Shown here piece after piece: positions 1 through 64,000 of a stretch of DNA of 64,000 nt (positions are counted from its first letter, which is position 1; each line of letters opens with the position of its first letter). The stretch lies in the NCBI GenBank assembly GCA_013375455.1, contig JABXJT010000016.1:1-64000 (forward strand), in the 5' to 3' direction. The position numbers were made by a program, and so were the translations under genes. Under the pieces are notes generated by a model. The model searched no databases and was not told the origin of the DNA. It saw nothing but the letters and a program-made list of their open reading frames with translations. The DNA comes from Candidatus Helarchaeota archaeon (lineage in GTDB: Archaea; Asgardarchaeota; Lokiarchaeia; Helarchaeales; HEL-GB-A).

Positions 1-64
1 TCGGTGGGCAAAGGAGCTTGCTCGATTAGAAAAGAAGTGGGCGCTCCTCATAGGGCAAATTTAA
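1..64 (+). CDS. 3' end of an unidentified gene (partial)
   Basis: One frame is open from the window edge to a TAA at 62-64. It encodes a charged helical tail of about 20 residues ending in WALLIGQI. Amphipathic composition and a stop followed by a T-rich stretch make it a plausible gene end, but a piece this short cannot be identified. Low confidence. Confidence 0.35.
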   Translation, partial: RWAKELARLEKKWALLIGQI

Positions 65-196
65 AAAAGAAAATTAGTTTTTTTTAATTTTTAAAAAACG
101 ATATTATCTTAAATTCTTGGTTGTGCATTCTTGAATGGATTTTTATAAGTCTTAATGAATTAAAAGGATCTTTATGAACTTGTTACTGAGCCAGTG

Positions 197-1426
197 CTAT
201 TCTTCTTCCTGATAAAATGTTTTTTCAATATGGCTCATCTTGATGAAGGCTAATGGAATGATGCGCAAGCCGCAGATGATGGCAACGATGACATAAATAA
301 GCCACATAGGGAAGAACCCACCAATTGTCACGCCCATAACGATCCCGAAGTTGCTCATTGTGAGGAAGAGCGCGATCATGGTTCCAGCAGCTTTCGGATC
401 CGAGAGGTCATAAAAAAGCCCGGTATACGTCACGAACGAGAGCCCGCTGACGAACCCGTAGATGGCGTACAGGATCAGAAAGATCGGGTAGGTCAACATA
501 CCCGTAAAAATGAGATACGCCAGGATGATGGAGGGGACGATGTAGATGCTGCTGATGATGATGAGTAGCCGGTTCTTCTGGACCTTATCGATGAAGAAAT
601 ACCCCAGAAACCCCAGTACCGTGCCAAGTAAGGAAATGAAGAAAAGGGTGGCGATCAGTTCCTGCCACGTCACGAGAAACGTGGTGGCGATGAATGGTTC
701 GAGGGTAAGTTCCAATAGCCCTGCATCGATGTTGAGTAGAAACGCGAAGATTAACCCTGCTATCACGAACTGCTGCTGAGGTCCACCAAAATTCCGCTTG
801 ATGTCACTCCAAAGGCTCGGCGTCGGCTGGGACAGCTTCGGATCTTCCTTCAAAAAATAGATCAAGGCCAATGGGCCCACGGAAATGAGGGAAAAGACGG
901 AGAGTCCTATAAGTAAATTCATATTTAAGAGCCCCACAAGACCCGTGGCAAGTCCACCTCCCACGAAGATTCCAAAGAAGACCCAGATGGACGCGCCCGT
1001 GCGTCCTCGGAGGTTTTGGCTGGGTTTTGCGGTGATCACCAGCGTGTCGGTCATCACGTCCATAATTGCAATTCCTAGTGTCTGTAAGAACCAAATGATG
1101 AAAAAGAGGGCGAAGAAATCCAATGGATTAAGGGAAAGTAGGGGTAGGAAAATGATGTTCAAGAGTCCTCCAAGAATAAAATAGCCACGGCGCTTGCCAC
1201 GGAGGAAAGGAATGGGAAATTTATCTGAAATTGGTCCAATAAAAAACTTGAATATCATTGGGAGTAAGCTAAGTCCCCCGAAGATTCCATAAAGACGGGA
1301 ATCCAGCCCTAGACTATTGAAGAGTAATGGAAAGTAAGATAACGTTACGACGGTAATGATGGTCTCTATCATGTATACGGTAAAGAGTATGAACCGCCGA
1401 AACCAATTATTTTCTAGTGTGGGCAT
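197..1426 (-). CDS. MFS transporter, 12 TM
   Basis: A 409-residue polytopic membrane protein with about 12 hydrophobic helices in two halves. The loop after the second helix has the major facilitator superfamily signature form (GPISDKFPIPFLRGKRRGY): an aspartate followed by an Arg/Lys cluster. Length is usual for the family. The substrate cannot be read from sequence; the general look (long basic loop 2-3, FLRGKRR) recalls the AmpG/BT1/sugar-cation symporter-like MFS branches. It stands alone on the minus strand with its own ATG and an AT-rich upstream region. Base composition is somewhat more GC-rich than the genes to its right. Family call is firm, substrate unknown. Confidence 0.85.
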   Translation of the reverse strand: MPTLENNWFRRFILFTVYMIETIITVVTLSYFPLLFNSLGLDSRLYGIFGGLSLLPMIFKFFIGPISDKFPIPFLRGKRRGYFILGGLLNIIFLPLLSLNPLDFFALFFIIWFLQTLGIAIMDVMTDTLVITAKPSQNLRGRTGASIWVFFGIFVGGGLATGLVGLLNMNLLIGLSVFSLISVGPLALIYFLKEDPKLSQPTPSLWSDIKRNFGGPQQQFVIAGLIFAFLLNIDAGLLELTLEPFIATTFLVTWQELIATLFFISLLGTVLGFLGYFFIDKVQKNRLLIIISSIYIVPSIILAYLIFTGMLTYPIFLILYAIYGFVSGLSFVTYTGLFYDLSDPKAAGTMIALFLTMSNFGIVMGVTIGGFFPMWLIYVIVAIICGLRIIPLAFIKMSHIEKTFYQEEE

Positions 1427-1515
1427 CGAATTTAACCTTTCGTAACGATATTATTCTGAATATTCAATTAATAGAACAATTGCAATTATTAATGTTGTTA
1501 TCAAATAGATTGAAT

Positions 1516-3000
1516 TTACTGCTTCAATAAAGCTTTGTATTTATGTATTTTTAAGAAACGAGCCTTACGATCCTTATGAGTCACGCCATCTGTTGTTTGG
1601 TAAGTATAGGCATTGATGCTTTTTGGACCTAATTGAATTGGTTTGAGGAGTTCTGAGTGAAATATTGGCACGCCTGACATTAAAGTAAAGACACTAACAA
1701 CAATATTGTGAATATGAGAGATATTTAGCTCAATGAACTTAGTAGTTTTTTGAAATTCTTGAGAAGTCTCCCCAGGAAATCCTACCATAAAATATAATGA
1801 CGGTTTGATTTGATTTTTACTACATATTTCTAAAAACATACCAGCACGTGAAATATCGATATTTTTATCCATTAATTGCAGGACTTTTGGACTAGCTGAT
1901 TCAATCCCAATATCACAATCTGTTAACCCGAGTTTCCGAAAAAGTAGGAGTTTTTTTGGATTTAACTCATTAAGTCGGCAATTTCCACCCCAGTTAACAT
2001 GAAATCCTTCTTTAAATAAGCGTTCAAGGGCTTTGACTAGTGATGGTGATGAAGAAAAGGAATTGTCACTAAAGTCGATTCGTGAAATTCCGAGAGATTC
2101 TCTGTAATATTTTATTTCATCAAAGATTTTTTTAACACTTTTGGAGCGATATGAACCCCAAATAAGTGGTTCATTACAGAAAGTACAATTGTAAATGCAG
2201 CCTTTTGAAGTCAGCATATCGATCGATTTTAATTGATGAAGACTGTTTCCATTTTCAACCAATTCAAAATTCGGTATCGGAAGTTGATTTAAATCGAGAA
2301 GGGCTGGGGGTGCGGTTTTGTGAATACCATCTTGAGTTTTGAAATAAATTCCAGGGATAGCTTCTTTGGGAATTATACCCTTGAGATAAGATATGATTCG
2401 CTCTAATGGGATCTCCCCTTCAGCATGATAGACCGTGAAGTCTATATCATCTACATGAGCATATAATAAAGCACGATAATGAGGGGAAGCTTCAGGACCT
2501 CCCACGATTATAATGGCTTCGGGTTTTTTCTGCTTAAGCCGTTTAATCACGTATAAACTCGCAATGGCATTACCTAATAAAAGCGAAAATCCATATGCTA
2601 AAGTATCAAGATTTGCTAATTCCTCTGCATGAGAGTCCAAAGTCTTTTTAGTTAATGCAATTTGATCATTGAATTCATTGAAAATGGGCTCATACAAATT
2701 AGAACAGACAGGACAAAGAGATTTAATAAGAAATTGACCATTCTTCTGGCTTATGATATCATTAAACCCTAGCCAATTGGATGCACCCCATAGCGGATAC
2801 AGGGATAAACTCAATTGATTTACGAGAGGACTGACAATCGTGAATTTTTCTAATTCCTTTTGATAAAACTGAATCCCGTAATCATAACAAATGACTTCAT
2901 ACTGTCTGCTGTTTAAATACGATGCAAGAGATGCTAAATGTAAGGAAGGACATTTCTGAGTGTAAGCCGGTAGAGAAACGAGGACAAGATCAAATTCCAT
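1516..3000 (-). CDS. B12-binding domain radical SAM protein
   Basis: A 494-residue protein. Residues 1-210 form a cobalamin-binding-like Rossmann domain (VGGPEAS near 166-172), but the DxHxxG cobalt-ligand motif is not evident. A radical SAM TIM barrel follows, with the 4Fe-4S motif CIYNCTFC (Cys268, Cys272, Cys275). The later MVGFPGET segment is typical of the B12-dependent radical SAM class that includes methyltransferases and cyclases. An extra CPVC pair near residues 96-99 could bind metal. It lies 33 bp downstream of the coiled-coil gene cluster that starts with the MglA-like GTPase and may be its last gene. The reaction cannot be predicted. Confidence 0.88.
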   Translation of the reverse strand: MEFDLVLVSLPAYTQKCPSLHLASLASYLNSRQYEVICYDYGIQFYQKELEKFTIVSPLVNQLSLSLYPLWGASNWLGFNDIISQKNGQFLIKSLCPVCSNLYEPIFNEFNDQIALTKKTLDSHAEELANLDTLAYGFSLLLGNAIASLYVIKRLKQKKPEAIIIVGGPEASPHYRALLYAHVDDIDFTVYHAEGEIPLERIISYLKGIIPKEAIPGIYFKTQDGIHKTAPPALLDLNQLPIPNFELVENGNSLHQLKSIDMLTSKGCIYNCTFCNEPLIWGSYRSKSVKKIFDEIKYYRESLGISRIDFSDNSFSSSPSLVKALERLFKEGFHVNWGGNCRLNELNPKKLLLFRKLGLTDCDIGIESASPKVLQLMDKNIDISRAGMFLEICSKNQIKPSLYFMVGFPGETSQEFQKTTKFIELNISHIHNIVVSVFTLMSGVPIFHSELLKPIQLGPKSINAYTYQTTDGVTHKDRKARFLKIHKYKALLKQ

Positions 3001-3033
3001 TTAAATTCCAAAATTAAAATTGAGTTTTTTGAA

Positions 3034-3363
3034 TTAGATGACTTCATCTAATTTTTCTTTTAGTTGGGTTAAAGCGTTTTGGAATTCTAAAAACCAAATT
3101 CCATCCTGTATATCATTTATAGACTCGCTTACTGTTAGGATGACTTTCTGTAAGGTGTCTCTATCTTTAAGTTCCGAAACAATCCCTTGTAATTTTTTTA
3201 GATTCTGAACAAGGATCATATTTTTTTGACCTACAGAGGTGAGAAATTCCTGAAAAGTCTGTTCAATGCGAGACAGCTTCTTATTAATTTCCTCGACCTT
3301 AGAATAAATATCATTTAAAGCTTCTGCCATCATGGGCAAAAACCGGGAACTATCTGGCTTCAA
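3034..3363 (-). CDS. small coiled-coil protein, unknown function
   Basis: A 109-residue, almost wholly helical protein with heptad-like hydrophobic spacing from about residue 15 to the end. There is no signal peptide, membrane span or cysteine. Its C-terminal part (DIQDGIWFLEFQNALTQLKEKLDEV) resembles in spacing the end of the coil region of the Lys/Pro-rich gene just upstream, so the short coil proteins of this block may be related. It sits 18 bp after the 102-residue gene on the same strand. I do not recognise the family. Co-location with an MglA-like GTPase suggests a scaffold or effector, which is inference. Confidence 0.7.
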   Translation of the reverse strand: MKPDSSRFLPMMAEALNDIYSKVEEINKKLSRIEQTFQEFLTSVGQKNMILVQNLKKLQGIVSELKDRDTLQKVILTVSESINDIQDGIWFLEFQNALTQLKEKLDEVI

Positions 3364-3381
3364 TTTTCTAACCTCTATCGC

Positions 3382-3690
3382 TTATTGTTTTTGTTTTAGT
3401 TGTTTAACTGCTTCAGTTATTTCATTGATTAATTTTTGTATTTTTTCTGGATTCAATTGAGTCCGAAAGGTATCTACCATTTGACCCATAGTTTGTTTAA
3501 CCTTTTTGAGATCTGAAACTTTCATCAAGTCTTCTAAAGTGTTTGTTAAATCTTCGATTTGTGTTGAAAGTTGCGCCATTGAATTGTCCACATTGAAACC
3601 AATTTTCTCAATGATGGTATTAACATTTTCAATCCTATTGGCTAACTCCAAGAAAGCGTTTTTAATCGAATTAAACATGTCTTCAGCCAT
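3382..3690 (-). CDS. small coiled-coil protein, unknown function
   Basis: A 102-residue helical protein. Nearly every third or fourth residue is hydrophobic between positions 5 and 100, consistent with a long coiled coil that oligomerises. It starts at an ATG (MAEDMFNS) 24 bp after the stop of the preceding gene, and the next gene follows after 18 bp, so it is probably translated from one transcript with its neighbours. No catalytic motif is visible. It is best described as a structural member of the GTPase-associated coiled-coil block. Confidence 0.7.
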   Translation of the reverse strand: MAEDMFNSIKNAFLELANRIENVNTIIEKIGFNVDNSMAQLSTQIEDLTNTLEDLMKVSDLKKVKQTMGQMVDTFRTQLNPEKIQKLINEITEAVKQLKQKQ

Positions 3691-3714
3691 AACTCATCAA
3701 GCTCGCTCAGATAC

Positions 3715-4278
3715 CTAGCTTCCAAAGAACGATGAAGGTTTAAGCAGATGATCACCTTCATCTTTAGCCTCTTCGGCTTTTTCAGGTTTTTTCTTTTCAG
3801 GGGGTGCTTTAGGAGGTTTAGGGGGCGTTTTGCCCTTTTTCTTTGTCGTTTTAGGTGGTGCTTCCTCATCTGCAGCTACTTTTTCAGCCTTGTCCTTCTT
3901 CTTTCCTCCAGGAACCGTTTCTAATTCTTTTATCAAGGTCTGAATTGATAATATTTGCATGGATTGTTGTAATTTTGTTATAATGTCAGGTAGGAGAGTC
4001 GTGAGGTCGCCCATCTCGCCTCCAACATTACTAATTTTATCTAAGAATTTTTGTTCTAATGAGGGGAGCGCTTTTTTAACAACGGCAACGAATCCTGATT
4101 CAATTTTTTTATCAATGAGATCAAGCTTATCTAGCATTTCAGTCATAAATTTTGTTGATTCAGTAACAGCCTTCTCTATTCTCTTCAAGGTTTGTACTGA
4201 ATCTTCTAAAATTCCAGTTAATACTTGCATTAAGTTGCCTTCAGCCCCAGGAGATGAGCTACCACTTGGAGGATTCAT
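3715..4278 (-). CDS. coiled-coil protein with Lys/Pro-rich tail
   Basis: About 187 residues from the preferred ATG at 4278 (MNPPSG), which has an AAGAAGGT ribosome site just upstream. An upstream in-frame ATG at 4371 would add 31 residues and overlap the previous gene by 31 bp, and has no clear ribosome site. Residues 20-125 form amphipathic helices. A Lys-, Pro- and Ala-rich low-complexity stretch (PPKTTKKKGKTPPKPPKAPP) then gives a basic flexible tail that could contact nucleic acid, acidic lipid or a partner. The function is unknown. It is the third gene after the MglA-like GTPase. Confidence 0.68.
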   Translation of the reverse strand: MNPPSGSSSPGAEGNLMQVLTGILEDSVQTLKRIEKAVTESTKFMTEMLDKLDLIDKKIESGFVAVVKKALPSLEQKFLDKISNVGGEMGDLTTLLPDIITKLQQSMQILSIQTLIKELETVPGGKKKDKAEKVAADEEAPPKTTKKKGKTPPKPPKAPPEKKKPEKAEEAKDEGDHLLKPSSFFGS

Positions 4279-4340
4279 AGCTAGACCTTCTTTGTAGTAT
4301 AAAAACCATTCATTTAATTTAATTTTTTCACTTTTTCTTT

Positions 4341-5171
4341 TCAGGCTGATACCTTGCTCGCTGTAAGCCATGCTTCGGTTAACAATTTTGAGTATAAATC
4401 ACAGATTTTTGAATCAGAAGAAGAGATTCCAATATAATCTTTGTTTTCGGATTCTGCAACTAAACAGACTTCCTCTGCATCTCGTTCTATTCCCCACCGA
4501 TCCGATTTGGAATAATTCCGGAATTCTACGTGGGGAAATTTGTGAATGAACTCTCGGTGAAATTTATTAGCAAGATCAAATGCTGTTGCGATCCTCGTAT
4601 CAATTTTTGGGTTTTCTGGAATATTTAATTGCTTCAAATCGTCGAATGATGGAACGATAAGAAGAATTCTAAATTTTGAGTTCTTTAAAAGGCGATTAAC
4701 TTCTTTTATAGTTTCCATTTTTCCAACGATAAATTTTTGGAGGGTGCCTTCAGTCGTTAGACCCGCCTCTTCAGCCCTCTTACCTTTGAGAATTTTATCT
4801 TTTTCTACAATTTCTTTTTGTTGGGTTATGACCGTATCTTCTAGAACCTGAAGTTTCGATTTTAATTCACCAATATCTCCGTGTTCAGATTTGATGCTAT
4901 TTAACTCATCCTCTAGCGCGATATTCTCCTCTTGTATCTGTTGAAGGGCAGTTCTTAGCCGATTATTGGTCTGTTCATGCTCTTCCATTTTGGAGTGTAA
5001 TTCATCTATTTGTGAAGCGATGGCCTCGTCTTGTGAAGATTTCATTTTTTCTCTAAGTTTTTCATATTCTTTCGATGATTCCTTCATTTTAGCGAATTCG
5101 TCTTCAAATTCCAATATTTTTTTCTCTTTTTCCTCAAAATCAGCAATTATATTTGTACGTTCCGAATTCAT
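4341..5171 (-). CDS. coiled-coil protein with TrmB/PLD-like C-terminal domain
   Basis: A 276-residue protein. Residues 1-140 form an acidic coiled coil. Residues 150-276 form an alpha/beta domain with the run RILLIVPSFDDL and, later, RWGIERDAEEVCLVA and IGISSSDSKICDLY. This pattern matches the phospholipase D-like C-terminal domain found in archaeal TrmB-type regulators. There is no N-terminal winged helix, so it is not a normal TrmB repressor; the coil takes that place. It has an ATG start with GGGGTG upstream and lies 18 bp after the 388-residue gene. I infer a ligand-sensing or scaffold role; the domain match is by eye. Confidence 0.65.
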   Translation of the reverse strand: MNSERTNIIADFEEKEKKILEFEDEFAKMKESSKEYEKLREKMKSSQDEAIASQIDELHSKMEEHEQTNNRLRTALQQIQEENIALEDELNSIKSEHGDIGELKSKLQVLEDTVITQQKEIVEKDKILKGKRAEEAGLTTEGTLQKFIVGKMETIKEVNRLLKNSKFRILLIVPSFDDLKQLNIPENPKIDTRIATAFDLANKFHREFIHKFPHVEFRNYSKSDRWGIERDAEEVCLVAESENKDYIGISSSDSKICDLYSKLLTEAWLTASKVSA

Positions 5172-5189
5172 CCTAATTTACACCCCATT

Positions 5190-6356
5190 TCAAGATAAAT
5201 TTTCAACCTTAAATTTTCGTGAAATATCTTGCCATTTTGCTTGAAGTTCTTCAATATACTTGTTCTCTATTAAATTTTGCTCTTTTATTCGGTTTATTCC
5301 ACGAGTCATTATTTTATTTGCGTCTTCCTTTAAAAATAAATTTTGTGCCTTGCATAATCCTTCTACTTGATTTCGAACTGCGGCATGCGTCTCGAGAGCT
5401 GATTCAACTCTCTCTTTCAGAATGGAATAAAATGATGAGTGAAAAGAATCAACCGGTATTTTCCTAATAGACTTTTTTTCCTCGGAAAGAACGGAGGGAG
5501 GCAATAATAAAAATTTTTTAGTATTATTGGGTAGTTTTATCGCTGCCAAATACATTGCAATCCAAATCTCAGTATATGGAACTACTAAATTCAAAGCTTG
5601 GCCTGATATTGCCCAATGAAATAAATATTCTATCTCACTTCGGCAATTCCAAATAATTTCAAAGATTTTTTCATTTAATGTATCAAATTGGGCATCGATT
5701 TGTTCTTGCTCGTTGACTGTTTGTGACATTGAGTGAGAGGTACGCCATTCATCGATTTTTTTTTCGATTCTCCTTTGTAAAGAGTGCCATTTTGATATGG
5801 TTTCTTCGATATTTCTTAAAGCCTGGTTATATTGGTTTGCAATATCAATCATATCATCTGTTGATATAATTGGATCCAGTTCCACGGCGGTAATTGGTTT
5901 ATCTGTGGCCAATTTTATGATGGGAACTAACCCATTTAGTATCTCTGGACCGATAATGCCCTTAATAATGAGGTCTTTTTTTATCGAAGTTTTAATCTCT
6001 TTTACCCACCCTGAAAGAAGTTCTAGTCTAGATTGATGGTCATCGGTTTGCTGCTTTAACCCAGACAGGATTTTGCTATCAGGCGGGAGGAACTGTGTAT
6101 TTTTGAATTGCAAATCAAAAAAGAATTTCATGCGGTCAATCCCAATATAATTTTCAGGGCCTGCCTGAATGAGACTAACCGGCCATAAGATTTTCGAGAA
6201 GAACTCATACTCGCCTTTGCGATATTGCTCGTGGCGCCGTTTATCATATTCCATCAATGCAAACATCAGCGCTAATTCCATGTCGGTGGTGACCATCATT
6301 AGATCTCTTTCATGGACTAGCGCAGGAGCAATCATTCCTCTCATGATCAAAGCCAC
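5190..6356 (-). CDS. hypothetical helical protein in the MglA-like GTPase block
   Basis: A 388-residue cytoplasmic protein with a GTG start (an ATG four codons in, at 6344, is equally possible). The N-terminal 80 residues look alpha/beta (a short strand, then MELALMFALMEYDKRR). Residues 110-280 and 320-388 are predominantly helical with heptad-like spacing. No known catalytic motif, signal peptide or membrane span is seen. It lies 124 bp downstream of the MglA-like GTPase and 18 bp upstream of the next coiled-coil gene. I do not recognise the family. Position suggests a GTPase partner. Confidence 0.68.
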   Translation of the reverse strand: MALIMRGMIAPALVHERDLMMVTTDMELALMFALMEYDKRRHEQYRKGEYEFFSKILWPVSLIQAGPENYIGIDRMKFFFDLQFKNTQFLPPDSKILSGLKQQTDDHQSRLELLSGWVKEIKTSIKKDLIIKGIIGPEILNGLVPIIKLATDKPITAVELDPIISTDDMIDIANQYNQALRNIEETISKWHSLQRRIEKKIDEWRTSHSMSQTVNEQEQIDAQFDTLNEKIFEIIWNCRSEIEYLFHWAISGQALNLVVPYTEIWIAMYLAAIKLPNNTKKFLLLPPSVLSEEKKSIRKIPVDSFHSSFYSILKERVESALETHAAVRNQVEGLCKAQNLFLKEDANKIMTRGINRIKEQNLIENKYIEELQAKWQDISRKFKVENLS

Positions 6357-6480
6357 TTTGTTATTCGAGATTCCATATTTTATTAATTTATCTATGACAC
6401 TTCAATAAATAGTTAAGTAAAACGGAAAATGCAGAAAAATTGGCTATTAAATTGCTTGAAGAAGTAGGGAAATTCCAGAT

Positions 6481-7092
6481 TTATTGATTTCTTATTCGAT
6501 TATAATAATTCAATACCGCATCGCGTGCTAGCTGCTGGAAAGCCCGCTTGATATTGAGTCCTTGAATTGCAATCGTGTCATACACTTGAACTTCAAGTTC
6601 ATCCCCCGTCAAAGGGCTCATAACCTTATCTACCCCTTTTTCTTTAAGTAATTCAAGGACTTGAACGCGTTTAACGATATTTGGTAAATCCTGCTTATTA
6701 ACCATAACAATTATAGGGATTTTCTTCCCCAAAGTACCACCTAGATGTTCAATTAACTCTTCTAGGCTCCATATATTCTCTTCCCACTGCTCTCGCTGCG
6801 CGTCCCACACGAAGATTATGCCATCCACGCCATTCAAGATGGTTTTTCGTTGGAATTTGTGCCTGCGCTGCCCTGCGACGGTGTAAATTTGCAATTTGAC
6901 GTTTGCAATGCCAGCCACCATTCGATCAAAGAATAATGTTCGTCCCGTGGGGTCTACAATCGATTGCATTTTCCCCTCAGCCAGCCCCTCCTTTTTGAAA
7001 ATCCACTTGACCGCCGTGGTCTTGCCCCCGAGGCTCGGCCCCCAATAAACAATCTTGAAATATAATTTTCCGTCGGCACCGCGGCTGGGCAT
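6481..7092 (-). CDS. MglA-like Ras-superfamily GTPase
   Basis: A 203-residue small GTPase. The G1 loop is GPSLGGKT (residues 18-25), the G3 region is TVAGQ (71-75) and the G4 motif is NKQD (132-135). A Thr in place of the usual G3 Asp, with the YTVAGQ context, is characteristic of the MglA family, prokaryotic polarity GTPases that need an MglB (roadblock) activator. There is no C-terminal cysteine for lipidation. It is the first gene of a minus-strand block of coiled-coil proteins, preceded by a 194 bp AT-rich spacer that probably holds the promoter. It is the window's only MglA-type GTPase; the other five are Rab/Ras-like. Confidence 0.85.
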   Translation of the reverse strand: MPSRGADGKLYFKIVYWGPSLGGKTTAVKWIFKKEGLAEGKMQSIVDPTGRTLFFDRMVAGIANVKLQIYTVAGQRRHKFQRKTILNGVDGIIFVWDAQREQWEENIWSLEELIEHLGGTLGKKIPIIVMVNKQDLPNIVKRVQVLELLKEKGVDKVMSPLTGDELEVQVYDTIAIQGLNIKRAFQQLARDAVLNYYNRIRNQ

Positions 7093-7286
7093 TTTAAATC
7101 AAACCTTTTGAACTATACTTTGTATAAAGAATTTAACGATCAATCATTTAAAGGTGTTTTTCAATCTTTAAGAAATTATCCAAATTTTTAATTTTATTAA
7201 TCTTCTTTGTATTATAATTTTTTGATTGATTGCGAAAACCACAATAGAGCTTTGCGAAATTATTGTAACAGGGTTTTTAGTTTTAA

Positions 7287-7943
7287 TTACATTGAGTCTA
7301 TTATTGTCTTTCCAAGTTCGATCCCATAATCGAAAGCTCTGAGATTTTCTTCAGGGTTAGGAATTTTTTCACGGATTATGGCTTTAATGGAACTTAATTT
7401 GAGGGGGATCTGGTTAGTTGCGTAAGCAACCCCAAGGATTATTATATTTGTGCGTAAAACGTCACCAAAGCGTTCAATAGCTATTGTTGAGGCATCAACC
7501 GTGATAATTTTTGAGGAACCTGAAATGTCTTTAATGGCATCAATAATCGTTTCAATAGAAGGATATTCCATTAAGCCGGCTATGACCGCACAAGGAGGGA
7601 CGGTCCGGGTATTCAATATAATGAAGGATTTTTCTGAGAGGTATAAAGCGTTTCTGAGAAGTTCTACTGGCTCGACTCCGATTGCTAAGTCGGCGTCTCC
7701 GTAATATAGTGTGGGTGAAGTCATTAAGAGGTCATTATATTCTTCATCCTCAAGGATTAGAAAGCGCGTATAAACGTCAGTGGCCCCTTCACGTTGACTA
7801 AGGCCATGTTTTTCAGCACCAATGATCTTTTTGATATTTCCACCTTGTAGCTTTTCGCTTAAGGCCGCGTTTTCAAGGATGCGTTTGAGGAGCATAACTC
7901 CCTGCCCACCAATTCCACAAATAATTGCGTTCCAGATTCGCAT
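7287..7943 (-). CDS. iorB: indolepyruvate:ferredoxin oxidoreductase, beta subunit
   Basis: A 218-residue protein beginning ICGIGGQGVMLLKRIL, the glycine-rich start of the gamma-type domain of 2-oxoacid:ferredoxin oxidoreductases. Its length and its place directly after iorA, with one base between the iorA stop and this ATG, identify it as IorB. With IorA it oxidises aryl pyruvates (from Trp, Phe and Tyr transamination) to aryl-acetyl-CoA and reduces ferredoxin in the cytoplasm, a step of archaeal peptide fermentation. Translational coupling to iorA is likely. Confidence 0.92.
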   Translation of the reverse strand: MRIWNAIICGIGGQGVMLLKRILENAALSEKLQGGNIKKIIGAEKHGLSQREGATDVYTRFLILEDEEYNDLLMTSPTLYYGDADLAIGVEPVELLRNALYLSEKSFIILNTRTVPPCAVIAGLMEYPSIETIIDAIKDISGSSKIITVDASTIAIERFGDVLRTNIIILGVAYATNQIPLKLSSIKAIIREKIPNPEENLRAFDYGIELGKTIIDSM

Positions 7944-7944
7944 T

Positions 7945-9870
7945 TTAGCTCCCTCCCTCTAAATGTGGATTAATAATTGTATGAGCGATCGCATCGTTCG
8001 GGCAAATTTCATAACAAACGCCACATAATGAGCATCTATCCTCATCAATGGACATGTAATCTGGGTTTCTTCGAAGGGCGGTACAGCACAAGTTCTCAGC
8101 ACAGGTTCCGCACATCTGGCACCGTTCAGGTTCAATCCAAAAGACCTCTCTGCTTCGAGGAGGCGCCGTGCGGAGTGTTTTTAGCAAGCGTTTGCGGTAT
8201 TGCAACATGCATTCCCGTTGCGAAACAATGACCTTGATCCCCGGTTGTTTTTTTGCGTCAAGCAACGTGCTGGTCATTAAATAAGGTTCAAAGGGATCAG
8301 TCACCCTAACCCATTTAACTCCAAGGGACCTACAGATATCCCGAATGCTGGGAATTGGCGTAGGGTCGCCCATTCCATTAATTCCAGCACCGGGGTGCGG
8401 GTGGCCGCCTGTCATTGCCGTCCAACTATTGTCAAGAATAATAAGAATGACATCGGCATTATTATAAACCGCATTGACCAGTATTTGTATCCCCGTGTGA
8501 TAGAAGGTGGAATCACCCATAAGGGCAATGATTTTTTGGTCGGTTTTTATGGCGGCACCCACCGCGGCACCTAAACCACCCGACATACAGATTACCCAAT
8601 CCGTAATCCCCATGGGTGGGAAAAAGCTCATCACGTAGCAGCCGATATCACCCGCGTAGATGGTTTCGTCCTCATCCGTGGCAGCCTTTATTGAGAAGAG
8701 TAAGGCCCGTTCTGGACATCCGGGACAGAAAGTCGGGGGACGTGGAGGGACAAGCTTGAGATAATTTTGATATTTATCTAATTTCTGATTAATGGAGCTA
8801 TCGAGGGGTTTTCCTAGAACTTTACTAATTCCGGTAGCCACTTCGCCCGTGTTTAGTTCGCCCCAGCCTCTTAGAACTTTTTTACCCAAAATTTCTGCGG
8901 AGATCCGGTGCTCCTGTGCCAGACGCTTTACTTGGACTTCAAGAAATGGCTCGAGCTCCTCAACAACCAGAATTTTATCTAAATTTTGGGCGAATTCAAC
9001 AAATTGATTTTCATTTATTGGGTGAACCACCCCTAATTTTAAAATTGGGACATCATTCAATCCTAGATTCCTCAGAGCTTCTACCGTATAACCAAATGGA
9101 ACCCCACCCGTGATAATACCAAATTTGGAATCACCAGGAATAATTTTATTAAATCTTGAAACGTACGGCTCGACTTTCTCCATCCGTTCATAGAGTCGTT
9201 TATGATTATTAATGCAATGAGGAGGTAAGGAGCAAAACTTTGGGATATTTTTTATGAATTTCCCTTTATCGTCACGAAATTCAGGTAACCGTCCCAGCGT
9301 GACCTCCTCCACCGTATGGGCAACGCGTGAGGTAACTCGGAAATAACTCACGAGATCAAATTTTTGAGATACATCAAGGGCTTCTGGGATCCAAGCTTTA
9401 GCTTCCTGAACAGTGGATGGTTCAAAATGGCAGAGATGCAGCATCCAGCTATAAAAGCGATCATTCTGTTCGCTGTGGCTTCCTAATGATCCAGGATCTC
9501 CGCCTAATATTACCAATAATCCACCACGCCCATCAGCACTTGTTGGACCATTGAGCGCGATGACAGAAAGCGCATCCGAAGCAACATTTGCCCCGACATG
9601 TTTCATAATTGCTAAAGATTTAATTCCACACCAGCTAGCGCCAGCTGCTGCCGTAATGGACGCCGACTCATTTGAAGCCCATTGGAAATATAGTCCAGGA
9701 ACTTTTCTTGCGATCCGACTGAAGTAGGTGCCCATATCGGTTACGGGAGTGCCCGGATACTGGCTAACGAATTGGATCCCCGTTTCCAAGCACGCACGCG
9801 TCATTGCCATATTTCCTATTAGCATTAGGTGCTCATTCGGAGCATCCCTTAAGAGAATCTGTTCTTCCAT
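7945..9870 (-). CDS. iorA: indolepyruvate:ferredoxin oxidoreductase, alpha subunit
   Basis: About 641 residues from the ATG at 9870 (a TTG four codons upstream is also open). It contains the pyrimidine-binding half, the transketolase-C-like middle domain and a thiamine-diphosphate half with FCPGCPER and a GDSTFYHTG motif followed by NAVYNNADVILIILDNS, as in IorA. The C-terminus carries a ferredoxin domain with two clusters. One has Cys588, 591, 594 and then CC at 599-600; the other has Cys617, 620, 623 and 627 (numbered from the TTG). It forms a heterodimer complex with IorB for 2-oxoacid oxidation. The gene is at the head of the iorAB operon. Confidence 0.95.
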   Translation of the reverse strand: MEEQILLRDAPNEHLMLIGNMAMTRACLETGIQFVSQYPGTPVTDMGTYFSRIARKVPGLYFQWASNESASITAAAGASWCGIKSLAIMKHVGANVASDALSVIALNGPTSADGRGGLLVILGGDPGSLGSHSEQNDRFYSWMLHLCHFEPSTVQEAKAWIPEALDVSQKFDLVSYFRVTSRVAHTVEEVTLGRLPEFRDDKGKFIKNIPKFCSLPPHCINNHKRLYERMEKVEPYVSRFNKIIPGDSKFGIITGGVPFGYTVEALRNLGLNDVPILKLGVVHPINENQFVEFAQNLDKILVVEELEPFLEVQVKRLAQEHRISAEILGKKVLRGWGELNTGEVATGISKVLGKPLDSSINQKLDKYQNYLKLVPPRPPTFCPGCPERALLFSIKAATDEDETIYAGDIGCYVMSFFPPMGITDWVICMSGGLGAAVGAAIKTDQKIIALMGDSTFYHTGIQILVNAVYNNADVILIILDNSWTAMTGGHPHPGAGINGMGDPTPIPSIRDICRSLGVKWVRVTDPFEPYLMTSTLLDAKKQPGIKVIVSQRECMLQYRKRLLKTLRTAPPRSREVFWIEPERCQMCGTCAENLCCTALRRNPDYMSIDEDRCSLCGVCYEICPNDAIAHTIINPHLEGGS

Positions 9871-9954
9871 TCTAAAACGCAACCTAACAGATAGATTATA
9901 TTTATTTTAAAGCAAGTAGTTTTATTACTCTTATTCTTTTGGAAGTAGCCCATC

Positions 9955-10974
9955 ATGGAAGGTTCGCAAATACATAGAGATGGAGACATCATCCTAACGA
10001 AAGATCATTTTATTTTTTATGTATTTGGTTATGAACATCCGTCAGACAAGGTCATAGCATACTTGAAATACGTGCCAAAGGAGATTGAAACGGAATTCAG
10101 ATTAGATTGGATGAATTTTGAATGGGATTTGGGAGATTTAAAATTTATTCGCCCTCAGCAATTATATAGTCCCGAAATTTTTAAAGAAATTCGTAGAGTT
10201 TTCAAAGAGAAATACCCTTATTATTTATATCGTGATCTCTTCATAGGAAAAACAGTATTCGTGGTCCCACACGATAAAATACAAGAAAAGTTCGTCCCTG
10301 CAGTTCAGTTACAGGAATTATTTAACAAATCAGGTCCAGATCCATTAGAGCAAGAAGCAATCGACCTCATTCAACTACTTTCACAACGTTCTAAAGTGCC
10401 CTTAACAGGGTGGGGCCTACATGGGTCGCTCTCAACAGGCATGCACGTAAAGGATAGTGATATAGATATCGCTATTTATGGGGCACAAAATTTTATTAAA
10501 GTCAAAAAGACGGTTTTTACGCTCTCTAAAGAAAAGAAACTCGCATATCTCAATGAAATTAAGTCAGATGAGTATCGAATGAATAAAGGGCTGTATAAAA
10601 AGCGAAAATTCGTATTTAATGGCATTCGTAAAAAAGAGGAAATAAAGAATTTGTATGGGCAATGTAAATTTAGCGCAATCAGACCTCTTCATTTTTATTG
10701 TGATGTAGTAAATAGTTTAGAAGGGATGTTTCGACCCGCCATCTATGAGGTTGAAGAGTATATTCCCACTGATGATGATTCATTACTGGTTAAGACGCAT
10801 TGGCCGAAACAAGTCGTGTCTATGATTGGAGAGTTCAGAGATATAGCCAAGAAAGGTGATGAAATAGAAGTTCAGGGGATGCTCGAAAGAGTAGATGAAA
10901 TTACTGGGTCCGAGAGTTATTATCGAGTTGTGGTGGGTTCGGGTAAAGGAAAGGAGTTTATTTGGCCTGTTTAA
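9955..10974 (+). CDS. predicted nucleotidyltransferase
   Basis: A 339-residue protein with the polymerase-beta-type nucleotidyltransferase signature: [21 protein letters not shown], with Gly157-Ser158-type loop and metal-binding Asp169 and Asp171. The N-terminal 130 residues form a separate domain that opens with [21 protein letters not shown], as in a conserved archaeal nucleotidyltransferase family of unknown target. Length and domain order are typical. It is transcribed alone on the plus strand and overlaps the 3' end of the convergent PSTK-like gene by 17 bp. The catalytic fold is clear; substrate unknown. Confidence 0.82.
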
Positions 10975-11758
10975 TTGATGAAATAAATTCCTGTAACTTT
11001 TGCGAAAAGTCCTTTGTTAATGAGTCCATGGGAATCTCTTTATCGGGGAGATTTTTAAGATATTGAATGCGAAACTTACTTACTTTTTTTAAGAGTTGAG
11101 GATCTTTATTCAATTGCGCAAATTCTGAGATGATTTCCCGAGTAATTTTATCAATTTTCTCATTAATCCCGGGTTTTGTGGAAAGGGGAGGGGCTTCCCG
11201 TTTATATGGGGTTTTAATTACAGGTAAAAGTTTAGAGATAATCATCTTCGTGGCAGATTCAGGTGACATTTCGTCAGATTGGATGGTCACCAGCGGATCA
11301 TCCCATTTATAGTCACCGGGGGGATCGAATCGGTCATGCACGCGCCGGATCACTTCTTGTGGAATTGGTAATCCCCGTTTCTCATTCCAGCTCAAGGCTG
11401 TTTCGAGTGGGATTTCGACATGGATCAAGACGAAATGGGCTTGATTTTCTTCTGCAATTTCTTTTAGCTCATGTCGCATGGATTTGTAATAATTCATGTC
11501 ATCGTTAATGACAGAATAATTGTTTCTAAGAGAGAATTGGATGGCATTCAGTGTTAAATTCTTAATGAATGGCTCAATAGTGGGATCAAATTTCTCTATT
11601 TGGCTTGGAATTAATTGTCTTACATCATCCGTGCCAATAACAACATTATTTAGGTTGTAGGTGACCTGAAGTTCTTTTGCAAGTAATTTTGCAATGGTCG
11701 ATTTTCCAGAGGACGGGAGCCCCATTAGAACAATGAGAACCCTTGGATTTCCAGTCAT
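10958..11758 (-). CDS. O-phosphoseryl-tRNA(Sec) kinase-like P-loop kinase
   Basis: About 266 residues from the ATG at 11758 (a GTG three codons earlier is possible). The P-loop is GLPSSGKS, followed by the segment GTDDVR and then the family hallmark [13 protein letters not shown]. An [20 protein letters not shown] stretch completes a close match to archaeal PSTK, which phosphorylates Ser-tRNA(Sec) before SepSecS forms selenocysteine. KTI12-type proteins share the fold, but the Asp-Asp-x-x-Tyr-Tyr-x-Ser-Met-Arg form favours PSTK. The C-terminal 60-residue helical extension is longer than in methanogens. If it is PSTK, the host probably encodes selenoproteins; none was recognised here. Confidence 0.72.
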
Positions 11759-11785
11759 TTCTCTCACAAAAAAGGAAGTAGGAAA

Positions 11786-13420
11786 TTATTCTAGTATTTT
11801 GAGGAGTGATCGTCGGACTTTTATATTCTTTAACCTGTTGATATCAGCCTTTTTGAATCGTCCGTAAAGAAATAGTACGAGCACATATCCACCGATTGAC
11901 CAGAAGATCCATGAAAGGATTTGAAAAATGTCCAGATTTGTAAAGTAATCAGTCAATGTTCTGAAAGAATCAAAAACCAGCGTATCGGGAGTGTTAACTG
12001 GATTAGGATAAAGATTAATCCAGACACATTCATGGTTATTTAGTTTTAACGTTTGAAAGATATGAGTCAAATTCGATGGATCATTAAAGGTACTATTTAG
12101 GGTAAGTTTCACAAAACTATTTAATTCCTGATTGGTATGCGTATCCGACCCAGCAATGCAAGCGAGGGTGCCGTTATTTGCAATGCAGAAATTTCGTATT
12201 GCAACTGAATATTCCCTGCCATTATTAATGATTTCAAATCCATCTACGCCCCAGCTTAGTAATTCATTGTAAGTATAAGGGCTGCCAGGAGGGCTTGAAT
12301 AATGATTCACGATCACAAAACCACCTTTACTTTTCACGTATGCAATCATGTTAGAGACGTTCAAAATTATAACAGATGGATCGCCTGGTTTTGCGTTACC
12401 CGGAGGCACGATGATATCAGCCACGCCAAAGTAATTGAGGTGAATATCAAGGGCGTGATAGGTGTATTCTTGACCCCTAATTGCATGAAATGTTAAACCA
12501 CGGCGCTCTATATAAGTCTTGGCTCGTTCGTACCCCCGTTGGTTTTCATGATCCGTGAAGGCTGCACCGTGAATGCCATGCTGAATGTACCAATCAACCC
12601 GTTCTTCTGGGGTGAGAAATCCATCCGATTTCGTTGTATGCACGTGAAAGTCAAATAGATATTCATTCGGCCCGGGTGTTGTTGTTTCTATTTTATGAGC
12701 CGGCCATGGTACAGTTAGTAAAAGAACGTTAATTAAGCCGATGAATAGAAAAACAGCGAGGAATAGCCTGAGTTCCTTACCGGTAATCTTGAAGCCTCTT
12801 AGGATTTTATTATTTTTGCCTTTTTTTGGATTTGATTGTGCCAATTGACTTTTTGGGCGATAATAACGATAGACAATGACCCCCAATTTAAACAGTATGA
12901 TCCCAGTCGCAACTGACAACCCCACTTGTGCAGATGTTTGCCAATGATTATTTAGGAATATAAAGCCGCTAATTAAAAATCCAATTAAGAGATAGAGGAC
13001 AACACCTATAATGACGAGGAGAAGAATTCCTAAAGCGAAAAGCAAATAATTTTTAGCTATTTGAGAAAGGACCAGGAACTTCTTAGATTTGATCTTATTT
13101 CCTTTTCGTAGAATGGCGTAGCTTACTCGAGCTATTGGGAAGAATAAAATAAAAGTAAAAATCCACGTTAAATCCACGCCAATAGAAAAGGTCAATCCGA
13201 TGATCGGTTCCAGGAAGTATCGCCCAATAGGTATAGTAGATGTATAACTTGAGGTTACATCGATACCCTGTAAATAATCAGTGAAATGTATCTCCCGTGA
13301 CGCAGAAAAACTTAGAATGATTAGGAATACCACCCAGATTAGAAATCCAGCTGTGACAATGAGTGTAAATTTATCTTTCTTAAAAAAACTTGGAAACATT
13401 GTAATCACAATTAATCCCAC
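11786..13420 (-). CDS. membrane-anchored PHP-domain phosphoesterase
   Basis: A 544-residue protein with five hydrophobic helices at about residues 19-38, 72-100, 122-155, 165-185 and 218-237. A PHP domain follows, starting at DFHVHTTKSDG (His259 and His261), with FTDHEN, GQEYTYH, VNHYSSPPG and GSDTHT as further metal-binding histidine motifs. A last membrane helix lies near the C-terminus. PHP domains bind three metal ions and hydrolyse phosphoesters. Two membrane blocks on either side of the domain would place it on one membrane face, probably outside given the N-glycosylation sequons around it. The substrate is unknown. The start could be the ATG seven codons in. Confidence 0.82.
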   Translation of the reverse strand: MGLIVITMFPSFFKKDKFTLIVTAGFLIWVVFLIILSFSASREIHFTDYLQGIDVTSSYTSTIPIGRYFLEPIIGLTFSIGVDLTWIFTFILFFPIARVSYAILRKGNKIKSKKFLVLSQIAKNYLLFALGILLLVIIGVVLYLLIGFLISGFIFLNNHWQTSAQVGLSVATGIILFKLGVIVYRYYRPKSQLAQSNPKKGKNNKILRGFKITGKELRLFLAVFLFIGLINVLLLTVPWPAHKIETTTPGPNEYLFDFHVHTTKSDGFLTPEERVDWYIQHGIHGAAFTDHENQRGYERAKTYIERRGLTFHAIRGQEYTYHALDIHLNYFGVADIIVPPGNAKPGDPSVIILNVSNMIAYVKSKGGFVIVNHYSSPPGSPYTYNELLSWGVDGFEIINNGREYSVAIRNFCIANNGTLACIAGSDTHTNQELNSFVKLTLNSTFNDPSNLTHIFQTLKLNNHECVWINLYPNPVNTPDTLVFDSFRTLTDYFTNLDIFQILSWIFWSIGGYVLVLFLYGRFKKADINRLKNIKVRRSLLKILE

Positions 13421-13496
13421 TTTTTAATTTTTTAATTTTGGGGAAACTTTTTATGAATTCTTGGATGAGAAATCTTAGAGTTCCGAGGAATTGGAC

Positions 13497-14255
13497 ATGT
13501 TAATTGACAGCCATTGTCACTTGGATGCAAAATGGTTCAAAAATGATATTCCGGCCATAATTCAGAATGCCAAGAAAAATGAGATAGAAGCAATTATTAC
13601 TTCAAGTATTTCCCCCTCCATCCAAAAAGTAAAAAATATTGTTAACCGATATCCAGACTATTTATTTTGGGCGTTAGGCTTGCATCCACCCGGTGTGAAT
13701 GCTCAAAGTCTCAAGGCCATCACTAAATTGATTAAGATACATCAACATGAAATAGTAGCAATTGGTGAGGTTGGCCTAGATTATCACTGGGTAAAGGAAG
13801 AAAAGAGAAGAGAAGAACAACAAGAAGCCTTAAAATTTTTCATTGAATTGTCCAAGGAACTTGAAAAACCCCTCGTGATTCATGCAAGAGACGCACAGAC
13901 TGATACAATCGATATATTGGAAGAGAAAAGTGCAGAAAATGTTCTGATGCACTGTTTTAGTGGTAATGAAACCGAAGCTAAGCGAGTAATCAAGAACAAA
14001 TGGTTAATTTCGGTTCCGACATCAGTCGTGAACAGAAAGGTCCATCAAATGATGGCGAAAATCGTGCCACTTGACCAAATGCTATTAGAAACTGATGCGC
14101 CTTACCTGTCACCCATACGTAAAACGCGAAATGAGCCCGCCAATATAAAAATAAGCGCTCAAAAGATTGCTGAAATTAAAGATACTACTTTTGATAAGGT
14201 GGCAAGTCAGACGACCATAAATGCAAGGAAGTTTTATCGGCTAAATCAAGGATGA
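13497..14255 (+). CDS. TatD-family metal-dependent hydrolase/DNase
   Basis: About 252 residues from the ATG at 13497; a TTG two codons earlier is also open. Motifs in order: DSHCHLD (the HxH metal pair), GEVGLDYHW (Glu ligand), VIHARDA (His ligand), MHCFSG (His) and LETDAPYLSP (Asp). This is the full metal-ligand set of TatD, a 3'-5' exonuclease/DNase of the amidohydrolase superfamily, and length matches the family. It is followed after 7 bp by an MFS transporter on the same strand. The assignment to TatD is firm; its role in DNA turnover here is inferred from the family. Confidence 0.93.
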   Translation: MLIDSHCHLDAKWFKNDIPAIIQNAKKNEIEAIITSSISPSIQKVKNIVNRYPDYLFWALGLHPPGVNAQSLKAITKLIKIHQHEIVAIGEVGLDYHWVKEEKRREEQQEALKFFIELSKELEKPLVIHARDAQTDTIDILEEKSAENVLMHCFSGNETEAKRVIKNKWLISVPTSVVNRKVHQMMAKIVPLDQMLLETDAPYLSPIRKTRNEPANIKISAQKIAEIKDTTFDKVASQTTINARKFYRLNQG

Positions 14256-14262
14256 TAATAAA

Positions 14263-15471
14263 TTGGTAACCGAAGATTCAATAAAAGATAATATGCGATT
14301 AGCAAATCCCATTACAAACGTAGTGTTATTAGGTGTTCTAGTCTTTTTCACCATAACAGCCGTCTCGATTCTACATGTAAGTATACCTGATTTCTTTTCT
14401 GAGAAGTTCCCTGGTTTAACAGATTTTGAAATTTCTTTATATGATACCGTGTTATATAGTTCATATCTCATTGTGGGGATTTTGACAGGATTATTTTCCG
14501 ATAGAATTGGAAGGCGTAAGATATTCGTTGTAATTGGAAGCGGAGCAAGTGGGCTCTTTTTTTATCTTCTTACAGTTGCACCAAATTATACTTTATTATT
14601 GGTTCTTAGATTTTGTCAGGGAGCCTTTACGGTGTTAACTTGGCAAATTATTATGACGCTAATTTTAGACATCTCCTCTCCGAAAAATCGGGGAAGGAAC
14701 ATGGGGGTGTTTGGAATTTTTCTCACGCTTGCAATGGGGCTCGGTTCAGTTGTTGGCGGAGTGTTAGCGAAATCAGGGGTCTTAATACCATATTATACCT
14801 CCGTGGTCCTGAGCGTAATTGTGTTTATTATGGCACTATTACTTCTTCACGAACCAAAAAATCTTAAAAAAACTCCTTCCCTTAAAAAGATCATTTTAAT
14901 TTTGAAGAAACATCCAAAACTGAGCATACCTGGCATTTTCAACTTTATAGACCGCTTACACATGGGTTTTATCATTTTTATAGTCCCTTTTTATTTGCTA
15001 GAGGTGCTTGGTTTAAGTGTAGATCTACGGGGTATGGTATTAGGTTTATATGCACTTCCCCTCATTTTGCTCTCCTACTCAATGGGGAAATTATCTGATG
15101 TCCATGGACGATACAAACCGCTAATTGTGGGTAGCTTGGGGTTTGGAATAGTTCTCACCATCATTGGCGTTTTGGGCACGTATGGACTTGCAGTTATGAT
15201 CGGACTTTTTGTAGTTTTGGGAGTATTTGCTAGCCTAACTACGCCACCTGCTATGGCGTTAGTTGGAGACATCATTCCAGCGGAGAATATCGCTATCGGA
15301 ATGGGAGCTTTCAATTTTTTAGGGAATTTAGGAATCATCCTCGGACCTGTTCTTGCAGGTATGCTAATGTTTAATTATGTTATAGCATTTCTGATAGCAG
15401 GATTAATTGAATTAGCCTGTTTAGGTGTTTGTGGGCTCTTGATTTGGTATTACAAAAATAACCCTATTTAA
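14263..15471 (+). CDS. MFS transporter, 12 TM
   Basis: A 402-residue carrier with about 12 helices and the classic MFS loop 2-3 signature TGLFSDRIGRRKIFV, repeated in weaker form in the second half as MGKLSDVHGRYKPLIV. It resembles drug/proton antiporters, but the substrate cannot be told. The TTG at 14263 has AAGGATG seven to eight bases upstream and is taken as the start; the ATG at 14293 is the alternative. It lies 7 bp after tatD, so the two are probably co-transcribed. It is unrelated in detail to the MFS gene at the left edge. Confidence 0.88.
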   Translation: MVTEDSIKDNMRLANPITNVVLLGVLVFFTITAVSILHVSIPDFFSEKFPGLTDFEISLYDTVLYSSYLIVGILTGLFSDRIGRRKIFVVIGSGASGLFFYLLTVAPNYTLLLVLRFCQGAFTVLTWQIIMTLILDISSPKNRGRNMGVFGIFLTLAMGLGSVVGGVLAKSGVLIPYYTSVVLSVIVFIMALLLLHEPKNLKKTPSLKKIILILKKHPKLSIPGIFNFIDRLHMGFIIFIVPFYLLEVLGLSVDLRGMVLGLYALPLILLSYSMGKLSDVHGRYKPLIVGSLGFGIVLTIIGVLGTYGLAVMIGLFVVLGVFASLTTPPAMALVGDIIPAENIAIGMGAFNFLGNLGIILGPVLAGMLMFNYVIAFLIAGLIELACLGVCGLLIWYYKNNPI

Positions 15472-15480
15472 AATTATTTT

Positions 15481-16014
15481 CTAACTTTTAGGGTAAATGA
15501 TCTTCTGACCTGGATTAAAATTAGCAAAAGCTGAAGCGAATTTTGCACTTTTGAATTTAAAATGTGGAATCTTCTTCTTAAAGACTAGTTTGAAGAAGTA
15601 TTTTGCTGGATTGAACCTATTTATATAATACCAACGAGTTATTAAAGCATAAAACCCATAAACAATTGATACAAAGATAAAAAAACCCAAAGCCCTCCTC
15701 AAATTGGTAAGTATTATGGGCAAACCTATAAGCAAAAAAGGGATGCCTAAAATTACAGGATATATTACGCTCATATTTATGATAAACTCCTTTCGTCCTT
15801 TCATGTAACAGTTTTTACAGAGTAAAGCAGGAACATCCAAGTCAATGACGGTGTAAGTGTTTTCTCTCATAGTACCATAAACGTGGCTTTCAACCAACTT
15901 TTTCTTATGAGTATGGAATTTAAATAATTCTAGGTCTTCTCGGAAGGGATGCCCACACCCCAAACAGATTTGGGGCCAGTTGAGGATTTGTTGGAAACGT
16001 TGATTACCAAACAA
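15481..16014 (-). CDS. zinc-finger membrane protein, unknown function
   Basis: A 177-residue protein. An N-terminal CLGCGHP pair and a later LLCKNC pair (near residues 77-80) form a split four-cysteine zinc site. Two adjacent hydrophobic helices (about residues 92-130) make a hairpin in the membrane, and a short basic tail follows. The start is a TTG, supported by a strong AAGGAGG ribosome site seven bases upstream. It is convergent with the MFS gene (9 bp gap) and divergent from the next plus-strand gene across a 317 bp spacer. I do not recognise the family. Confidence 0.72.
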   Translation of the reverse strand: MFGNQRFQQILNWPQICLGCGHPFREDLELFKFHTHKKKLVESHVYGTMRENTYTVIDLDVPALLCKNCYMKGRKEFIINMSVIYPVILGIPFLLIGLPIILTNLRRALGFFIFVSIVYGFYALITRWYYINRFNPAKYFFKLVFKKKIPHFKFKSAKFASAFANFNPGQKIIYPKS

Positions 16015-16331
16015 AAAAAAACCTCCTTCAGTCTAAGATATCTTAAGTAAGTGAATTGCTCCAGAAATATTTCCTTTTATTAGGTACTTTTAATTTGATC
16101 TTAATTATATCTTTATTGGTCAAGTGGAAAACACAGAGCTTCATACAAATTAGAGACTGGGAATTAATCGATTCAAACTTGATTTGGTATTTTGAAAAAT
16201 AATGGCTGAATGATTTAATGAAAAACTGTGCAATTATCTAAATTTAGTAGTATTTCTATAGTCAAGTTATTATATAGATGAATCCAATAATTAATCTTGT
16301 TGCGTCTTTTATGTAAAGGTGGTTGGATGAT
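16015..16331. other. divergent intergenic region
   Basis: A 317 bp AT-rich spacer between two divergently transcribed membrane-protein genes. It holds the AAGGAGG ribosome site of the left gene (16022-16028, minus strand), a TTATTATATAGATG promoter-like element about 55 bp before the right gene, and an AGGTGG ribosome site at 16317-16322. No open frame or RNA gene is seen. Confidence 0.6.
16266..16280 (+). promoter_or_regulatory. putative TATA box
   Basis: The AT-rich stretch TTATTATATAGATG lies roughly 50-60 bases upstream of the start of the eight-helix membrane-protein gene. Sequence and spacing fit an archaeal TATA element, though the regional AT bias makes chance matches common. Confidence 0.3.
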
Positions 16332-17297
16332 ATGGCGAAAGATGGGACGACTTTAACAATTGGACTTATCTACATAACGCTCATTGGATTAGTTTGGATA
16401 TTCCTTTTTGCTCGTTTTGAATATTGTTATCCTATGGATGGCTGTTACAACTTAGTTTATTTTATCACTACACCAGGCTTGACGACACTTTTCGGCGCCC
16501 TCTTTCTCGTGCCGAGTTTTATTTTAGCACTAATTTTCATTACAACTTCTTACAGTACAACAACAGGGAAAGTTGCGTTTGGTTTTGGAGTATTTGGTTG
16601 GATTTTTGGAATTATTGGAAATATTGACATCTTAAGTTATTATACCAACGTAAACTATGTTCCTACATTGATGCTCATATTTTTCCTGGGTCTCGCTGTT
16701 TTTGGGACTATTGTATTTGTAAGGGTTTGGAAATTTGATGATTTTGCGAGAGATCGGGTCAAATTTATCTGGGGAATAGTAAATCTTTCTTTAATGGGAT
16801 TGGTTTGGATTTTTTGGATTGGTGGGATACTTTGGTCCTTTCCCATTTTTATTATGTATAACGATTTTTTCTTGGGGGTCTTTTTCTACGTTCCCGCCTT
16901 TATTTTGAATGCGGTCTTTTTTGCACAAGCCCGGGGGATAACTAGTGGGAAAGTAGGATTTGGCTTGGGCGTCCCGGGATGGGTATTGTGTCTCATTGGC
17001 ATAATTTTTGAAATCCGTTTTCCCCATTTCTATACTGATGTAGTAAGCATAATATTTTACCTAATAATCACGAGTCTAATCATCTTAAGTGGAATTATCT
17101 TATTTACAAGAGTCTATAAGGCGGCTGAGTATGCTCCAGCGATTACGGAACCGATTCGCCAGCCAACAACAACTATACCATCGGTTTCTCCGGCACGTAT
17201 GCCGCCAGGACCTCCATGTCCAGATTGTAGTCGTGCAACAAGACACATTGCGCAATATAATAGGTACTATTGTGATCATTGTCAGAAGTATATTTGA
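16332..17297 (+). CDS. internally duplicated 8-TM protein with C-terminal zinc ribbon
   Basis: About 321 residues from the ATG at 16332 (the TTG at 16323 is also open). There are two tandem four-helix halves of about 130 residues. The matching positions are plain: the loop TTGKVAFGFGVFGWIFGIIG in the first half corresponds to TSGKVGFGLGVPGWVLCLIG in the second, and FVRVWKFDDFA corresponds to FTRVYKAAEYA. A Pro/Thr-rich linker then leads to a C-terminal zinc ribbon CPDC-x14-CDHC. The protein evidently arose by duplication of a four-helix unit. A TATA-like element and AGGTGG site precede it. The function is unknown. Confidence 0.75.
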   Translation: MAKDGTTLTIGLIYITLIGLVWIFLFARFEYCYPMDGCYNLVYFITTPGLTTLFGALFLVPSFILALIFITTSYSTTTGKVAFGFGVFGWIFGIIGNIDILSYYTNVNYVPTLMLIFFLGLAVFGTIVFVRVWKFDDFARDRVKFIWGIVNLSLMGLVWIFWIGGILWSFPIFIMYNDFFLGVFFYVPAFILNAVFFAQARGITSGKVGFGLGVPGWVLCLIGIIFEIRFPHFYTDVVSIIFYLIITSLIILSGIILFTRVYKAAEYAPAITEPIRQPTTTIPSVSPARMPPGPPCPDCSRATRHIAQYNRYYCDHCQKYI

Positions 17298-17368
17298 ATT
17301 AGAATGAACTTATCTTTTAAGCGTTATTCGGGATGTTCATCCTTCTGAATTACTTCGGTTCTTGTTTA

Positions 17369-17815
17369 TTAGCTCCCCTTTTTCTCTAATAATTTTTGCA
17401 CTCGGTGCAAATGGCGTGCCACTGTTATGGTTTGGTAAGAAATTTCGTATAACTTTCCCTTCTCAATGATATGATGTGAAATTTCGACTTCGGGTGCGAA
17501 ATGGCGTTTGATGTCTTGTCCTAGTACGTGTAATTGATAGCAATGCGGGCTGCCATCGATGGTTAAAATGGTCATCTCTTCAATTTTTGAGTATTTAATG
17601 ATATTTGCTAATTTGTACCCCACGTGATCCATGTGGAGATCTTCCAAACACGCATGAATGGGTGTCCGTCCCTCTGAAAATTTCTCGAAGATTTCGGGGT
17701 AGCGATCTGGCAAGCACGTGCCATACAAGAGCAATCGTCTTGTCTGTTGAAACCGTTTATCTCCGACATTGCATTCTAATATTGCCGAATTTACTCTATT
17801 TTTATCAAAAGCCAT
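17369..17815 (-). CDS. conserved-looking Cys/His protein, unknown function
   Basis: A 148-residue soluble protein with four well-spaced cysteines in motif-like settings (LECNVGD, YGTCLPDRYPE, IHACLEDLHMDHVG, GSPHCYQLH) and many histidines. The arrangement suggests metal or Fe-S binding. It has no membrane span and a clear ATG start, and stands between a plus-strand membrane gene and the beta-helix surface protein. I do not recognise the family and assign no function. Confidence 0.62.
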   Translation of the reverse strand: MAFDKNRVNSAILECNVGDKRFQQTRRLLLYGTCLPDRYPEIFEKFSEGRTPIHACLEDLHMDHVGYKLANIIKYSKIEEMTILTIDGSPHCYQLHVLGQDIKRHFAPEVEISHHIIEKGKLYEISYQTITVARHLHRVQKLLEKKGS

Positions 17816-17935
17816 AACTTAACCGCCATTCCTTCTTTTCAAAGTTTAGTATCTAATTTTTAGATAAAAAGTCGGATATAGACCTAACTATTAATGAAAT
17901 TTTGAAAATTTATTTTAATAATTTACTCAAAAATC

Positions 17936-20242
17936 TTAGAAAGTAGACTTCTTATGCCTATTCTTTCTTAATCCTATTATGCCAATTACAATAATAGAGA
18001 TTATAGGTATAATGAAAACAAGCAAGAAAGGATCAATTTCTATTCTATCTTTGATATTGTTGTTTTCTATAATATTACCCTCACACGATGAACCTTCATA
18101 AATTCCTTGCTTATTGTTAATGAGTGTATTCCACATTATTGTGTTGTAGTTGCTAGAACTCAAACTAATTCCATAACGCCCATTTTCATTAGCAGTGTTA
18201 TTAGCAATTAGGTTATTATTTGAAGATCTTAAGGAAATACCGACATAAAAATTGTTGTTAGCAACGTTGTTAGTAATTGTAGAATCATTTGAGTTAAATA
18301 ATCCCATTCCATCCCAAGTATTATAATTAACTATATTGTTAATGAGAGTGTTATTATTGGAGGAAGATATTATTATACCATACCAACTATTATAAAGAGC
18401 AACATTATCGACAATCGTATTATTACTGGAATCTCTTAAATATATTCCATAATAATTGTCGCTAACGTGGTTGTATATGAGCGTATTATTGTGAGATTTA
18501 ATTAAATCGATACCATCTCCCCATTTTTTGTTATTATTAGCATAGTTCATAGTGAGGTTATTGTGGCATGAAGAATCCAATACAATTCCATCATACTCGT
18601 TGTTTGAGGCTGTATTATTAGTGAGATTGTTTCTATCAGAAAAAAATAAATGAAATCCATAATGGAAATTGAGATTAACAATATTATTAGCGAATTTATT
18701 GTAATTGGAGGTGTATAATGAGATACCGGCATTATTACCATTAATTATACTATTTAAAAAGGTGTTATTATTAGAATAATCTAACTTAATACCAACCTCC
18801 AAGTTGTTGGAAGCCAGTACATTAATTATTGTGTTGTTATTAGAATACAGAAGCCAAATACCAATATTACCATTTGATACATTTATTCCTGAAATTTCTG
18901 ATGAGTTGCAATTTGCGAAAATCACTTGTCCTGCGTTCAATGGAACACTTATATTTTCTTGATTTGCAAAGTAATAAATCTGCCTGCCATTTATTGTATT
19001 ATTTGGAGCGATTGTTTGAGAAGAAACCTCAAATTTTGATCCTGATAATACCAACCCGCATAAATTCATTGTATTGCCAGTGAGTGTGGTATTATTAGAA
19101 AGAATTAAAGAAATGCCCTTGTTTTTATTGAAATTAAGAGTATTATTAATAAGCGAATTGTAATGGGAATAAGATAAATAAATTCCTCCTTGGCTATTAT
19201 TATAAATAAAGTTATTGACAAGCGTATTATTGTGAGAATAATCTAAATAGATACCATAATCTAAATTATTGGAGGAATTAATGTTAATTATTGTGTTATT
19301 ATTTGAATATAAAAGCCAAATCCCCCTCCTCCCACCTGATACATTTAATCCAGAAATCTTCGAGGAATTGCAATTTGCGAAAATCATTTGCCCTGCGTTT
19401 AATGGAACACTTATATTTTCTTGATTTGCAAAATAATAGATCTGATTGCTATTTATTGTATTATTTGAAGTTATTAGATGAGACGCAACTTCAGACTTCG
19501 CACCAGACAGCTCTAATCCACAGGAAATCATTTTATTGTTAATAAGTGAGTTGTTTCCAGATGAAAGTAAAGATATACCATCAAAGCAATTATCATTAAG
19601 GGTATTATTGATAAGTGTGTTATTATTAGAAGAAGAAAAATAAATGCCATACTGATTATCATTAACAATATTGCCAATGATTATGTTGTAATTGAATTTA
19701 TATGAATAAATCCCCCAATAATTGTTGGATATGTTATTATTTTTTAACGTATTATTATCGGAATTATAGAGATCAACACCCCAATGATTATCCTTTACGG
19801 AACTTGAGAGGATAGTTATATTATTGGAAGAAGTTAAACGGATTCCATAATGACTATTTAAGAAAGAATTGTTAGTAAGTTTCCCGTTTGTTACATTGTA
19901 TAAGTGAATTCCGCTATATGGGGTTGAAGCTGAAGTGCCAGCATTAATACAAGTGCAGTTTCTCAAAATAAAATATTTGTTAGTATTTGCAATTACGATG
20001 CAGTCACTGATTACTCCCCCATCAATTAGTTTATTTTCGATTATATAAGGGTTATTTAAGGTACCAATTCCTGAGGATGATATAGCTTCTAGTTCGGTAT
20101 TTCCATCGATATAAATTATTGGATCATTTTTATTGTTAATATTAATATCTGACTTAATGTTTGATTGAAATGAATTGAAATCTTGATTTCGTTGATTATA
20201 AATCAAAGAAAAACTTAAAATAAGGAAGAAGATAATGTTCAA
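17936..20242 (-). CDS. cell-surface parallel beta-helix (NosD/PbH1-type) protein
   Basis: A 768-residue secreted protein. It has an N-terminal hydrophobic signal (residues 1-17), then about 700 residues of short repeats of the form NNTLINNT/GIYLSSSNNN, the Asn-rich PbH1 rungs of a right-handed parallel beta-helix seen in NosD-like and pectate-lyase-like proteins. A C-terminal membrane helix (about 738-757) with a basic end anchors it. Sequons are very frequent. A block of about 90 residues is duplicated internally at an offset of 154 codons. The start is a TTG with GGGGG just upstream. Carbohydrate binding or modification at the cell surface is likely, but no catalytic residue can be named. 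Confidence 0.82.
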   Translation of the reverse strand: MNIIFFLILSFSLIYNQRNQDFNSFQSNIKSDININNKNDPIIYIDGNTELEAISSSGIGTLNNPYIIENKLIDGGVISDCIVIANTNKYFILRNCTCINAGTSASTPYSGIHLYNVTNGKLTNNSFLNSHYGIRLTSSNNITILSSSVKDNHWGVDLYNSDNNTLKNNNISNNYWGIYSYKFNYNIIIGNIVNDNQYGIYFSSSNNNTLINNTLNDNCFDGISLLSSGNNSLINNKMISCGLELSGAKSEVASHLITSNNTINSNQIYYFANQENISVPLNAGQMIFANCNSSKISGLNVSGGRRGIWLLYSNNNTIININSSNNLDYGIYLDYSHNNTLVNNFIYNNSQGGIYLSYSHYNSLINNTLNFNKNKGISLILSNNTTLTGNTMNLCGLVLSGSKFEVSSQTIAPNNTINGRQIYYFANQENISVPLNAGQVIFANCNSSEISGINVSNGNIGIWLLYSNNNTIINVLASNNLEVGIKLDYSNNNTFLNSIINGNNAGISLYTSNYNKFANNIVNLNFHYGFHLFFSDRNNLTNNTASNNEYDGIVLDSSCHNNLTMNYANNNKKWGDGIDLIKSHNNTLIYNHVSDNYYGIYLRDSSNNTIVDNVALYNSWYGIIISSSNNNTLINNIVNYNTWDGMGLFNSNDSTITNNVANNNFYVGISLRSSNNNLIANNTANENGRYGISLSSSNYNTIMWNTLINNKQGIYEGSSCEGNIIENNNIKDRIEIDPFLLVFIIPIISIIVIGIIGLRKNRHKKSTF
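18790..19530 (-). repeat. internal tandem duplication in the beta-helix gene
   Basis: Two copies of roughly 280 bp lie 462 bp (154 codons) apart, at about 18790-19068 and 19252-19530. They share long near-identical stretches, such as the coding region for IYYFANQENISVPLNAGQ. The remaining rungs between them are ordinary degenerate repeats, so this is a recent segmental duplication or a gene-conversion tract. Boundaries are approximate. Confidence 0.7.
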
Positions 20243-20366
20243 ACCCCCGAATTTTTTTCTCTTAAGTAAGATGCAAGTTCCTCCATTCTATTTAATAAAA
20301 TAAATTAATTTTCCACAAAAGTAATAAATTATTATTATTTTTTAAACTTATTGACGCCTAATACTC

Positions 20367-20375
20367 TTTATAAAA
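20367..20375 (+). promoter_or_regulatory. putative TATA box of thiD
   Basis: TTTATAAAA lies about 105 bases before the preferred thiD ATG, and a second TTTTTATAAG follows about 20 bases later. Either could be the archaeal TATA element; regional AT-richness limits confidence. Confidence 0.28.
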
Positions 20376-20478
20376 TTTCTTGATTGGTTTTTATAAGAGT
20401 AAATCGTCAATTTGAGGCAGAAATCAAATAAATTTTAGAGTATTGAAGATTTACTTTATGATTTGGGTGCTTGAAGAA

Positions 20479-21270
20479 ATGAAAATTGAGAAAGTGGCAC
20501 TCACGATTGCAGGATCAGATAGTAGTGCCGGTGCCGGAATTCAAGCAGACCTCAAAACATTTGCAGCCCATAAAGTATTTGGCGTATCAGTGATAACAGC
20601 CATCACTGCTCAAAACACGATGAAAGTTTCAAAGATCTTTAAAGTCCCGATTGATATAATTGAGGCACAGTTGGATGCTATATTAGAAGATGTCACAATT
20701 AATGCCATCAAAACGGGGATGTTGGTTTCAACAGAGAACATCGAACTGGTTGCGAGTAAATTGAAGCCTTTAAAAGCCCCATTAGTAGTAGATCCCATAA
20801 TCAAAGCGGGTACAGGGCGGGAATTGATAGAAGACTCTGCAATCGATAAATTGAAAACACTTCTATTGCCCCTTGCTACAATAATTACGCCGAACATTCA
20901 TGAGGCGGAGATATTATCAGGAATACAAATCAACTCTGAAGCGGATGCAATGAAAGCAGGTGAAGAATTGATTCAGATGGGCGCAAACGCAGTCCTCATC
21001 AAGGGAAGGCATTTTAAATCAAAAAAAGTCGTCGATCTTCTATTCATGAAGGATGGTACGCATTTAACAATGGATAAAAAAAGGAATAAAGAGGACCGTC
21101 ACGGTTCGGGTTGCGTTCTCTCAGCATCGATTACTTCGTATTTAGCATTAGATTGGAGTCTAAACGAAGCAGTTGCTAATGCGGAAGAATACATGAATAA
21201 GATATATCCTGGCTTGTTGAAAATTGGGCATGGAACTCCGCCCATCAATCCATTTCACGAACTATTTTAG
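20479..21270 (+). CDS. thiD: hydroxymethylpyrimidine/phosphomethylpyrimidine kinase
   Basis: About 263 residues from the ATG at 20479 (MKIEKVALTIAGSDSSAGAG); open codons upstream reach a TTG at 20443. The N-terminal GSDSSAGAGIQADLKTF motif, the VVDPIIKAGTG segment and the C-terminal RHGSGCVLSASITSYLA anion-hole motif with its catalytic Cys region are those of ThiD, a ribokinase-fold enzyme. It phosphorylates HMP to HMP-P and HMP-PP for thiamine synthesis, and length is typical. The gene is monocistronic. Thiamine diphosphate is the cofactor of IorA encoded nearby, though no linkage is implied. Confidence 0.93.
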   Translation: MKIEKVALTIAGSDSSAGAGIQADLKTFAAHKVFGVSVITAITAQNTMKVSKIFKVPIDIIEAQLDAILEDVTINAIKTGMLVSTENIELVASKLKPLKAPLVVDPIIKAGTGRELIEDSAIDKLKTLLLPLATIITPNIHEAEILSGIQINSEADAMKAGEELIQMGANAVLIKGRHFKSKKVVDLLFMKDGTHLTMDKKRNKEDRHGSGCVLSASITSYLALDWSLNEAVANAEEYMNKIYPGLLKIGHGTPPINPFHELF

Positions 21271-21329
21271 ATTTACAAGTGAAAACTCGAATAATGTATT
21301 TTGCATGATTAAAAAAAGAGCTATTCTAA

Positions 21330-21638
21330 CTAGAGACCCTGGACACGACCAATGGCGGTTTGTATTTCGCCTTCGTTCTTGGCGATGGGTAAATTATCCA
21401 CGTAATTTGGGAGGCCTCTTAGCAATTCTTCAATGAGCAGCATCAATGCTTTTCCAGCTGGGATGTCTTTTTGTTCTACGCCACCATCTGGAAAAGTTAT
21501 GGAGGCTTCTTTCCATGAACTCCCCTCAGCATCATTGGCGACAAGACAATATATGTAATCCTTCGTGTTAACTACGACTGACGCCACGCCCGGTTTCATA
21601 GCACTTTCTAAAATTCCGATCATATCTTCTTTACTCAT
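21330..21638 (-). CDS. small hypothetical protein
   Basis: A 102-residue soluble protein that opens MSKEDMIGILESAM. An alternating strand pattern (ASVVVNTKDYIYCLVAND) and a C-terminal helix (KALMLLIEELLRGL) suggest a compact alpha/beta fold. There is one cysteine and no catalytic motif. Size and strand-helix order do not exclude a roadblock-like fold, but I see no signature and leave it unassigned. Its stop lies 59 bp from convergent thiD. Confidence 0.6.
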   Translation of the reverse strand: MSKEDMIGILESAMKPGVASVVVNTKDYIYCLVANDAEGSSWKEASITFPDGGVEQKDIPAGKALMLLIEELLRGLPNYVDNLPIAKNEGEIQTAIGRVQGL

Positions 21639-21703
21639 TTTCCAAGCCTCTATTATCTCAATTATATTAAAAATTAGAATCCGTTTGATTATTTAATTAT
21701 TTT

Positions 21704-22249
21704 TTACCTATCAAAATATATGTTTTTCCCAAAAGCAGATAATGGTATCGTTATAATCAAATCGACATCTTCCAAGAACCCTAATTCTTTAGCAGCTCTA
21801 CCGGGGCGGTACATTATTCGGCAATCAACGTTATGAATTGACGCCGTTTTCACTGCGGACCCCAGCGCTATACCTAAATCCAGGTGTTTAAACGTGCAAC
21901 AGGGTTTGGGATCTTGGGATTTTTTCCGAACTTCAACAAGTTCCTCACAGGTATTGAAACCACATAATCCACAATTCGCTAGATCGATGGGAATTCCTTG
22001 AACCCCTATCAGAATGAGAGCCGCGGAATCATCAATGTTTTTGGCATCCCGGTACCAAGTATCGCCTTTCTGTGATGCATAAGAACGCATTTTTTCCGCA
22101 ATCTCGGCTTTTTCTTTACCTGTTACGATTGCGGTACTGATGCTATCGAGACCTTTCGATTTAGGGGCGGTCCGTGTAGAAACTAACATCATCTTCGCTA
22201 ATTCAACGATTGCTTCTTGTTCAGAATTTGATCCGTTCATTATTGGCAT
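21704..22249 (-). CDS. DUF2148 ferredoxin-domain protein
   Basis: About 181 residues from the ATG at 22249 (a TTG three codons earlier is open). The N-terminal LVSTRTAPKSKGLDSIS segment and the central cysteine cluster ANCGLCGFNTCEEL with a later CCTFKHLDLGIALGSAV are the hallmarks of the DUF2148 ferredoxin-domain family, common in anaerobic archaea and bacteria. The cysteines probably hold an Fe-S cluster. Function in the family is not established. It stands upstream of the small hypothetical gene at 21330-21638 on the same strand (65 bp gap). Confidence 0.85.
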   Translation of the reverse strand: MPIMNGSNSEQEAIVELAKMMLVSTRTAPKSKGLDSISTAIVTGKEKAEIAEKMRSYASQKGDTWYRDAKNIDDSAALILIGVQGIPIDLANCGLCGFNTCEELVEVRKKSQDPKPCCTFKHLDLGIALGSAVKTASIHNVDCRIMYRPGRAAKELGFLEDVDLIITIPLSAFGKNIYFDR

Positions 22250-22310
22250 TTTCAACAACTCATTTGGGTGCTGTGGAATAAATAATTATAATCACATTTT
22301 AGAATAAAAA

Positions 22311-22757
22311 TTATTTTGGGGGTAGACAAACATATTCCCCATTTGTAACGACTGCCATTACGCCTCCGCATGTACCTGGCTTCATTTTAATTGGTTTTAT
22401 GCTGTGCGTGATCCCTGCGGGAATGAACACGGCCCCAGGACTCGCTACTTCATAAGTTTCCATTTCGTCATTGTCTCCTAATGTTACTTCAACAACCACC
22501 GAGCCTTGGTCTCCTATGATGAAGTAGCATTCATTAGACCCCTCTGGATGGCGATGACGGTCAGCCCATGAAATTGTAGGGTTTTTAGCGAGATCTTCAT
22601 TCGGATGAAGGAAGAAGTAATAAGCCCACATTTTTGAACCTGGAACCCGTTTATTACTCATTAGAATGGGATAAAAAAATTTATCTGGTTTATGATAAGG
22701 AAGCGATCGTACCGTTTTCACTCCCGAAACAACATGTTTCTCATACTTTTTACTCAT
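22311..22757 (-). CDS. cupin-domain protein
   Basis: A 148-residue single-domain cupin. Motif 1 is DRHRHPEGSNECYFIIGDQG (two His and a Glu as metal ligands) and motif 2 is PGAVFIPAGITHSIKP (His ligand). The fold is a small beta-barrel binding one metal ion. Members are sugar isomerases, dioxygenases or sensors, and the substrate cannot be told. It lies upstream of the DUF2148 gene on the same strand (61 bp gap). Confidence 0.85.
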   Translation of the reverse strand: MSKKYEKHVVSGVKTVRSLPYHKPDKFFYPILMSNKRVPGSKMWAYYFFLHPNEDLAKNPTISWADRHRHPEGSNECYFIIGDQGSVVVEVTLGDNDEMETYEVASPGAVFIPAGITHSIKPIKMKPGTCGGVMAVVTNGEYVCLPPK

Positions 22758-22853
22758 TTTAAACGCACCATCAATTCTTACGTTAGCTCTAAGATTTCAT
22801 AAACCTATAATTGTTGCCATTAATTTTTTAATTTTTAAAAGTTATTTTATGAT

Positions 22854-23291
22854 ATGAGTAAGGGTGAGCAAGAAGTCGATGAAGAACTGGAAAGAATACG
22901 TAAAAAGAAATTACAACAGTTAAAGTATGAAGTAACCCACCCTAAAGAGGATAAACCGAAGTTTGACACGGGGGGAAAGGTCTATTGGTTGAGCGTTCTC
23001 AATTTTTGGGAATTGGTGCGGAAATACACAAAAGTCGTGATTGAATGTTACGCGGACTGGTGTCGTCCGTGTAAAGCACTCGAGCCCATTCTAATGAAAT
23101 TAGCGAGCATGCATCGTGAAATTCTTTTTGCAAAATTAGACATCGATAAATCTGCGGTAATAGCCGATCAATTTCAAGTTCAAGGGGTCCCCACCATTTT
23201 ATTCTTTAGGAATGGAAGTCTTGTTGATAGGCAATCTGGAGCCATTCCAATTAAAACCATCGAAGCCCATATACGAAAATTTTTAGGATAA
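22854..23291 (+). CDS. thioredoxin-domain protein
   Basis: A 145-residue protein. Residues 1-40 are a charged helical extension absent from plain thioredoxins. Residues 45-145 are a thioredoxin fold with the active site WCRPC (Cys70, Cys73) and the cis-proline loop GVPTILFF. The CRPC pair differs from the usual CGPC, which alters redox potential in known thioredoxins. The gene is cytoplasmic and monocistronic, and is followed by a hairpin just after the stop. It is a likely thiol-disulfide reductase. Confidence 0.9.
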   Translation: MSKGEQEVDEELERIRKKKLQQLKYEVTHPKEDKPKFDTGGKVYWLSVLNFWELVRKYTKVVIECYADWCRPCKALEPILMKLASMHREILFAKLDIDKSAVIADQFQVQGVPTILFFRNGSLVDRQSGAIPIKTIEAHIRKFLG

Positions 23292-23293
23292 CC

Positions 23294-23315
23294 CTCTCAA
23301 TTAGGGAGATTGAGG
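23294..23315 (+). terminator. hairpin after the thioredoxin gene
   Basis: CTCAAT and ATTGAG form an inverted repeat directly after the TAA, with an A-purine loop between, and a short T-run follows about 18 bases later. It could end transcription; archaeal terminators are mainly T-runs, so the hairpin may be incidental. Confidence 0.28.
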
Positions 23316-23434
23316 CACACATTCGGAGATTTTTAAGTTAGCGAAACAGTTATTTGATAAAGCACTATTGGCTAGTTTAATTTAGGAGAATATTTTTCTG
23401 AATGGCTTCAGGACACTGTATTAAGGTATGAGAG

Positions 23435-24769
23435 ATGACGGAGAGCGAAATAGAAACTACGATGGATGTTCTTGATAATCAAGATATCATTCTAAAGTGG
23501 AAGAGTCCGAAGCTTGAGAAAGAATTGATTTATCTCACGAGTAAATGTACCGGCTGCGGGATTTGTCCCGCCATATGCCCCACCAAAGCAATTGAGTTAA
23601 TGTCTGTCCATGAAATTGCCACTAAACTAGAATCCAGAGATGATACTCCAACAGCCCCCTACGTCGTATTTGATTTGGAAAAATGCGTGTTTTGTGGATT
23701 ATGTGCAATTCTTTGTCCAGTGAAAGCAATAGAATACAAATTTAATGAGTTATCCATCAAAAAAATGCCCGAATACCCAAAATTAGATTTTAACATAGAA
23801 TTAGATGATGAGACCTGCATTCCCTGTCGGTATTGCGAATTAATATGTCCAGTAGATGCAATTAAAGCTGAGATGCAACTTGAACGAAAAGATGATGTTG
23901 TTACTTATCCCGGAAAGAAACGCGGTGAAATTCCCAAAGACCTTTCGGGATCAATAAAAATTGATGAAAAGAAATGTGTCTATTGCATGCTTTGTATGGA
24001 TTTCTGTGATGCTGTTGAAATTGATGAGGCGGATCCCGATCCGAATCGTCCTTATCCAGGTAAAAATTTACGAATAAATGAGAGCAAATGCGATTATTGC
24101 GAATTATGTGCAGAACTTTGCCCCACAGAGGTCTTTAAAATCACTTGTGATTCAGATGTAAAACGAACTGTTAAAGCCCCAAAAATCGAAGGAAAGGCAA
24201 TAATTGATGAGGAAAAATGCATTGCGTGTGGTTGGTGCGTTCTTTGTCCGGTCGAAGCCATAAAATTAGACAAATTTTTCGAGGGAGAAATAACACTACA
24301 AAATTTGGATAAATGTGATCCCAGCGGATGCAAGGCATGTATCAAAATTTGCCCGTCTAACGCGTGGTACCTTCCAAAAGATCCTAAAGAAAAAATTGCG
24401 GTTAATCAAGATTTGTGCATTTACTGTGGCAGTTGCGAATTATCGTGTCCCTATGAGTGCATTAAGGTTGAGCGGAAAAAAATTAGTTACGTAGGGGGAG
24501 ATCTCACTCAGCCGTGGATGAAGACTTGGAAAGATGCGTTCCTATCACTCATAGGCCGAGAAATCCCTGAGAAAAAAGTTAAGTTAATACCACTAAAAAT
24601 TGAAGAAATCGAAAAATTTGTTAAAGAAATACGAGAAGTTCCCATTGTCCCAGAGAAAACTAAGAAAGATTATTTGAACAAATTGACAAAGATTCGAGAA
24701 CTTCTGAGTAAAGTAAAGACAAGATATTGGCTAGAAGGAAGAATTAAAAAGAAACCTCGTTCTGATTAA
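23435..24769 (+). CDS. polyferredoxin with eight Fe-S cluster motifs
   Basis: A 444-residue protein with eight cysteine clusters of the ferredoxin type: CTGCGICPAICP, CVFCGLCAILCP, CIPCRYCELICP, CVYCMLCMDFCD, CDYCELCAELCP, CIACGWCVLCP (one residue short), CDPSGCKACIKICP (irregular) and CIYCGSCELSCP. Most should bind [4Fe-4S]. The number and spacing recall FwdF/FmdF and MvhB polyferredoxins, electron wires of methanogen-type complexes. No formylmethanofuran dehydrogenase or hydrogenase gene is next to it. A basic helical C-terminus of about 80 residues follows the last cluster. It overlaps the convergent AmrS gene by 4 bp. Confidence 0.85.
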   Translation: MTESEIETTMDVLDNQDIILKWKSPKLEKELIYLTSKCTGCGICPAICPTKAIELMSVHEIATKLESRDDTPTAPYVVFDLEKCVFCGLCAILCPVKAIEYKFNELSIKKMPEYPKLDFNIELDDETCIPCRYCELICPVDAIKAEMQLERKDDVVTYPGKKRGEIPKDLSGSIKIDEKKCVYCMLCMDFCDAVEIDEADPDPNRPYPGKNLRINESKCDYCELCAELCPTEVFKITCDSDVKRTVKAPKIEGKAIIDEEKCIACGWCVLCPVEAIKLDKFFEGEITLQNLDKCDPSGCKACIKICPSNAWYLPKDPKEKIAVNQDLCIYCGSCELSCPYECIKVERKKISYVGGDLTQPWMKTWKDAFLSLIGREIPEKKVKLIPLKIEEIEKFVKEIREVPIVPEKTKKDYLNKLTKIRELLSKVKTRYWLEGRIKKKPRSD

Positions 24770-25824
24770 TTGGACTGGTTTTTTAGAGAAGTTACAATGG
24801 GAATGGATTCGCCGCATTGAGGGCAGGAATTTCCATCTTTTAAATTATTTTTTTCGGTTCCAAAGATGGTTCGCTCAATTAATAAGGTTTCACAATTCGG
24901 ACAAAAGGTATTTTCGAGTTCATGGCCGTGTATGTTTCCAATATAGACATAGTTAAGCCCTTCCTCCCGACCAATTTTATAAGCTTTCTTTAAAGTTTTA
25001 ACAGGCGTGCGATAATTTGCCAAACCTGTATCAATTGCCTTATAATCAGGATGATACTGATTACAATGCCAGGGAATATTCTCTCCAAGGAGTGTCTTGA
25101 TTTTTTTTGCAATGCTTCTTAGGACATCCTCAGAATCGTTCTCATTTGGGATTACTAAAGTAACAATTTCAACATGAGCACCCCTTTCTTTAGCAATTTG
25201 AAGGTTTCGCCAGACGACATCGGAATTCGCCGTGCAACGTTTTTTATAAAATGATTGATCACCTTTAACATTAACACAGAAAGCATCACACCCGTTATTG
25301 ATGAGAAGGTTGAGCGCTTCTTCGGTCATGAATAGATTCGTAACATAAGTTTGATAATAATCTAGGGGGCGAGTTAATTTCATTACATCGATGGCATATT
25401 CAATTAGGAGCGTTGGCTCATTGAGACTGAAACTGGTACCCTGTGACTTAAATTTTTTAGCCAACTCGAGAAATCGATCAGGGGAAAGATATCTACTGGA
25501 GTGATCAATGGGAGGTGTCTTACTTATCTCCCAGTTCTGGCAAAAGGGGCAGGTGAAATTACAACCCCATGTACCCACGGTTAGTGCTTTAGTCCCAGGA
25601 AAAAAATGATAGAGGGGCTTCTTTTCTATGGGGTTATTCGATATTGAACTAATATTTCCATAGGTTAGAGCATGTAATTTTCCGTTTAAATTTATTCTGG
25701 TCTTGCAAAATCCAACCTTTCCTTTTGAAATTTTGCAGCGACGCTCACACGTAGCGCAACGCACGGTATCAGGATCAATGTTTTCAAATAATAGTGATTC
25801 TTTCACAAAGGGGCTTTCATGCAC
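24766..25824 (-). CDS. amrS: AmmeMemoRadiSam-system radical SAM enzyme (AmrS-like)
   Basis: A 352-residue protein. An N-terminal CATCERRC...GFCKTR cysteine region precedes the radical SAM motif CNFTCPFCQN (C-x3-C-x2-C). The intervening GNISSISNNPIEKKPLYHF and later HCNQYHPDYK segments are diagnostic of AmrS. At the C-terminus a zinc ribbon CPNC...CPQC is fused, which most AmrS proteins lack. In other genomes AmrS occurs with AmmeMemo (AMMECR1 and Memo) proteins, which were not seen in this window. The reaction catalysed by the family is not settled. Confidence 0.85.
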   Translation of the reverse strand: MHESPFVKESLLFENIDPDTVRCATCERRCKISKGKVGFCKTRINLNGKLHALTYGNISSISNNPIEKKPLYHFFPGTKALTVGTWGCNFTCPFCQNWEISKTPPIDHSSRYLSPDRFLELAKKFKSQGTSFSLNEPTLLIEYAIDVMKLTRPLDYYQTYVTNLFMTEEALNLLINNGCDAFCVNVKGDQSFYKKRCTANSDVVWRNLQIAKERGAHVEIVTLVIPNENDSEDVLRSIAKKIKTLLGENIPWHCNQYHPDYKAIDTGLANYRTPVKTLKKAYKIGREEGLNYVYIGNIHGHELENTFCPNCETLLIERTIFGTEKNNLKDGNSCPQCGESIPIVTSLKNQSN

Positions 25825-25887
25825 TTTTTTTCGCCGAAAAACAATAATCTAACAGCTAAACTATGATGATTGTACTAAAAAAGAGAT

Positions 25888-26613
25888 CTATTCTATTTGG
25901 CTTAGGGACTTAAAGTGCCGAATAAGTTTTAAAACTTCCCAGATTTTAACTTGGTCCCCCTGTGTCAATAAATTACGTAAAAACCCGGCGAAATCTCCTC
26001 GCTCAACGTATTTTCGAAACTCCTCTACCTCCCAAATAATATTTTTCATTTCAGTATTTGGAGAGGAGGAAGCCCACGTGCTTTTTGGAACCGGACGCAT
26101 TTCTTCCTGCGGAGCTGCGAATGGAACTTGGTCGATTTGTTGTTGGGGTTGCTGATAAGCTTGGGGTTGTTGGTAAGCTGGCATTGTGGGTGTAGTTGGA
26201 GGGCTAGGCATAGCCGGGGCGGCTGCCTCTGAAGGTGCCCCACCGGTAATTTGCGCAAGGGCACGCGCGACATCCATGTAAGCTACACCTGCGCCACCAT
26301 CAGGCGTGACGTAGGCAAGAAGAATTCTATTTCTTTCACTCGAAGCGACAATATGACCCTGTCCCAGAATGTTTGTAGAGACTAATCGCTCTGGAGTGCA
26401 TTGTAACGTGGAATATTTAATACCTTGGACAACTACCGAGGTGGATTGCTGTCGCCAAGAGTTTAAAACCCCTATAATGTCAGAAGAAATATCCCAATTT
26501 GAGGTTTGAAAGACTACATTACCTTCTGGGGTGAGAAGGGTGGCTGCTGTTATCGTAGCGTTACCGGTCATTAAGTCGCGCATGATAAAATCAACGCTTG
26601 ATGCATCGTCCAT
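25888..26613 (-). CDS. roadblock/longin-like protein with Pro/Gln-rich linker
   Basis: A 241-residue protein. Residues 1-120 have the strand-helix-strand layout of a roadblock/LC7-type regulator: ATLLTPEGNVVFQTSNWDIS, a helix, then SVVVQGIKYSTLQCTPERLV and NRILLAYVTPDGGAGVAYMD. Residues 125-175 are a Pro-, Ala- and Gln-rich disordered linker with repeated YQQPQ. The last 60 residues are a helical domain. Roadblock proteins act as scaffolds or activators of small GTPases, so this could partner one of the GTPases encoded nearby. The domain match is by eye and moderate; no GTPase is directly adjacent. Confidence 0.65.
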   Translation of the reverse strand: MDDASSVDFIMRDLMTGNATITAATLLTPEGNVVFQTSNWDISSDIIGVLNSWRQQSTSVVVQGIKYSTLQCTPERLVSTNILGQGHIVASSERNRILLAYVTPDGGAGVAYMDVARALAQITGGAPSEAAAPAMPSPPTTPTMPAYQQPQAYQQPQQQIDQVPFAAPQEEMRPVPKSTWASSSPNTEMKNIIWEVEEFRKYVERGDFAGFLRNLLTQGDQVKIWEVLKLIRHFKSLSQIE

Positions 26614-26760
26614 TTTTTTTCCTCAATTTTTTGGAAATTCCTTTGAATAAAAATATCAATAATGACTTAAATTTGTTATCATTAAAGAATTGTGGGGGGA
26701 AAAAGATGATTAAAATAAAGTCAGGAAAAACGATGGGTAATTTGGGGAAGCATATCAAAT

Positions 26761-27024
26761 TCATTTAATCATATTTTTGAACAATTCCCTTCCAGTTCGT
26801 GTCAATTCTATCCGATTCTTACTTTTTGTTATGCGCGAGGTATGAATTATTCCAGGTACTTCCAGTTGCATCAGGGTCTGGGATAATTTTGACTGAGAGA
26901 GGTCACTGTAATCCTTCTGTAATAGCCGAAGTAATTCAGAGTCTAATATAACGCCTTTATTCCGAACCAATGCATATAAGATTAAATTTTTTAGTGGTGT
27001 AGGATTCCAAACCGTGCCTTTCAT
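26761..27024 (-). CDS. small winged-helix DNA-binding protein
   Basis: An 87-residue protein with the helix-helix-helix-wing order of a winged helix. Helices run across PLKNLILYALVRNKG, DSELLRLLQKDYSD and SQSKLSQTLMQLEVPG, and the wing TSRITKSKNRIELTRTGREL ends in the Leu-Thr-x-x-Gly motif of PadR/MarR-like and other archaeal regulators. It is probably a dimeric transcription factor. It is encoded alone, 162 bp downstream of cdc48. Confidence 0.75.
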   Translation of the reverse strand: MKGTVWNPTPLKNLILYALVRNKGVILDSELLRLLQKDYSDLSQSKLSQTLMQLEVPGIIHTSRITKSKNRIELTRTGRELFKNMIK

Positions 27025-27154
27025 GAATTAACTAACTCCGAGATGTAGAAAATCGTTAAAAGTAAACAAAATTCTAAGAAATTTTGCTAAAATTTCTGCG
27101 ATAAAAGTCAAAAAAAATAATTGAGCTTATACTTAAAAATTTGTCCATCAATTT

Positions 27155-27178
27155 TGAGGGGGGGATGAGATCCCCTCA
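27155..27178 (-). terminator. GC-rich hairpin after cdc48
   Basis: TGAGGGG and CCCCTCA (also GGGGAT/ATCCCC with a three-base loop) form a strong stem just past the cdc48 stop on the minus strand, followed about 20 bases later by a T-run. This is a likely transcript end or mRNA-stabilising hairpin. Confidence 0.5.
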
Positions 27179-27186
27179 TTGGCTTC

Positions 27187-29433
27187 TTATCCGTAATGAG
27201 GTGATTCAATCATGGGCTTCTTCAATTTTTCCATGTGTTGTTTGTAAGCAACCTTAACTTCAGGGGGGACAGAGGGATGAATGCGCTTCAATGCTTCTTC
27301 AAAATGACGACGATAGACTTTTTTAGCCTTACGATCTTCTCTGAGAGCGAGAAGGGCAGCTTCATTACAAGCGCCTTCGATGTCGCTTCCTGCGAAATTT
27401 TTAGTTATTCTTGCAAAGTAATCTATCTCCACATCTTCAGCAAGTGGCATATCATGCGTGTAAATTTCGAAAATCATTCGTCGGCTCTCTAAATCGGGTG
27501 CACCGACATAAATAATTCGATCAAATCGCCCGACTCGGAGAAGAGCGCGATCGATGATATCAGGACGGTTAGTAGCGGCAATTACCACGACATCACGTAG
27601 GGCTTCGAGCCCATCCATTTCGGTTAGGAGTTGGCTTATTACCCGCGTTGTTACATTTGAATCATGTGTCATGCCACGCATGGGCGCGATGGCATCTATT
27701 TCATCAAAAAATACGATTGCCGGTGCAGCAGTTCTTGCTTTTCGAAAGACTTCACGAATGGCTTTTTCGGATTCCCCGACCCATTTGGAAAGCACTTCTG
27801 GGCCTTTAATTGAGATGAAATTAGCTTCACTCTCGGTAGCTATGGCGCGAGCTAACAAGGTTTTTCCACATCCTGGTGGTCCTACTAAAAGCACGCCTTT
27901 TGGTGGAGTAATGGCTAACCTTTTAAAGCTTTTGGGATCTTTCAGGGGCCATTCTACCGCTTCTCGCAGTTCTTGTTTGACATTTTCTAGACCACCTACA
28001 TCTGACCAGTGAACATTGGGAATTTCAATTAATACTTCACGTATCGCGGATGGATGAATTTCCTTTAATGCAGAGATGAAATCAGCCATGCGCACTTCGA
28101 TTTGGTCGAGTACCTCGGGTGGAATTTCCTCTTCTTCAATATTTATTTTTGGAAGATATCTTCGTAGTGCCTTCATTGCGGCTTCTCGACAAAGTGCAGC
28201 TACATCAGCTCCAACATAGCCGTGAGTAACTTCCGAGAGACTTCCGAGTTGAACATTATCCGTTAAAGGCATCCCTCGAGTATGAATTTGCAGGATCTCT
28301 TTACGTCCATTTTTATCAGGGACCCCAATTTCAATTTCGCGATCAAAGCGTCCAGGCCGTCGTAGTGCTGGATCAAGAGCATTTGGTCTATTCGTTGCTC
28401 CTATTATAACTACTCTTCCACGGCCCTTTAATCCATCCATTAGAGCCAGGAGTTGGGCAACAACTCGCCGTTCGACTTCACCCGTCACTTCTTCACGTTT
28501 TGGTGCAATCGCGTCCAATTCATCAATAAAAACGATGCTGGGTGCGTGTTTCTCAGCATCATCAAAGATGGTTCGAAGTCTTTTTTCTGATTCACCATAA
28601 AATTTGCTCATAACTTCGGGTCCATTTAAAGGTTTAAAGAATGCATCAGATTCGTTCGCGACAGCTTTTACGAGGAGCGTCTTCCCACATCCTGGAGGAC
28701 CGCGTAATAATACTCCTTTTGGAGGATCAATTCCTAATTTCTTAAATAATTCCGGATGTTTTAATGGGAGCTCAACCATCTCGCGGATCCGTTGAATTTC
28801 AGACTTTAAACCCCCAATATCTTCGTAGGTAATAACGGGAATGCCGCCTGGTATCTCTTCCTTAGGATGCTCACTTACTTTTAAAATGGTTTGCTGTTTT
28901 ACAACAACAATGCCTCGAGGCTTTGTTGAAATAATTTGAAATGGCACTTCACGAGCGATTCCAATCGGTATGTAAATGACATCTCCTTGAGTGAGAGGGT
29001 AGTTAAGGAGCTTTCGTTTTATGAAACTTTCAACATAGGGATCGCCCGATGTAATGCGTACATTTGTAGGTGCAAGAAGGATTTCGCGTGCCATTTTTTC
29101 ACGGGCTTTCTGAATACGGACTCGTTCCCCAATCGAAACGCCTGCATTCTTGCGAAGACGTCCATCCATGCGGATAGTGCCTAAATGCAGATCTTCACTA
29201 TATGCCGGCCAGACGATTGCTGCGGTGACTCTATTTTTCCCCTTGATTTTAACAATGTCTCCAGTTCGAATATTCAATTTTTTAAAGGTTCCGGAATCTA
29301 AACGAATAATGGATCGTCCAACGTCGCGTTGTTTGGCTTCAGCCACCTTTACTTCTACTTCAATACCTGGTTCCTCATCTTCCAAATCTATCAAATCCCA
29401 TTGAAGTACTTCACAGCAATAATAAAAAGTCAA
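27187..29433 (-). CDS. CDC48/p97-type AAA+ ATPase (VCP-like)
   Basis: About 748 residues. Residues 20-190 are the double-psi barrel N-domain (VGRSIIRLD). The D1 AAA module has Walker A GPPGCGKT (245-252) and Walker B DELD (304-307); the D2 module has Walker A GPPGCGKT (518-525) and Walker B DEID (577-580). Both carry arginine-finger regions ([18 protein letters not shown]). The C-terminus ends in HYG, close to the HbYX-like LYG end of eukaryotic p97. CDC48 unfolds proteins for the proteasome. No ATG fits the N-terminus: TTG at 29433 or a later TTG must be used, so the start is uncertain by about 15 codons. Confidence 0.95.
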
Positions 29434-29497
29434 CCACTTTTTTAGAGGTTTTTGAAAATGATTTAAAGAAATAATTCTTCAGAAGGAGAGGAGAGAG

Positions 29498-29830
29498 TCA
29501 CTCTCTATCGAGCCAGAAAAATTTTTTAGGATACATTGGTCGCGTTATGCGCAATTCTTTAATGATTTGGCGGAATGCATGGGCGATCAAAGTATTATCT
29601 TGCTGGTCTTTATATTTGTTAATGAAAAATTCAAGAATTTTGATGATATTTTCAATATTACCCCCCGTATCGCAGATTACGACGCTTATGACTTCCCGAT
29701 CCCTATCCAGATGGACTTCCAAGTCATATTTTTCCGGAGGGCGTAACATAATATCTTGAAATATTTCGGTAACATCAATACCCTCTCGTAAGATAATGTG
29801 TGCCATTGTCCCTCTCATGACAAATTTCAT
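29498..29830 (-). CDS. small hypothetical protein upstream of cdc48
   Basis: A 110-residue soluble protein with mixed strands and helices (LEVHLDRDREVISVVICDTGG, then IIKILEFFINKYK). It lacks recognisable catalytic motifs, signal or membrane segments. It lies 64 bp upstream of cdc48 on the same strand and could share its transcript. I do not recognise the family. Confidence 0.62.
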   Translation of the reverse strand: MKFVMRGTMAHIILREGIDVTEIFQDIMLRPPEKYDLEVHLDRDREVISVVICDTGGNIENIIKILEFFINKYKDQQDNTLIAHAFRQIIKELRITRPMYPKKFFWLDRE

Positions 29831-29996
29831 GTTCTTTACCCATTATCATTTCTTCAATTTTTCTTCATTAACATTTAGAAAACCGCGCTATTTAGGTTTT
29901 CGTTTTTTTGTCACCCTCAACAATAAGATAAATTTTGGTGTATCTTCATTGAAAGTAATAGTAAAACATAATTAGAAATTATGGGATTGAAGCTGA

Positions 29997-31217
29997 TTGA
30001 CTAAAGAAATCCGGACCGACGTAGCCTGCATTGGAGGAGGACCTGCCTCCGCGTTTGCCGCGATGGAAATTTTAAAATCAGGAAAATTTTCCGTGGAAAT
30101 TTTTGAGGAACATGAAGAAATAGGGGTGCCCGTAAATTGTGCAGGCTTAATAAGCGTGAGCGGGTTCAAAAAATTAAAAATTAAGGTGCCAAAAGACAGC
30201 ATTCAACATAAAGTGAAAGGCTCAATTTTTTATTCGCCAGCGGGACACCGGTTTGAGGTAAGTAGGAAAAAAGTTCAAGCTTACGTTATTGATAGAGCGA
30301 AGTTCGACAAATTTTTGATCTCTAAGGTTGAGGAAATGGATGGAAAAGTTCATCTAGATGCAAAAGTAACTTCGATACTCAAAAAAGATAAGCAAGCCAT
30401 TGGTTTAATGGTGAATGAACATAATAATCAGGTAAAAGTGAAATCCAAGATTATAATAGATGGTGAAGGGGTGAGAACAAAATTTATACAGGAAATGAGG
30501 TTAAAGCCCACGTACCGGGGTTCTTTGGTGCCTGTATTACAGTATGATTTAAAAAATGTAGATGTAAATGAGGAATTCGTTCAAATTTATCTAGGAAGGA
30601 GGATTGCACCTGGATTTTTTGGGTACATAATTCCTATTTCGGATAATGAGGCCAGGGTCGCTGTCGGAAGTAAATTTGGTAAACCTGCGGATTATTTAAG
30701 ATATTTTATTTTTAAACACCCCATCGCCTCATCTAAATTGAAAAATGGGACTATATACAAGAAGGGGGGAGGATTTGTTCATCTGGGAGGACCCATTAAA
30801 AAGACCTATGCAGCAGGTTTTATGGGCGTGGGAGATTCGGTAGGGCAAGTTAAAGCCACAACGGGGGGTGGAGTTGTATTTGGGGGTTTGTGCGCTAAAG
30901 TTGCAGGGAAAATCGCCTTAGAAGCAATCGAGAGAGATGAATTTTCCGAAAAAAGTCTGAAAAAATATCAAACAGAATGGCAAAAATTATATTTAAGAGA
31001 ATTAAGACTCATGAGACTACTTAGATCCATCTTAGATTCCGTGCCAGACAAATTTCTTGATGCAGTGTTTTTATCGATTTCTAGACAAGGAATCCCAGAA
31101 TTAATTGAAGAGATCGGCGATATGGACATGCAAGGAGCATTAATTAAAAGGGTATTATTAAGTCCAAGAATTTTAAATATTGGACTATCAGTCCTATCTG
31201 GGATTTTTCTGCATTAA
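29997..31217 (+). CDS. geranylgeranyl reductase family flavoprotein
   Basis: A 406-residue FAD-dependent oxidoreductase. The N-terminal dinucleotide motif is DVACIGGGPASAFAA, followed by an acidic strand end (EIFEEH) and the family motif GVPVNCAGLIS. The second FAD contact is GVGDSVGQVKATTGGGVVFG. These are hallmarks of archaeal geranylgeranyl reductases, which saturate the isoprenoid chains of archaeal ether lipids; length is typical. The start is a TTG; no ATG is available nearby. Other members of the family reduce other isoprenoids, so the exact substrate is inferred. Confidence 0.88.
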   Translation: MTKEIRTDVACIGGGPASAFAAMEILKSGKFSVEIFEEHEEIGVPVNCAGLISVSGFKKLKIKVPKDSIQHKVKGSIFYSPAGHRFEVSRKKVQAYVIDRAKFDKFLISKVEEMDGKVHLDAKVTSILKKDKQAIGLMVNEHNNQVKVKSKIIIDGEGVRTKFIQEMRLKPTYRGSLVPVLQYDLKNVDVNEEFVQIYLGRRIAPGFFGYIIPISDNEARVAVGSKFGKPADYLRYFIFKHPIASSKLKNGTIYKKGGGFVHLGGPIKKTYAAGFMGVGDSVGQVKATTGGGVVFGGLCAKVAGKIALEAIERDEFSEKSLKKYQTEWQKLYLRELRLMRLLRSILDSVPDKFLDAVFLSISRQGIPELIEEIGDMDMQGALIKRVLLSPRILNIGLSVLSGIFLH

Positions 31218-31330
31218 AATTTCAAAGCCGAATGGAAAATTTTAAAATAACGTCAAGTATTAAGTGATCAAAATCTGAAAAATAATGCGAGAAATTATCC
31301 AGAGGTCAAATTTTCTAGAGGTCAAAAATT

Positions 31331-31504
31331 TTGTCAATTGAAACGCCCGTCTGTGCAAGTTGCGGAAGAATCATGGTTCCAAGAGAATTTGCTGTACGAT
31401 TTTCTTGTCCTAACTGTAGCAATACAACGATCTGGCGCTGTGAACGATGTCGACAGTTTTCACGCCCCTATAAGTGTTCTAAATGCGATTTCGAAGGTCC
31501 GTGA
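31331..31504 (+). CDS. small archaeal zinc-ribbon protein next to aEF-1beta
   Basis: A 57-residue protein read directly from the sequence, starting at TTG ([17 protein letters not shown]). It has eight cysteines in four CxxC pairs (CASC, CPNC, CERC, CSKC), the two-zinc-ribbon layout of the short RNA-binding zinc-ribbon protein conserved in archaea. In archaeal genomes this gene commonly precedes aEF-1beta, as it does here (27 bp gap), and is thought to act in translation. An AGAGGT ribosome site precedes the start, and an identical AGAGGTCAAA copy lies 16 bp further upstream. Alternative codon starts inside are unlikely because the first pair would be lost. Confidence 0.88.
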
Positions 31505-31531
31505 TGCTAAAAAATAAAAGGAGGAAAAACG

Positions 31532-31798
31532 ATGGCAGATGTAGTTGTTCAACTGAAAGTTCTCCCTGTGGGGATAGAAGTTGATTTAAATAGGTTGCAA
31601 GATCAAATAAAAGATGTTCTTCCAGGAAATGCTAGAGTTTATAAAATAATAGAAGAACCAATCGCTTATGGACTCAAATGTCTCAAGGTGACAGTTATAA
31701 TCCCTGATGCAGAAGGTGGAACAGACCCTGTAGAGAAAGCAATTTCATCAATCAACGAAGTTAGCCGTGTTGAAGTAGAACTCGTATCGCGGATGTAA
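31532..31798 (+). CDS. translation elongation factor 1-beta (archaeal)
   Basis: An 88-residue protein, the compact archaeal form of EF-1beta/EF-1B, the nucleotide exchange factor that reloads aEF-1alpha with GTP. The C-terminal strand and the segment EPIAYGLKCLKVTVIIPDAEG with a following DPVEKAISSINEV helix match the family. It has an ATG start with an AAGGAGG-type ribosome site. It follows the small zinc-ribbon gene, forming a two-gene translation unit. Confidence 0.93.
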   Translation: MADVVVQLKVLPVGIEVDLNRLQDQIKDVLPGNARVYKIIEEPIAYGLKCLKVTVIIPDAEGGTDPVEKAISSINEVSRVEVELVSRM

Positions 31799-31812
31799 GG
31801 TTTAGTAATTTT

Positions 31813-33075
31813 TTATTTCCAGAAGCTTTTAATGAACTGGTCTTCTTTTTTATCAAAATTAAAATAAGCACCAATTCTTTTTGCCATTTCAGGATTATGT
31901 TGGTATATCATGCTAAGAAAGGGTAAATATTCAGCAACTGCTTTAGAGATGCCGATTTGAAGCTTATTTCTTATTTTGGCACCAATCGATGCCATATCAC
32001 CTCGTCTGAGTTTGCTTAGATTTTGAAAGAAAAATCGGGGAAAGATAGAATAATAATTCACAAAATGATAGGGAGATTTTGTTCGTGCTAGAGAAACACC
32101 TGCAGATAATTCTAATGAAAAATATGGAAAAAGTTTCCAAATACTTTTTTCAGCTTTACGTTGGATGCGTCCCCAAATAATATCAGCATTCGATAAAGCT
32201 CGATAAGCAGCGGCAATCTCTTCAGGTTCGTGCATGTGTTCTGGAATTAGTTCATTGATTCGTTGCATGAGTAAGCCAAAGTCACGGGTGCTTAAATCAA
32301 CTTGCCAGAGAATTTTTTGAATTGTTCGAACATTTTGTTCTTTGAAAATGACTCTAAGTGCCTCAAACAACGTTTTTTCTTCATCGCGGATTTGATGGAG
32401 ATTCTCTAGGTCGTCTATTGAAAGAGAACTCTTACCTTCCGCCACGCTCTGTAAATCATTTATGGCAGCTCTCAAGTCGCCCTTTGCATTTTCACTTATT
32501 TGCATCAATACTCTGTCATCATGCTCGATATTCTCCTGTTTGCAGATTTTTTTCAAGGTTTTTGAAATCGTATTTTTCTGAATTGATTTAAATTTAACTT
32601 GCTGAACGTTCCGTTTCAATGTGGAAAATTTTTGGTCAGAAAGATCGTTTGCAGTTAATATAATAGGATTTCGTGTATCTTTAATTATTTTAATAAGTGC
32701 TCCAATACCGCCACGATCTTGCATCCCGCTTATTCCATCGACTTCGTCTACTAAAATTATAGTCCCTAAATTACCTTTAATGGATTTTTTCATTGCAGCA
32801 GTTCCGACAATACGTTTTATTTTTGCTTGATTCCTAACATCGCTTGCATTTATTTCAAATAGATCAAAATTATATTTAGTAGCTAGGACATACACTGCTG
32901 CCGTTTTTCCTGTTCCAGGGGGCCCCACAAGAACAATTGCTTTGTCTTTTGAGGTTTTTCTTCGATAACTAGCAAGAAATTCGTTGATCCTTTTTACAGC
33001 AGAAGGATTTCCAACAATCTCTCCTTCCTTTTCAGGGAAATACTTTTGGGTCCAGATTTCAGATTGAGTTGCCAT
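31813..33075 (-). CDS. replication factor C large subunit (clamp loader)
   Basis: About 420 residues from the ATG at 33075 (MATQSEIWTQKYFPE), which has GAGG upstream; a TTG five codons earlier is open. RFC box II is present, Walker A is GPPGTGKT, Walker B is ILVDEVDGI, and the segment LTANDLSDQKFSTLKR is sensor 1. Helical collar domains follow. The C-terminus (EDQFIKSFWK) is only a degenerate PCNA-interaction box. It loads the sliding clamp with the small subunits. The stop of the neighbouring small-subunit-like gene lies upstream by about 15 bp on the same strand. Confidence 0.93.
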   Translation of the reverse strand: MATQSEIWTQKYFPEKEGEIVGNPSAVKRINEFLASYRRKTSKDKAIVLVGPPGTGKTAAVYVLATKYNFDLFEINASDVRNQAKIKRIVGTAAMKKSIKGNLGTIILVDEVDGISGMQDRGGIGALIKIIKDTRNPIILTANDLSDQKFSTLKRNVQQVKFKSIQKNTISKTLKKICKQENIEHDDRVLMQISENAKGDLRAAINDLQSVAEGKSSLSIDDLENLHQIRDEEKTLFEALRVIFKEQNVRTIQKILWQVDLSTRDFGLLMQRINELIPEHMHEPEEIAAAYRALSNADIIWGRIQRKAEKSIWKLFPYFSLELSAGVSLARTKSPYHFVNYYSIFPRFFFQNLSKLRRGDMASIGAKIRNKLQIGISKAVAEYLPFLSMIYQHNPEMAKRIGAYFNFDKKEDQFIKSFWK

Positions 33076-33091
33076 AAGATCATTCCTCAAA

Positions 33092-34167
33092 TTAATTGAG
33101 ATTTAATATACCTAATTGAGCTAAAAAGGCGCTTAAATGGATCTCTTCATTTGCTCCTTGTTGAATCCGCAATTCATATTCTCCAAGTAAATCAAATAAG
33201 TGAATCTTCCATTCCTCGGGAATGGGTAATTTTATTATTGCTTGACGCATGTGATCAGTTATTTGATTCCCAATTAATCCGTATTTAACGAATAATTCAC
33301 GAAGTTTGTCTCTAGCCGCAGTGAATTCTTTACTTAAGGCGAGAGCAATCGTTTCTTTCACTTTAAAATCTATATATTGCTTTGTTACTTTATGAACCGA
33401 ATCTGCGTCGACTTCTTGCCCTTCATAAACTGAAGATACGGCTTGAAGCAGATTTATGCTCCGAATCATATTATTTTGCCCCAAATAGATAATTGATGAT
33501 AGTGCCGCGTCGTTTATTGCAATTTTTTCTGCCGACACAATATACCGGAGGATAGCGGCCGCGTTTTCCTTGGATAAGGGATTGAAATGTAAAATAACAA
33601 ATCTTGATCGAATTGGGTCGATTATTTTGGAAAGATTTTCACATACGAGACAAAATCGACAGGTACGCGTGCTTTTCTCCAGAGTTCGACGTAGGGCTTG
33701 TTGGATGTTCATAGTTAAATTATCAGCATCTTTGATAATAAGGACGCGGAAAGGGACTTCAGATAATGACCGCATCATGGGATAGTTACGAAAGATACTT
33801 TTAAATATGTAATTGAGTCCAGGAGTTCCCGAATTCTTGCGCTTATATTCCTGTTCAGCAAGATCATACCATTTTCGCTTAAATTTCATTAAATAATCTT
33901 TCGAATCATTAGCATTGATTTCTTCAACATTCAAATAAAATGATTCCTGAAATATGTCATGTAATAAACTTAATATCGTGGAGGTCCTGCCTTTAGGCGA
34001 GGAATTTTCAATTACTCTGTACCTGGGGGACCAACCAACAATAAATGGGGTAAATTCCTCTTCTTAGTAAAAGCTTTTAATTGTGGTAACTTATCATCCA
34101 TCCCAATTAGATTCCGCAACGTCATTGGGCGATATTTTTCTGTCCATATTTCACTCTCTCTAAGCAT
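33092..34167 (-). pseudogene. replication factor C small-subunit-like gene, interrupted in Walker A
   Basis: Reading from the ATG at 34167 gives MLRESEIWTEKYRP (RFC box II) and then LLLVGPPGT, where the frame runs into a TAA. Removing 26 bases (33992-34017) restores a continuous 349-codon gene reading ...GPPGT-GRTSTILSLLHD, so the Walker A lysine would be Arg and the P-loop GPPGTGRTS. The 280-residue downstream part is intact and contains IIKDADNLT in place of the DEAD Walker B, and SRF in place of SRC. An RFC small subunit with degenerate ATPase motifs recalls eukaryotic Rfc5-type or archaeal second small subunits. Either this is a true pseudogene, an intron-bearing gene, or an assembly error. 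Confidence 0.72.
33992..34017 (-). other. 26-bp insertion in RFC Walker A codons
   Basis: Read on the minus strand, the inserted bases run GAGTAATTGAAAATTCCTCG and then CCTAAA. They carry an in-frame TAA and shift the frame. With the following exon bases they make a near-perfect stem: CCTCGCC, loop TAAA, GGCAGG. A hairpin end like this is seen in single-strand transposon ends and in some RNA processing sites, but neither is proven. The exact ends are ambiguous by a few bases. Confidence 0.6.
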
Positions 34168-34303
34168 CTATTAACACCGCCACTACAATAATTTTTTATA
34201 ATGGAATAAAATAAAAACAAAACAATGAAGTTTCCATATACTTTAATCAATTAAACACTGATAGTCTTTAAAAATTGCGATTATAGATGAACCCGACCTG
34301 AAA

Positions 34304-34355
34304 ATTGTTCTCCATCGATTTTCAGAAAGCTTTTCGAGAGTCCGTAGAGAACAAT
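34304..34355 (+). repeat. 9-bp inverted repeat in a leader region
   Basis: ATTGTTCTC (34304-34312) and GAGAACAAT (34347-34355) are exact reverse complements with 34 bases between. The repeat ends 25 bases before the ATG of the next gene and just before its AGGAGG ribosome site (34363-34368). It could be a leader hairpin or an operator. Confidence 0.45.
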
Positions 34356-34379
34356 TCACATTAGGAGGCAGAACCTGAA

Positions 34380-35378
34380 ATGAGTGAAGCTAGGAAGAAC
34401 AAGTTTGAGATCGAAGCAGCCTGGATGGGGTTCATAGGTTCTCTTGTTCCTATATTCGTCTCATTTATCATGGGAGTATCATATTTATCCATTCTTACCA
34501 ATTTTCCGGGAACTCGTGAGGAATATAATAATTATTTTGGAGTTGATTTCGGAATAGACATTGTAAATTGGTTGACGAAAGCTCTGCCTTTGATTTATTG
34601 GAGCATTTTTGCTGTTGGGGTAATAGGACTTGTTTTTTCATTATATCGCACAAATATGGGAATTCGTCTGTCTGGTATTATTCTATTTTTAACTTCAATT
34701 ATAAGTATTTGTTGCCTTGTTGCTGCTCTCTCGATTCTATCCGCTCAGCAAGGAGAAATTGAGCGGTATATCGGAAAATATAATGGGGGTAGCGAACAAG
34801 ATCTTTTTACATACGGCATCCAGATTCCACATTCTCTTTTCTGGCCTGCTGTTGGCCTTTCTTGTCTCTGGTTGATTGGGTCATTCCTGATGTTAAGTGC
34901 AGCACCGATGAATGAAGCGAAATATCGCACCCGTCGAATGAAAATTCTTGCCAAAGCTGATACTGCGGAGCGAGCTGGAAGACCAAGGGAGGCTATAGAC
35001 TTATATTTCTACGCAGGCAATATTTCAATGAAACTTCGAGAAGAAGATAAAGCCTCCGAATATTATGCGAAATCTCGAGAGATTCGTGAAGTTGCAATTC
35101 AGGCCGTGTTAGAAGCAGAAGAGAAGCGAAAGCGTGAGGAATTGGCAGCTCGTAGGGGAAGGTTAGAGGAGCAGCGGCGGGAGATTCTAATGCGTGCAGA
35201 TGATGCTGAAGAGAAAGAAGATTGGGCACGTGCAGCAGTTATATATAAAGAAGCTGCATCCTTATCCGTAGATTTAGGTGAAAAGAAACTAGCAGCGCAA
35301 TTCACTGCAAAATCTAAAGAACTCCAGAAGAGAGCAAAGAAAGCTCGGAAGGAGAGAAAAGAGCCCCCTCCAGAATAA
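34380..35378 (+). CDS. four-helix membrane protein with cytoplasmic helical-repeat tail
   Basis: A 332-residue protein. Four hydrophobic helices lie at about residues 14-38, 66-88, 95-118 and 150-172. A soluble region of about 150 residues follows, with two TPR-like helical hairpins (ADTAERAGRPREAIDLYFYAG and ADDAEEKEDWARAAVIYKEA) separated by a highly charged Glu/Arg coiled coil. The tail is therefore a protein-binding scaffold facing the cytoplasm. It has an ATG start with AGGAGG eleven bases upstream, and a 9-bp inverted repeat in the leader. Family and partner are unknown. Confidence 0.72.
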   Translation: MSEARKNKFEIEAAWMGFIGSLVPIFVSFIMGVSYLSILTNFPGTREEYNNYFGVDFGIDIVNWLTKALPLIYWSIFAVGVIGLVFSLYRTNMGIRLSGIILFLTSIISICCLVAALSILSAQQGEIERYIGKYNGGSEQDLFTYGIQIPHSLFWPAVGLSCLWLIGSFLMLSAAPMNEAKYRTRRMKILAKADTAERAGRPREAIDLYFYAGNISMKLREEDKASEYYAKSREIREVAIQAVLEAEEKRKREELAARRGRLEEQRREILMRADDAEEKEDWARAAVIYKEAASLSVDLGEKKLAAQFTAKSKELQKRAKKARKERKEPPPE

Positions 35379-35428
35379 TTTCTATATTCTAATTTTTTTG
35401 GTATTTTTTTAAATGTTCAATTTAAATA

Positions 35429-36778
35429 CTAATAATTTAATGGAGAGGTCTTCATAAATTCACGGAGAAGGATGGTTGCATAGCACCCTTTGTTGAGAGA
35501 AAAATTAAATTCAACATAATAATCCTGAGAGTCCTTTGATGGTTTTTCTAGTGACACGGAGAAATCCTTTGGTTTGAAGAGAATTGGACGATAAGTAACC
35601 TTAAGGTGTAATTTTTTGTTTGAAGATGTGTTAAAAAGAGATAAATCAATTTTTTCTTCATTGAATAACCGAGTAATGTAATCAGCTAGGGGATGGCGAG
35701 AGAAATTCAAGTCATAACCAAAAAGTGGAGCCATTATAAGGGCTTTTCCCTTAGAAATCGCCTCCTTTAAAGAACTAATATTATTAGATTTAACTTCATA
35801 AATAACTCTCGTCGGGAGAGAGTATTGATCTAAAATGGCAACAAAATCTCCTTCAAGAGGTTGATCTAGGGAGAGGTTAGCTGCAATTCGCGCATTTAAT
35901 AAATTGTTGAATAAATAGGATTGATAAGCATGAATAAACAGGAGGAAAAAACGAAAGGGAAATATTTTCTTGAAAATTTTTTCGAATTTAAAATCCTTAT
36001 TCTTGAGGTAGTGTATGATTTTATTCTCATAAAAATGTGATTTTGGAAAAATTAGATTGCAATGAGGCCAAGAATCCTTTAAAGTGGTTCTAATCTCTTG
36101 AATTTCCTTATCTTCTTGTGGGAAAACTTCCGTTAAATAGATTTTGAGTGCAGTTTCGAAATCGTCAGAAAGCAAGGCGCGACCCATTCTATGCGAAATA
36201 GGGCGGAGAGCACCAAATCGCTGCGGACCATAATAATTGGGAAGTTGGGAAGTGAGAATTTGATGTGCAACATTTTTAATATTCTTTTGAATTTCATCAA
36301 TAGATCCACTAATTTGACGCAGGATGATTTCGAAATGGTTCCCGTTGAGACCTCCTAATTTAATATGCTTCCCAGGTTGAATTCGATTTAAATACATTCC
36401 TTTCTTATGAAAGTTTATTAGATTTTGTATGTCACCGCCTGAAATGGAGATTTGTTGAACTGTGATAGCTCGCTTATCCTTCAACCCGGCAAATCCTATG
36501 TTTTTGAAGGGGATCTGAAGGTAAGCGGCAAGTTGGTGGATTAATGCCATTGTTTCGAGGTTATGCTTTTCGAGAATTAAAGTATATGTGTAATGATTTC
36601 TTGGCAGATTGGCTAAATTTAGATCAGTTTTATCAAGCTTCTTTAATACATTTCCATCAGGAGCTATCTCTTCGACAATAAAATCTTCGATTTTTGTTCG
36701 TAGTTTTCCTCCAATTCCGGGAATATGGGTTAAAAAAGTTTTAATCCCAATTTCCTTTTCAATGCGGTGAGCTTCCAT
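35429..36778 (-). CDS. truD: tRNA pseudouridine synthase D
   Basis: A 449-residue protein with the TruD core: EDFIVEEI near residues 31-38, HNLETMALIHQLA, and the catalytic loop GFAGLKDKRAITVQ with Asp101 as the nucleophile. YYGPQRFG follows, another family motif, and the TRUD insertion domain sits in the second half. TruD makes pseudouridine 13 in tRNA; archaeal and eukaryotic (Pus7) members have wider targets. Length is typical of archaeal TruD. It is separated from the downstream CBS gene by 32 bp on the same strand. Confidence 0.92.
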   Translation of the reverse strand: MEAHRIEKEIGIKTFLTHIPGIGGKLRTKIEDFIVEEIAPDGNVLKKLDKTDLNLANLPRNHYTYTLILEKHNLETMALIHQLAAYLQIPFKNIGFAGLKDKRAITVQQISISGGDIQNLINFHKKGMYLNRIQPGKHIKLGGLNGNHFEIILRQISGSIDEIQKNIKNVAHQILTSQLPNYYGPQRFGALRPISHRMGRALLSDDFETALKIYLTEVFPQEDKEIQEIRTTLKDSWPHCNLIFPKSHFYENKIIHYLKNKDFKFEKIFKKIFPFRFFLLFIHAYQSYLFNNLLNARIAANLSLDQPLEGDFVAILDQYSLPTRVIYEVKSNNISSLKEAISKGKALIMAPLFGYDLNFSRHPLADYITRLFNEEKIDLSLFNTSSNKKLHLKVTYRPILFKPKDFSVSLEKPSKDSQDYYVEFNFSLNKGCYATILLREFMKTSPLNY

Positions 36779-36810
36779 TCGAAACTCATTCCAAGTACCC
36801 TTGTTTTCAA

Positions 36811-37221
36811 TTAAATCTTCGGGTCTGAGGAAATTGTCTGATAGACCGCTTTGAGAATGGAGTCTGGCTCAATTATCCCAACTAATTTCCCGTTATCGAT
36901 CACGGGTAATCGTTCAATGCGATGACTTAACATTAACCCGAGTAATTCTTTAATTGAAACATCAGGTGAAACGGTAATAGGATTTTTCGTCATTAAATTC
37001 TCAACGGTCATGCCAGCTATGCTTGTACGAAATCTCGATAGCATCATATCACGCTGTGTCACAATGCCGACCAATTTATCGGTTTCATATTGCAAAATAG
37101 GAACGCCTCCGAGTGATTTTCGCACCATCAGAAGGTCAACGGCAGCCACTTTTTCATCCGGGCGCACGGACGTGATTTTGGTTTTCATAAGATCCCGTGC
37201 TTTTAAGTCAGACATAGACAT
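36811..37221 (-). CDS. CBS-pair protein
   Basis: A 136-residue protein made only of two CBS domains, at about residues 8-62 and 72-130. Each has the usual ending: KLVGIVTQRDMM in the first and KLVGIIEPDSIL in the second. CBS pairs bind adenosyl compounds and act as energy sensors. The protein has no attached catalytic domain, so it probably works in trans. It lies upstream of truD on the same strand; a link between them is not established. Confidence 0.9.
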   Translation of the reverse strand: MSMSDLKARDLMKTKITSVRPDEKVAAVDLLMVRKSLGGVPILQYETDKLVGIVTQRDMMLSRFRTSIAGMTVENLMTKNPITVSPDVSIKELLGLMLSHRIERLPVIDNGKLVGIIEPDSILKAVYQTISSDPKI

Positions 37222-37315
37222 TTTTCATTCTCCCAACTTTCATTATTCGTTAATAATAACTTTTTATAATAAATATAGTTTTTTTATTTGAGTGAATTTT
37301 TTGAGTGGTTATTCT

Positions 37316-37678
37316 ATGTTTAAATTCAAGCAAGTTTTAGTCATTCGCAAGGATTTAGGAATGACATGTGGTAAAATATCGGCACAGGTAGCTCATGCCG
37401 CAGTATCACTTTATGAGCAGGCAAAGAAAACGCGGAAATTCAAAAAATGGTTGAATAAATGGATTAACGAAGGCCAAAAGAAAGTCGTCGTTAAAGCCTC
37501 CGGTGAAAATGAATTGATCAATCTTTATGAGAAGGCGAAGAGGCTTGATCTGCCCGTAATACTAATTCAGGATAGGGGGTTAACAGAAATTCCACCCGGA
37601 ACGACTACCACCTTGGGAATAGGCCCCGCTCCAGAGGCAGAAATTGACAAAGTTACAAAGAATTTACCATTATTGTAA
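37316..37678 (+). CDS. pth2: peptidyl-tRNA hydrolase (Pth2 type)
   Basis: About 120 residues from the ATG at 37316 (MFKFKQVLVIRKDLGM); a GTG eight codons earlier is open but less likely. The KQVLVIRKDLGMTCGKISAQVAHAAVSLY start, with the conserved Lys and Asp/Gly motif, and the C-terminal DRGLTEIPPGTTTTLGIGPAP are diagnostic of Pth2. The enzyme frees tRNA from prematurely released peptidyl-tRNA. It is an archaeal/eukaryotic-type gene of normal length and monocistronic. Confidence 0.95.
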   Translation: MFKFKQVLVIRKDLGMTCGKISAQVAHAAVSLYEQAKKTRKFKKWLNKWINEGQKKVVVKASGENELINLYEKAKRLDLPVILIQDRGLTEIPPGTTTTLGIGPAPEAEIDKVTKNLPLL

Positions 37679-37717
37679 AAACAGATGATGAAAATTTTTC
37701 ATGATTGGAACAGGATT

Positions 37718-38212
37718 TTATTCAAAAGCAATACGAATGCGCTCGTTTGTTAAGAGATAGATTATTTCTTCAATTACTTCAGGCTCTGCAGGAAGGCGAT
37801 CGCCCCATTTTAACCGAGCCTTCGATTCGACCTCACCCGTCGGAAGATAAATTTTATTCATTCCGAGCAACGTGGCCGGTACTATAAGATCTTCTATGGT
37901 TTTTTTAAGGTCAGAAATTCTTTCGATGATCCGAATATTTTTCCCTAATTTTTCTTGAAATAATTTAATGAGCTTGCCACGTGGTCCAATAAACGATGAA
38001 ATTTCGCCCTTCCCAACAAGAACGATTAGAACATCTCCAACCTCAATTGTTTTGTAAAAATTAGCATTCTTTAACGCAGAGAAACGCCCCTCTAATTCCA
38101 TTAAATAGTTAGCGAGATTTATGTCTAGCTGCGTGATTTCGCCTTCATCTAATTTCGTTTGACACGAGTTACACAAGACAGCCGTTTTCGCACAGATCTT
38201 GCATATTGGCAT
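37718..38212 (-). CDS. zinc-ribbon plus KH-domain RNA-binding protein
   Basis: About 164 residues from the ATG at 38212 (MPICKICAKT). The N-terminus holds a four-cysteine zinc site CKIC-x6-CNSC (Cys4, 7, 14, 17). The middle contains a KH domain with the GPRG loop (residues 76-79) in ISSFIGPRGKLIKLFQEKLG. The C-terminal part resembles the archaeal NusA-like/transcription-associated KH family. It is convergent with pth2 (39 bp apart). RNA binding is well supported; role inferred. Confidence 0.8.
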   Translation of the reverse strand: MPICKICAKTAVLCNSCQTKLDEGEITQLDINLANYLMELEGRFSALKNANFYKTIEVGDVLIVLVGKGEISSFIGPRGKLIKLFQEKLGKNIRIIERISDLKKTIEDLIVPATLLGMNKIYLPTGEVESKARLKWGDRLPAEPEVIEEIIYLLTNERIRIAFE

Positions 38213-38448
38213 TGTACGCATTGGGACACCATTCTATCCGAGATTAACTCGCCTTTTTATGGAGGAGACTATCCAAAGTCTCATTAGCTTCTCGAAAATA
38301 GGTTTAGTTCCTTAGAGCAAATAATTAATGTCTTTTATTAATTATAAAAAGGACACCTATTACAAAACTGATTTTAATTCAAAAAAGTTTTTCTTTAATC
38401 TTTTTTAGAGTATTTTAAAAAGATTCATGATTGGGAGTATTGAAGAAA

Positions 38449-38961
38449 ATGGAACTTCCTGAAAGAAAAAGTCATACCCTTGTAAGAGCGATGTTGTCAT
38501 TTAATGAGAATTTGACTGAATTAATGACAAAACATAAATCAATTTCAGATGAAATATTAGATTTGACCTCTAGCTTATTAGAGTCTGATCAAGAAAAAAT
38601 AGAGATAGCTCAAGCGTTGGAGGATCTTGAGTATGACATGGAAAACAATATTTTATTAAATTTGGAGATGGGATTTGAAACTTTAGAGGGATTTGAAATC
38701 AATTTGATTGAGATTGATTCATATCTCCCAATCATTAAAGATGAACAAGAATTGCTAAAAGATTTAAAATTATCGGCGAAGAACCTCGTGAAAACCATTT
38801 CAATGACGGATGATACTCTCCATAAGCAAGAACAAAATAATTTAACCTATCTTCATGAGTCTTATAAGAAACTAAGGGATAAAACTCAAAATAATTTAAA
38901 TGAGATTTCGGAAATATTGACGAAACAGATTCAGAAAGTTAAAAAGATGGAAAATATTTAA
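38449..38961 (+). CDS. coiled-coil protein, unknown function
   Basis: About 170 residues from the ATG at 38449; the TTG at 38431 is an alternative. The protein is almost wholly amphipathic helix, acidic overall, without cysteine, signal or membrane span. Its lack of any motif and its acidic heptads give no function. It is convergent with the GTPase-fusion gene (20 bp between stops). It resembles in type, but not clearly in sequence, the coil proteins near 3-6 kb. Confidence 0.65.
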   Translation: MELPERKSHTLVRAMLSFNENLTELMTKHKSISDEILDLTSSLLESDQEKIEIAQALEDLEYDMENNILLNLEMGFETLEGFEINLIEIDSYLPIIKDEQELLKDLKLSAKNLVKTISMTDDTLHKQEQNNLTYLHESYKKLRDKTQNNLNEISEILTKQIQKVKKMENI

Positions 38962-38981
38962 CAAGATTTATTTTAAAATTC

Positions 38982-39869
38982 TTAACGTTCCCCAGAAAGA
39001 TAATTCCCGCATTTTGGACAGCGGATGTTTCCAACTCTTGAGACCCGATAGCGCTGATTACAATATGCACAGTACATGTATACTGCAGCTTCTTGGGTCG
39101 CTTTACTTTCCTGCTGTCTTAACATTTGAATTATGAGTTGTGTCTGCTCTTCGATCCACTTTTTCCCTTCTTGATATTCTATCTCTTTTGCATAATAATA
39201 GGCTTCTTTTAATAGCTTGAGCGCTTCCTCATAATTGGCTTTATTTATGTATCCATATGCTTGCTCCGCCAAGGCCATGTATTTCTCGATGTATTGTTTA
39301 TGTTTTTGGGCTTCCGGGTCAATTTCTTCTTGCACAACCTGGCCTTCTTCTATCATTACAAGCGTGGATGATAATTTTTCAAAGATAGTATTTACACTTA
39401 GACCAGATTTTGCAGAAGATTCAAAATAGGGAAGTTTTTGGTTAGCCGCAATTTTTTCTATTTCAGAATGGGCAACTTCGCGGTCAGGGAGGTCTGATTT
39501 ATTACCTACTAAAATTACAGGTATTGATACGCAGTTATTTGAGACTTCAGTGAACCATCGGCTTAGATTTTCATAACTTTTCCGACTAGTCAAATCAAAA
39601 ACGATGAGTCCACCAACGGCACCCTTGTAATATAAAGGTCTGACGTAGGAGAAACGTTCTTGCCCGCCCGTGTCCCAAATTTGAAGTTTAACATTCCGTG
39701 TCTCCCCATTGATGGGTACCTTTATGGTTTTAATTGAAAAATCGACGCCGATCGTCATTTTATAGTCGTCTCTAAATACACCTTCGGCAAAACGAACTGT
39801 CAGCGCGGTCTTGCCAACGCCTCCGTCGCCCACGACAACTATTTTGAATAGATAATCGAATTCGCTCAA
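38982..39869 (-). CDS. Rab-like GTPase fused to helical repeat and zinc ribbon
   Basis: A 295-residue protein. The GTPase domain (1-175) has G1 GDGGVGKT (14-21), the switch I Thr in the MTIGVDF context, G3 WDTGGQE (66-70 core), G4 NKSD (123-126) and G5 SAKSG. Glycine at the Ras-12 position and Gln at the Ras-61 position are kept. A TPR-like helical pair (193-250) and a C-terminal zinc ribbon (Cys267, Cys270, Cys284, Cys287) follow. There is no C-terminal lipidation cysteine. Such fusions differ from Rabs that end in CC/CAAX. It is probably a self-scaffolded regulatory GTPase. Confidence 0.85.
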   Translation of the reverse strand: MSEFDYLFKIVVVGDGGVGKTALTVRFAEGVFRDDYKMTIGVDFSIKTIKVPINGETRNVKLQIWDTGGQERFSYVRPLYYKGAVGGLIVFDLTSRKSYENLSRWFTEVSNNCVSIPVILVGNKSDLPDREVAHSEIEKIAANQKLPYFESSAKSGLSVNTIFEKLSSTLVMIEEGQVVQEEIDPEAQKHKQYIEKYMALAEQAYGYINKANYEEALKLLKEAYYYAKEIEYQEGKKWIEEQTQLIIQMLRQQESKATQEAAVYMYCAYCNQRYRVSRVGNIRCPKCGNYLSGER

Positions 39870-40088
39870 GTTCTATCCCAAATTGTAGTAAGATTACAGT
39901 CTTTATTGAATTGTCAAGGATACTTTATAAATTATATTTTAAATGAAATAATTTTTCCCTATAAAATTTTGCTTTCTGAAAAATGAAAGTAATTCTTAGG
40001 TGTGTAGAATTTGTTTCTTTTATAGGTAAGTATTTAGTTCTAAATGCTTAGAAATCTTGTTGAGTGAAACATTTCGGATTGTGCAGCG

Positions 40089-42350
40089 ATGGACTTTTTT
40101 CAGCATCCATTATTAAAGCAAAATGCTCTTGAAAGGAGGTTATATCAAGAAACAATTCTGGGCACCTGTAATAACATAAATAGTCTGATAATTCTCCCTA
40201 CAGGATTAGGAAAGACCATAATTGCCCTATTGATTGCAGTAAGTCGATTAAATAAATATTCAAATTCAAAAATAATTTTCTGTGCACCCACAAAACCGTT
40301 AGTGTCGCAACATTACCATACCTTCAAATCAGTACTCGTGTCTGATGAGGGGCTTGAAATGCTTACGGGTTCAATCGCACCAGAAAAGAGAGGAGCGCTC
40401 TTTACAGATGCAAAGATATTATTTTACACTCCTCAAACGCTCCAAAATGATATTATCACTGGGATAGCAAAGCTAGCCGATGTGAGTTTGATAATTTTTG
40501 ATGAAGCACATAGGGCGGTAGGTGAATATGCATACAACTTTATTGCGGATCAATACGTGAAAACAGCAAATCACCCGCTCATCCTGGGAATGACGGCATC
40601 TCCGGGTGCGACAAGAGAGAAAATTGATGCAGTATTGGAAAATTTATTTATTAAAAATATTGAAATTCGCACTGAAAAAAGTCCTGATGTGATTAATTAC
40701 GTGCAACCAATTGAGATGAAGTGGCAGAGAATTGAATTACCGTTGGAATTTCGTGAGATTAAGCAATTAATAGAAAGCAAGTATAAGGACATCCTCAAAT
40801 ATCTTAAAACCTATAATTATCTCGATTCCTATGATATCTCAAGAGTGACGAAACAAAATCTTTTATCTGCCCAAACGAGAATCCGGAAGGCATTAACTGC
40901 ATCAAGTAGTCCAACAGCGGACGATTATGAATTAGTGGCTAATGCCGCGATGGCCATTCGCTTTTCTTATATGCTAGAACTCTTAGGAACGCAGGGCTTA
41001 AATTCGTTATTATCATACCTGGAAAAGATTATAAAGACGGCTTCCGGGAAAAGGTCCTCACGCGTGCTTAGAGAATTAGTACAGTCACCTTTTTTTATTG
41101 AATTAAAAAATAAAGTAAGTTTGTTGTTGGAAAAGGGGATGGATCACCCAAAATATGGAGCACTTCAAAAATATTTGCAAAATCAATTTAAGAAGAATAA
41201 AACTTCGCGAGTAATAGTATTCACGCAATATAGGGTCACGGCTCAGCTAGTGACTGATAAATTAGAAGAGATTGGTGATCTGAAACCAATTCGATTCGTT
41301 GGACAGCAATCTAAACCAGGCGATAAAGGACTAGGGCAAAAGCGTCAATTAGAAATTTTAGAACAGTTTAAAGAGGGGATATATAATGTTTTAGTGGCAA
41401 CCTCAGTTGCCGAAGAAGGATTAGACATAGCTGAATGCGACCTTGTCATTTTTTATGATGTGGTACCCAGCGAAATTCGATACGTGCAGAGAAAAGGGCG
41501 AACGGGACGAAAACGGCCAGGGGAGGTATTTATTTTGATGGCACGCGGAACAAGAGATGAGGGATATTATTGGGCAGCTCAGCGCAAGCAACGAGAAATG
41601 TACCGGATTTTAAATGACTTACAGGAATTGGCACGCAAGAAATATCGGCGCATTGACAGTGGCCAAACTCAAATTGAGAAATTTGTTCCAAAGAAAAAAG
41701 TGGATTTTGAAATAATAGTTGACCACCGAGAATCTTCATCCTCTTTAGTAAAAGATTTAGTAACGGAGGGCTTCAAAATAAAACTTGCACAATTGCCTGT
41801 AGCTGATTACCGTTTAGGAACTCGGGTTTTAATTGAAAGAAAGACGTGCCAAGATTTTTCTAAATCTATAATTGATGGGCGCCTCTTCAAAGAAATTAAA
41901 GAATTAAAGCAAAATAGCACGCATTCGTTGCTGCTAATTGAAGGAGAGGATTTATATACTGTGAGTACATTGAAACCGGAAGCTATTCGTGCAGCATGTG
42001 TGAGTATTATGCTGGATTTTAACATTCCAATAATATTTACGAAAGATGGAAAAGAATCAGCGAGGTTTTTCAGAACTATAGCAAGAAGAGAGATGGAAAA
42101 AGAAAAGGGAAAGAAAGTCGTTCCAACGAGATTTGAAAAAGCGCCACAAAAAACTTCTGAGATTCAAGAATTTGTAGTTGCAGGTCTTCCAGGTATTGAT
42201 ACCATCCGCGCGAGAAAATTGTTGCATAAATTGAAGACCATTGAAAATGTTTTCACTGCCGAAGAAGAAGAATTGCAAGATGTTGAGGGGATCGGAAAAA
42301 AATTGGCGGAGCGAATACGAAAAATTATCGGTGCGAAGTATAAACCGTGA
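40089..42350 (+). CDS. hef: Hef-type helicase-nuclease (FANCM/XPF-like)
   Basis: A 753-residue fusion. An N-terminal superfamily 2 helicase has Walker A LPTGLGKT (residues 36-43), DEAH (138-141) and the C-terminal QRKGRTGR motif VI. A C-terminal ERCC4/XPF nuclease domain starts near residue 537 and carries the active-site IERKT (Glu583-Arg584-Lys585), and a helix-hairpin-helix tail ends LQDVEGIGKKLAERIRKI. Hef processes stalled replication forks and is the archaeal homologue of eukaryotic FANCM and XPF. Length is as in Pyrococcus-type Hef, with no gap in the motifs. ATG start; monocistronic. Confidence 0.95.
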   Translation: MDFFQHPLLKQNALERRLYQETILGTCNNINSLIILPTGLGKTIIALLIAVSRLNKYSNSKIIFCAPTKPLVSQHYHTFKSVLVSDEGLEMLTGSIAPEKRGALFTDAKILFYTPQTLQNDIITGIAKLADVSLIIFDEAHRAVGEYAYNFIADQYVKTANHPLILGMTASPGATREKIDAVLENLFIKNIEIRTEKSPDVINYVQPIEMKWQRIELPLEFREIKQLIESKYKDILKYLKTYNYLDSYDISRVTKQNLLSAQTRIRKALTASSSPTADDYELVANAAMAIRFSYMLELLGTQGLNSLLSYLEKIIKTASGKRSSRVLRELVQSPFFIELKNKVSLLLEKGMDHPKYGALQKYLQNQFKKNKTSRVIVFTQYRVTAQLVTDKLEEIGDLKPIRFVGQQSKPGDKGLGQKRQLEILEQFKEGIYNVLVATSVAEEGLDIAECDLVIFYDVVPSEIRYVQRKGRTGRKRPGEVFILMARGTRDEGYYWAAQRKQREMYRILNDLQELARKKYRRIDSGQTQIEKFVPKKKVDFEIIVDHRESSSSLVKDLVTEGFKIKLAQLPVADYRLGTRVLIERKTCQDFSKSIIDGRLFKEIKELKQNSTHSLLLIEGEDLYTVSTLKPEAIRAACVSIMLDFNIPIIFTKDGKESARFFRTIARREMEKEKGKKVVPTRFEKAPQKTSEIQEFVVAGLPGIDTIRARKLLHKLKTIENVFTAEEEELQDVEGIGKKLAERIRKIIGAKYKP

Positions 42351-42473
42351 CTTTTATATCTGATCATCCTTCAAACCCGTGGCAGTCAAATAAGATTACT
42401 TTTAAAAGCAATCCTTTATAACTCTAAAGAGAACAGGTTAATTTTACTTCAAGAAATAGAAAGTTGGTTTTCA

Positions 42474-42743
42474 GTGCCGAAATCTAAGAAAAAAGCAAAA
42501 AAAGAGGAGCCCCAGGTTTGTTCTATTTGTGAGAGGGAGCTCTCCTCGGAAGAATTCTGTAAATACCACGAACATGCATATCAAAATTTAATGGAAAACT
42601 ATGAAGATTGGCAGGAAGCTTATGGAGAATTAACTTTCTTAGAATATTTACAAAAGATAATTGAGAATCCGGCAACAGGAGTTTGGGCTAAAGACGTAGC
42701 AGAAGTGTTATTAAAACAAGAAGATTCAAAAAAAGGAAAATAA
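42474..42743 (+). CDS. small zinc-binding protein, unknown function
   Basis: An 89-residue protein starting at GTG. A Lys-rich start precedes CSICERELSSEEFCKYHEHAYQN, where two CxxC-like Cys, a further Cys and two His are placed to bind one zinc ion. A helical C-terminus with YLQKIIENPATGVWAKDVAEVLL follows. The pattern is reminiscent of short archaeal proteins with C-x-x-C and C-x-x-H pairs, but I cannot name the family. The next gene is convergent. Confidence 0.7.
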   Translation: MPKSKKKAKKEEPQVCSICERELSSEEFCKYHEHAYQNLMENYEDWQEAYGELTFLEYLQKIIENPATGVWAKDVAEVLLKQEDSKKGK

Positions 42744-42764
42744 GGAATGCAGAATCGATTTTTT

Positions 42765-43904
42765 TTAGAGTAAATCGACAATCAAGCTATGGATGTCGGT
42801 TAGGCCCACGTTCTCGATTCCTTCAATACCGTTTGATAAATTATCGAAGCATGCAGGACAAGCTGTGATGATCTCTTCAGCTTCATTATCGATATAGACT
42901 TTGACCACGTTTCTTGATATAGTTGTTGCAACATCAGGGAAAGTTACTTTGCATAAACCGCCGCCACCACAACAATAGGCATCTGCCTTTTCACGTTCGA
43001 GTTCAATTAGCTCTAACCCTGGAATGGCTTGAAGAATCGTTCGAGGGGCTTCATAAACGCCGCTATGTCGCGCTAAATCGCAGGGATCTTGAAACACAAC
43101 TTTCTTCTTATGTTCTTTATCTATCGTTAGTTTACCTTCTTTAATGAGGTCCGCAATTATTTCAGTAGAGTGGAGAACTTCAAACGGTAATTCTTTGTCA
43201 AGTTTCTTGTACTCTTCTTTCCACGCGAGATAACACCCAGGACATATTGCTACAATTTTCTTAACTCCTAATTCCTTCATTTTCTCGATATTATGCTTCA
43301 TGATTTCCTCGACTTTCTCATTTTTAATACCCATTAGGAAATAAGGAGCGCCACAACACCATTCGTCTTCGCCCAACACCGTGAAATCCACTCCCGCTTT
43401 CTCAAATATTAGAACCAAAGACTCTGGGATGTTATAAAGTGATCCTTTAAAGGATTCTTGGCATCCAACGAAGAGCGCGATCTCTGCTTCTTTTTTAATT
43501 TTATCCTTAATTTTATCTTCAATATCTTCGGTCCAGCTCATCCTATCCTCGTTTTCTAGCATGAAGATGTTTTTATTTTCCATGATACTGTCTAGCAACT
43601 TGGTGATCGCTTCTGGGCCTCCACCTTGCTCGATGATATATTGTCTCGTGGCCTTAATTGTTTCGAGAACCTTTGCACCAGATGGACACGTGTTCTCACA
43701 AAGACCACAAAGTACACACGAGAAAAAAGCTTCAATAGTCTTTTTGGTTATCCCCATCTTATTCAAGTAAAGTTCCCCGGCTAGAGTGACTTTTACTCTT
43801 GGAGAAAGCGATTCTAGGAGATTTGTTCGAAAAACCGTGCATTGCTGTCGGCATGTCCCGCAGACATTGCAGAGATAATAGTATTTGATCATATCTTTGC
43901 TCAT
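42765..43904 (-). CDS. GlcF/HdrD-like Fe-S oxidoreductase subunit
   Basis: A 379-residue protein. Two ferredoxin-type motifs (CNVCGTCRQQC and CVLCGLCENTCP) are followed by two CCG domains (GCQESFKGS...WCCGAP...CPGCYLAW and DPCDLARHSG...YCCGGGG...CPACFDNL). This is the architecture of glycolate/lactate oxidase subunit GlcF and heterodisulfide reductase HdrD. It overlaps the upstream FAD-oxidase gene by 4 bp (ATGA), so translation is coupled and the two form a complex. The electron donor is probably a 2-hydroxyacid. Confidence 0.9.
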   Translation of the reverse strand: MSKDMIKYYYLCNVCGTCRQQCTVFRTNLLESLSPRVKVTLAGELYLNKMGITKKTIEAFFSCVLCGLCENTCPSGAKVLETIKATRQYIIEQGGGPEAITKLLDSIMENKNIFMLENEDRMSWTEDIEDKIKDKIKKEAEIALFVGCQESFKGSLYNIPESLVLIFEKAGVDFTVLGEDEWCCGAPYFLMGIKNEKVEEIMKHNIEKMKELGVKKIVAICPGCYLAWKEEYKKLDKELPFEVLHSTEIIADLIKEGKLTIDKEHKKKVVFQDPCDLARHSGVYEAPRTILQAIPGLELIELEREKADAYCCGGGGLCKVTFPDVATTISRNVVKVYIDNEAEEIITACPACFDNLSNGIEGIENVGLTDIHSLIVDLL

Positions 43905-45430
43905 CTTGTCTCACCCAATCCTTCAAAGTTTACTATTGATGGAATTTCTCCCACGCCCATTTTAGACGGGTTCATTATGTTATTGGGATCCAAGGTTTGC
44001 TTGATCTTCTTCATGACGTCCATCGTGGCTGTTCCGTACTCTTTCTCGAGAAAGTGCTGCTTCCAAAGCCCAACTCCGTGCTCGGCCGTAATCGTACCAC
44101 CTAACGAATAAACCACGTCCAGGATTTTCTCTTGGTATTCTTTGATTTTGGCCAAATTCTCTTCCGTTACATTTTGGGCAGAAATGAGATGTACATTTCC
44201 ATCAAAAATATGTCCCATTGTTATAGGTATTACGCTGTATTCTTGAGAGATGGCTTTAGCTTTTTTAAGAAAATCAATGATTTTCGAAGGAGGAACTGCA
44301 ATATCCAGGACTGCTGGAATGAACATCCTGGGGATTGATGGGGGATCCATAGTACGTGCAATCCCAGGGCCAGCGTAATGACGTGCATCCCATAAGTGTT
44401 TTTGATCGAAGGATTCTTCCATCACGCGTACTTTAGGTATTTTTTCACCAAAAATTTCAGCGTTATTCATGGCTTCCTGAACCTTCTGGAGATCTTCTTT
44501 ATATTGTGAGCCAATAAGCCGAATTAAAATAGTACCCTCCCGTTTAGGCACCTTGATTTTTTTCTTCAGTATTCCTTGCTTAAACCGAAACTTCAAATTT
44601 GCGTTCATCCCTTCAATCGTCATTGGATCTACATACTCCAGCAGGGCTAAATCAACATCTAAATCGCGAATGACTTCTATAGCCTTATACGCATCGTCAA
44701 TATTCATAAAGGCGACTACGAGCGAGACCTCATTCTTGGGCAACTTTTGAATTTTCAAATAAATTTCCGTATAAATCCCAAGCGTGCCCTCAGACCCTAC
44801 GAATAATGAGGTCAGATCATAACCCGCCACCGATTTCTCGTTCCTTTTATGCCCCGTGTGGATTACGCTCCCATCCGCCAACACGATCTCTAATCCACGC
44901 ACGTAATCACGGGTGGTCCCAAATCGGAAACTCGAAGCCCCACTCGCATTATTCCCAACCATCCCCCCAATCATACATGCAAACGCACTCCCCGGCTCGG
45001 CTGGAAAAAAATAGCCATCCTTGGCCAAGGTTTCCTGGAGATACCAGAATTCAACCCCGGGTTCTACAGCAACGTATTCCTCTTCGAGGTTAATTTCTAG
45101 AATCTTATTCATGTGCCTTCCAAAATCCATCATTATCGTGTTTTCCTTGATGGGGAGCACTTGTCCACCTAAGGAGGTGTTGGCAGCACGCGGAATGATG
45201 GGAATTTTATTCACATTTGCGAATTTTACGATTTGAATAATTTCGTCCTTATTCTTAGGAGTGACTAGAAATCCTGCGTTAAAGTTAATATCCTTGTAAA
45301 GCGCTTCGAGACCCTTCGCAATCCAATCACCTGTAGCAACTAAATCAGCTTCATCGATAGACACATCATCATCTCCGCAAATTTCAACTAATTTTTCGTA
45401 GATCTCTTCTTTATCCATAAAAATCACCAA
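43901..45430 (-). CDS. GlcD-type FAD-linked 2-hydroxyacid dehydrogenase
   Basis: A 509-residue flavoprotein of the GlcD/D-lactate dehydrogenase family. The FAD-binding PCMH domain carries PRAANTSLGGQVLP and VEPGVEFWYLQETL near residues 75-130, then PGSAFACMIGGMVGNNASGA. The C-terminal substrate domain ends with GTITAEHGVGLWKQHFL, the family hallmark. With the Fe-S partner it oxidises lactate or glycolate (or a related acid). An ATG is present a few residues in, at the MDKEE region. The 4-bp overlap with the partner points to an operon. Confidence 0.92.
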   Translation of the reverse strand: MVIFMDKEEIYEKLVEICGDDDVSIDEADLVATGDWIAKGLEALYKDINFNAGFLVTPKNKDEIIQIVKFANVNKIPIIPRAANTSLGGQVLPIKENTIMMDFGRHMNKILEINLEEEYVAVEPGVEFWYLQETLAKDGYFFPAEPGSAFACMIGGMVGNNASGASSFRFGTTRDYVRGLEIVLADGSVIHTGHKRNEKSVAGYDLTSLFVGSEGTLGIYTEIYLKIQKLPKNEVSLVVAFMNIDDAYKAIEVIRDLDVDLALLEYVDPMTIEGMNANLKFRFKQGILKKKIKVPKREGTILIRLIGSQYKEDLQKVQEAMNNAEIFGEKIPKVRVMEESFDQKHLWDARHYAGPGIARTMDPPSIPRMFIPAVLDIAVPPSKIIDFLKKAKAISQEYSVIPITMGHIFDGNVHLISAQNVTEENLAKIKEYQEKILDVVYSLGGTITAEHGVGLWKQHFLEKEYGTATMDVMKKIKQTLDPNNIMNPSKMGVGEIPSIVNFEGLGETR

Positions 45431-45639
45431 AATTCCGTTTTATTTAGAATGACATGTTTTGTTAGTTAATCTTTTCATAATAAAAATAAGAATTTTTATT
45501 ATTTTTATATCCCTTTTTCAACATTTTTGTGTTAAAAATGTATTCACTGCACATATTTCGCGTAAGGGGCTTAGATTATAATCCACTTATTAATAATCAT
45601 CACTTTAAACAGACATTTATAGCCAGTCAACTTTATATG

Positions 45640-46871
45640 AGACGCACTCATTCTAACAATTAATGCGGCTCACCGAACGGATGCAACTTAGGAAATCTGT
45701 AGCATTGTCCTCCCTCTGCCATAGGGGGAAGAATCTCTATAACGCGGCTAATTATGCGGTTCGCCAACGTTTCTTTAGGGAGCAGAAATGGCTTCGCTAC
45801 TATGACTTGAATCGGCTGTTGAAGCAAGACCCCACGTATCGCGCGTTGCCCATCCAGACCTCCCAACAAATTCTCCGCTTAATAGACAGGAATTGGAAGT
45901 CCTTTTTTCGAGCCATTAAGGATTGGCAAGACCATCCTAAAAAATACTGTGGCAAACCGCGGATACCACGCTACAAACCGAAAAAAGGGGAATCTATTGT
46001 CGTCTTTACGAATCAGCAATGTCGTATAAAAGATGGATTCCTTCATTTCCCAAAAAAAGAATTGCCTCCTCTAAAAATTCGGATGACGGGGTCGTTTCAG
46101 CAGGTACGAATTCTCCCCCGAGGCAATCATTACGTCGTGGAAATTATTTACAAGTGCCAACCGATCCACTTAGATTTAGCCAAAAGCCGCATCCTAATGA
46201 TTGATTTAGGTCTAACTAACCTCGTAACTGCCGTAAATAACGCAGGGTTGCCCCCGTTCGTTATTAAAGGCGGGTTGGTCAAGTCCATCAATCAATTTTA
46301 CAACAAGGAGCGGGCGCATCTCTCCGCATTAAAGGACAAGCAAGGATTAAAGGGGCAAACCAAACGACTGATGCGCTTGACATTGAAGCGGAATAATAAG
46401 ATCCGGGATTACTTCCATAAAACCTCGCGGACAATCATCGGGTATTGCGTCGACAATGAATTGGGAACGATTGTCGTCGGGTATAATGCCGGGTGGAAAC
46501 AACACATCAATATTGGGAGGCGGAATAACCAAAACTTCGTGACCGTGCCGTTTCATCAATTGATACAGCAGATTCAATACAAGGCAAAACTCGTGGGCAT
46601 TGAAGTCATCTTGGAAGAGGAAGGGCACACTTCTAAATGCAGTTTCTTAGATCAGGAACCAATTGAACATCATGATATGTACATGGGGCGAAGAATCAAC
46701 CGTGGGTTATTTCAAGCGAGTGATGGCACGCTCATCAATGCGGACGTGAACGGTGGCTATAATATTGGACGAAAAGCAGTCCCAAATGCTTTTAGGGCGG
46801 ATGGGATAGAGGGTGTTGGGTTACACCCGTATTCTATAGCAATTTGACATTGAATTAAATGAAATGCGTCT
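45640..46871 (+). mobile_element. TnpB-only insertion element (IS1341-like)
   Basis: A tnpB gene of 394 codons is bounded by imperfect inverted sequences. The left end AGACGCACTCATT (45640-45652) matches the reverse complement of the right AATGAAATGCGTCT (46858-46871) except in the middle. No tnpA gene is present, as in IS1341-type elements mobilised in trans. The region is more GC-rich than its flanks, consistent with transfer. Element ends and any target-site feature are inferred; the guide RNA expected near the right end cannot be defined by eye. Confidence 0.6.
45663..46847 (+). CDS. tnpB: TnpB-family RNA-guided nuclease
   Basis: A 394-residue protein. The N-terminus (MRLTERMQLRKS) and the RuvC-like nuclease have catalytic Asp181 (MIDLGLTN), a Glu near 318-320 (LEEEGHTSK) and Asp361 (INADVNGGYNIGRK). 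The zinc-finger region is of the form TSKCSFLDQEPI...GRRINRGLF and lacks the usual four cysteines, as in one TnpB lineage. The catalytic residues and full length suggest it is intact. TnpB of other IS605-family elements cuts DNA under an RNA guide and helps the element persist. Confidence 0.9.
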   Translation: MRLTERMQLRKSVALSSLCHRGKNLYNAANYAVRQRFFREQKWLRYYDLNRLLKQDPTYRALPIQTSQQILRLIDRNWKSFFRAIKDWQDHPKKYCGKPRIPRYKPKKGESIVVFTNQQCRIKDGFLHFPKKELPPLKIRMTGSFQQVRILPRGNHYVVEIIYKCQPIHLDLAKSRILMIDLGLTNLVTAVNNAGLPPFVIKGGLVKSINQFYNKERAHLSALKDKQGLKGQTKRLMRLTLKRNNKIRDYFHKTSRTIIGYCVDNELGTIVVGYNAGWKQHINIGRRNNQNFVTVPFHQLIQQIQYKAKLVGIEVILEEEGHTSKCSFLDQEPIEHHDMYMGRRINRGLFQASDGTLINADVNGGYNIGRKAVPNAFRADGIEGVGLHPYSIAI

Positions 46872-46993
46872 TAACTGACGGATTTTAATAACTTCTCAAT
46901 ATCATGAAAGCTTATCTGGATAATCGTAAAATTTATCAACTGGTGTTGAGAATTAGATAGTAGATACCCACTTATTTTAAGGTGTTTTAGGAA

Positions 46994-47164
46994 TTGGTAA
47001 GCGCGAAAGAAAACGCGGATATCGACAACCTCTTGAACGATTTAATGAAACCTCAGCCAATTTCGGTAAAAGCACCTCCTGAATGCTATCAAGATGGCAA
47101 GACCTACAGAAAATCTCGTTTTGACTGTTTAGATTGTGATTTTTTCGATTCATGTAATGTATAA
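46994..47164 (+). CDS. small Cys-rich protein
   Basis: A 56-residue open frame that starts at TTG directly after an in-frame TAG and runs to TAA at 47162-47164. Its sequence begins MVSAKENADIDNLLNDLMKP and ends CLDCDFFDSCNV, with Cys near Pro-Glu-Cys-Tyr and a final C-x-x-C-x5-C pattern. A purine-rich AGGTGTTTTAGG lies upstream. Codon usage and a compact motif favour a real zinc- or Fe-S-binding miniprotein. It is placed between the insertion element and the GTPase array. Confidence 0.5.
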   Translation: MVSAKENADIDNLLNDLMKPQPISVKAPPECYQDGKTYRKSRFDCLDCDFFDSCNV

Positions 47165-47312
47165 TCATCATGAGCGAATTTCTTTTTATTCAATTTTAGT
47201 ATTTCATGCCTTTTATTATATTAAAAGTAGATAATTCACTCTATATTTTATGGGGAACTATAAAGCTTATTGGCGAATTCATTTAAAGCGAGATTGAAAG
47301 ATCTTTATTATT

Positions 47313-47846
47313 TTAGGTGCCTCTAGTAGTACGCCTTTCATAGGTTTTTATGGCTAATTTGATAAATGCCTCTTCTACCCCTTCTCCACTCTTAGCTGAG
47401 GTCTCAAAAAAATCTTCAGCCCCAATTTCTGAGCAGTATTTCGAACCTTCTTCCTTGGAAACTTGACGATCCTGCTCAAGGTCTAATTTATTTCCAATAA
47501 CAATGAAAGGAATATTTCCCGCGAATTCAATCAAGTCCTTTTTCCAGAGATTGATGTTCTTAAAAGAATTTAGATCGGGTATCTCATACACTATAAATGC
47601 AGTATGCGCACCATCAGCGTATTTTTTCCGTAAATCCCTAAATCGCTCTTGCCCCCCGATATCAAAAATCAGTAAGGAGATTATGACATCCTCATAAGCA
47701 ATTTGCTTCTCATAAACATTGTACCCAATCGTGGACATATAGGAATCTTCGAATTTATCATTAACGAACCGTTCAACTAAACTGGTCTTGCCAACCGCAA
47801 TGTCTCCAAAGAGAACCATTTTGTAGCGAAAGACTTTTTGAGCCAT
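47313..47846 (-). CDS. Ras/Rab-like small GTPase (array copy A)
   Basis: About 177 residues from the ATG at 47846 (MAQKVFRYKMVLFGD), which has GGGGTGG upstream; a GTG six codons earlier is open. G1 is GDIAVGKT (14-21), the switch I Thr is in YMSTIGYN, G3 is DIGGQE (62-67), G4 is NKLD and G5 is ETSAK. The residue matching Ras Gly12 is Ile and that matching Gly13 is Ala. The catalytic Gln is kept. No C-terminal Cys for prenylation. It follows the 1342-residue membrane protein after about 70 bp and is the last gene of the array. Confidence 0.92.
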   Translation of the reverse strand: MAQKVFRYKMVLFGDIAVGKTSLVERFVNDKFEDSYMSTIGYNVYEKQIAYEDVIISLLIFDIGGQERFRDLRKKYADGAHTAFIVYEIPDLNSFKNINLWKKDLIEFAGNIPFIVIGNKLDLEQDRQVSKEEGSKYCSEIGAEDFFETSAKSGEGVEEAFIKLAIKTYERRTTRGT

Positions 47847-47914
47847 TTTTGCCACCCCTTTCACGAGGTTTGAATTTCAAAAACAATTGATGCAATGAAT
47901 CTTTTAAATTTATC

Positions 47915-50900
47915 TCAGTACTTACTGTTTAGTTTAGTTTCTTCTTTCTTTTTGTTTTTAGATTTCGAGGTATCAGTGGGAATGGGTTGAAAAATGCCGA
48001 GTTGCCATAACCTATAAATGTCCCCGACAATCTTTAATTTTGATTCCAGTTGAGCAGAAACTGCCGTGGATAATAACTTGGCAAGATGAAAATGCCCTTG
48101 ATCTTCCTCGAAACCCATTCCAAGAGCAATTAATGCGGATTCAGTTTTTGCCAACTTCGGAATTTGATTTAGATTAGACATGTAGACTCTTTGGGGCAGG
48201 ACCAAATCCACTTCGAGATGCCTTTTGATCATATTATTAGCATTCGGTTGAAATATATTTATTTCACCCTTAAAATCCGTTAAGTTCTTCCGATACGTGT
48301 CTTCGAACTCTTTAAGGAAATTGGAAATATTTTTTCTCGTATATTTTGAGATTTTCTTTTCCGATAACAGCGTATAATTGGTCAATTCACCAGTAATCCA
48401 GAAAATCTCCAAGTTTTCGTAGGCTAATTCCCACCCTCCATCTACGGCTGGTTTGTCCGTTTTTATGATTCCCCCTTTAAATGAAGAAATAGCATTTAAA
48501 AACCCTGCGATTAATACTGGATTGATCTCTGAAGAGCTTACGGGATATTCAACGATTGGCACGCCATTCTGTTGAAAAATTAACATCATATATACCATAT
48601 TATGAACGTCTTCGAATTTTGAAGCGATTTCTTCCAATCTTTTAAGCTCTCGCCGCTTCCTAGGCCGTTTAACTCTAAATTCATAGAGAACCACTCCGGC
48701 TACTACTATAGCCAGTATGCTTCCCCAAATTGGGGAAGTTCTTTCAATAAGAGTGAGGATCGAAATAACGTTTATTTCAATGGGTCCAGTACTAGTAGCG
48801 TTAATATAACTCAAACCTTCATCATATTTGACAGTAATTTCGACTTTACTTATCCCAGATGGTATTTTCAAGGAAATGGATGCCTTTCCTTCTATATTTG
48901 TCCCTGAAACTTTTGTTTCACTTGCTGATTCATCATAAACGAACGAAAAAGTAATAATCTTATTTTCTGCAGGTGTTCCATTGATTTTCAAAGTAGCGGT
49001 TATCTCTAGATTTTCTCCTTGCATTATTTCGGCGGGTAGAGGGCTAAGGGTTAGCGTACTATTTAATTTAATAATTGGGATGACCGAGCTGGTAATAGTG
49101 ATATTTTGATTTTCGGCAGTTCCAGGATATTCTATTATTATCTGAGTGGAGTTCATTTGTGCAAGAGCTTCACCCGTGATTTCTGCAATCCCAGAGGAGT
49201 TTGTGATTTGGTATGAGGGGTCTTCGAGCGCTCCAGGTTGGAAAATAAATTTAATATTTAGGATTGCATTTGAAATGGGGGTTCCATTGAGATGCGTCAA
49301 TCTTGCATATAATTGGAAGTTGGTTCCTGCCAGGAAATATTCAGGTTCCGCTAAAATTATGAGATTTACTTCATTCCGCGGGATAATATACAGTGAAATA
49401 TTAGTGATTGCAAATTCGTGTTCTGATGAGAAGGCAGAGATGGTTATATTATATGATTGCCCTTCATTAACTCCTAAAGCTGACAGATCTAATAGTATTT
49501 GATAAATTCCAATTGTAGGGGCGAGCAATGTCATATTTTGGCACAAATTTCCAACGCAAATAGTGCAATTTCCACTCAATGCATCTACAGTAAAAATTGG
49601 TTGATTATTATAGGTATCTCGAAATATAATTTGAATAAGTAGGGATTCCTGCAAGTACCCAGAATATGATGGTTGTAAGGGCTCGATTCGCGTTGGAAGT
49701 TTCCTAATAGGGACTATAATAAAGAGTTCCGCAGCAATAAAACCAATTTGCTGGATTGTGATCCTTAACGTGTGATTAGTTCCTGAGTGAAATCCAGTTA
49801 CGTCAATAGTGATATTATAATAGCCAAAAAAGGCAGGAATCCAACCAATCGGAGGTCCCTCACCAAGCCAAGAACCTGATATTATCCCATTTTTTAAAGG
49901 GTCAAGAGTTTGATTATCATAGTAAAAGATGGTTACCCTCACGGTAGAATTATGGTAGGGGGCTGGATTTGCCAAGGCATGAGTTTGATTAATAAAATCT
50001 AAACCCACACAATTAGGAGCAGTGATACTTATATTGGAGAGCATGCCTCCAACAGTCACGCTGATATCTGAAATTTCGCTTGAAAGATAGAGAGGTTTTG
50101 ATAAATTAACAGAAAAATAATGTGCACCTCCAATTACTCCAAATGTTGAAATTTCAATCCTATATGTCCCATTTAAATAGTCATCAGCTATTTGGAAGGG
50201 TGCTGGCCAAGTGTTGCCGTCAGAACTATTTTTTACTAATAAATCGGCATCAATAAGAGGCTCCCCTGTATAATCATTGGAATAATTTACGAATACGAAA
50301 ATGGAATCCCCCGAGTCTACGATGCTAGTATGTGATTTGTAAGTTACGTTGGTTGGAATGTTATTGATAGTTAGAGATGATGTTCCTATCCCCGCAGATG
50401 TTCCATTGTACCAAGCAACCTGTAATGATGCAGACGTAAATGATCCTGTTGAAGTATTAGTAGGTGTCCATGAAGGATAGAATTTTATTGTTTTATTGGT
50501 GGTGATTGCCTCCCCAAGTGTATCGTTATAATTTGCTGCTAGAGGAAAAATGGTTAGATTGGCATCACCTGTTGTTAAAATATCAGTAAAATTTCCATAA
50601 ATTTCGATCGTGTCAGTGCTATTTATTTCTGAAACGGTGATTCCCGACCGCTTTGCATAAACACCCTCAAGATAATTCGTATCGTTACACTGGATCGTCC
50701 ATGTTCCATTTTCAGCGTCGGAGATTGATACGAAGATTCTTTTCGAACCATCACTAGTTGAGTTCCACAGACTGTGTGGACTAGATTCTTTCCACACGTT
50801 TATTGCCATTTTCCACGCTGGAAGGGAAAAATTCAATCGTTTTTCAAATGAATTTGCAAGAAAAGTTGCATCATAGGAGGCATTCCAAATGATTGCACTG

Positions 50901-51943
50901 GAATCCAGTCCTTCAAAAGTGGTTGTAACGACGTGGCTGTTTGTTTGACTATATGAAATAATATATTCAACTGAAAAATAAGCAGAAGAATTTGCAGAGA
51001 ATTGAAAGTTTAACGTGGTATTAGAAAATTCGAAGGTTGAAGTCCAACTCCCATCAGCCCGGGTTGTATCGATTACAGAGGAGCCATTAATTTTTAAATC
51101 GACATCTGATGGGGTTCTAGAGTTATTCCTCAAACCTACCCTTAATGTGAAGTCCCAGGGTTGTACAAGCCAAGCTGGCCCTTCGAACTCCACAGCGATT
51201 CCATTATCATCTCCAGGACCGTCGTTTTCATAAACCCATCTAAGATTGCCTTGGAACCCTTGTTCCTTAGAACCGTTAATTACGATGAAAAAGGCATTAG
51301 CATAGGTATTTTGCGCATCTAATTTTACAGGAGACGCAAAACTAAAGTCATCCCATCCAGCTGATGGTGGTTTGCCATAAGTTTCATTATAAAGCAGAAA
51401 ATCGGGGACGGGAAAACCACTTTCCTGTGTTGCGTTAAAAACACTTACATTGACACCCGTGCTTTTCCATACAGTTTCCCAGTAAACTGAGACATTATAC
51501 AGCAAGGCCGTCGAAATTATGTTAAAGCTCATCCCAAAATCTTGTTCAACAGTATCTGCCCAGTTGGATTCAATTACGTCTTCTTCAACTACCAGAATAT
51601 CCGTTTCTTTAAGGACTTCGGTGACGGTGATGTTTGAGTATTTAGCTACCCATGAAGTAGGAATTGGAACATTGAAACTTGAGTTTGAAGTCAGAAGACC
51701 TACAGTTCCGCTTTGATTACAAATCAATGTAACGTTGGCAGGCAGACCTTGACCCGTGATTTTTCCATCGGTTGATGTGAGTCCCGTGTTTTTTTGAAGA
51801 ATTGGTTCTCCGGAGTTCGGTTGACGCTCAATTATTGTTGTAGCATTAGCATTATTATTGTTTTGATAAAAAGCAAATCCAGCTCCAAGAACAGGCACTA
51901 AAAGAAGAAAGAGAAGAAAAAGAACTCTTGTATTTCTTCGCAT
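47915..51943 (-). CDS. giant type I membrane protein with putative longin-like cytoplasmic domain (array copy A)
   Basis: A 1342-residue protein. A hydrophobic N-terminal signal (about 7-24) follows basic MRRNTR. The ectodomain (30-1065) is Ser/Thr/Asn-rich beta-type, with many N-glycosylation sequons and Ig-like or big-domain spacing (repeated TNITYKSHTSIVDSG, PAPYHNSTVRV and ITSSVIPIIKLNSTLTLSP boundaries). One membrane helix lies at 1068-1087, followed by basic RVKRPRKRRE. The cytoplasmic part (1090-1342) opens with VHNMVYMMLIFQQNGVPIVE, then INPVLIAGFLNAISSFKGG, a longin/roadblock-like layout. A GTPase gene follows directly. Receptor function is inferred. Confidence 0.85.
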   Translation of the reverse strand: MRRNTRVLFLLFLLLVPVLGAGFAFYQNNNNANATTIIERQPNSGEPILQKNTGLTSTDGKITGQGLPANVTLICNQSGTVGLLTSNSSFNVPIPTSWVAKYSNITVTEVLKETDILVVEEDVIESNWADTVEQDFGMSFNIISTALLYNVSVYWETVWKSTGVNVSVFNATQESGFPVPDFLLYNETYGKPPSAGWDDFSFASPVKLDAQNTYANAFFIVINGSKEQGFQGNLRWVYENDGPGDDNGIAVEFEGPAWLVQPWDFTLRVGLRNNSRTPSDVDLKINGSSVIDTTRADGSWTSTFEFSNTTLNFQFSANSSAYFSVEYIISYSQTNSHVVTTTFEGLDSSAIIWNASYDATFLANSFEKRLNFSLPAWKMAINVWKESSPHSLWNSTSDGSKRIFVSISDAENGTWTIQCNDTNYLEGVYAKRSGITVSEINSTDTIEIYGNFTDILTTGDANLTIFPLAANYNDTLGEAITTNKTIKFYPSWTPTNTSTGSFTSASLQVAWYNGTSAGIGTSSLTINNIPTNVTYKSHTSIVDSGDSIFVFVNYSNDYTGEPLIDADLLVKNSSDGNTWPAPFQIADDYLNGTYRIEISTFGVIGGAHYFSVNLSKPLYLSSEISDISVTVGGMLSNISITAPNCVGLDFINQTHALANPAPYHNSTVRVTIFYYDNQTLDPLKNGIISGSWLGEGPPIGWIPAFFGYYNITIDVTGFHSGTNHTLRITIQQIGFIAAELFIIVPIRKLPTRIEPLQPSYSGYLQESLLIQIIFRDTYNNQPIFTVDALSGNCTICVGNLCQNMTLLAPTIGIYQILLDLSALGVNEGQSYNITISAFSSEHEFAITNISLYIIPRNEVNLIILAEPEYFLAGTNFQLYARLTHLNGTPISNAILNIKFIFQPGALEDPSYQITNSSGIAEITGEALAQMNSTQIIIEYPGTAENQNITITSSVIPIIKLNSTLTLSPLPAEIMQGENLEITATLKINGTPAENKIITFSFVYDESASETKVSGTNIEGKASISLKIPSGISKVEITVKYDEGLSYINATSTGPIEINVISILTLIERTSPIWGSILAIVVAGVVLYEFRVKRPRKRRELKRLEEIASKFEDVHNMVYMMLIFQQNGVPIVEYPVSSSEINPVLIAGFLNAISSFKGGIIKTDKPAVDGGWELAYENLEIFWITGELTNYTLLSEKKISKYTRKNISNFLKEFEDTYRKNLTDFKGEINIFQPNANNMIKRHLEVDLVLPQRVYMSNLNQIPKLAKTESALIALGMGFEEDQGHFHLAKLLSTAVSAQLESKLKIVGDIYRLWQLGIFQPIPTDTSKSKNKKKEETKLNSKY

Positions 51944-52092
51944 TTTGATGTTTCCCTTTATATTAAATCTCGCGTGTTTCCTATTTCCAATTAATGAATT
52001 ACATTACCGTCTTATTATATTAAATTTCATGTGATACAATTGAGGCGTTTGATTAAATTGAGAGTTGTATTTCAACTTTGAAGTTCAAAAAG

Positions 52093-52617
52093 TTAAGGAT
52101 GATGAATTTTATAAGTTTTAATAGCCAATTGAACGAACGCATCCTCCACGCCGTCGCCGGTCTTCGCGGAGGTTTCGAAAAAATCCACAGCCCCTATTGA
52201 AGAACTATATTTCTTGGCAGCATCTTTGTCAACCGCGCGTTGATCTTCGAGATCTGCTTTATTGCCAATGATAATAAATGGAATATTCCCAGAAAACGCT
52301 GATAAATCGTTTATCCATTGGGCAAGGTTGTAAAACGATTCAATGTTTGTCATGTCATACACGAGAAAGGCAGTGGACGCACCATCTGCGTATTTTTTTC
52401 TCAAATCTCTGAATCGTTCCTGCCCTCCAATGTCAAAAATCATTAAGGATATTACGACATTCTCATAGGCAATTTGCTTCTCGTACACGTTATATCCTAT
52501 CGTGCTCATGTAGGAATCTTCGAATTTATCGTTAATGAACCGTTCAACTAAACTGGTCTTGCCAACCGCAGTGTCTCCAAAAAGAACCATTTTGTAGCGA
52601 AAGACTTTTTGTGCCAT
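52093..52617 (-). CDS. Ras/Rab-like small GTPase (array copy B)
   Basis: About 174 residues from the ATG at 52617 (MAQKVFRYKMV). G1 is GDTAVGKT; the switch I region YMSTIGYN, G3 DIGGQE, G4 NKAD and G5 ETSAK are all present. The residue matching Ras Gly12 is Thr. The C-terminus ends HHP, without a cysteine. Sequence is very close to copies A and C, most differences falling in the second half. It lies between the two giant membrane genes and, like copy A, follows one of them by about 70 bp. Confidence 0.92.
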   Translation of the reverse strand: MAQKVFRYKMVLFGDTAVGKTSLVERFINDKFEDSYMSTIGYNVYEKQIAYENVVISLMIFDIGGQERFRDLRKKYADGASTAFLVYDMTNIESFYNLAQWINDLSAFSGNIPFIIIGNKADLEDQRAVDKDAAKKYSSSIGAVDFFETSAKTGDGVEDAFVQLAIKTYKIHHP

Positions 52618-52685
52618 TTTTTCCACCCCTCAGACGAGGTTTGAATTTCAAAAATAATTCTTGCAATGAATTTTTTAAATTTATC

Positions 52686-55600
52686 TCAGTACTTACTGTT
52701 TAGTTTAGTTTCTTCTTTCTTTTTGTTTTTAGATTTCGAGGTATCAGTAGTAATGGGTTGAAAAATGCCGAGTTGCCATAACTCATGAATATCCCCGACA
52801 AGCTTTAATTTTGATTCCAGTTGAGCGGAAACTGCGGTGGATAATAACTTGGCAAGGTGAAAATGCCCTTGATCTTCCTCGAAACCCATTCCAAGAGCAA
52901 TTAATGCGGATTTAGTTTTTGACATCTTCGGAATTTGATCCAGATTTGATATATAGACTCTTTGGGGCAGGACCAAATCCACTTCGAGATGTTTTTTGAT
53001 CATGTTATTAGCATTAGGTTGGAAGATTTTTATATCGCCCAAAAATTGCGTTAATTCCTTCCGATATGTGTCTTCGAATTCTTTAAGGAAATTTGAAATA
53101 TTTTTTCTCGTATATGTTGAGATTTTCTTTTTCGATAACAGCGCATAATTGGTCAATTCACCAGTAATCCAGAAGATCTCCAAGTTTTCGTAGGCTAATT
53201 CCCACCCTCTATCTTCGGCTGGTTTTTCCGTTTTTATGATTCCCTCCTTAAATGAAGAAATAGCATTTAAAAACCCTGCGATTAATACTGGATTGATCTC
53301 TGCAGTGCTTACGGGATATTCAAGTAATGGCACGCCAGTCTCTTGAAAGATTAACATGATGTAAACCATGTTATGAACGTCATCGAATTTTGAAGCGATC
53401 TCTTCCAATCTTTTAAGCTCTCGCCGTCTTTTTGGTCTTCGGTACTTAAATTGATAAAAAGCTGCACCTATAACCACGCCCACTACAGCACTCCCCCAAT
53501 AGGGCGAGTATCTTGCAATGAGAGTCAATATTGTAATAACTTCTAATTCAGCTGTGATGCTCGTGCTGTTTTTTATGTAACTAATTGGTCCCTCATAAGA
53601 AGCAGTGACCTTAATTTCACCAATTCCTGAGGGGACGTTGAGAGTGACAGTTGCTTTTCCATCCGAGTTGGTTTCCGCCACTTTTTCGGTGATTAAATTT
53701 GTTCCATCCGTAAAAGTGAATGTGACTATTTGGTCAGCTGCAGGGGTTCCATTGATTCGCAACGTAGCTGTGACTTCTAAATCTTCACCCACTAATATAT
53801 CGCCAGGGAGGGGGCTCAAGATTAGAGAACTATTTAAAATGATTATTGGAATGGATGAACTTGTAAGCGTGGTATTTTGATTACCCGTGCTTCCCGAATA
53901 TTCTATGATGATTTGGATGGAGTCCATTGATGGGTTGGTGTCTCCGATTATTTCGGCAATCCCGGATGAATTCGTGATTAGGTTAACGGGGGTGGTTTCG
54001 AACGGACCTGGTTGAAAGCGAAATCTCGTATTGAGAATGGCGTCGGAAATAGGCGTTCCATTCACATAAGTCAATTCCGCATATACTTTGAATTGCATTC
54101 CCGCAAAGAAATATGCCGGTATGGTCAAACAAGTTAAAGTCACTGCATTTCTTGGAATGATATAGAGTGATACGTTCACCATGGCAAGTTCATGTTCTGA
54201 TGAAAAAGCATATAGGGTAATGGTATAGGTCTGTCCCTCTTCGACTCCCAATAGGGATAAATCTAACACGTATTGATAAATTCCTACTAATGGAATGAGC
54301 AATGACATATTGTCGTAAAAACTTCCTATTTGAATCGTACAATTTCCACCTAATTGATAGACTGACGGGATAGATTCGTCATGGTGAGTGTCCTGAAAAA
54401 TTGCGGAAATTACGAGGGTGTCCTGAAGATAACCTGCATAATTCGGTTCCAACGATTGGATGCTGGTTGGAAGTTTTCTTGTTGGAACGATGATATACAG
54501 GGTTGCAGGGTCATAACCAGCTTGTTGAATCGAAACCCTTAGTGTGTGGTTTGTCCCCGCTTGAAATCCGGTGACATCAATTGTAATATTATAATAACCG
54601 AAAAAAGCCGGTACCCATCCTACTGCAGGACCTCCACCAACCCAGGTAGCGGTTATGATTCCGCTGCTCAAGGCTTCAAGCGTCAAGTTACTGAAATAAT
54701 AAATCCTTACTTTAACGCTTGAATTGTGGTATGGTGCCGGATTTGTAATAGCGTATGATTTATTTAGAGAATCCAATCCGATGCAGTTTGGAGCAGTGAT
54801 GCTTATATTAGAAGCACCTCCTACCACTCCAATCGTAAAGCTGAGGTTAGCATATTCACTCGATTGATGGAGAGGTTTTGAGAGGTTGATTGAGAGAAGA
54901 TACGATCCTGAGGTCAGGCCCAACGTCGATATCGCGATTTGATACGTCCCATTCAAATAATCATTGGAGATTTGGAAAGGAGCAGGCCAGATTGTATTGG
55001 AAGTGCTGTTTTTGATTAATAAATTAGCCCCTATCAGCCCCTCTCCCGTGTAAACATTTGAAAAATTGACATATGCGTAAATAGACTCTCCTGATTGAAC
55101 ATTACTAGTGTGAGATTTATAGGTGATATTCGTAGGGATGTAATTTACGGTTAAGATCGTAGTGTTAATGCCCGCCGCTGTACCATTGAACCATATTACC
55201 TGCAAACGCGCAGCTGGGTAAGAACTCAGGGCGGTATCATTTAATCTCCACTCAGGAGTAAATTTTATGCTTCTATTATTCGTTATAGCTTCCCCTACAG
55301 TATCATTATAATATGCTTCTAGTGGAAATACAGTTAAATTCGCATCTCCGCTAGTAAGGATGTTAGTAAAGTTACTAAAAACCTCGATAGTATCAGTCCC
55401 ATTCACCTCAGAGACTAGGATACCACTACGTTTTATATAAACACTTTCGACATAATTAGTATCATTGCATTGGATTGTCCATGATGCGTTCGCTGCGTCG
55501 TTAATGTGGACTTGCCTAGATGACCCAAGGAGACTTGAATTCCAATCTGCGTGTAAAGTTTGGTTTTTCCAAACATTAATTATTGACTTCCAGGCGGGAA

Positions 55601-56747
55601 TTTCAAAAATTAATTGGTTATTAAGCGAACCTGCCAAGAATGAGGCGCCATAGGTCGCATTCCAAAAAATGATGGGATCCGTATCATATCCAGTAAAATA
55701 AGTATAAACGCCATAGTTAGAGGTTAATTCATGAGTCATAGACCATTCTACTAAAAAAGTGGCGGATTCATTCGCAGAAAAGACAAATGTTATTGACCCA
55801 CTATGATTGTTATAAACAGATGTGGAAAGCCACTCGCCATCATTATAGTTTTTATCGGTTACTAGAGTACCATTGATTTTCAAGCCAATTTCAGAAGGAG
55901 ATTTTGACACATTAATCAATCCCACTTTTAAAGTGAAATCCCAATCCTTAAGGACCCAGGTAGAGCTTAAATATTGATAAGCAGCACCATCATCTACTTC
56001 TCCACTATCCGTTTCATAACCCCAATTAAAACCAGCTGGACCTCCCCCAAGTGTGCTAGTAAGAACAACAAAAAATGCATTCCCATAAGTATTTGAAGGA
56101 TTCAATTCCACAGGTGATGAAAAAGTAAAATTATACCATTTACTGATATGATCTTCATATGGTATATCGCCTCCTGATTCCGAATAATATTCAGAATATA
56201 ATTCTGAATCAGGAGCTGGTTGCGAAGCCTGTAATGTTGCATTATAAACCTGCACCGTTATATCTTCAAGTCTATCGATATCTTGTACATACATAGAAAA
56301 ATTTGTTATTTTCGTAGAAGCGCTCACATTAAATTGCATTCCAAATGTTTTGTCTCCTATATCTATTCTATCTCCTGTACTGTTATCCTCTATTATGACA
56401 ATATCGGTATCTCGAATGATATTGATAATAGTAATATTAGAAAAAACAACCGACCATGGAATGGGAACGGAAACTTCAAGACTTGCACTTGAATTTTTAG
56501 GAATAGGACCTCCGGTTTTATTACAAATCAACGTAGCGTTAGAGGGAAGCCCAGTGCCAATTATTTTTCCATCGGTTGATGTGATGTCTGTATTTTTTTG
56601 AAGAATTAGTCCTCCAGAGTCCGGTTGACGCTCAATTGTTGTTGTAGCATGATTATTACTGGTTTTTTGACAAAAAGCAAATCCAGCTCCAAGAAGCGGT
56701 ACTAAAAGAAGAAAGAGAAGAAAGAGAACTCTTGTATTTCTTCGCAT
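52686..56747 (-). CDS. giant type I membrane protein with putative longin-like cytoplasmic domain (array copy B)
   Basis: A 1353-residue paralogue of copy A. It shares the signal (MRRNTRVLFLLFLLLVP), a membrane helix at about 1079-1098 and nearly all of the cytoplasmic domain, including HNMVYIMLIFQETGVPLLEY and the final TDTSKSKNKKKEETKLNSKY. The ectodomain is clearly homologous but much more divergent, with different loops and small insertions, notably in the first 350 residues. This pattern suggests conserved inside function with a changing outside. Preceded by GTPase copy C (96 bp) and followed by copy B. Confidence 0.85.
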   Translation of the reverse strand: MRRNTRVLFLLFLLLVPLLGAGFAFCQKTSNNHATTTIERQPDSGGLILQKNTDITSTDGKIIGTGLPSNATLICNKTGGPIPKNSSASLEVSVPIPWSVVFSNITIINIIRDTDIVIIEDNSTGDRIDIGDKTFGMQFNVSASTKITNFSMYVQDIDRLEDITVQVYNATLQASQPAPDSELYSEYYSESGGDIPYEDHISKWYNFTFSSPVELNPSNTYGNAFFVVLTSTLGGGPAGFNWGYETDSGEVDDGAAYQYLSSTWVLKDWDFTLKVGLINVSKSPSEIGLKINGTLVTDKNYNDGEWLSTSVYNNHSGSITFVFSANESATFLVEWSMTHELTSNYGVYTYFTGYDTDPIIFWNATYGASFLAGSLNNQLIFEIPAWKSIINVWKNQTLHADWNSSLLGSSRQVHINDAANASWTIQCNDTNYVESVYIKRSGILVSEVNGTDTIEVFSNFTNILTSGDANLTVFPLEAYYNDTVGEAITNNRSIKFTPEWRLNDTALSSYPAARLQVIWFNGTAAGINTTILTVNYIPTNITYKSHTSNVQSGESIYAYVNFSNVYTGEGLIGANLLIKNSTSNTIWPAPFQISNDYLNGTYQIAISTLGLTSGSYLLSINLSKPLHQSSEYANLSFTIGVVGGASNISITAPNCIGLDSLNKSYAITNPAPYHNSSVKVRIYYFSNLTLEALSSGIITATWVGGGPAVGWVPAFFGYYNITIDVTGFQAGTNHTLRVSIQQAGYDPATLYIIVPTRKLPTSIQSLEPNYAGYLQDTLVISAIFQDTHHDESIPSVYQLGGNCTIQIGSFYDNMSLLIPLVGIYQYVLDLSLLGVEEGQTYTITLYAFSSEHELAMVNVSLYIIPRNAVTLTCLTIPAYFFAGMQFKVYAELTYVNGTPISDAILNTRFRFQPGPFETTPVNLITNSSGIAEIIGDTNPSMDSIQIIIEYSGSTGNQNTTLTSSSIPIIILNSSLILSPLPGDILVGEDLEVTATLRINGTPAADQIVTFTFTDGTNLITEKVAETNSDGKATVTLNVPSGIGEIKVTASYEGPISYIKNSTSITAELEVITILTLIARYSPYWGSAVVGVVIGAAFYQFKYRRPKRRRELKRLEEIASKFDDVHNMVYIMLIFQETGVPLLEYPVSTAEINPVLIAGFLNAISSFKEGIIKTEKPAEDRGWELAYENLEIFWITGELTNYALLSKKKISTYTRKNISNFLKEFEDTYRKELTQFLGDIKIFQPNANNMIKKHLEVDLVLPQRVYISNLDQIPKMSKTKSALIALGMGFEEDQGHFHLAKLLSTAVSAQLESKLKLVGDIHELWQLGIFQPITTDTSKSKNKKKEETKLNSKY

Positions 56748-56843
56748 TTTGATGTTTTCCTCTATATTAATTTCGCGTGTTTCCCATTTCCAATTAATGA
56801 ATTACAGGACCAATTCTTATTTATTAAATTTCACATGATAAAG

Positions 56844-57368
56844 TTAAGGATAATATACTTTATAAGTTTTAATAGCCAATTGAACGAACGCATCCTCCAC
56901 GCCATCGCCGGTCTTAGCAGAGGTTTCGAAAAAATCCACAGCCCCTACCGAAGAGCTATAATTCTTGGCAGCATCTTTGTCAACTTCGTGTTGATCTTCG
57001 AGATCTGCTTTATTCCCAATGATGATGAATGGAATATTCCCAGAAAACTCTTGTAAATCGTTTAGCCATTGGGTAAGGTTGTTAAACGAATCAATGTTCG
57101 TGATATCATACACGAGAAAGGCAGTGGCTGCACCTTCTGCGTATTTTTTTCTCAAATCTCTGAATCGTTCCTGCCCTCCAATGTCAAAAATCATTAAGGA
57201 TATTTCCACATCTGCATAAGCGATGTGTTTCTCGTATACGTTATATCCTATTGTACTAATATAGGTATCTTCGAATTTATCATTAATGAAACGTTCGACA
57301 AGGCTCGTCTTTCCCACGCCTGCGTCCCCAAAAAGAATCATCTTGTACCGAAGTAACTTTTCAGCCAT
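56844..57368 (-). CDS. Ras/Rab-like small GTPase (array copy C)
   Basis: About 174 residues from the ATG at 57368 (MAEKLLRYKMILFGD), with AAAGGTTGG upstream. G1 is GDAGVGKT, with Ala at the Ras-12 position and Gly at 13. The switch I YISTIGYN, G3 DIGGQE, G4 NKAD and ETSAKTG are present; no C-terminal cysteine. It is the first gene of the array on the minus strand, 96 bp upstream of giant gene B. Together with copies A and B it forms a family of three near-identical GTPases. Confidence 0.92.
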   Translation of the reverse strand: MAEKLLRYKMILFGDAGVGKTSLVERFINDKFEDTYISTIGYNVYEKHIAYADVEISLMIFDIGGQERFRDLRKKYAEGAATAFLVYDITNIDSFNNLTQWLNDLQEFSGNIPFIIIGNKADLEDQHEVDKDAAKNYSSSVGAVDFFETSAKTGDGVEDAFVQLAIKTYKVYYP

Positions 57369-57532
57369 TTTACCAACCTTTCCACGGTTCAATTAATTTT
57401 AAAATCAATTAAAATGATATTTATGCCTTCTTGTTGTAAGGAATTTAAATGTAGTTGTTTTCTTTCATATATGATGATAACGTTTAATGGAATGAAATAA
57501 TGGGCGTGGTTGATTAGCAGAGGTGGTTGGCA

Positions 57533-58987
57533 ATGTCGAAAGTGGAGAAGAAATTACGCTTGATTGTTCCAGCCTTGAAGAATGCGGTCAAAGAATGCAC
57601 GGCGTGTGGAGCTTGTCTTCAAAACTGTTATTTGAACAAATATAGTCCTAAGCTTGCCAAGAAAATCATGAGTTCAATTAGAGAATACGTCTTTTCAGAT
57701 TTTAAACGAAGTCTTCCCGGATTAGCAAAAACGGTAATTTGGAGATGCTGCACGGATGAATCTTGTCATTCCTTCTGTCCAAAGGGAATCAGTAAATCGA
57801 TTTTAATGATAGGGCTCCGGTTTGTTTTGTTACAAAAAGGAGAAGCGCCTTTTCTGATTCAACTGATAGAGAGTTCAATGAGGAGAAGTTTCCAAAAAGA
57901 CCCGGAATTTCGATTACAACGAGCTGCAATGAGAATCATTGGACCACTGATGTATCCAAGTAAATGGCTTAAAGAGAGAAGTAGAAAAGAGGTTACTGAA
58001 CGAATACAGAGAGCGAAAAATCCTCAATTTGATAGAATTAAGAAGGGAGCTACTTTATTCATGCCTGGGTGTGGGCATACTTATGGAATGCCCCACTCAA
58101 TTGAGCTCACGATGCGCATTCTGGACAAGGCGGGCGTGGATTATGCAACAATTGGAACGCCTGAATTCTGTTGTGGAGGAGTATTTGCTGTTGCAGGATT
58201 TTTAAAAGGTTCCTTATTAATAGGAGAGCGAACAGGAAAAGCTCTCAAAAAATTAAAGCCAGGAAAAGTAATTACAGCTTGCCCTGGGTGTTTTTCGGCT
58301 TATACTAATAAAGAGATTCCTACAGGAGTGGGAACGAAAACCTTCAAATTCCCTTTGAGTGAAATTCTTGAAGAGGCCGGAATAGAAGTCCTACACCTCT
58401 CTGAATTCCTCTTCCAACTTATTAAAAGTAGAAAAATCAAATTCGAGCGTAGAATAACACGCCCCATTGCAGTTTTAAATTCTTGTTCTACTGGAGGACG
58501 TGCTAAGACCTTGGGAAAGGGAGATGTATCTCAATTCCAGCATGAAATTTTAAAAAGCATACCAGGCGTCGAATATCGGGAGTTACCCCTTTTGAAGGAG
58601 ACAGCCCGCTGTTGTGGAATAACGGTAAAATTGACGGAAAAAGTGGCATCTCCTTTCTCGTTGTTAAATCCGGATCTTGCATTTAATTCTCAGAGGGAAG
58701 TTATTAATGATGCTTTATCTCAAGAAATTCGAGATGTGACAACCATCTGTGGAGGATGTGCGATGATGTATGGGGATGGGCTAAAACAGATGGGAAATCC
58801 CGTGAAATTCTGGGATATGCAAGAATTGTTAGCTCATGCAATGGGAATTAATGTTCATCCACGGCAAACAGATGAAATATTCAATTGGATGAAGTTGAGC
58901 CCACCCTATTTTAAAATTGGAATGTTATCTGCGATTCCCCGACTCATTGAAACCGCAGCTACAGCGGTAAAATATATTTTGAGTTAA
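57533..58987 (+). CDS. HdrD-like Fe-S oxidoreductase with two CCG domains
   Basis: About 484 residues from the ATG at 57533 (an upstream TTG is open); GAGGTGG precedes it. Ferredoxin-type cysteines (CTACGACLQNC) and a second altered set (CCTDESCHSFCPKG) come first. Two CCG-type half-sites follow: GCGHTYG...FCCGGVF...CPGCF and NSCSTGG...RCCGIT...CGGC. Such domains hold a non-cubane cluster in heterodisulfide reductase HdrD. No FAD partner is adjacent, unlike the GlcF-like gene at 42.8 kb. Its electron partner is unknown. Confidence 0.85.
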   Translation: MSKVEKKLRLIVPALKNAVKECTACGACLQNCYLNKYSPKLAKKIMSSIREYVFSDFKRSLPGLAKTVIWRCCTDESCHSFCPKGISKSILMIGLRFVLLQKGEAPFLIQLIESSMRRSFQKDPEFRLQRAAMRIIGPLMYPSKWLKERSRKEVTERIQRAKNPQFDRIKKGATLFMPGCGHTYGMPHSIELTMRILDKAGVDYATIGTPEFCCGGVFAVAGFLKGSLLIGERTGKALKKLKPGKVITACPGCFSAYTNKEIPTGVGTKTFKFPLSEILEEAGIEVLHLSEFLFQLIKSRKIKFERRITRPIAVLNSCSTGGRAKTLGKGDVSQFQHEILKSIPGVEYRELPLLKETARCCGITVKLTEKVASPFSLLNPDLAFNSQREVINDALSQEIRDVTTICGGCAMMYGDGLKQMGNPVKFWDMQELLAHAMGINVHPRQTDEIFNWMKLSPPYFKIGMLSAIPRLIETAATAVKYILS

Positions 58988-59077
58988 AAAATAGTTGTGT
59001 TAACTGACTTTCGTCAGAGAGTAAATCAATCGCCTTTAATTTTGGTTATTTTCCCATTTTCTTGTATTTTTGAAAAT

Positions 59078-59608
59078 TCATTTAAAACGGGAATCATAAG
59101 TCTTCATGGCCAATAGGTTAAAGGCATCTTCAACACCTATTCCAGTTTTAGCAGAAGTCTCGAAAAAACCTAAAGCACCGAGTTCAGAATAAATTCTGGT
59201 TGCCTCTTCTGTAGGAACTTGGCGTTCAGCTTCCAGATCTATTTTATTTCCAATGATGATGAAAGGAACATCCCCAGCAAACTCAATTAAATCTTGTTTC
59301 CAATCATAAATACTGGCAAATGATGATCGATTCGTGATATCATACATTATAAATGCAATGTCTGCGCCTTCAGCATATTTCTTTCTAAGGTCTCTGAATT
59401 TTTCTTGTCCTCCAATATCGTAAATCATTAAGGAGATAGTTTTATTATTATGAGCCATTTGTTTTTCATAGACATTGTACCCCAATGTACTAATATACGT
59501 CTCATCAAATCTATCATTGATAAACCGTTCTACTAACGAAGTCTTTCCAACTCCTTTAGATCCAAAAAGAACCATTTTAAACCGAATTATTATATCATCT
59601 GAATCCAT
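59078..59608 (-). CDS. Ras/Rab-like small GTPase (unlinked paralogue D)
   Basis: A 176-residue protein with G1 GSKGVGKT (15-22), switch I Thr in the YISTLGYN segment, G3 DIGGQE (64 on), G4 NKID and G5 ETSAKTG. It is clearly related to copies A-C but more divergent, and has Lys at the Ras-12 position. No C-terminal cysteine. ATG start with GGGGTG upstream, and an ACTTAAATA element about 60 bases before. It stands 2 kb from the array with its own promoter and no giant membrane gene beside it. Confidence 0.92.
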   Translation of the reverse strand: MDSDDIIIRFKMVLFGSKGVGKTSLVERFINDRFDETYISTLGYNVYEKQMAHNNKTISLMIYDIGGQEKFRDLRKKYAEGADIAFIMYDITNRSSFASIYDWKQDLIEFAGDVPFIIIGNKIDLEAERQVPTEEATRIYSELGALGFFETSAKTGIGVEDAFNLLAMKTYDSRFK

Positions 59609-59667
59609 TGATTACACCCCGAAACAATGAATAATCGAGATCCAACAATTAAAAAATTTGTGAATCT

Positions 59668-59676
59668 ACTTAAATA
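59668..59676 (-). promoter_or_regulatory. putative TATA box of GTPase D
   Basis: On the minus strand TATTTAAGT lies about 60 bases upstream of the GTPase D start. It is a good match to an archaeal TATA box and is followed by the GGGGTG ribosome site next to the ATG. Confidence 0.35.
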
Positions 59677-59715
59677 TCTACTTATAATCTTCTTATAATC
59701 GGGTGAAAAAAAGAG

Positions 59716-60312
59716 TTAAGAAAGGAGATATTTCTCAATCAACGAGATGATGAGGCGCCGGAGCTCGCGTCGGAAAACCGGGCGGATTAAGCGGAGAGTA
59801 TCGACTAGTTCTGCAATGATGGCATCCGCAATGATGTTAATTTCGATTGGTTCTCCCAGGGCAACTTGGCGGATGTAATGTTCATTGACGTGGCTTCTCG
59901 TAACAGATGACGAGAGCGTATAGATGATGCCTGAAGAATCTATGTAATATGGACGGGAATGAGTATCATAGACCTTAACAAATTGGAGTTCCGAAGTGAT
60001 TCTAGTTACGTACCAGTTGATGGATGAGGTTTTTATTTGAAATCGTTTTGCGAATTCATACCTAGATGCGGGATTCGGGTGTGAAAAGGGATGTCTGCTA
60101 GCGATGTATAGGGCAGCAATATAGAGAACATTTCGTTCCCTGGGCCAAGAAGACCCTAGTTTGATGAGGTATCGAATAATGATATCGACTGCATAAAAGG
60201 CATATGATCGTTTAACGCCATGATCCTTGTAGAATTTATAGGCCTCCCGGACATAAGTTTGGATGTAATCATTTTTTAAAGCAATAGGAAGATTAAAATA
60301 TTCTTGGATCAT
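59716..60312 (-). CDS. cyclin-fold (TFIIB-like) protein
   Basis: A 198-residue helical protein. The block VLYIAALYIASRHPFSHPNP with a following EFAKRFQIKTSSINWYVTRI matches the spacing of the first cyclin-like repeat of TFB/TFIIB (a helix ending Ala-Ala-Leu-Tyr-Ile-Ala, then a helix-turn-helix with recognition Ser-Ser-Ile). The N-terminal zinc ribbon of TFB is absent, and the last 60 residues are a separate helical part. It may bind DNA or act as a TFB-like accessory factor. ATG start. Assigned by eye; alternatives are other cyclin-fold adaptors. Confidence 0.6.
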   Translation of the reverse strand: MIQEYFNLPIALKNDYIQTYVREAYKFYKDHGVKRSYAFYAVDIIIRYLIKLGSSWPRERNVLYIAALYIASRHPFSHPNPASRYEFAKRFQIKTSSINWYVTRITSELQFVKVYDTHSRPYYIDSSGIIYTLSSSVTRSHVNEHYIRQVALGEPIEINIIADAIIAELVDTLRLIRPVFRRELRRLIISLIEKYLLS

Positions 60313-60548
60313 TATTTATACACCAATTATTGATTATTTTGCTTTTCCATAGGAAATAACCTTTAACTTTCCCGACAATATTCAATAATATTCTGATATA
60401 TAACCATATGTCACGTAGATCTTTCCAGAATTACACATTTCCAAAAATCTACAATTTGGTAAATTCCAAAACACTTAAATAGATATTTTAGTAATTCTCT
60501 AAATCAGAAAAAGGGTAAACTTTTTTTTCCCTAATTTTAACACCGAGG

Positions 60549-60845
60549 ATGATGACATCGGATACTAAAAACACATATCTCTGGGCAAAGCATTTCCCTG
60601 AGAAACTGTATCATATACTTGCTTTTCTCTCGAGGAAAGGAAATGAAGCACAATTAAGTGAAATTAAGGAAGAATTCAAGGAACAAATTAGTAAGCCGGT
60701 AATCAATGATATTATTTTTGACCTTAAAATGCAAGAATTTGTAGAAGAGAAACCCATGAAGGATCGAAGGAAAAAATTAATCAAACTGACAGAAAATGGC
60801 GCGATGTTGAAACAAAAACTCGCGGAACTTGCTGATATAATGTAA
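60549..60845 (+). CDS. small winged-helix protein
   Basis: A 98-residue protein with a winged-helix layout (ILAFLSRKGNEAQLSEIKEEF, then SKPVINDIIFDLKMQEFVEE and a wing ending IKLTENGAMLKQKL). It lacks a ligand domain, so it is a likely DNA-binding regulator of the MarR/HTH type. ATG start directly after GAGG. The next gene follows after 136 bp and may be under separate control. Confidence 0.72.
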   Translation: MMTSDTKNTYLWAKHFPEKLYHILAFLSRKGNEAQLSEIKEEFKEQISKPVINDIIFDLKMQEFVEEKPMKDRRKKLIKLTENGAMLKQKLAELADIM

Positions 60846-60981
60846 AATTAACTTATAAACGCCTTATTAGTCTTTTCAACTTCTCAATAGAGGGCTGTCC
60901 ATTGAAAAATATAGTTCTATTCGTCAAGCTATTAAATAGTTTTTTAAAAGAAGCTTGCTTAATAAAGAATAGGTGGTACTT

Positions 60982-61377
60982 ATGGGGCGAATTATAAGGA
61001 CAATTAAAATTAAAAAAGACCCAGAGGGTCCTGGCAAAGAAGTAACTGCGATCTTTGATACGGGAGCTGAACGTAGTTACGTGAAGCGAAGCAAACTCCC
61101 TGATGATGTCACTTGCCAGCCCATCGCGGGGTTTACCAGTGGGCTAGGTGGCAAGGATCATCAAATTCAAGAACGGTGTATTTTAAATGCTGAAATTGAG
61201 AAACTTCCATTCGACATCAGTGCCCATCCTATAGAAAATATCGGAATTATTGATGGAGAAGACATAGATGTGATAGTTGGTGCAACTACTATGGAAGAGT
61301 GGGATATCAGACCATTGCCAAAAAAGAAAGAGCTGGACCTTACTGGATTAAAAAAGCGGGAATTTACCGAACTCTGA
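60982..61377 (+). CDS. retropepsin-like aspartyl protease-family protein
   Basis: About 131 residues from the ATG at 60982 with AGGTGG upstream (a GTG three codons earlier is open). The segment VTAIFDTGAERSYVKRSKLP contains the Asp26-Thr27-Gly28 active-site triplet and its hydrophobic setting, and VIVGATTMEEW stands where the second conserved glycine motif of pepsin-like folds is expected. The size matches a single retropepsin-like monomer acting as a dimer. Clan AA proteins are known in bacteria and archaea; activity here is not shown. Confidence 0.75.
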   Translation: MGRIIRTIKIKKDPEGPGKEVTAIFDTGAERSYVKRSKLPDDVTCQPIAGFTSGLGGKDHQIQERCILNAEIEKLPFDISAHPIENIGIIDGEDIDVIVGATTMEEWDIRPLPKKKELDLTGLKKREFTEL

Positions 61378-61656
61378 ATAATTAATCGTATAAATTATAT
61401 ACCCATTTGCTGTACAAGAATTGCTAGAAAACGTATCCTCAGTTGGCGATCCTGATTTGGAAGCAGAATTTGAACCATTGTTGCGTATAATCGACGATAT
61501 TCTCGAAAATCCACCATCCTGAATTTTTTCTTGATAGGTTTTTATCAAAAATAGTTCATAAAATTATCAAATGTTCCCTAGAGAAGTCAAGGAGATCCCA
61601 TCCTGTTTTATAATAATCCACGAATAAAGTTATAACACAGGTTGGCGTGATGGGTT

Positions 61657-62172
61657 ATGGCGAAAGCGGTTGCATATGGCAATAAAAAGTTGGATTTTTT
61701 TATGAATGGGTGTGAATCTGATGAGTATCATCCAGATGAGATAGATCGTCGGATCATTCGATATTTATCGGTTGATGGACGAGCTAGCTATACTCAAATT
61801 GCCGAGTCACTTGGAGTTACTCCTGCTACTGTTAGGAATCGGCTAAACAGATTAATAGATTCTAAAATTATCAAGAATTTCAAACCAATAGTTGACAGGA
61901 AATTGTACAATCTAGACATTTCAGCGTTTTTAATGGTTAATCTCGAATCCACGAAACTGACTGAGGGAGTGGTTACCCAATTACAGGAGTTTTCAGAAAT
62001 CTCACAAATATCTATATTGGCCAGCAATCCAAACATTGTATGCACTGCTTTTGCACAAAATATGGACTTATTTTCGATATTTCTCGCAAGACTCACACTG
62101 ATTGACGGGATAAAGGAAGTAAAGGCAAATTTTATAATTAAGTCTATTTCTCCAGGCTGTTTGATGCAATAA
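61657..62172 (+). CDS. Lrp/AsnC-family transcription regulator
   Basis: A 171-residue protein. After an N-terminal extension of about 25 residues, the HTH domain reads DEIDRRIIRYLSVDGRASYTQIAESLGVTPATVRNRLNRLI. The C-terminal RAM-type domain (ISAFLMVNLESTKL...) follows. Lrp-type proteins bind DNA as dimers or octamers and sense amino acids or other small effectors. The plus-strand gene is preceded by an AT-rich 280 bp spacer. Assignment is firm; regulon unknown. Confidence 0.88.
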   Translation: MAKAVAYGNKKLDFFMNGCESDEYHPDEIDRRIIRYLSVDGRASYTQIAESLGVTPATVRNRLNRLIDSKIIKNFKPIVDRKLYNLDISAFLMVNLESTKLTEGVVTQLQEFSEISQISILASNPNIVCTAFAQNMDLFSIFLARLTLIDGIKEVKANFIIKSISPGCLMQ

Positions 62173-62458
62173 GGGTTCTCTCTTTTTGCAATTTCCTAAT
62201 TGTTAGGTTTTAATTTTAGTTGAAAGACGTTAAAAGGGAAATTGGTCAGAAGGTTTCCGGAAAGTTTTCCTACTTTTTTAATTTCAATTAGATCGCATTA
62301 ACTTTTAATGGAAGCGATTTATTAATAATCACGTATTATCAAGGTTAAAGAATTCAATTTGCGATAAAAGTGAATTAGTTTAGAGAGAAACCCCCTAGAA
62401 TCTGATTAAGATTTGAGTTAATTAATCATTAATACTTCAGAATATCAATTTAACCTGG

Positions 62459-63886
62459 ATGCGAAGCATGAAAATACGAGCTAAAATTCGGATGGGAGAA
62501 CTCCCTCTTGAGGAAGAACTCCAGAAGAAGATGGCAGAGGGCTATCACGATTGGAAGGAAAAGATCCTTAAGAAAGCGAGAGGTGTTAAGGATCTAAAAG
62601 AGCTCCGCGAGTTAATGTATTCACTGGGAGACGATTTTGATTGGGTTGAATCTACGGGGCGCTGGCTTGGAGAAGCGAAACCTTATGAGATTATCTGCGT
62701 GAATATTAGGGTGCCAGGGTTAGAAAGACTGAAAAATAGAAAAAGAACAGAACGTTATACATTATATGGAATATTATCTTTCAGTAAGGCAATGATTCAT
62801 TCCTATGATCATTTAGGAGATCTAGAACGTGTTATTATAGAAAAGAGAGATAACCATTTTTATGCTTGGTCCACGGTTGGACATGGATATGTCGAAAAAT
62901 GGCCTGAATATTTCCCAAACATTAGCTCTGTAGAAGAATTTTATAAAAACGTTCATTGTGTCTTCGAGCGTGGAGACCACTCACTTGTTTTAGAATACCC
63001 CAATCCAACTTTCTCAATTCTTCATAAATATTTTAAAAACCGATTAAGGGTGCCGCATATTGCAAAAATGGTCCGAGATTGTTACACCGCGCACGCCCTT
63101 GGTGTTGAATTTGAAGAGCTGGAAGTTCCAGTCATCACGCATGAAGATTTAGAAAAGAAATTAGAAATTGATTGGTATGGATTTGCAGAGGCAGTACTTG
63201 AACTGGACGAATTGATTCAAATAGCTTATCGTAATTTGAATTTTTTCCAAAAAATTAAGCAACTTTTTCGAGAAAAAGATGACCCGTATCACTACTTGGA
63301 TTGTTTAAAAACGGTCATATGGAGCATCGCCCCGAAATACCAAGAAAAGTATCTACGCGGGTTAAGAAAAAAGATGAAAGAAGCATATGATCAAGACCGC
63401 ATTGACATTGATTTCTGGGATCCTATCACTAAGGTGCTGAATAAGGTTTCAGAACTCATCGAACAAACGCATTTTATTCAATGGCAGAGTTTCCTAGATC
63501 CGAAGCGCTATTCAAAGAAAATTGGAATAAGAAAAATTGAAGGCCTCTCGAATGTGGCGATTGAGGCAGTTGCAACAGGATTAGCCAAAATTTTACTGAA
63601 AAGTTTGGATGATATCGCGTATCCCGAGAAATATCCTCAAAAAGAACAACTCAAACTCGTGGGGTTCGTCTCAGGCGGACATGTCTATCGGCTCCTCCGT
63701 TCAATGAATATGCTCCTAGAAAAGAAATTCAAATTCATAGCACCAAAAATGGAAGGTCTTCGAAAGCGGTTCGATCAGTTTATGGCTTCAAGAAAAGTGA
63801 AGGCGGCAGGAGAAGAAGAGGAACAAGAGATTTTAGAGGCTGAAAGAGAGAAAAAAATGAAAGCACTTGAAGAAGCTTCTAGTTAA
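62459..63886 (+). CDS. large hypothetical protein
   Basis: A 475-residue soluble protein. Residues 60-200 look mixed alpha/beta (YEIICVNIRVPGLERL, RYTLYGILSFSKAM, HFYAWSTVGHGYVEKWPEYF). Residues 230-475 are mostly helical and end in a charged coiled coil (EEEEQEILEAEREKK). I recognise no motif and assign no function. The stop overlaps the 3' end of a minus-strand partial gene. It has two adjacent ATGs at its start (62459 and 62468). Confidence 0.65.
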   Translation: MRSMKIRAKIRMGELPLEEELQKKMAEGYHDWKEKILKKARGVKDLKELRELMYSLGDDFDWVESTGRWLGEAKPYEIICVNIRVPGLERLKNRKRTERYTLYGILSFSKAMIHSYDHLGDLERVIIEKRDNHFYAWSTVGHGYVEKWPEYFPNISSVEEFYKNVHCVFERGDHSLVLEYPNPTFSILHKYFKNRLRVPHIAKMVRDCYTAHALGVEFEELEVPVITHEDLEKKLEIDWYGFAEAVLELDELIQIAYRNLNFFQKIKQLFREKDDPYHYLDCLKTVIWSIAPKYQEKYLRGLRKKMKEAYDQDRIDIDFWDPITKVLNKVSELIEQTHFIQWQSFLDPKRYSKKIGIRKIEGLSNVAIEAVATGLAKILLKSLDDIAYPEKYPQKEQLKLVGFVSGGHVYRLLRSMNMLLEKKFKFIAPKMEGLRKRFDQFMASRKVKAAGEEEEQEILEAEREKKMKALEEASS

Positions 63887-64000
63887 GCGCCAAACTTTTT
63901 TGCTTTATCAATTAAATCCATAAGAATTGGCATTACATCCAATCCTCGAATGCGTCCAAGTCCTCCATAGGCACAAGATCGTTCGGAAAAAGATAAAACA
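63883..64000 (-). CDS. 3' end of an unidentified gene (partial)
   Basis: The minus strand is open from the window edge to a TAA at 63883-63885. It encodes ...SFSERSCAYGGLGRIRGLD followed by VMPILMDLIDKAKKFGA. The regular helical ending and cysteine look like a genuine protein terminus. The gene converges on the preceding one, with a short overlap of the stop codons. Family unknown. Confidence 0.5.
   Translation of the reverse strand, partial: VLSFSERSCAYGGLGRIRGLDVMPILMDLIDKAKKFGA

What the first reader, a model, noticed from the sequence alone, without database searches (positions are those of the whole stretch)
47313..57392. Tandem receptor-GTPase array: a possible outside-in small-GTPase signalling system
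Seen: two giant signal-ectodomain-TM-cytoplasm proteins, each followed within about 70 bp by a small Ras-like GTPase and preceded by another, all on one strand. Known: archaeal and Asgard small GTPases exist in large numbers, but membrane receptors encoded with them are not a standard family I recognise. Inference: the cytoplasmic domain controls or is controlled by the adjacent GTPase, giving a transmembrane switch that would parallel eukaryotic receptor-coupled GTPases.
Basis: partly seen in the sequence, partly recalled or inferred. Interest (0 to 1): 0.9.

Follow-up and report, generated by a model that had tools for sequence, protein, structure and literature searches.

The report
Archaeal surface receptors paired with GTPases
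An Asgard archaeon carries two giant cell-surface proteins whose inner ends are predicted to have the fold that eukaryotes use to handle Rab-type switch proteins, each encoded next to a Ras-like switch protein, which hints at an archaeal way of passing outside signals to small GTPases.

The parts
56844..57368 (-). Ras-like GTPase (P0005), upstream of the first receptor
   Evidence: Pfam Ras 3e-50; translation
52686..56747 (-). Receptor R2 (P0002, 1353 aa): signal segment, ectodomain, TM, longin tail
   Evidence: MG4 6.4e-8 in ectodomain
56673..56747 (-). R2 N-terminal hydrophobic (signal) segment, aa 1-25
   Evidence: hydropathy 2.69
53448..53504 (-). R2 TM segment, aa 1082-1100, by alignment to R1 only
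   Evidence: not flagged by hydropathy
52971..53375 (-). R2 longin domain, about aa 1125-1259
   Evidence: aligned with R1 tail; fold from the model of the R1 tail
52618..52685 (-). 68-nt spacer R2 to GTPase, very similar to the R1 spacer
   Evidence: 52 of 60 identical in the spacer window
52093..52617 (-). Ras-like GTPase (P0004); mosaic: first about 60 codons like P0003, rest like P0005
   Evidence: Pfam Ras 4.7e-49; window identities
47915..51943 (-). Receptor R1 (P0001, 1342 aa)
   Evidence: MG4 1.9e-8
51869..51943 (-). R1 N-terminal hydrophobic (signal) segment, aa 1-25
   Evidence: hydropathy 2.72
48677..48733 (-). R1 TM segment, aa 1071-1089
   Evidence: hydropathy 1.86
47918..48676 (-). 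R1 cytoplasmic tail, aa 1090-1342 (longin plus helical C-terminal part)
   Evidence: structure model pLDDT 87.9
48200..48604 (-). R1 longin domain, about aa 1114-1248
47847..47914 (-). 68-nt spacer R1 to GTPase
47313..47846 (-). Ras-like GTPase (P0003)
   Evidence: Pfam Ras 1.7e-48
47667..48676 (-). Conversion-like tract, copy 1: R1 tail, spacer, first about 60 GTPase codons
   Evidence: pS 0.08-0.24 in tail against 0.68-0.92 in residues 101-1100; breakpoints
52438..53447 (-). Conversion-like tract, copy 2: R2 tail, spacer, first about 60 GTPase codons
59078..59608 (-). Fourth GTPase of the same subfamily (P0006), 62-63% identical to the others

Best explanation
The array encodes two cell-surface receptors that share one kind of cytoplasmic output module, a longin domain, and the Ras-like GTPases that this module acts with. 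The divergent ectodomains bind different extracellular ligands or surfaces. Binding changes how the longin tails pair or are positioned at the membrane. The paired longin domains form a platform for the GTPase encoded next door and most likely promote its GTP loading, as longin pairs of TRAPP and Mon1-Ccz1 do for Rabs (recalled). The GTPases lack a C-terminal lipid-anchor cysteine and so may be recruited by the receptor. The same design, with a seven-helix sensor instead of a giant ectodomain, is widespread in Asgard archaea. Shown here: gene order, topology by sequence, predicted longin fold, relatives, recurrent linkage, fusions and joint homogenisation. Inferred: physical contact, GEF direction, ligand control.
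Against: Giant receptors elsewhere seldom sit beside a GTPase: 0 of 73 positions at +/-1 in 40 regions; 0 of 8 mapped Helarchaeal ones; 0 of 30 loci with about 1.5-kb flanks, largely the same genes. Seven of the GTPases beside 7TM-longin pairs are one lineage (54-76% identical), so 10 of 40 are not independent; two of the ten (L190, L195) are called without a P-loop, which lies in frame upstream. Three of the 7 close pairs in G004 are fusions and one is convergent; at 120-600 nt there is no excess (1 against 1.3 expected). The G001 member of the subfamily has no longin gene near it. The best match of the window tail itself is a SNARE longin (Sec22b), tied with GEF longins; longins also have non-GTPase roles. 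No co-fold, no measured activity, no ligand.
Confidence: 0.5

Rival explanations
1. The giant proteins are adhesins or surface-coat proteins, and the GTPase is upstream of them: GTP-bound GTPase binds the longin tail (as Arf binds adaptor complexes or SR-beta binds SRX) to place, cluster or sort the surface protein. Information flows inside to out or not at all.
For: Fold matches of the window tail include adaptor sigma/mu subunits, COPI subunits and SRX; ectodomain has macroglobulin-like MG4 matches; Lokiarchaeal cells display many surface proteins and no highly ordered S-layer (PMC9834061 passages).
Against: The 7TM-longin proteins are modelled without a sizeable ectodomain yet show the GTPase linkage, which fits a sensor better than a coat; their longin part scores highest against TRAPP and Mon1-Ccz1 chains.
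Confidence: 0.25
2. The longin tail acts as a GAP or off-switch (as MglB does for MglA), so receptor engagement shuts the GTPase off.
For: Roadblock/longin relatives include GAPs (recalled); MglB, a roadblock GAP, is in the Foldseek list of the 7TM-longin model.
Against: The window GTPases keep the glutamine of DIGGQE; no arginine is invariant or nearly so in the 52-row tail alignment. Neither is decisive.
Confidence: 0.12
3. Coincidence: genomes with dozens of GTPases and longin domains duplicate and shuffle them, and the array is a tandem duplication without functional coupling.
For: Direct giant-receptor pairs are rare; copy numbers are large (70 GTPase and 119 longin matches in G004); most adjacent GTPases in the 7TM sample are one lineage.
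Against: Adjacency exceeds the local and the shifted controls; fusions exist; GTPases of different lineages sit beside longin membrane proteins; the homogenised tract spans both genes.
Confidence: 0.13

Closest known systems
Actinobacterial conservons / AGPS (CvnA-D)
   [quoted passage not shown] PMC4316618 passages)
   Different: Sensor is histidine-kinase-like and the roadblock is a separate protein; here the platform domain is a longin fused to the receptor and no kinase is encoded in the array
Eukaryotic longin GEF complexes (TRAPP core, Mon1-Ccz1, Fuzzy-Inturned, BLOC-3)
   Same: Longin fold, with Rab-type GTPases as partners; among the best structural matches
   Different: Those are soluble multi-subunit complexes without ectodomain (recalled); no Pfam longin match on the tail
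Asgard longin and roadblock proteins, including GTPase fusions
   Same: Same domain class in the same archaea; fusions of GTPase with longin or roadblock reported (PMC10933270 passages)
   Different: That paper says MK-D1 GTPase genes generally do not lie in operons with them; a term search of its main text finds no 'receptor' or 'transmembrane'
MglA-MglB of Myxococcus
   Same: Small GTPase with a roadblock regulator (PMC4316618 passages)
   Different: Soluble regulator, no receptor fusion (recalled)
Plexins and GPCR-G protein systems (recalled)
   Same: Transmembrane receptor that directly controls a GTPase
   Different: Plexin tail has a RasGAP-type fold; GPCR partners are heterotrimeric; homology of the 7TM bundle to GPCRs is not shown

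Membership tests
Longin domain | beta-beta-alpha-beta-beta-beta-alpha fold matching solved longins | tested here: met
Longin domain | Sequence match to a Pfam longin family | tested here: not met
   No longin family for any of 52 tail members at E 0.1; in 7TM-longins only weak Sybindin (4 of 66, best 0.019) and Fuz_longin_1 (1 of 66, 0.0099)
Ras superfamily small GTPase | Pfam Ras match and G1-G5 motifs | tested here: met
   translations
Ras/Rab lipid-anchored GTPase | C-terminal prenylation cysteine | tested here: not met
   No Cys in the last 15 residues in 4 of 4
Longin-type RabGEF (TRAPP, Mon1-Ccz1) | Catalyses nucleotide exchange on a GTPase | not testable with these tools
   Structural resemblance only
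Longin-type RabGEF (TRAPP, Mon1-Ccz1) | Acts as a longin pair | tested here: inconclusive
   7TM-longin genes come in two-type tandem pairs; dimerisation not modelled
Conservon / AGPS | Histidine-kinase-like CvnA plus MglB-type CvnB in the operon | tested here: not met
   No kinase or roadblock family on the array proteins
GPCR (for the 7TM relatives) | 7tm sequence family | tested here: not met
   No GPCR 7tm Pfam family in the list for 66 members; 7TMR-DISM 0.0073 in 1 of 66
GPCR (for the 7TM relatives) | Seven-helix fold | tested here: inconclusive
Conserved giant receptor-GTPase operon | Giant receptor directly beside a Ras-like GTPase across genomes | tested here: not met
   0 of 73 positions; one other case, L220

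The most novel reading that the evidence does not exclude
Asgard archaea possess a previously unnamed class of receptor-GEFs: membrane sensors (giant single-pass or seven-helix) whose cytoplasmic longin domains load neighbouring Ras/Rab-like GTPases. This would be a prokaryotic transmembrane switch for small GTPases, and the seven-helix pairs could be membrane-bound relatives of the ancestors of TRAPP- and Mon1-Ccz1-type GEFs.
Probability: 0.33. Interest if true: 0.95.

Novelty: new variant of a known kind. Interest (0 to 1): 0.78.

Why it matters
The four Helarchaeal genomes searched hold 22 to 70 Ras-like GTPase matches each, and what controls such GTPases is largely unknown; PMC10933270 says that matching them to regulators is hard because they rarely share operons (passages). 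Here gene order, fusions and joint homogenisation name concrete candidate pairs, including a simple one (GTPase plus two 7TM-longin genes) that recurs in several genomes. If the tails drive exchange, outside-in control of small GTPases and Rab-type longin GEFs would have roots in archaeal membrane receptors, which bears on how eukaryotic signalling and membrane trafficking began.

Tried and rejected
Conservation of the window pair in the closest relatives: none in 8 mapped Helarchaeal giant longin proteins. The 599-aa GTPase-like gene after receptor L040 is an IF-2-type translation factor and was dropped. The sub-threshold TP0453 match of the tail (6.1e-6) was not taken as homology: it spans the end of the longin and the following helices, and only 2 of 52 members show it. 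Stand-alone 7TM proteins near G004, G002 and G001 GTPases are not clear relatives of the 7TM-longin sensor part. Searches of the protein database with the tail found three proteins or none, since that search needs shared exact words; the first genome-contig scan with the tail found none; profile searches of whole genomes did. In one search only 7997 candidates were scored; one weak hit (4e-6) is a histidine kinase by Pfam. The tail C-terminal part (residues 160-235) was not folded or searched alone. Co-folding of tail and GTPase was not possible. The GAP variant could not be excluded. Statements on the literature rest on the listings (open-licence PMC papers) and on four opened papers.

Full report
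What is there. The window holds, on the minus strand, GTPase, receptor, GTPase, receptor, GTPase. Receptor stop to GTPase start is 68 nt in both units. The three GTPases and a fourth at 59078-59608 match Pfam Ras, are 62-84% identical to each other, keep the nucleotide-binding motifs and have no cysteine in their last 15 residues. The two receptors are 61% identical overall: N-terminal hydrophobic segment, ectodomain of about 1045 residues with 48 and 47 N-glycosylation motifs and a Pfam MG4 (macroglobulin-like) match above cut-off, TM, basic stretch, tail of about 250 residues. The TM of R2 rests on alignment alone, and hydropathy also flags some ectodomain stretches. The only named relative in the protein search is from a Helarchaeota MAG (P0008). 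No whole genome is held for the window.

Spread of the receptor. The tail profile matches 148 of 227 Asgard genomes at E 1e-25, with at most 11 candidates scored per genome; matches include short or soluble frames. I fetched 40 regions from that list, 39 of them chosen for open frames over 1000 aa. All 40 ORFs over 1000 aa found there have a TM segment just before the tail with basic residues after it, and 36 of 40 an N-terminal hydrophobic segment (one of the other four, L118, begins at the contig end); sequons run at 2.1-5.9 per 100 residues outside against at most 1.3 in the tail. The receptor architecture is a real Asgard family.

Is the pairing conserved? For giant receptors, mostly not. 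No GTPase stands at the 73 immediately neighbouring positions in those regions; at positions 2 to 5 there are 17, of which nine are a divergent GTPase four to five genes downstream on the opposite strand in what look like orthologous loci, with a tenth at three (maps). None of 8 mapped Helarchaeal giant longin proteins has one, and none of 30 loci with short flanks. One more direct case exists: in G004 a 1570-aa receptor is followed after 12 bp by a Ras-like GTPase 34-38% identical to the window's (L220).

In 30 of 40 fetched regions two or more of these genes stand together. In the 22 two-gene pairs analysed, upstream (A) and downstream (B) members are 12-21% identical in 21 pairs and 78% in one (L209); the best split of the tree, chosen after the fact and with support 0.71, places 43 of 44 members correctly. 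Of the 40 regions, 10 have a Ras-like GTPase directly adjacent. By position: 8 of 37 at -1, all on the same strand; 3 of 40 at +1; 3 of 72 at positions 2; 2 of 154 at positions 3 to 5 (Fisher for 1 against 3-5, 1.4e-4, which treats loci as independent). Seven of these GTPases are one lineage (54-76% identical); L192, L195 and L200 are 32-51% identical to it. So a few independent pairings are seen, not ten. L190 and L195 are called without the P-loop, which lies in frame upstream: an unusual start or an interruption.

Domain-level support. In G004, 7 of 64 listed GTPase matches lie within 120 nt of a longin match against 1.5 expected (3 of 2000 shifts reach it); at 120-600 nt there is no excess (1 against 1.3), at 120-2000 nt 12 against 4.8 (16 of 2000). 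Reading the seven: three are longin-GTPase fusions in one ORF (L214 two, L215 one), three are adjacent separate genes (L216-L218), one is a convergent neighbour in L064.

Homogenised tract in the window. Between the two receptors, synonymous differences are near saturation from residue 101 to 1100 (pS 0.68-0.92) but low in the first 100 residues (0.30) and in the tail (0.08-0.24). The low-divergence tract begins right after the TM, crosses the spacer and runs through about the first 60 GTPase codons (P-loop and switch I). From codon 61 P0004 is 87-98% identical in DNA to P0005 and 57-80% to P0003. Ectodomain identity of R1 is 54% to R2 but 78% to P0008, while tail identity is 86% to R2 and 58% to P0008. 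So the ectodomains are old and the tails recently homogenised, which gene conversion explains best. Tail and GTPase start thus travel as a block while the outside parts stay different, as expected for different inputs with one output; physical linkage alone could also do this.

Mechanism. Most likely two longin tails pair under the membrane and hold the GTPase, with ligand binding outside altering its nucleotide state. GEF is favoured because the longin part of the 7TM relatives scores best against GEF subunits; for the window tail itself a SNARE longin and GEF longins tie, and fold resemblance does not fix direction. The main rival is an adhesin or coat protein positioned by the GTPase.

Literature. 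PMC10933270 (passages) reports GTPase-longin and GTPase-roadblock fusions and dozens of such domains in Asgard archaea, and says that MK-D1 GTPase genes generally do not lie in operons with them; a term search of its text finds no 'receptor' or 'transmembrane'. Conservons (PMC13343842 abstract; PMC4316618 passages) are the closest working analogue. PMC9834061 (passages) describes prominent surface proteins. In ten searches no listed title or abstract start reports longin-bearing receptors in archaea; most listed papers were not opened.

Noticed in passing
window 45663-46847 (+): TnpB-like gene (OrfB_IS605 1.5e-18, Cas12f1-like TNB 1.4e-8) next to the downstream end of the array; a possible agent of local rearrangement.
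   Followed up: no
window 42765-45430 (-) and 57527-58987 (+): FAD-linked oxidase with a CCG/Fer4 partner on one side of the array and a second CCG/Fer4 protein on the other.
   Followed up: no
window 38982-39869 (-): 295-aa Ras-like GTPase with a C-terminal extension ending in two CxxC motifs, zinc-ribbon-like.
   Followed up: partly
L105-L112 and L114 regions (Asgard genomes): A divergent Ras-like GTPase recurs four to five genes downstream of the 1100-1350-aa receptor type, on the opposite strand, in nine loci; a tenth (L115) has it at three.
   Followed up: partly
L065:12331-16551 (-): Five tandem stand-alone 7TM proteins of about 260 aa near two GTPases and four longin-detected multi-TM genes; the three compared are 68-74% identical, and the two searched have no Pfam match.
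   Followed up: partly
G004 (whole genome): 119 longin-profile matches (E 0.001) and 70 Ras-like GTPase matches (E 1e-10) in one Helarchaeal genome.
   Followed up: partly
L181, L182, L184, L190, L194, L196, L198: The seven-member GTPase lineage beside 7TM-longin pairs has WDFGGE (six) or WDFGGG (L196) where DxGGQ would carry the catalytic glutamine, so these may be slow or non-hydrolysing switches.
   Followed up: no
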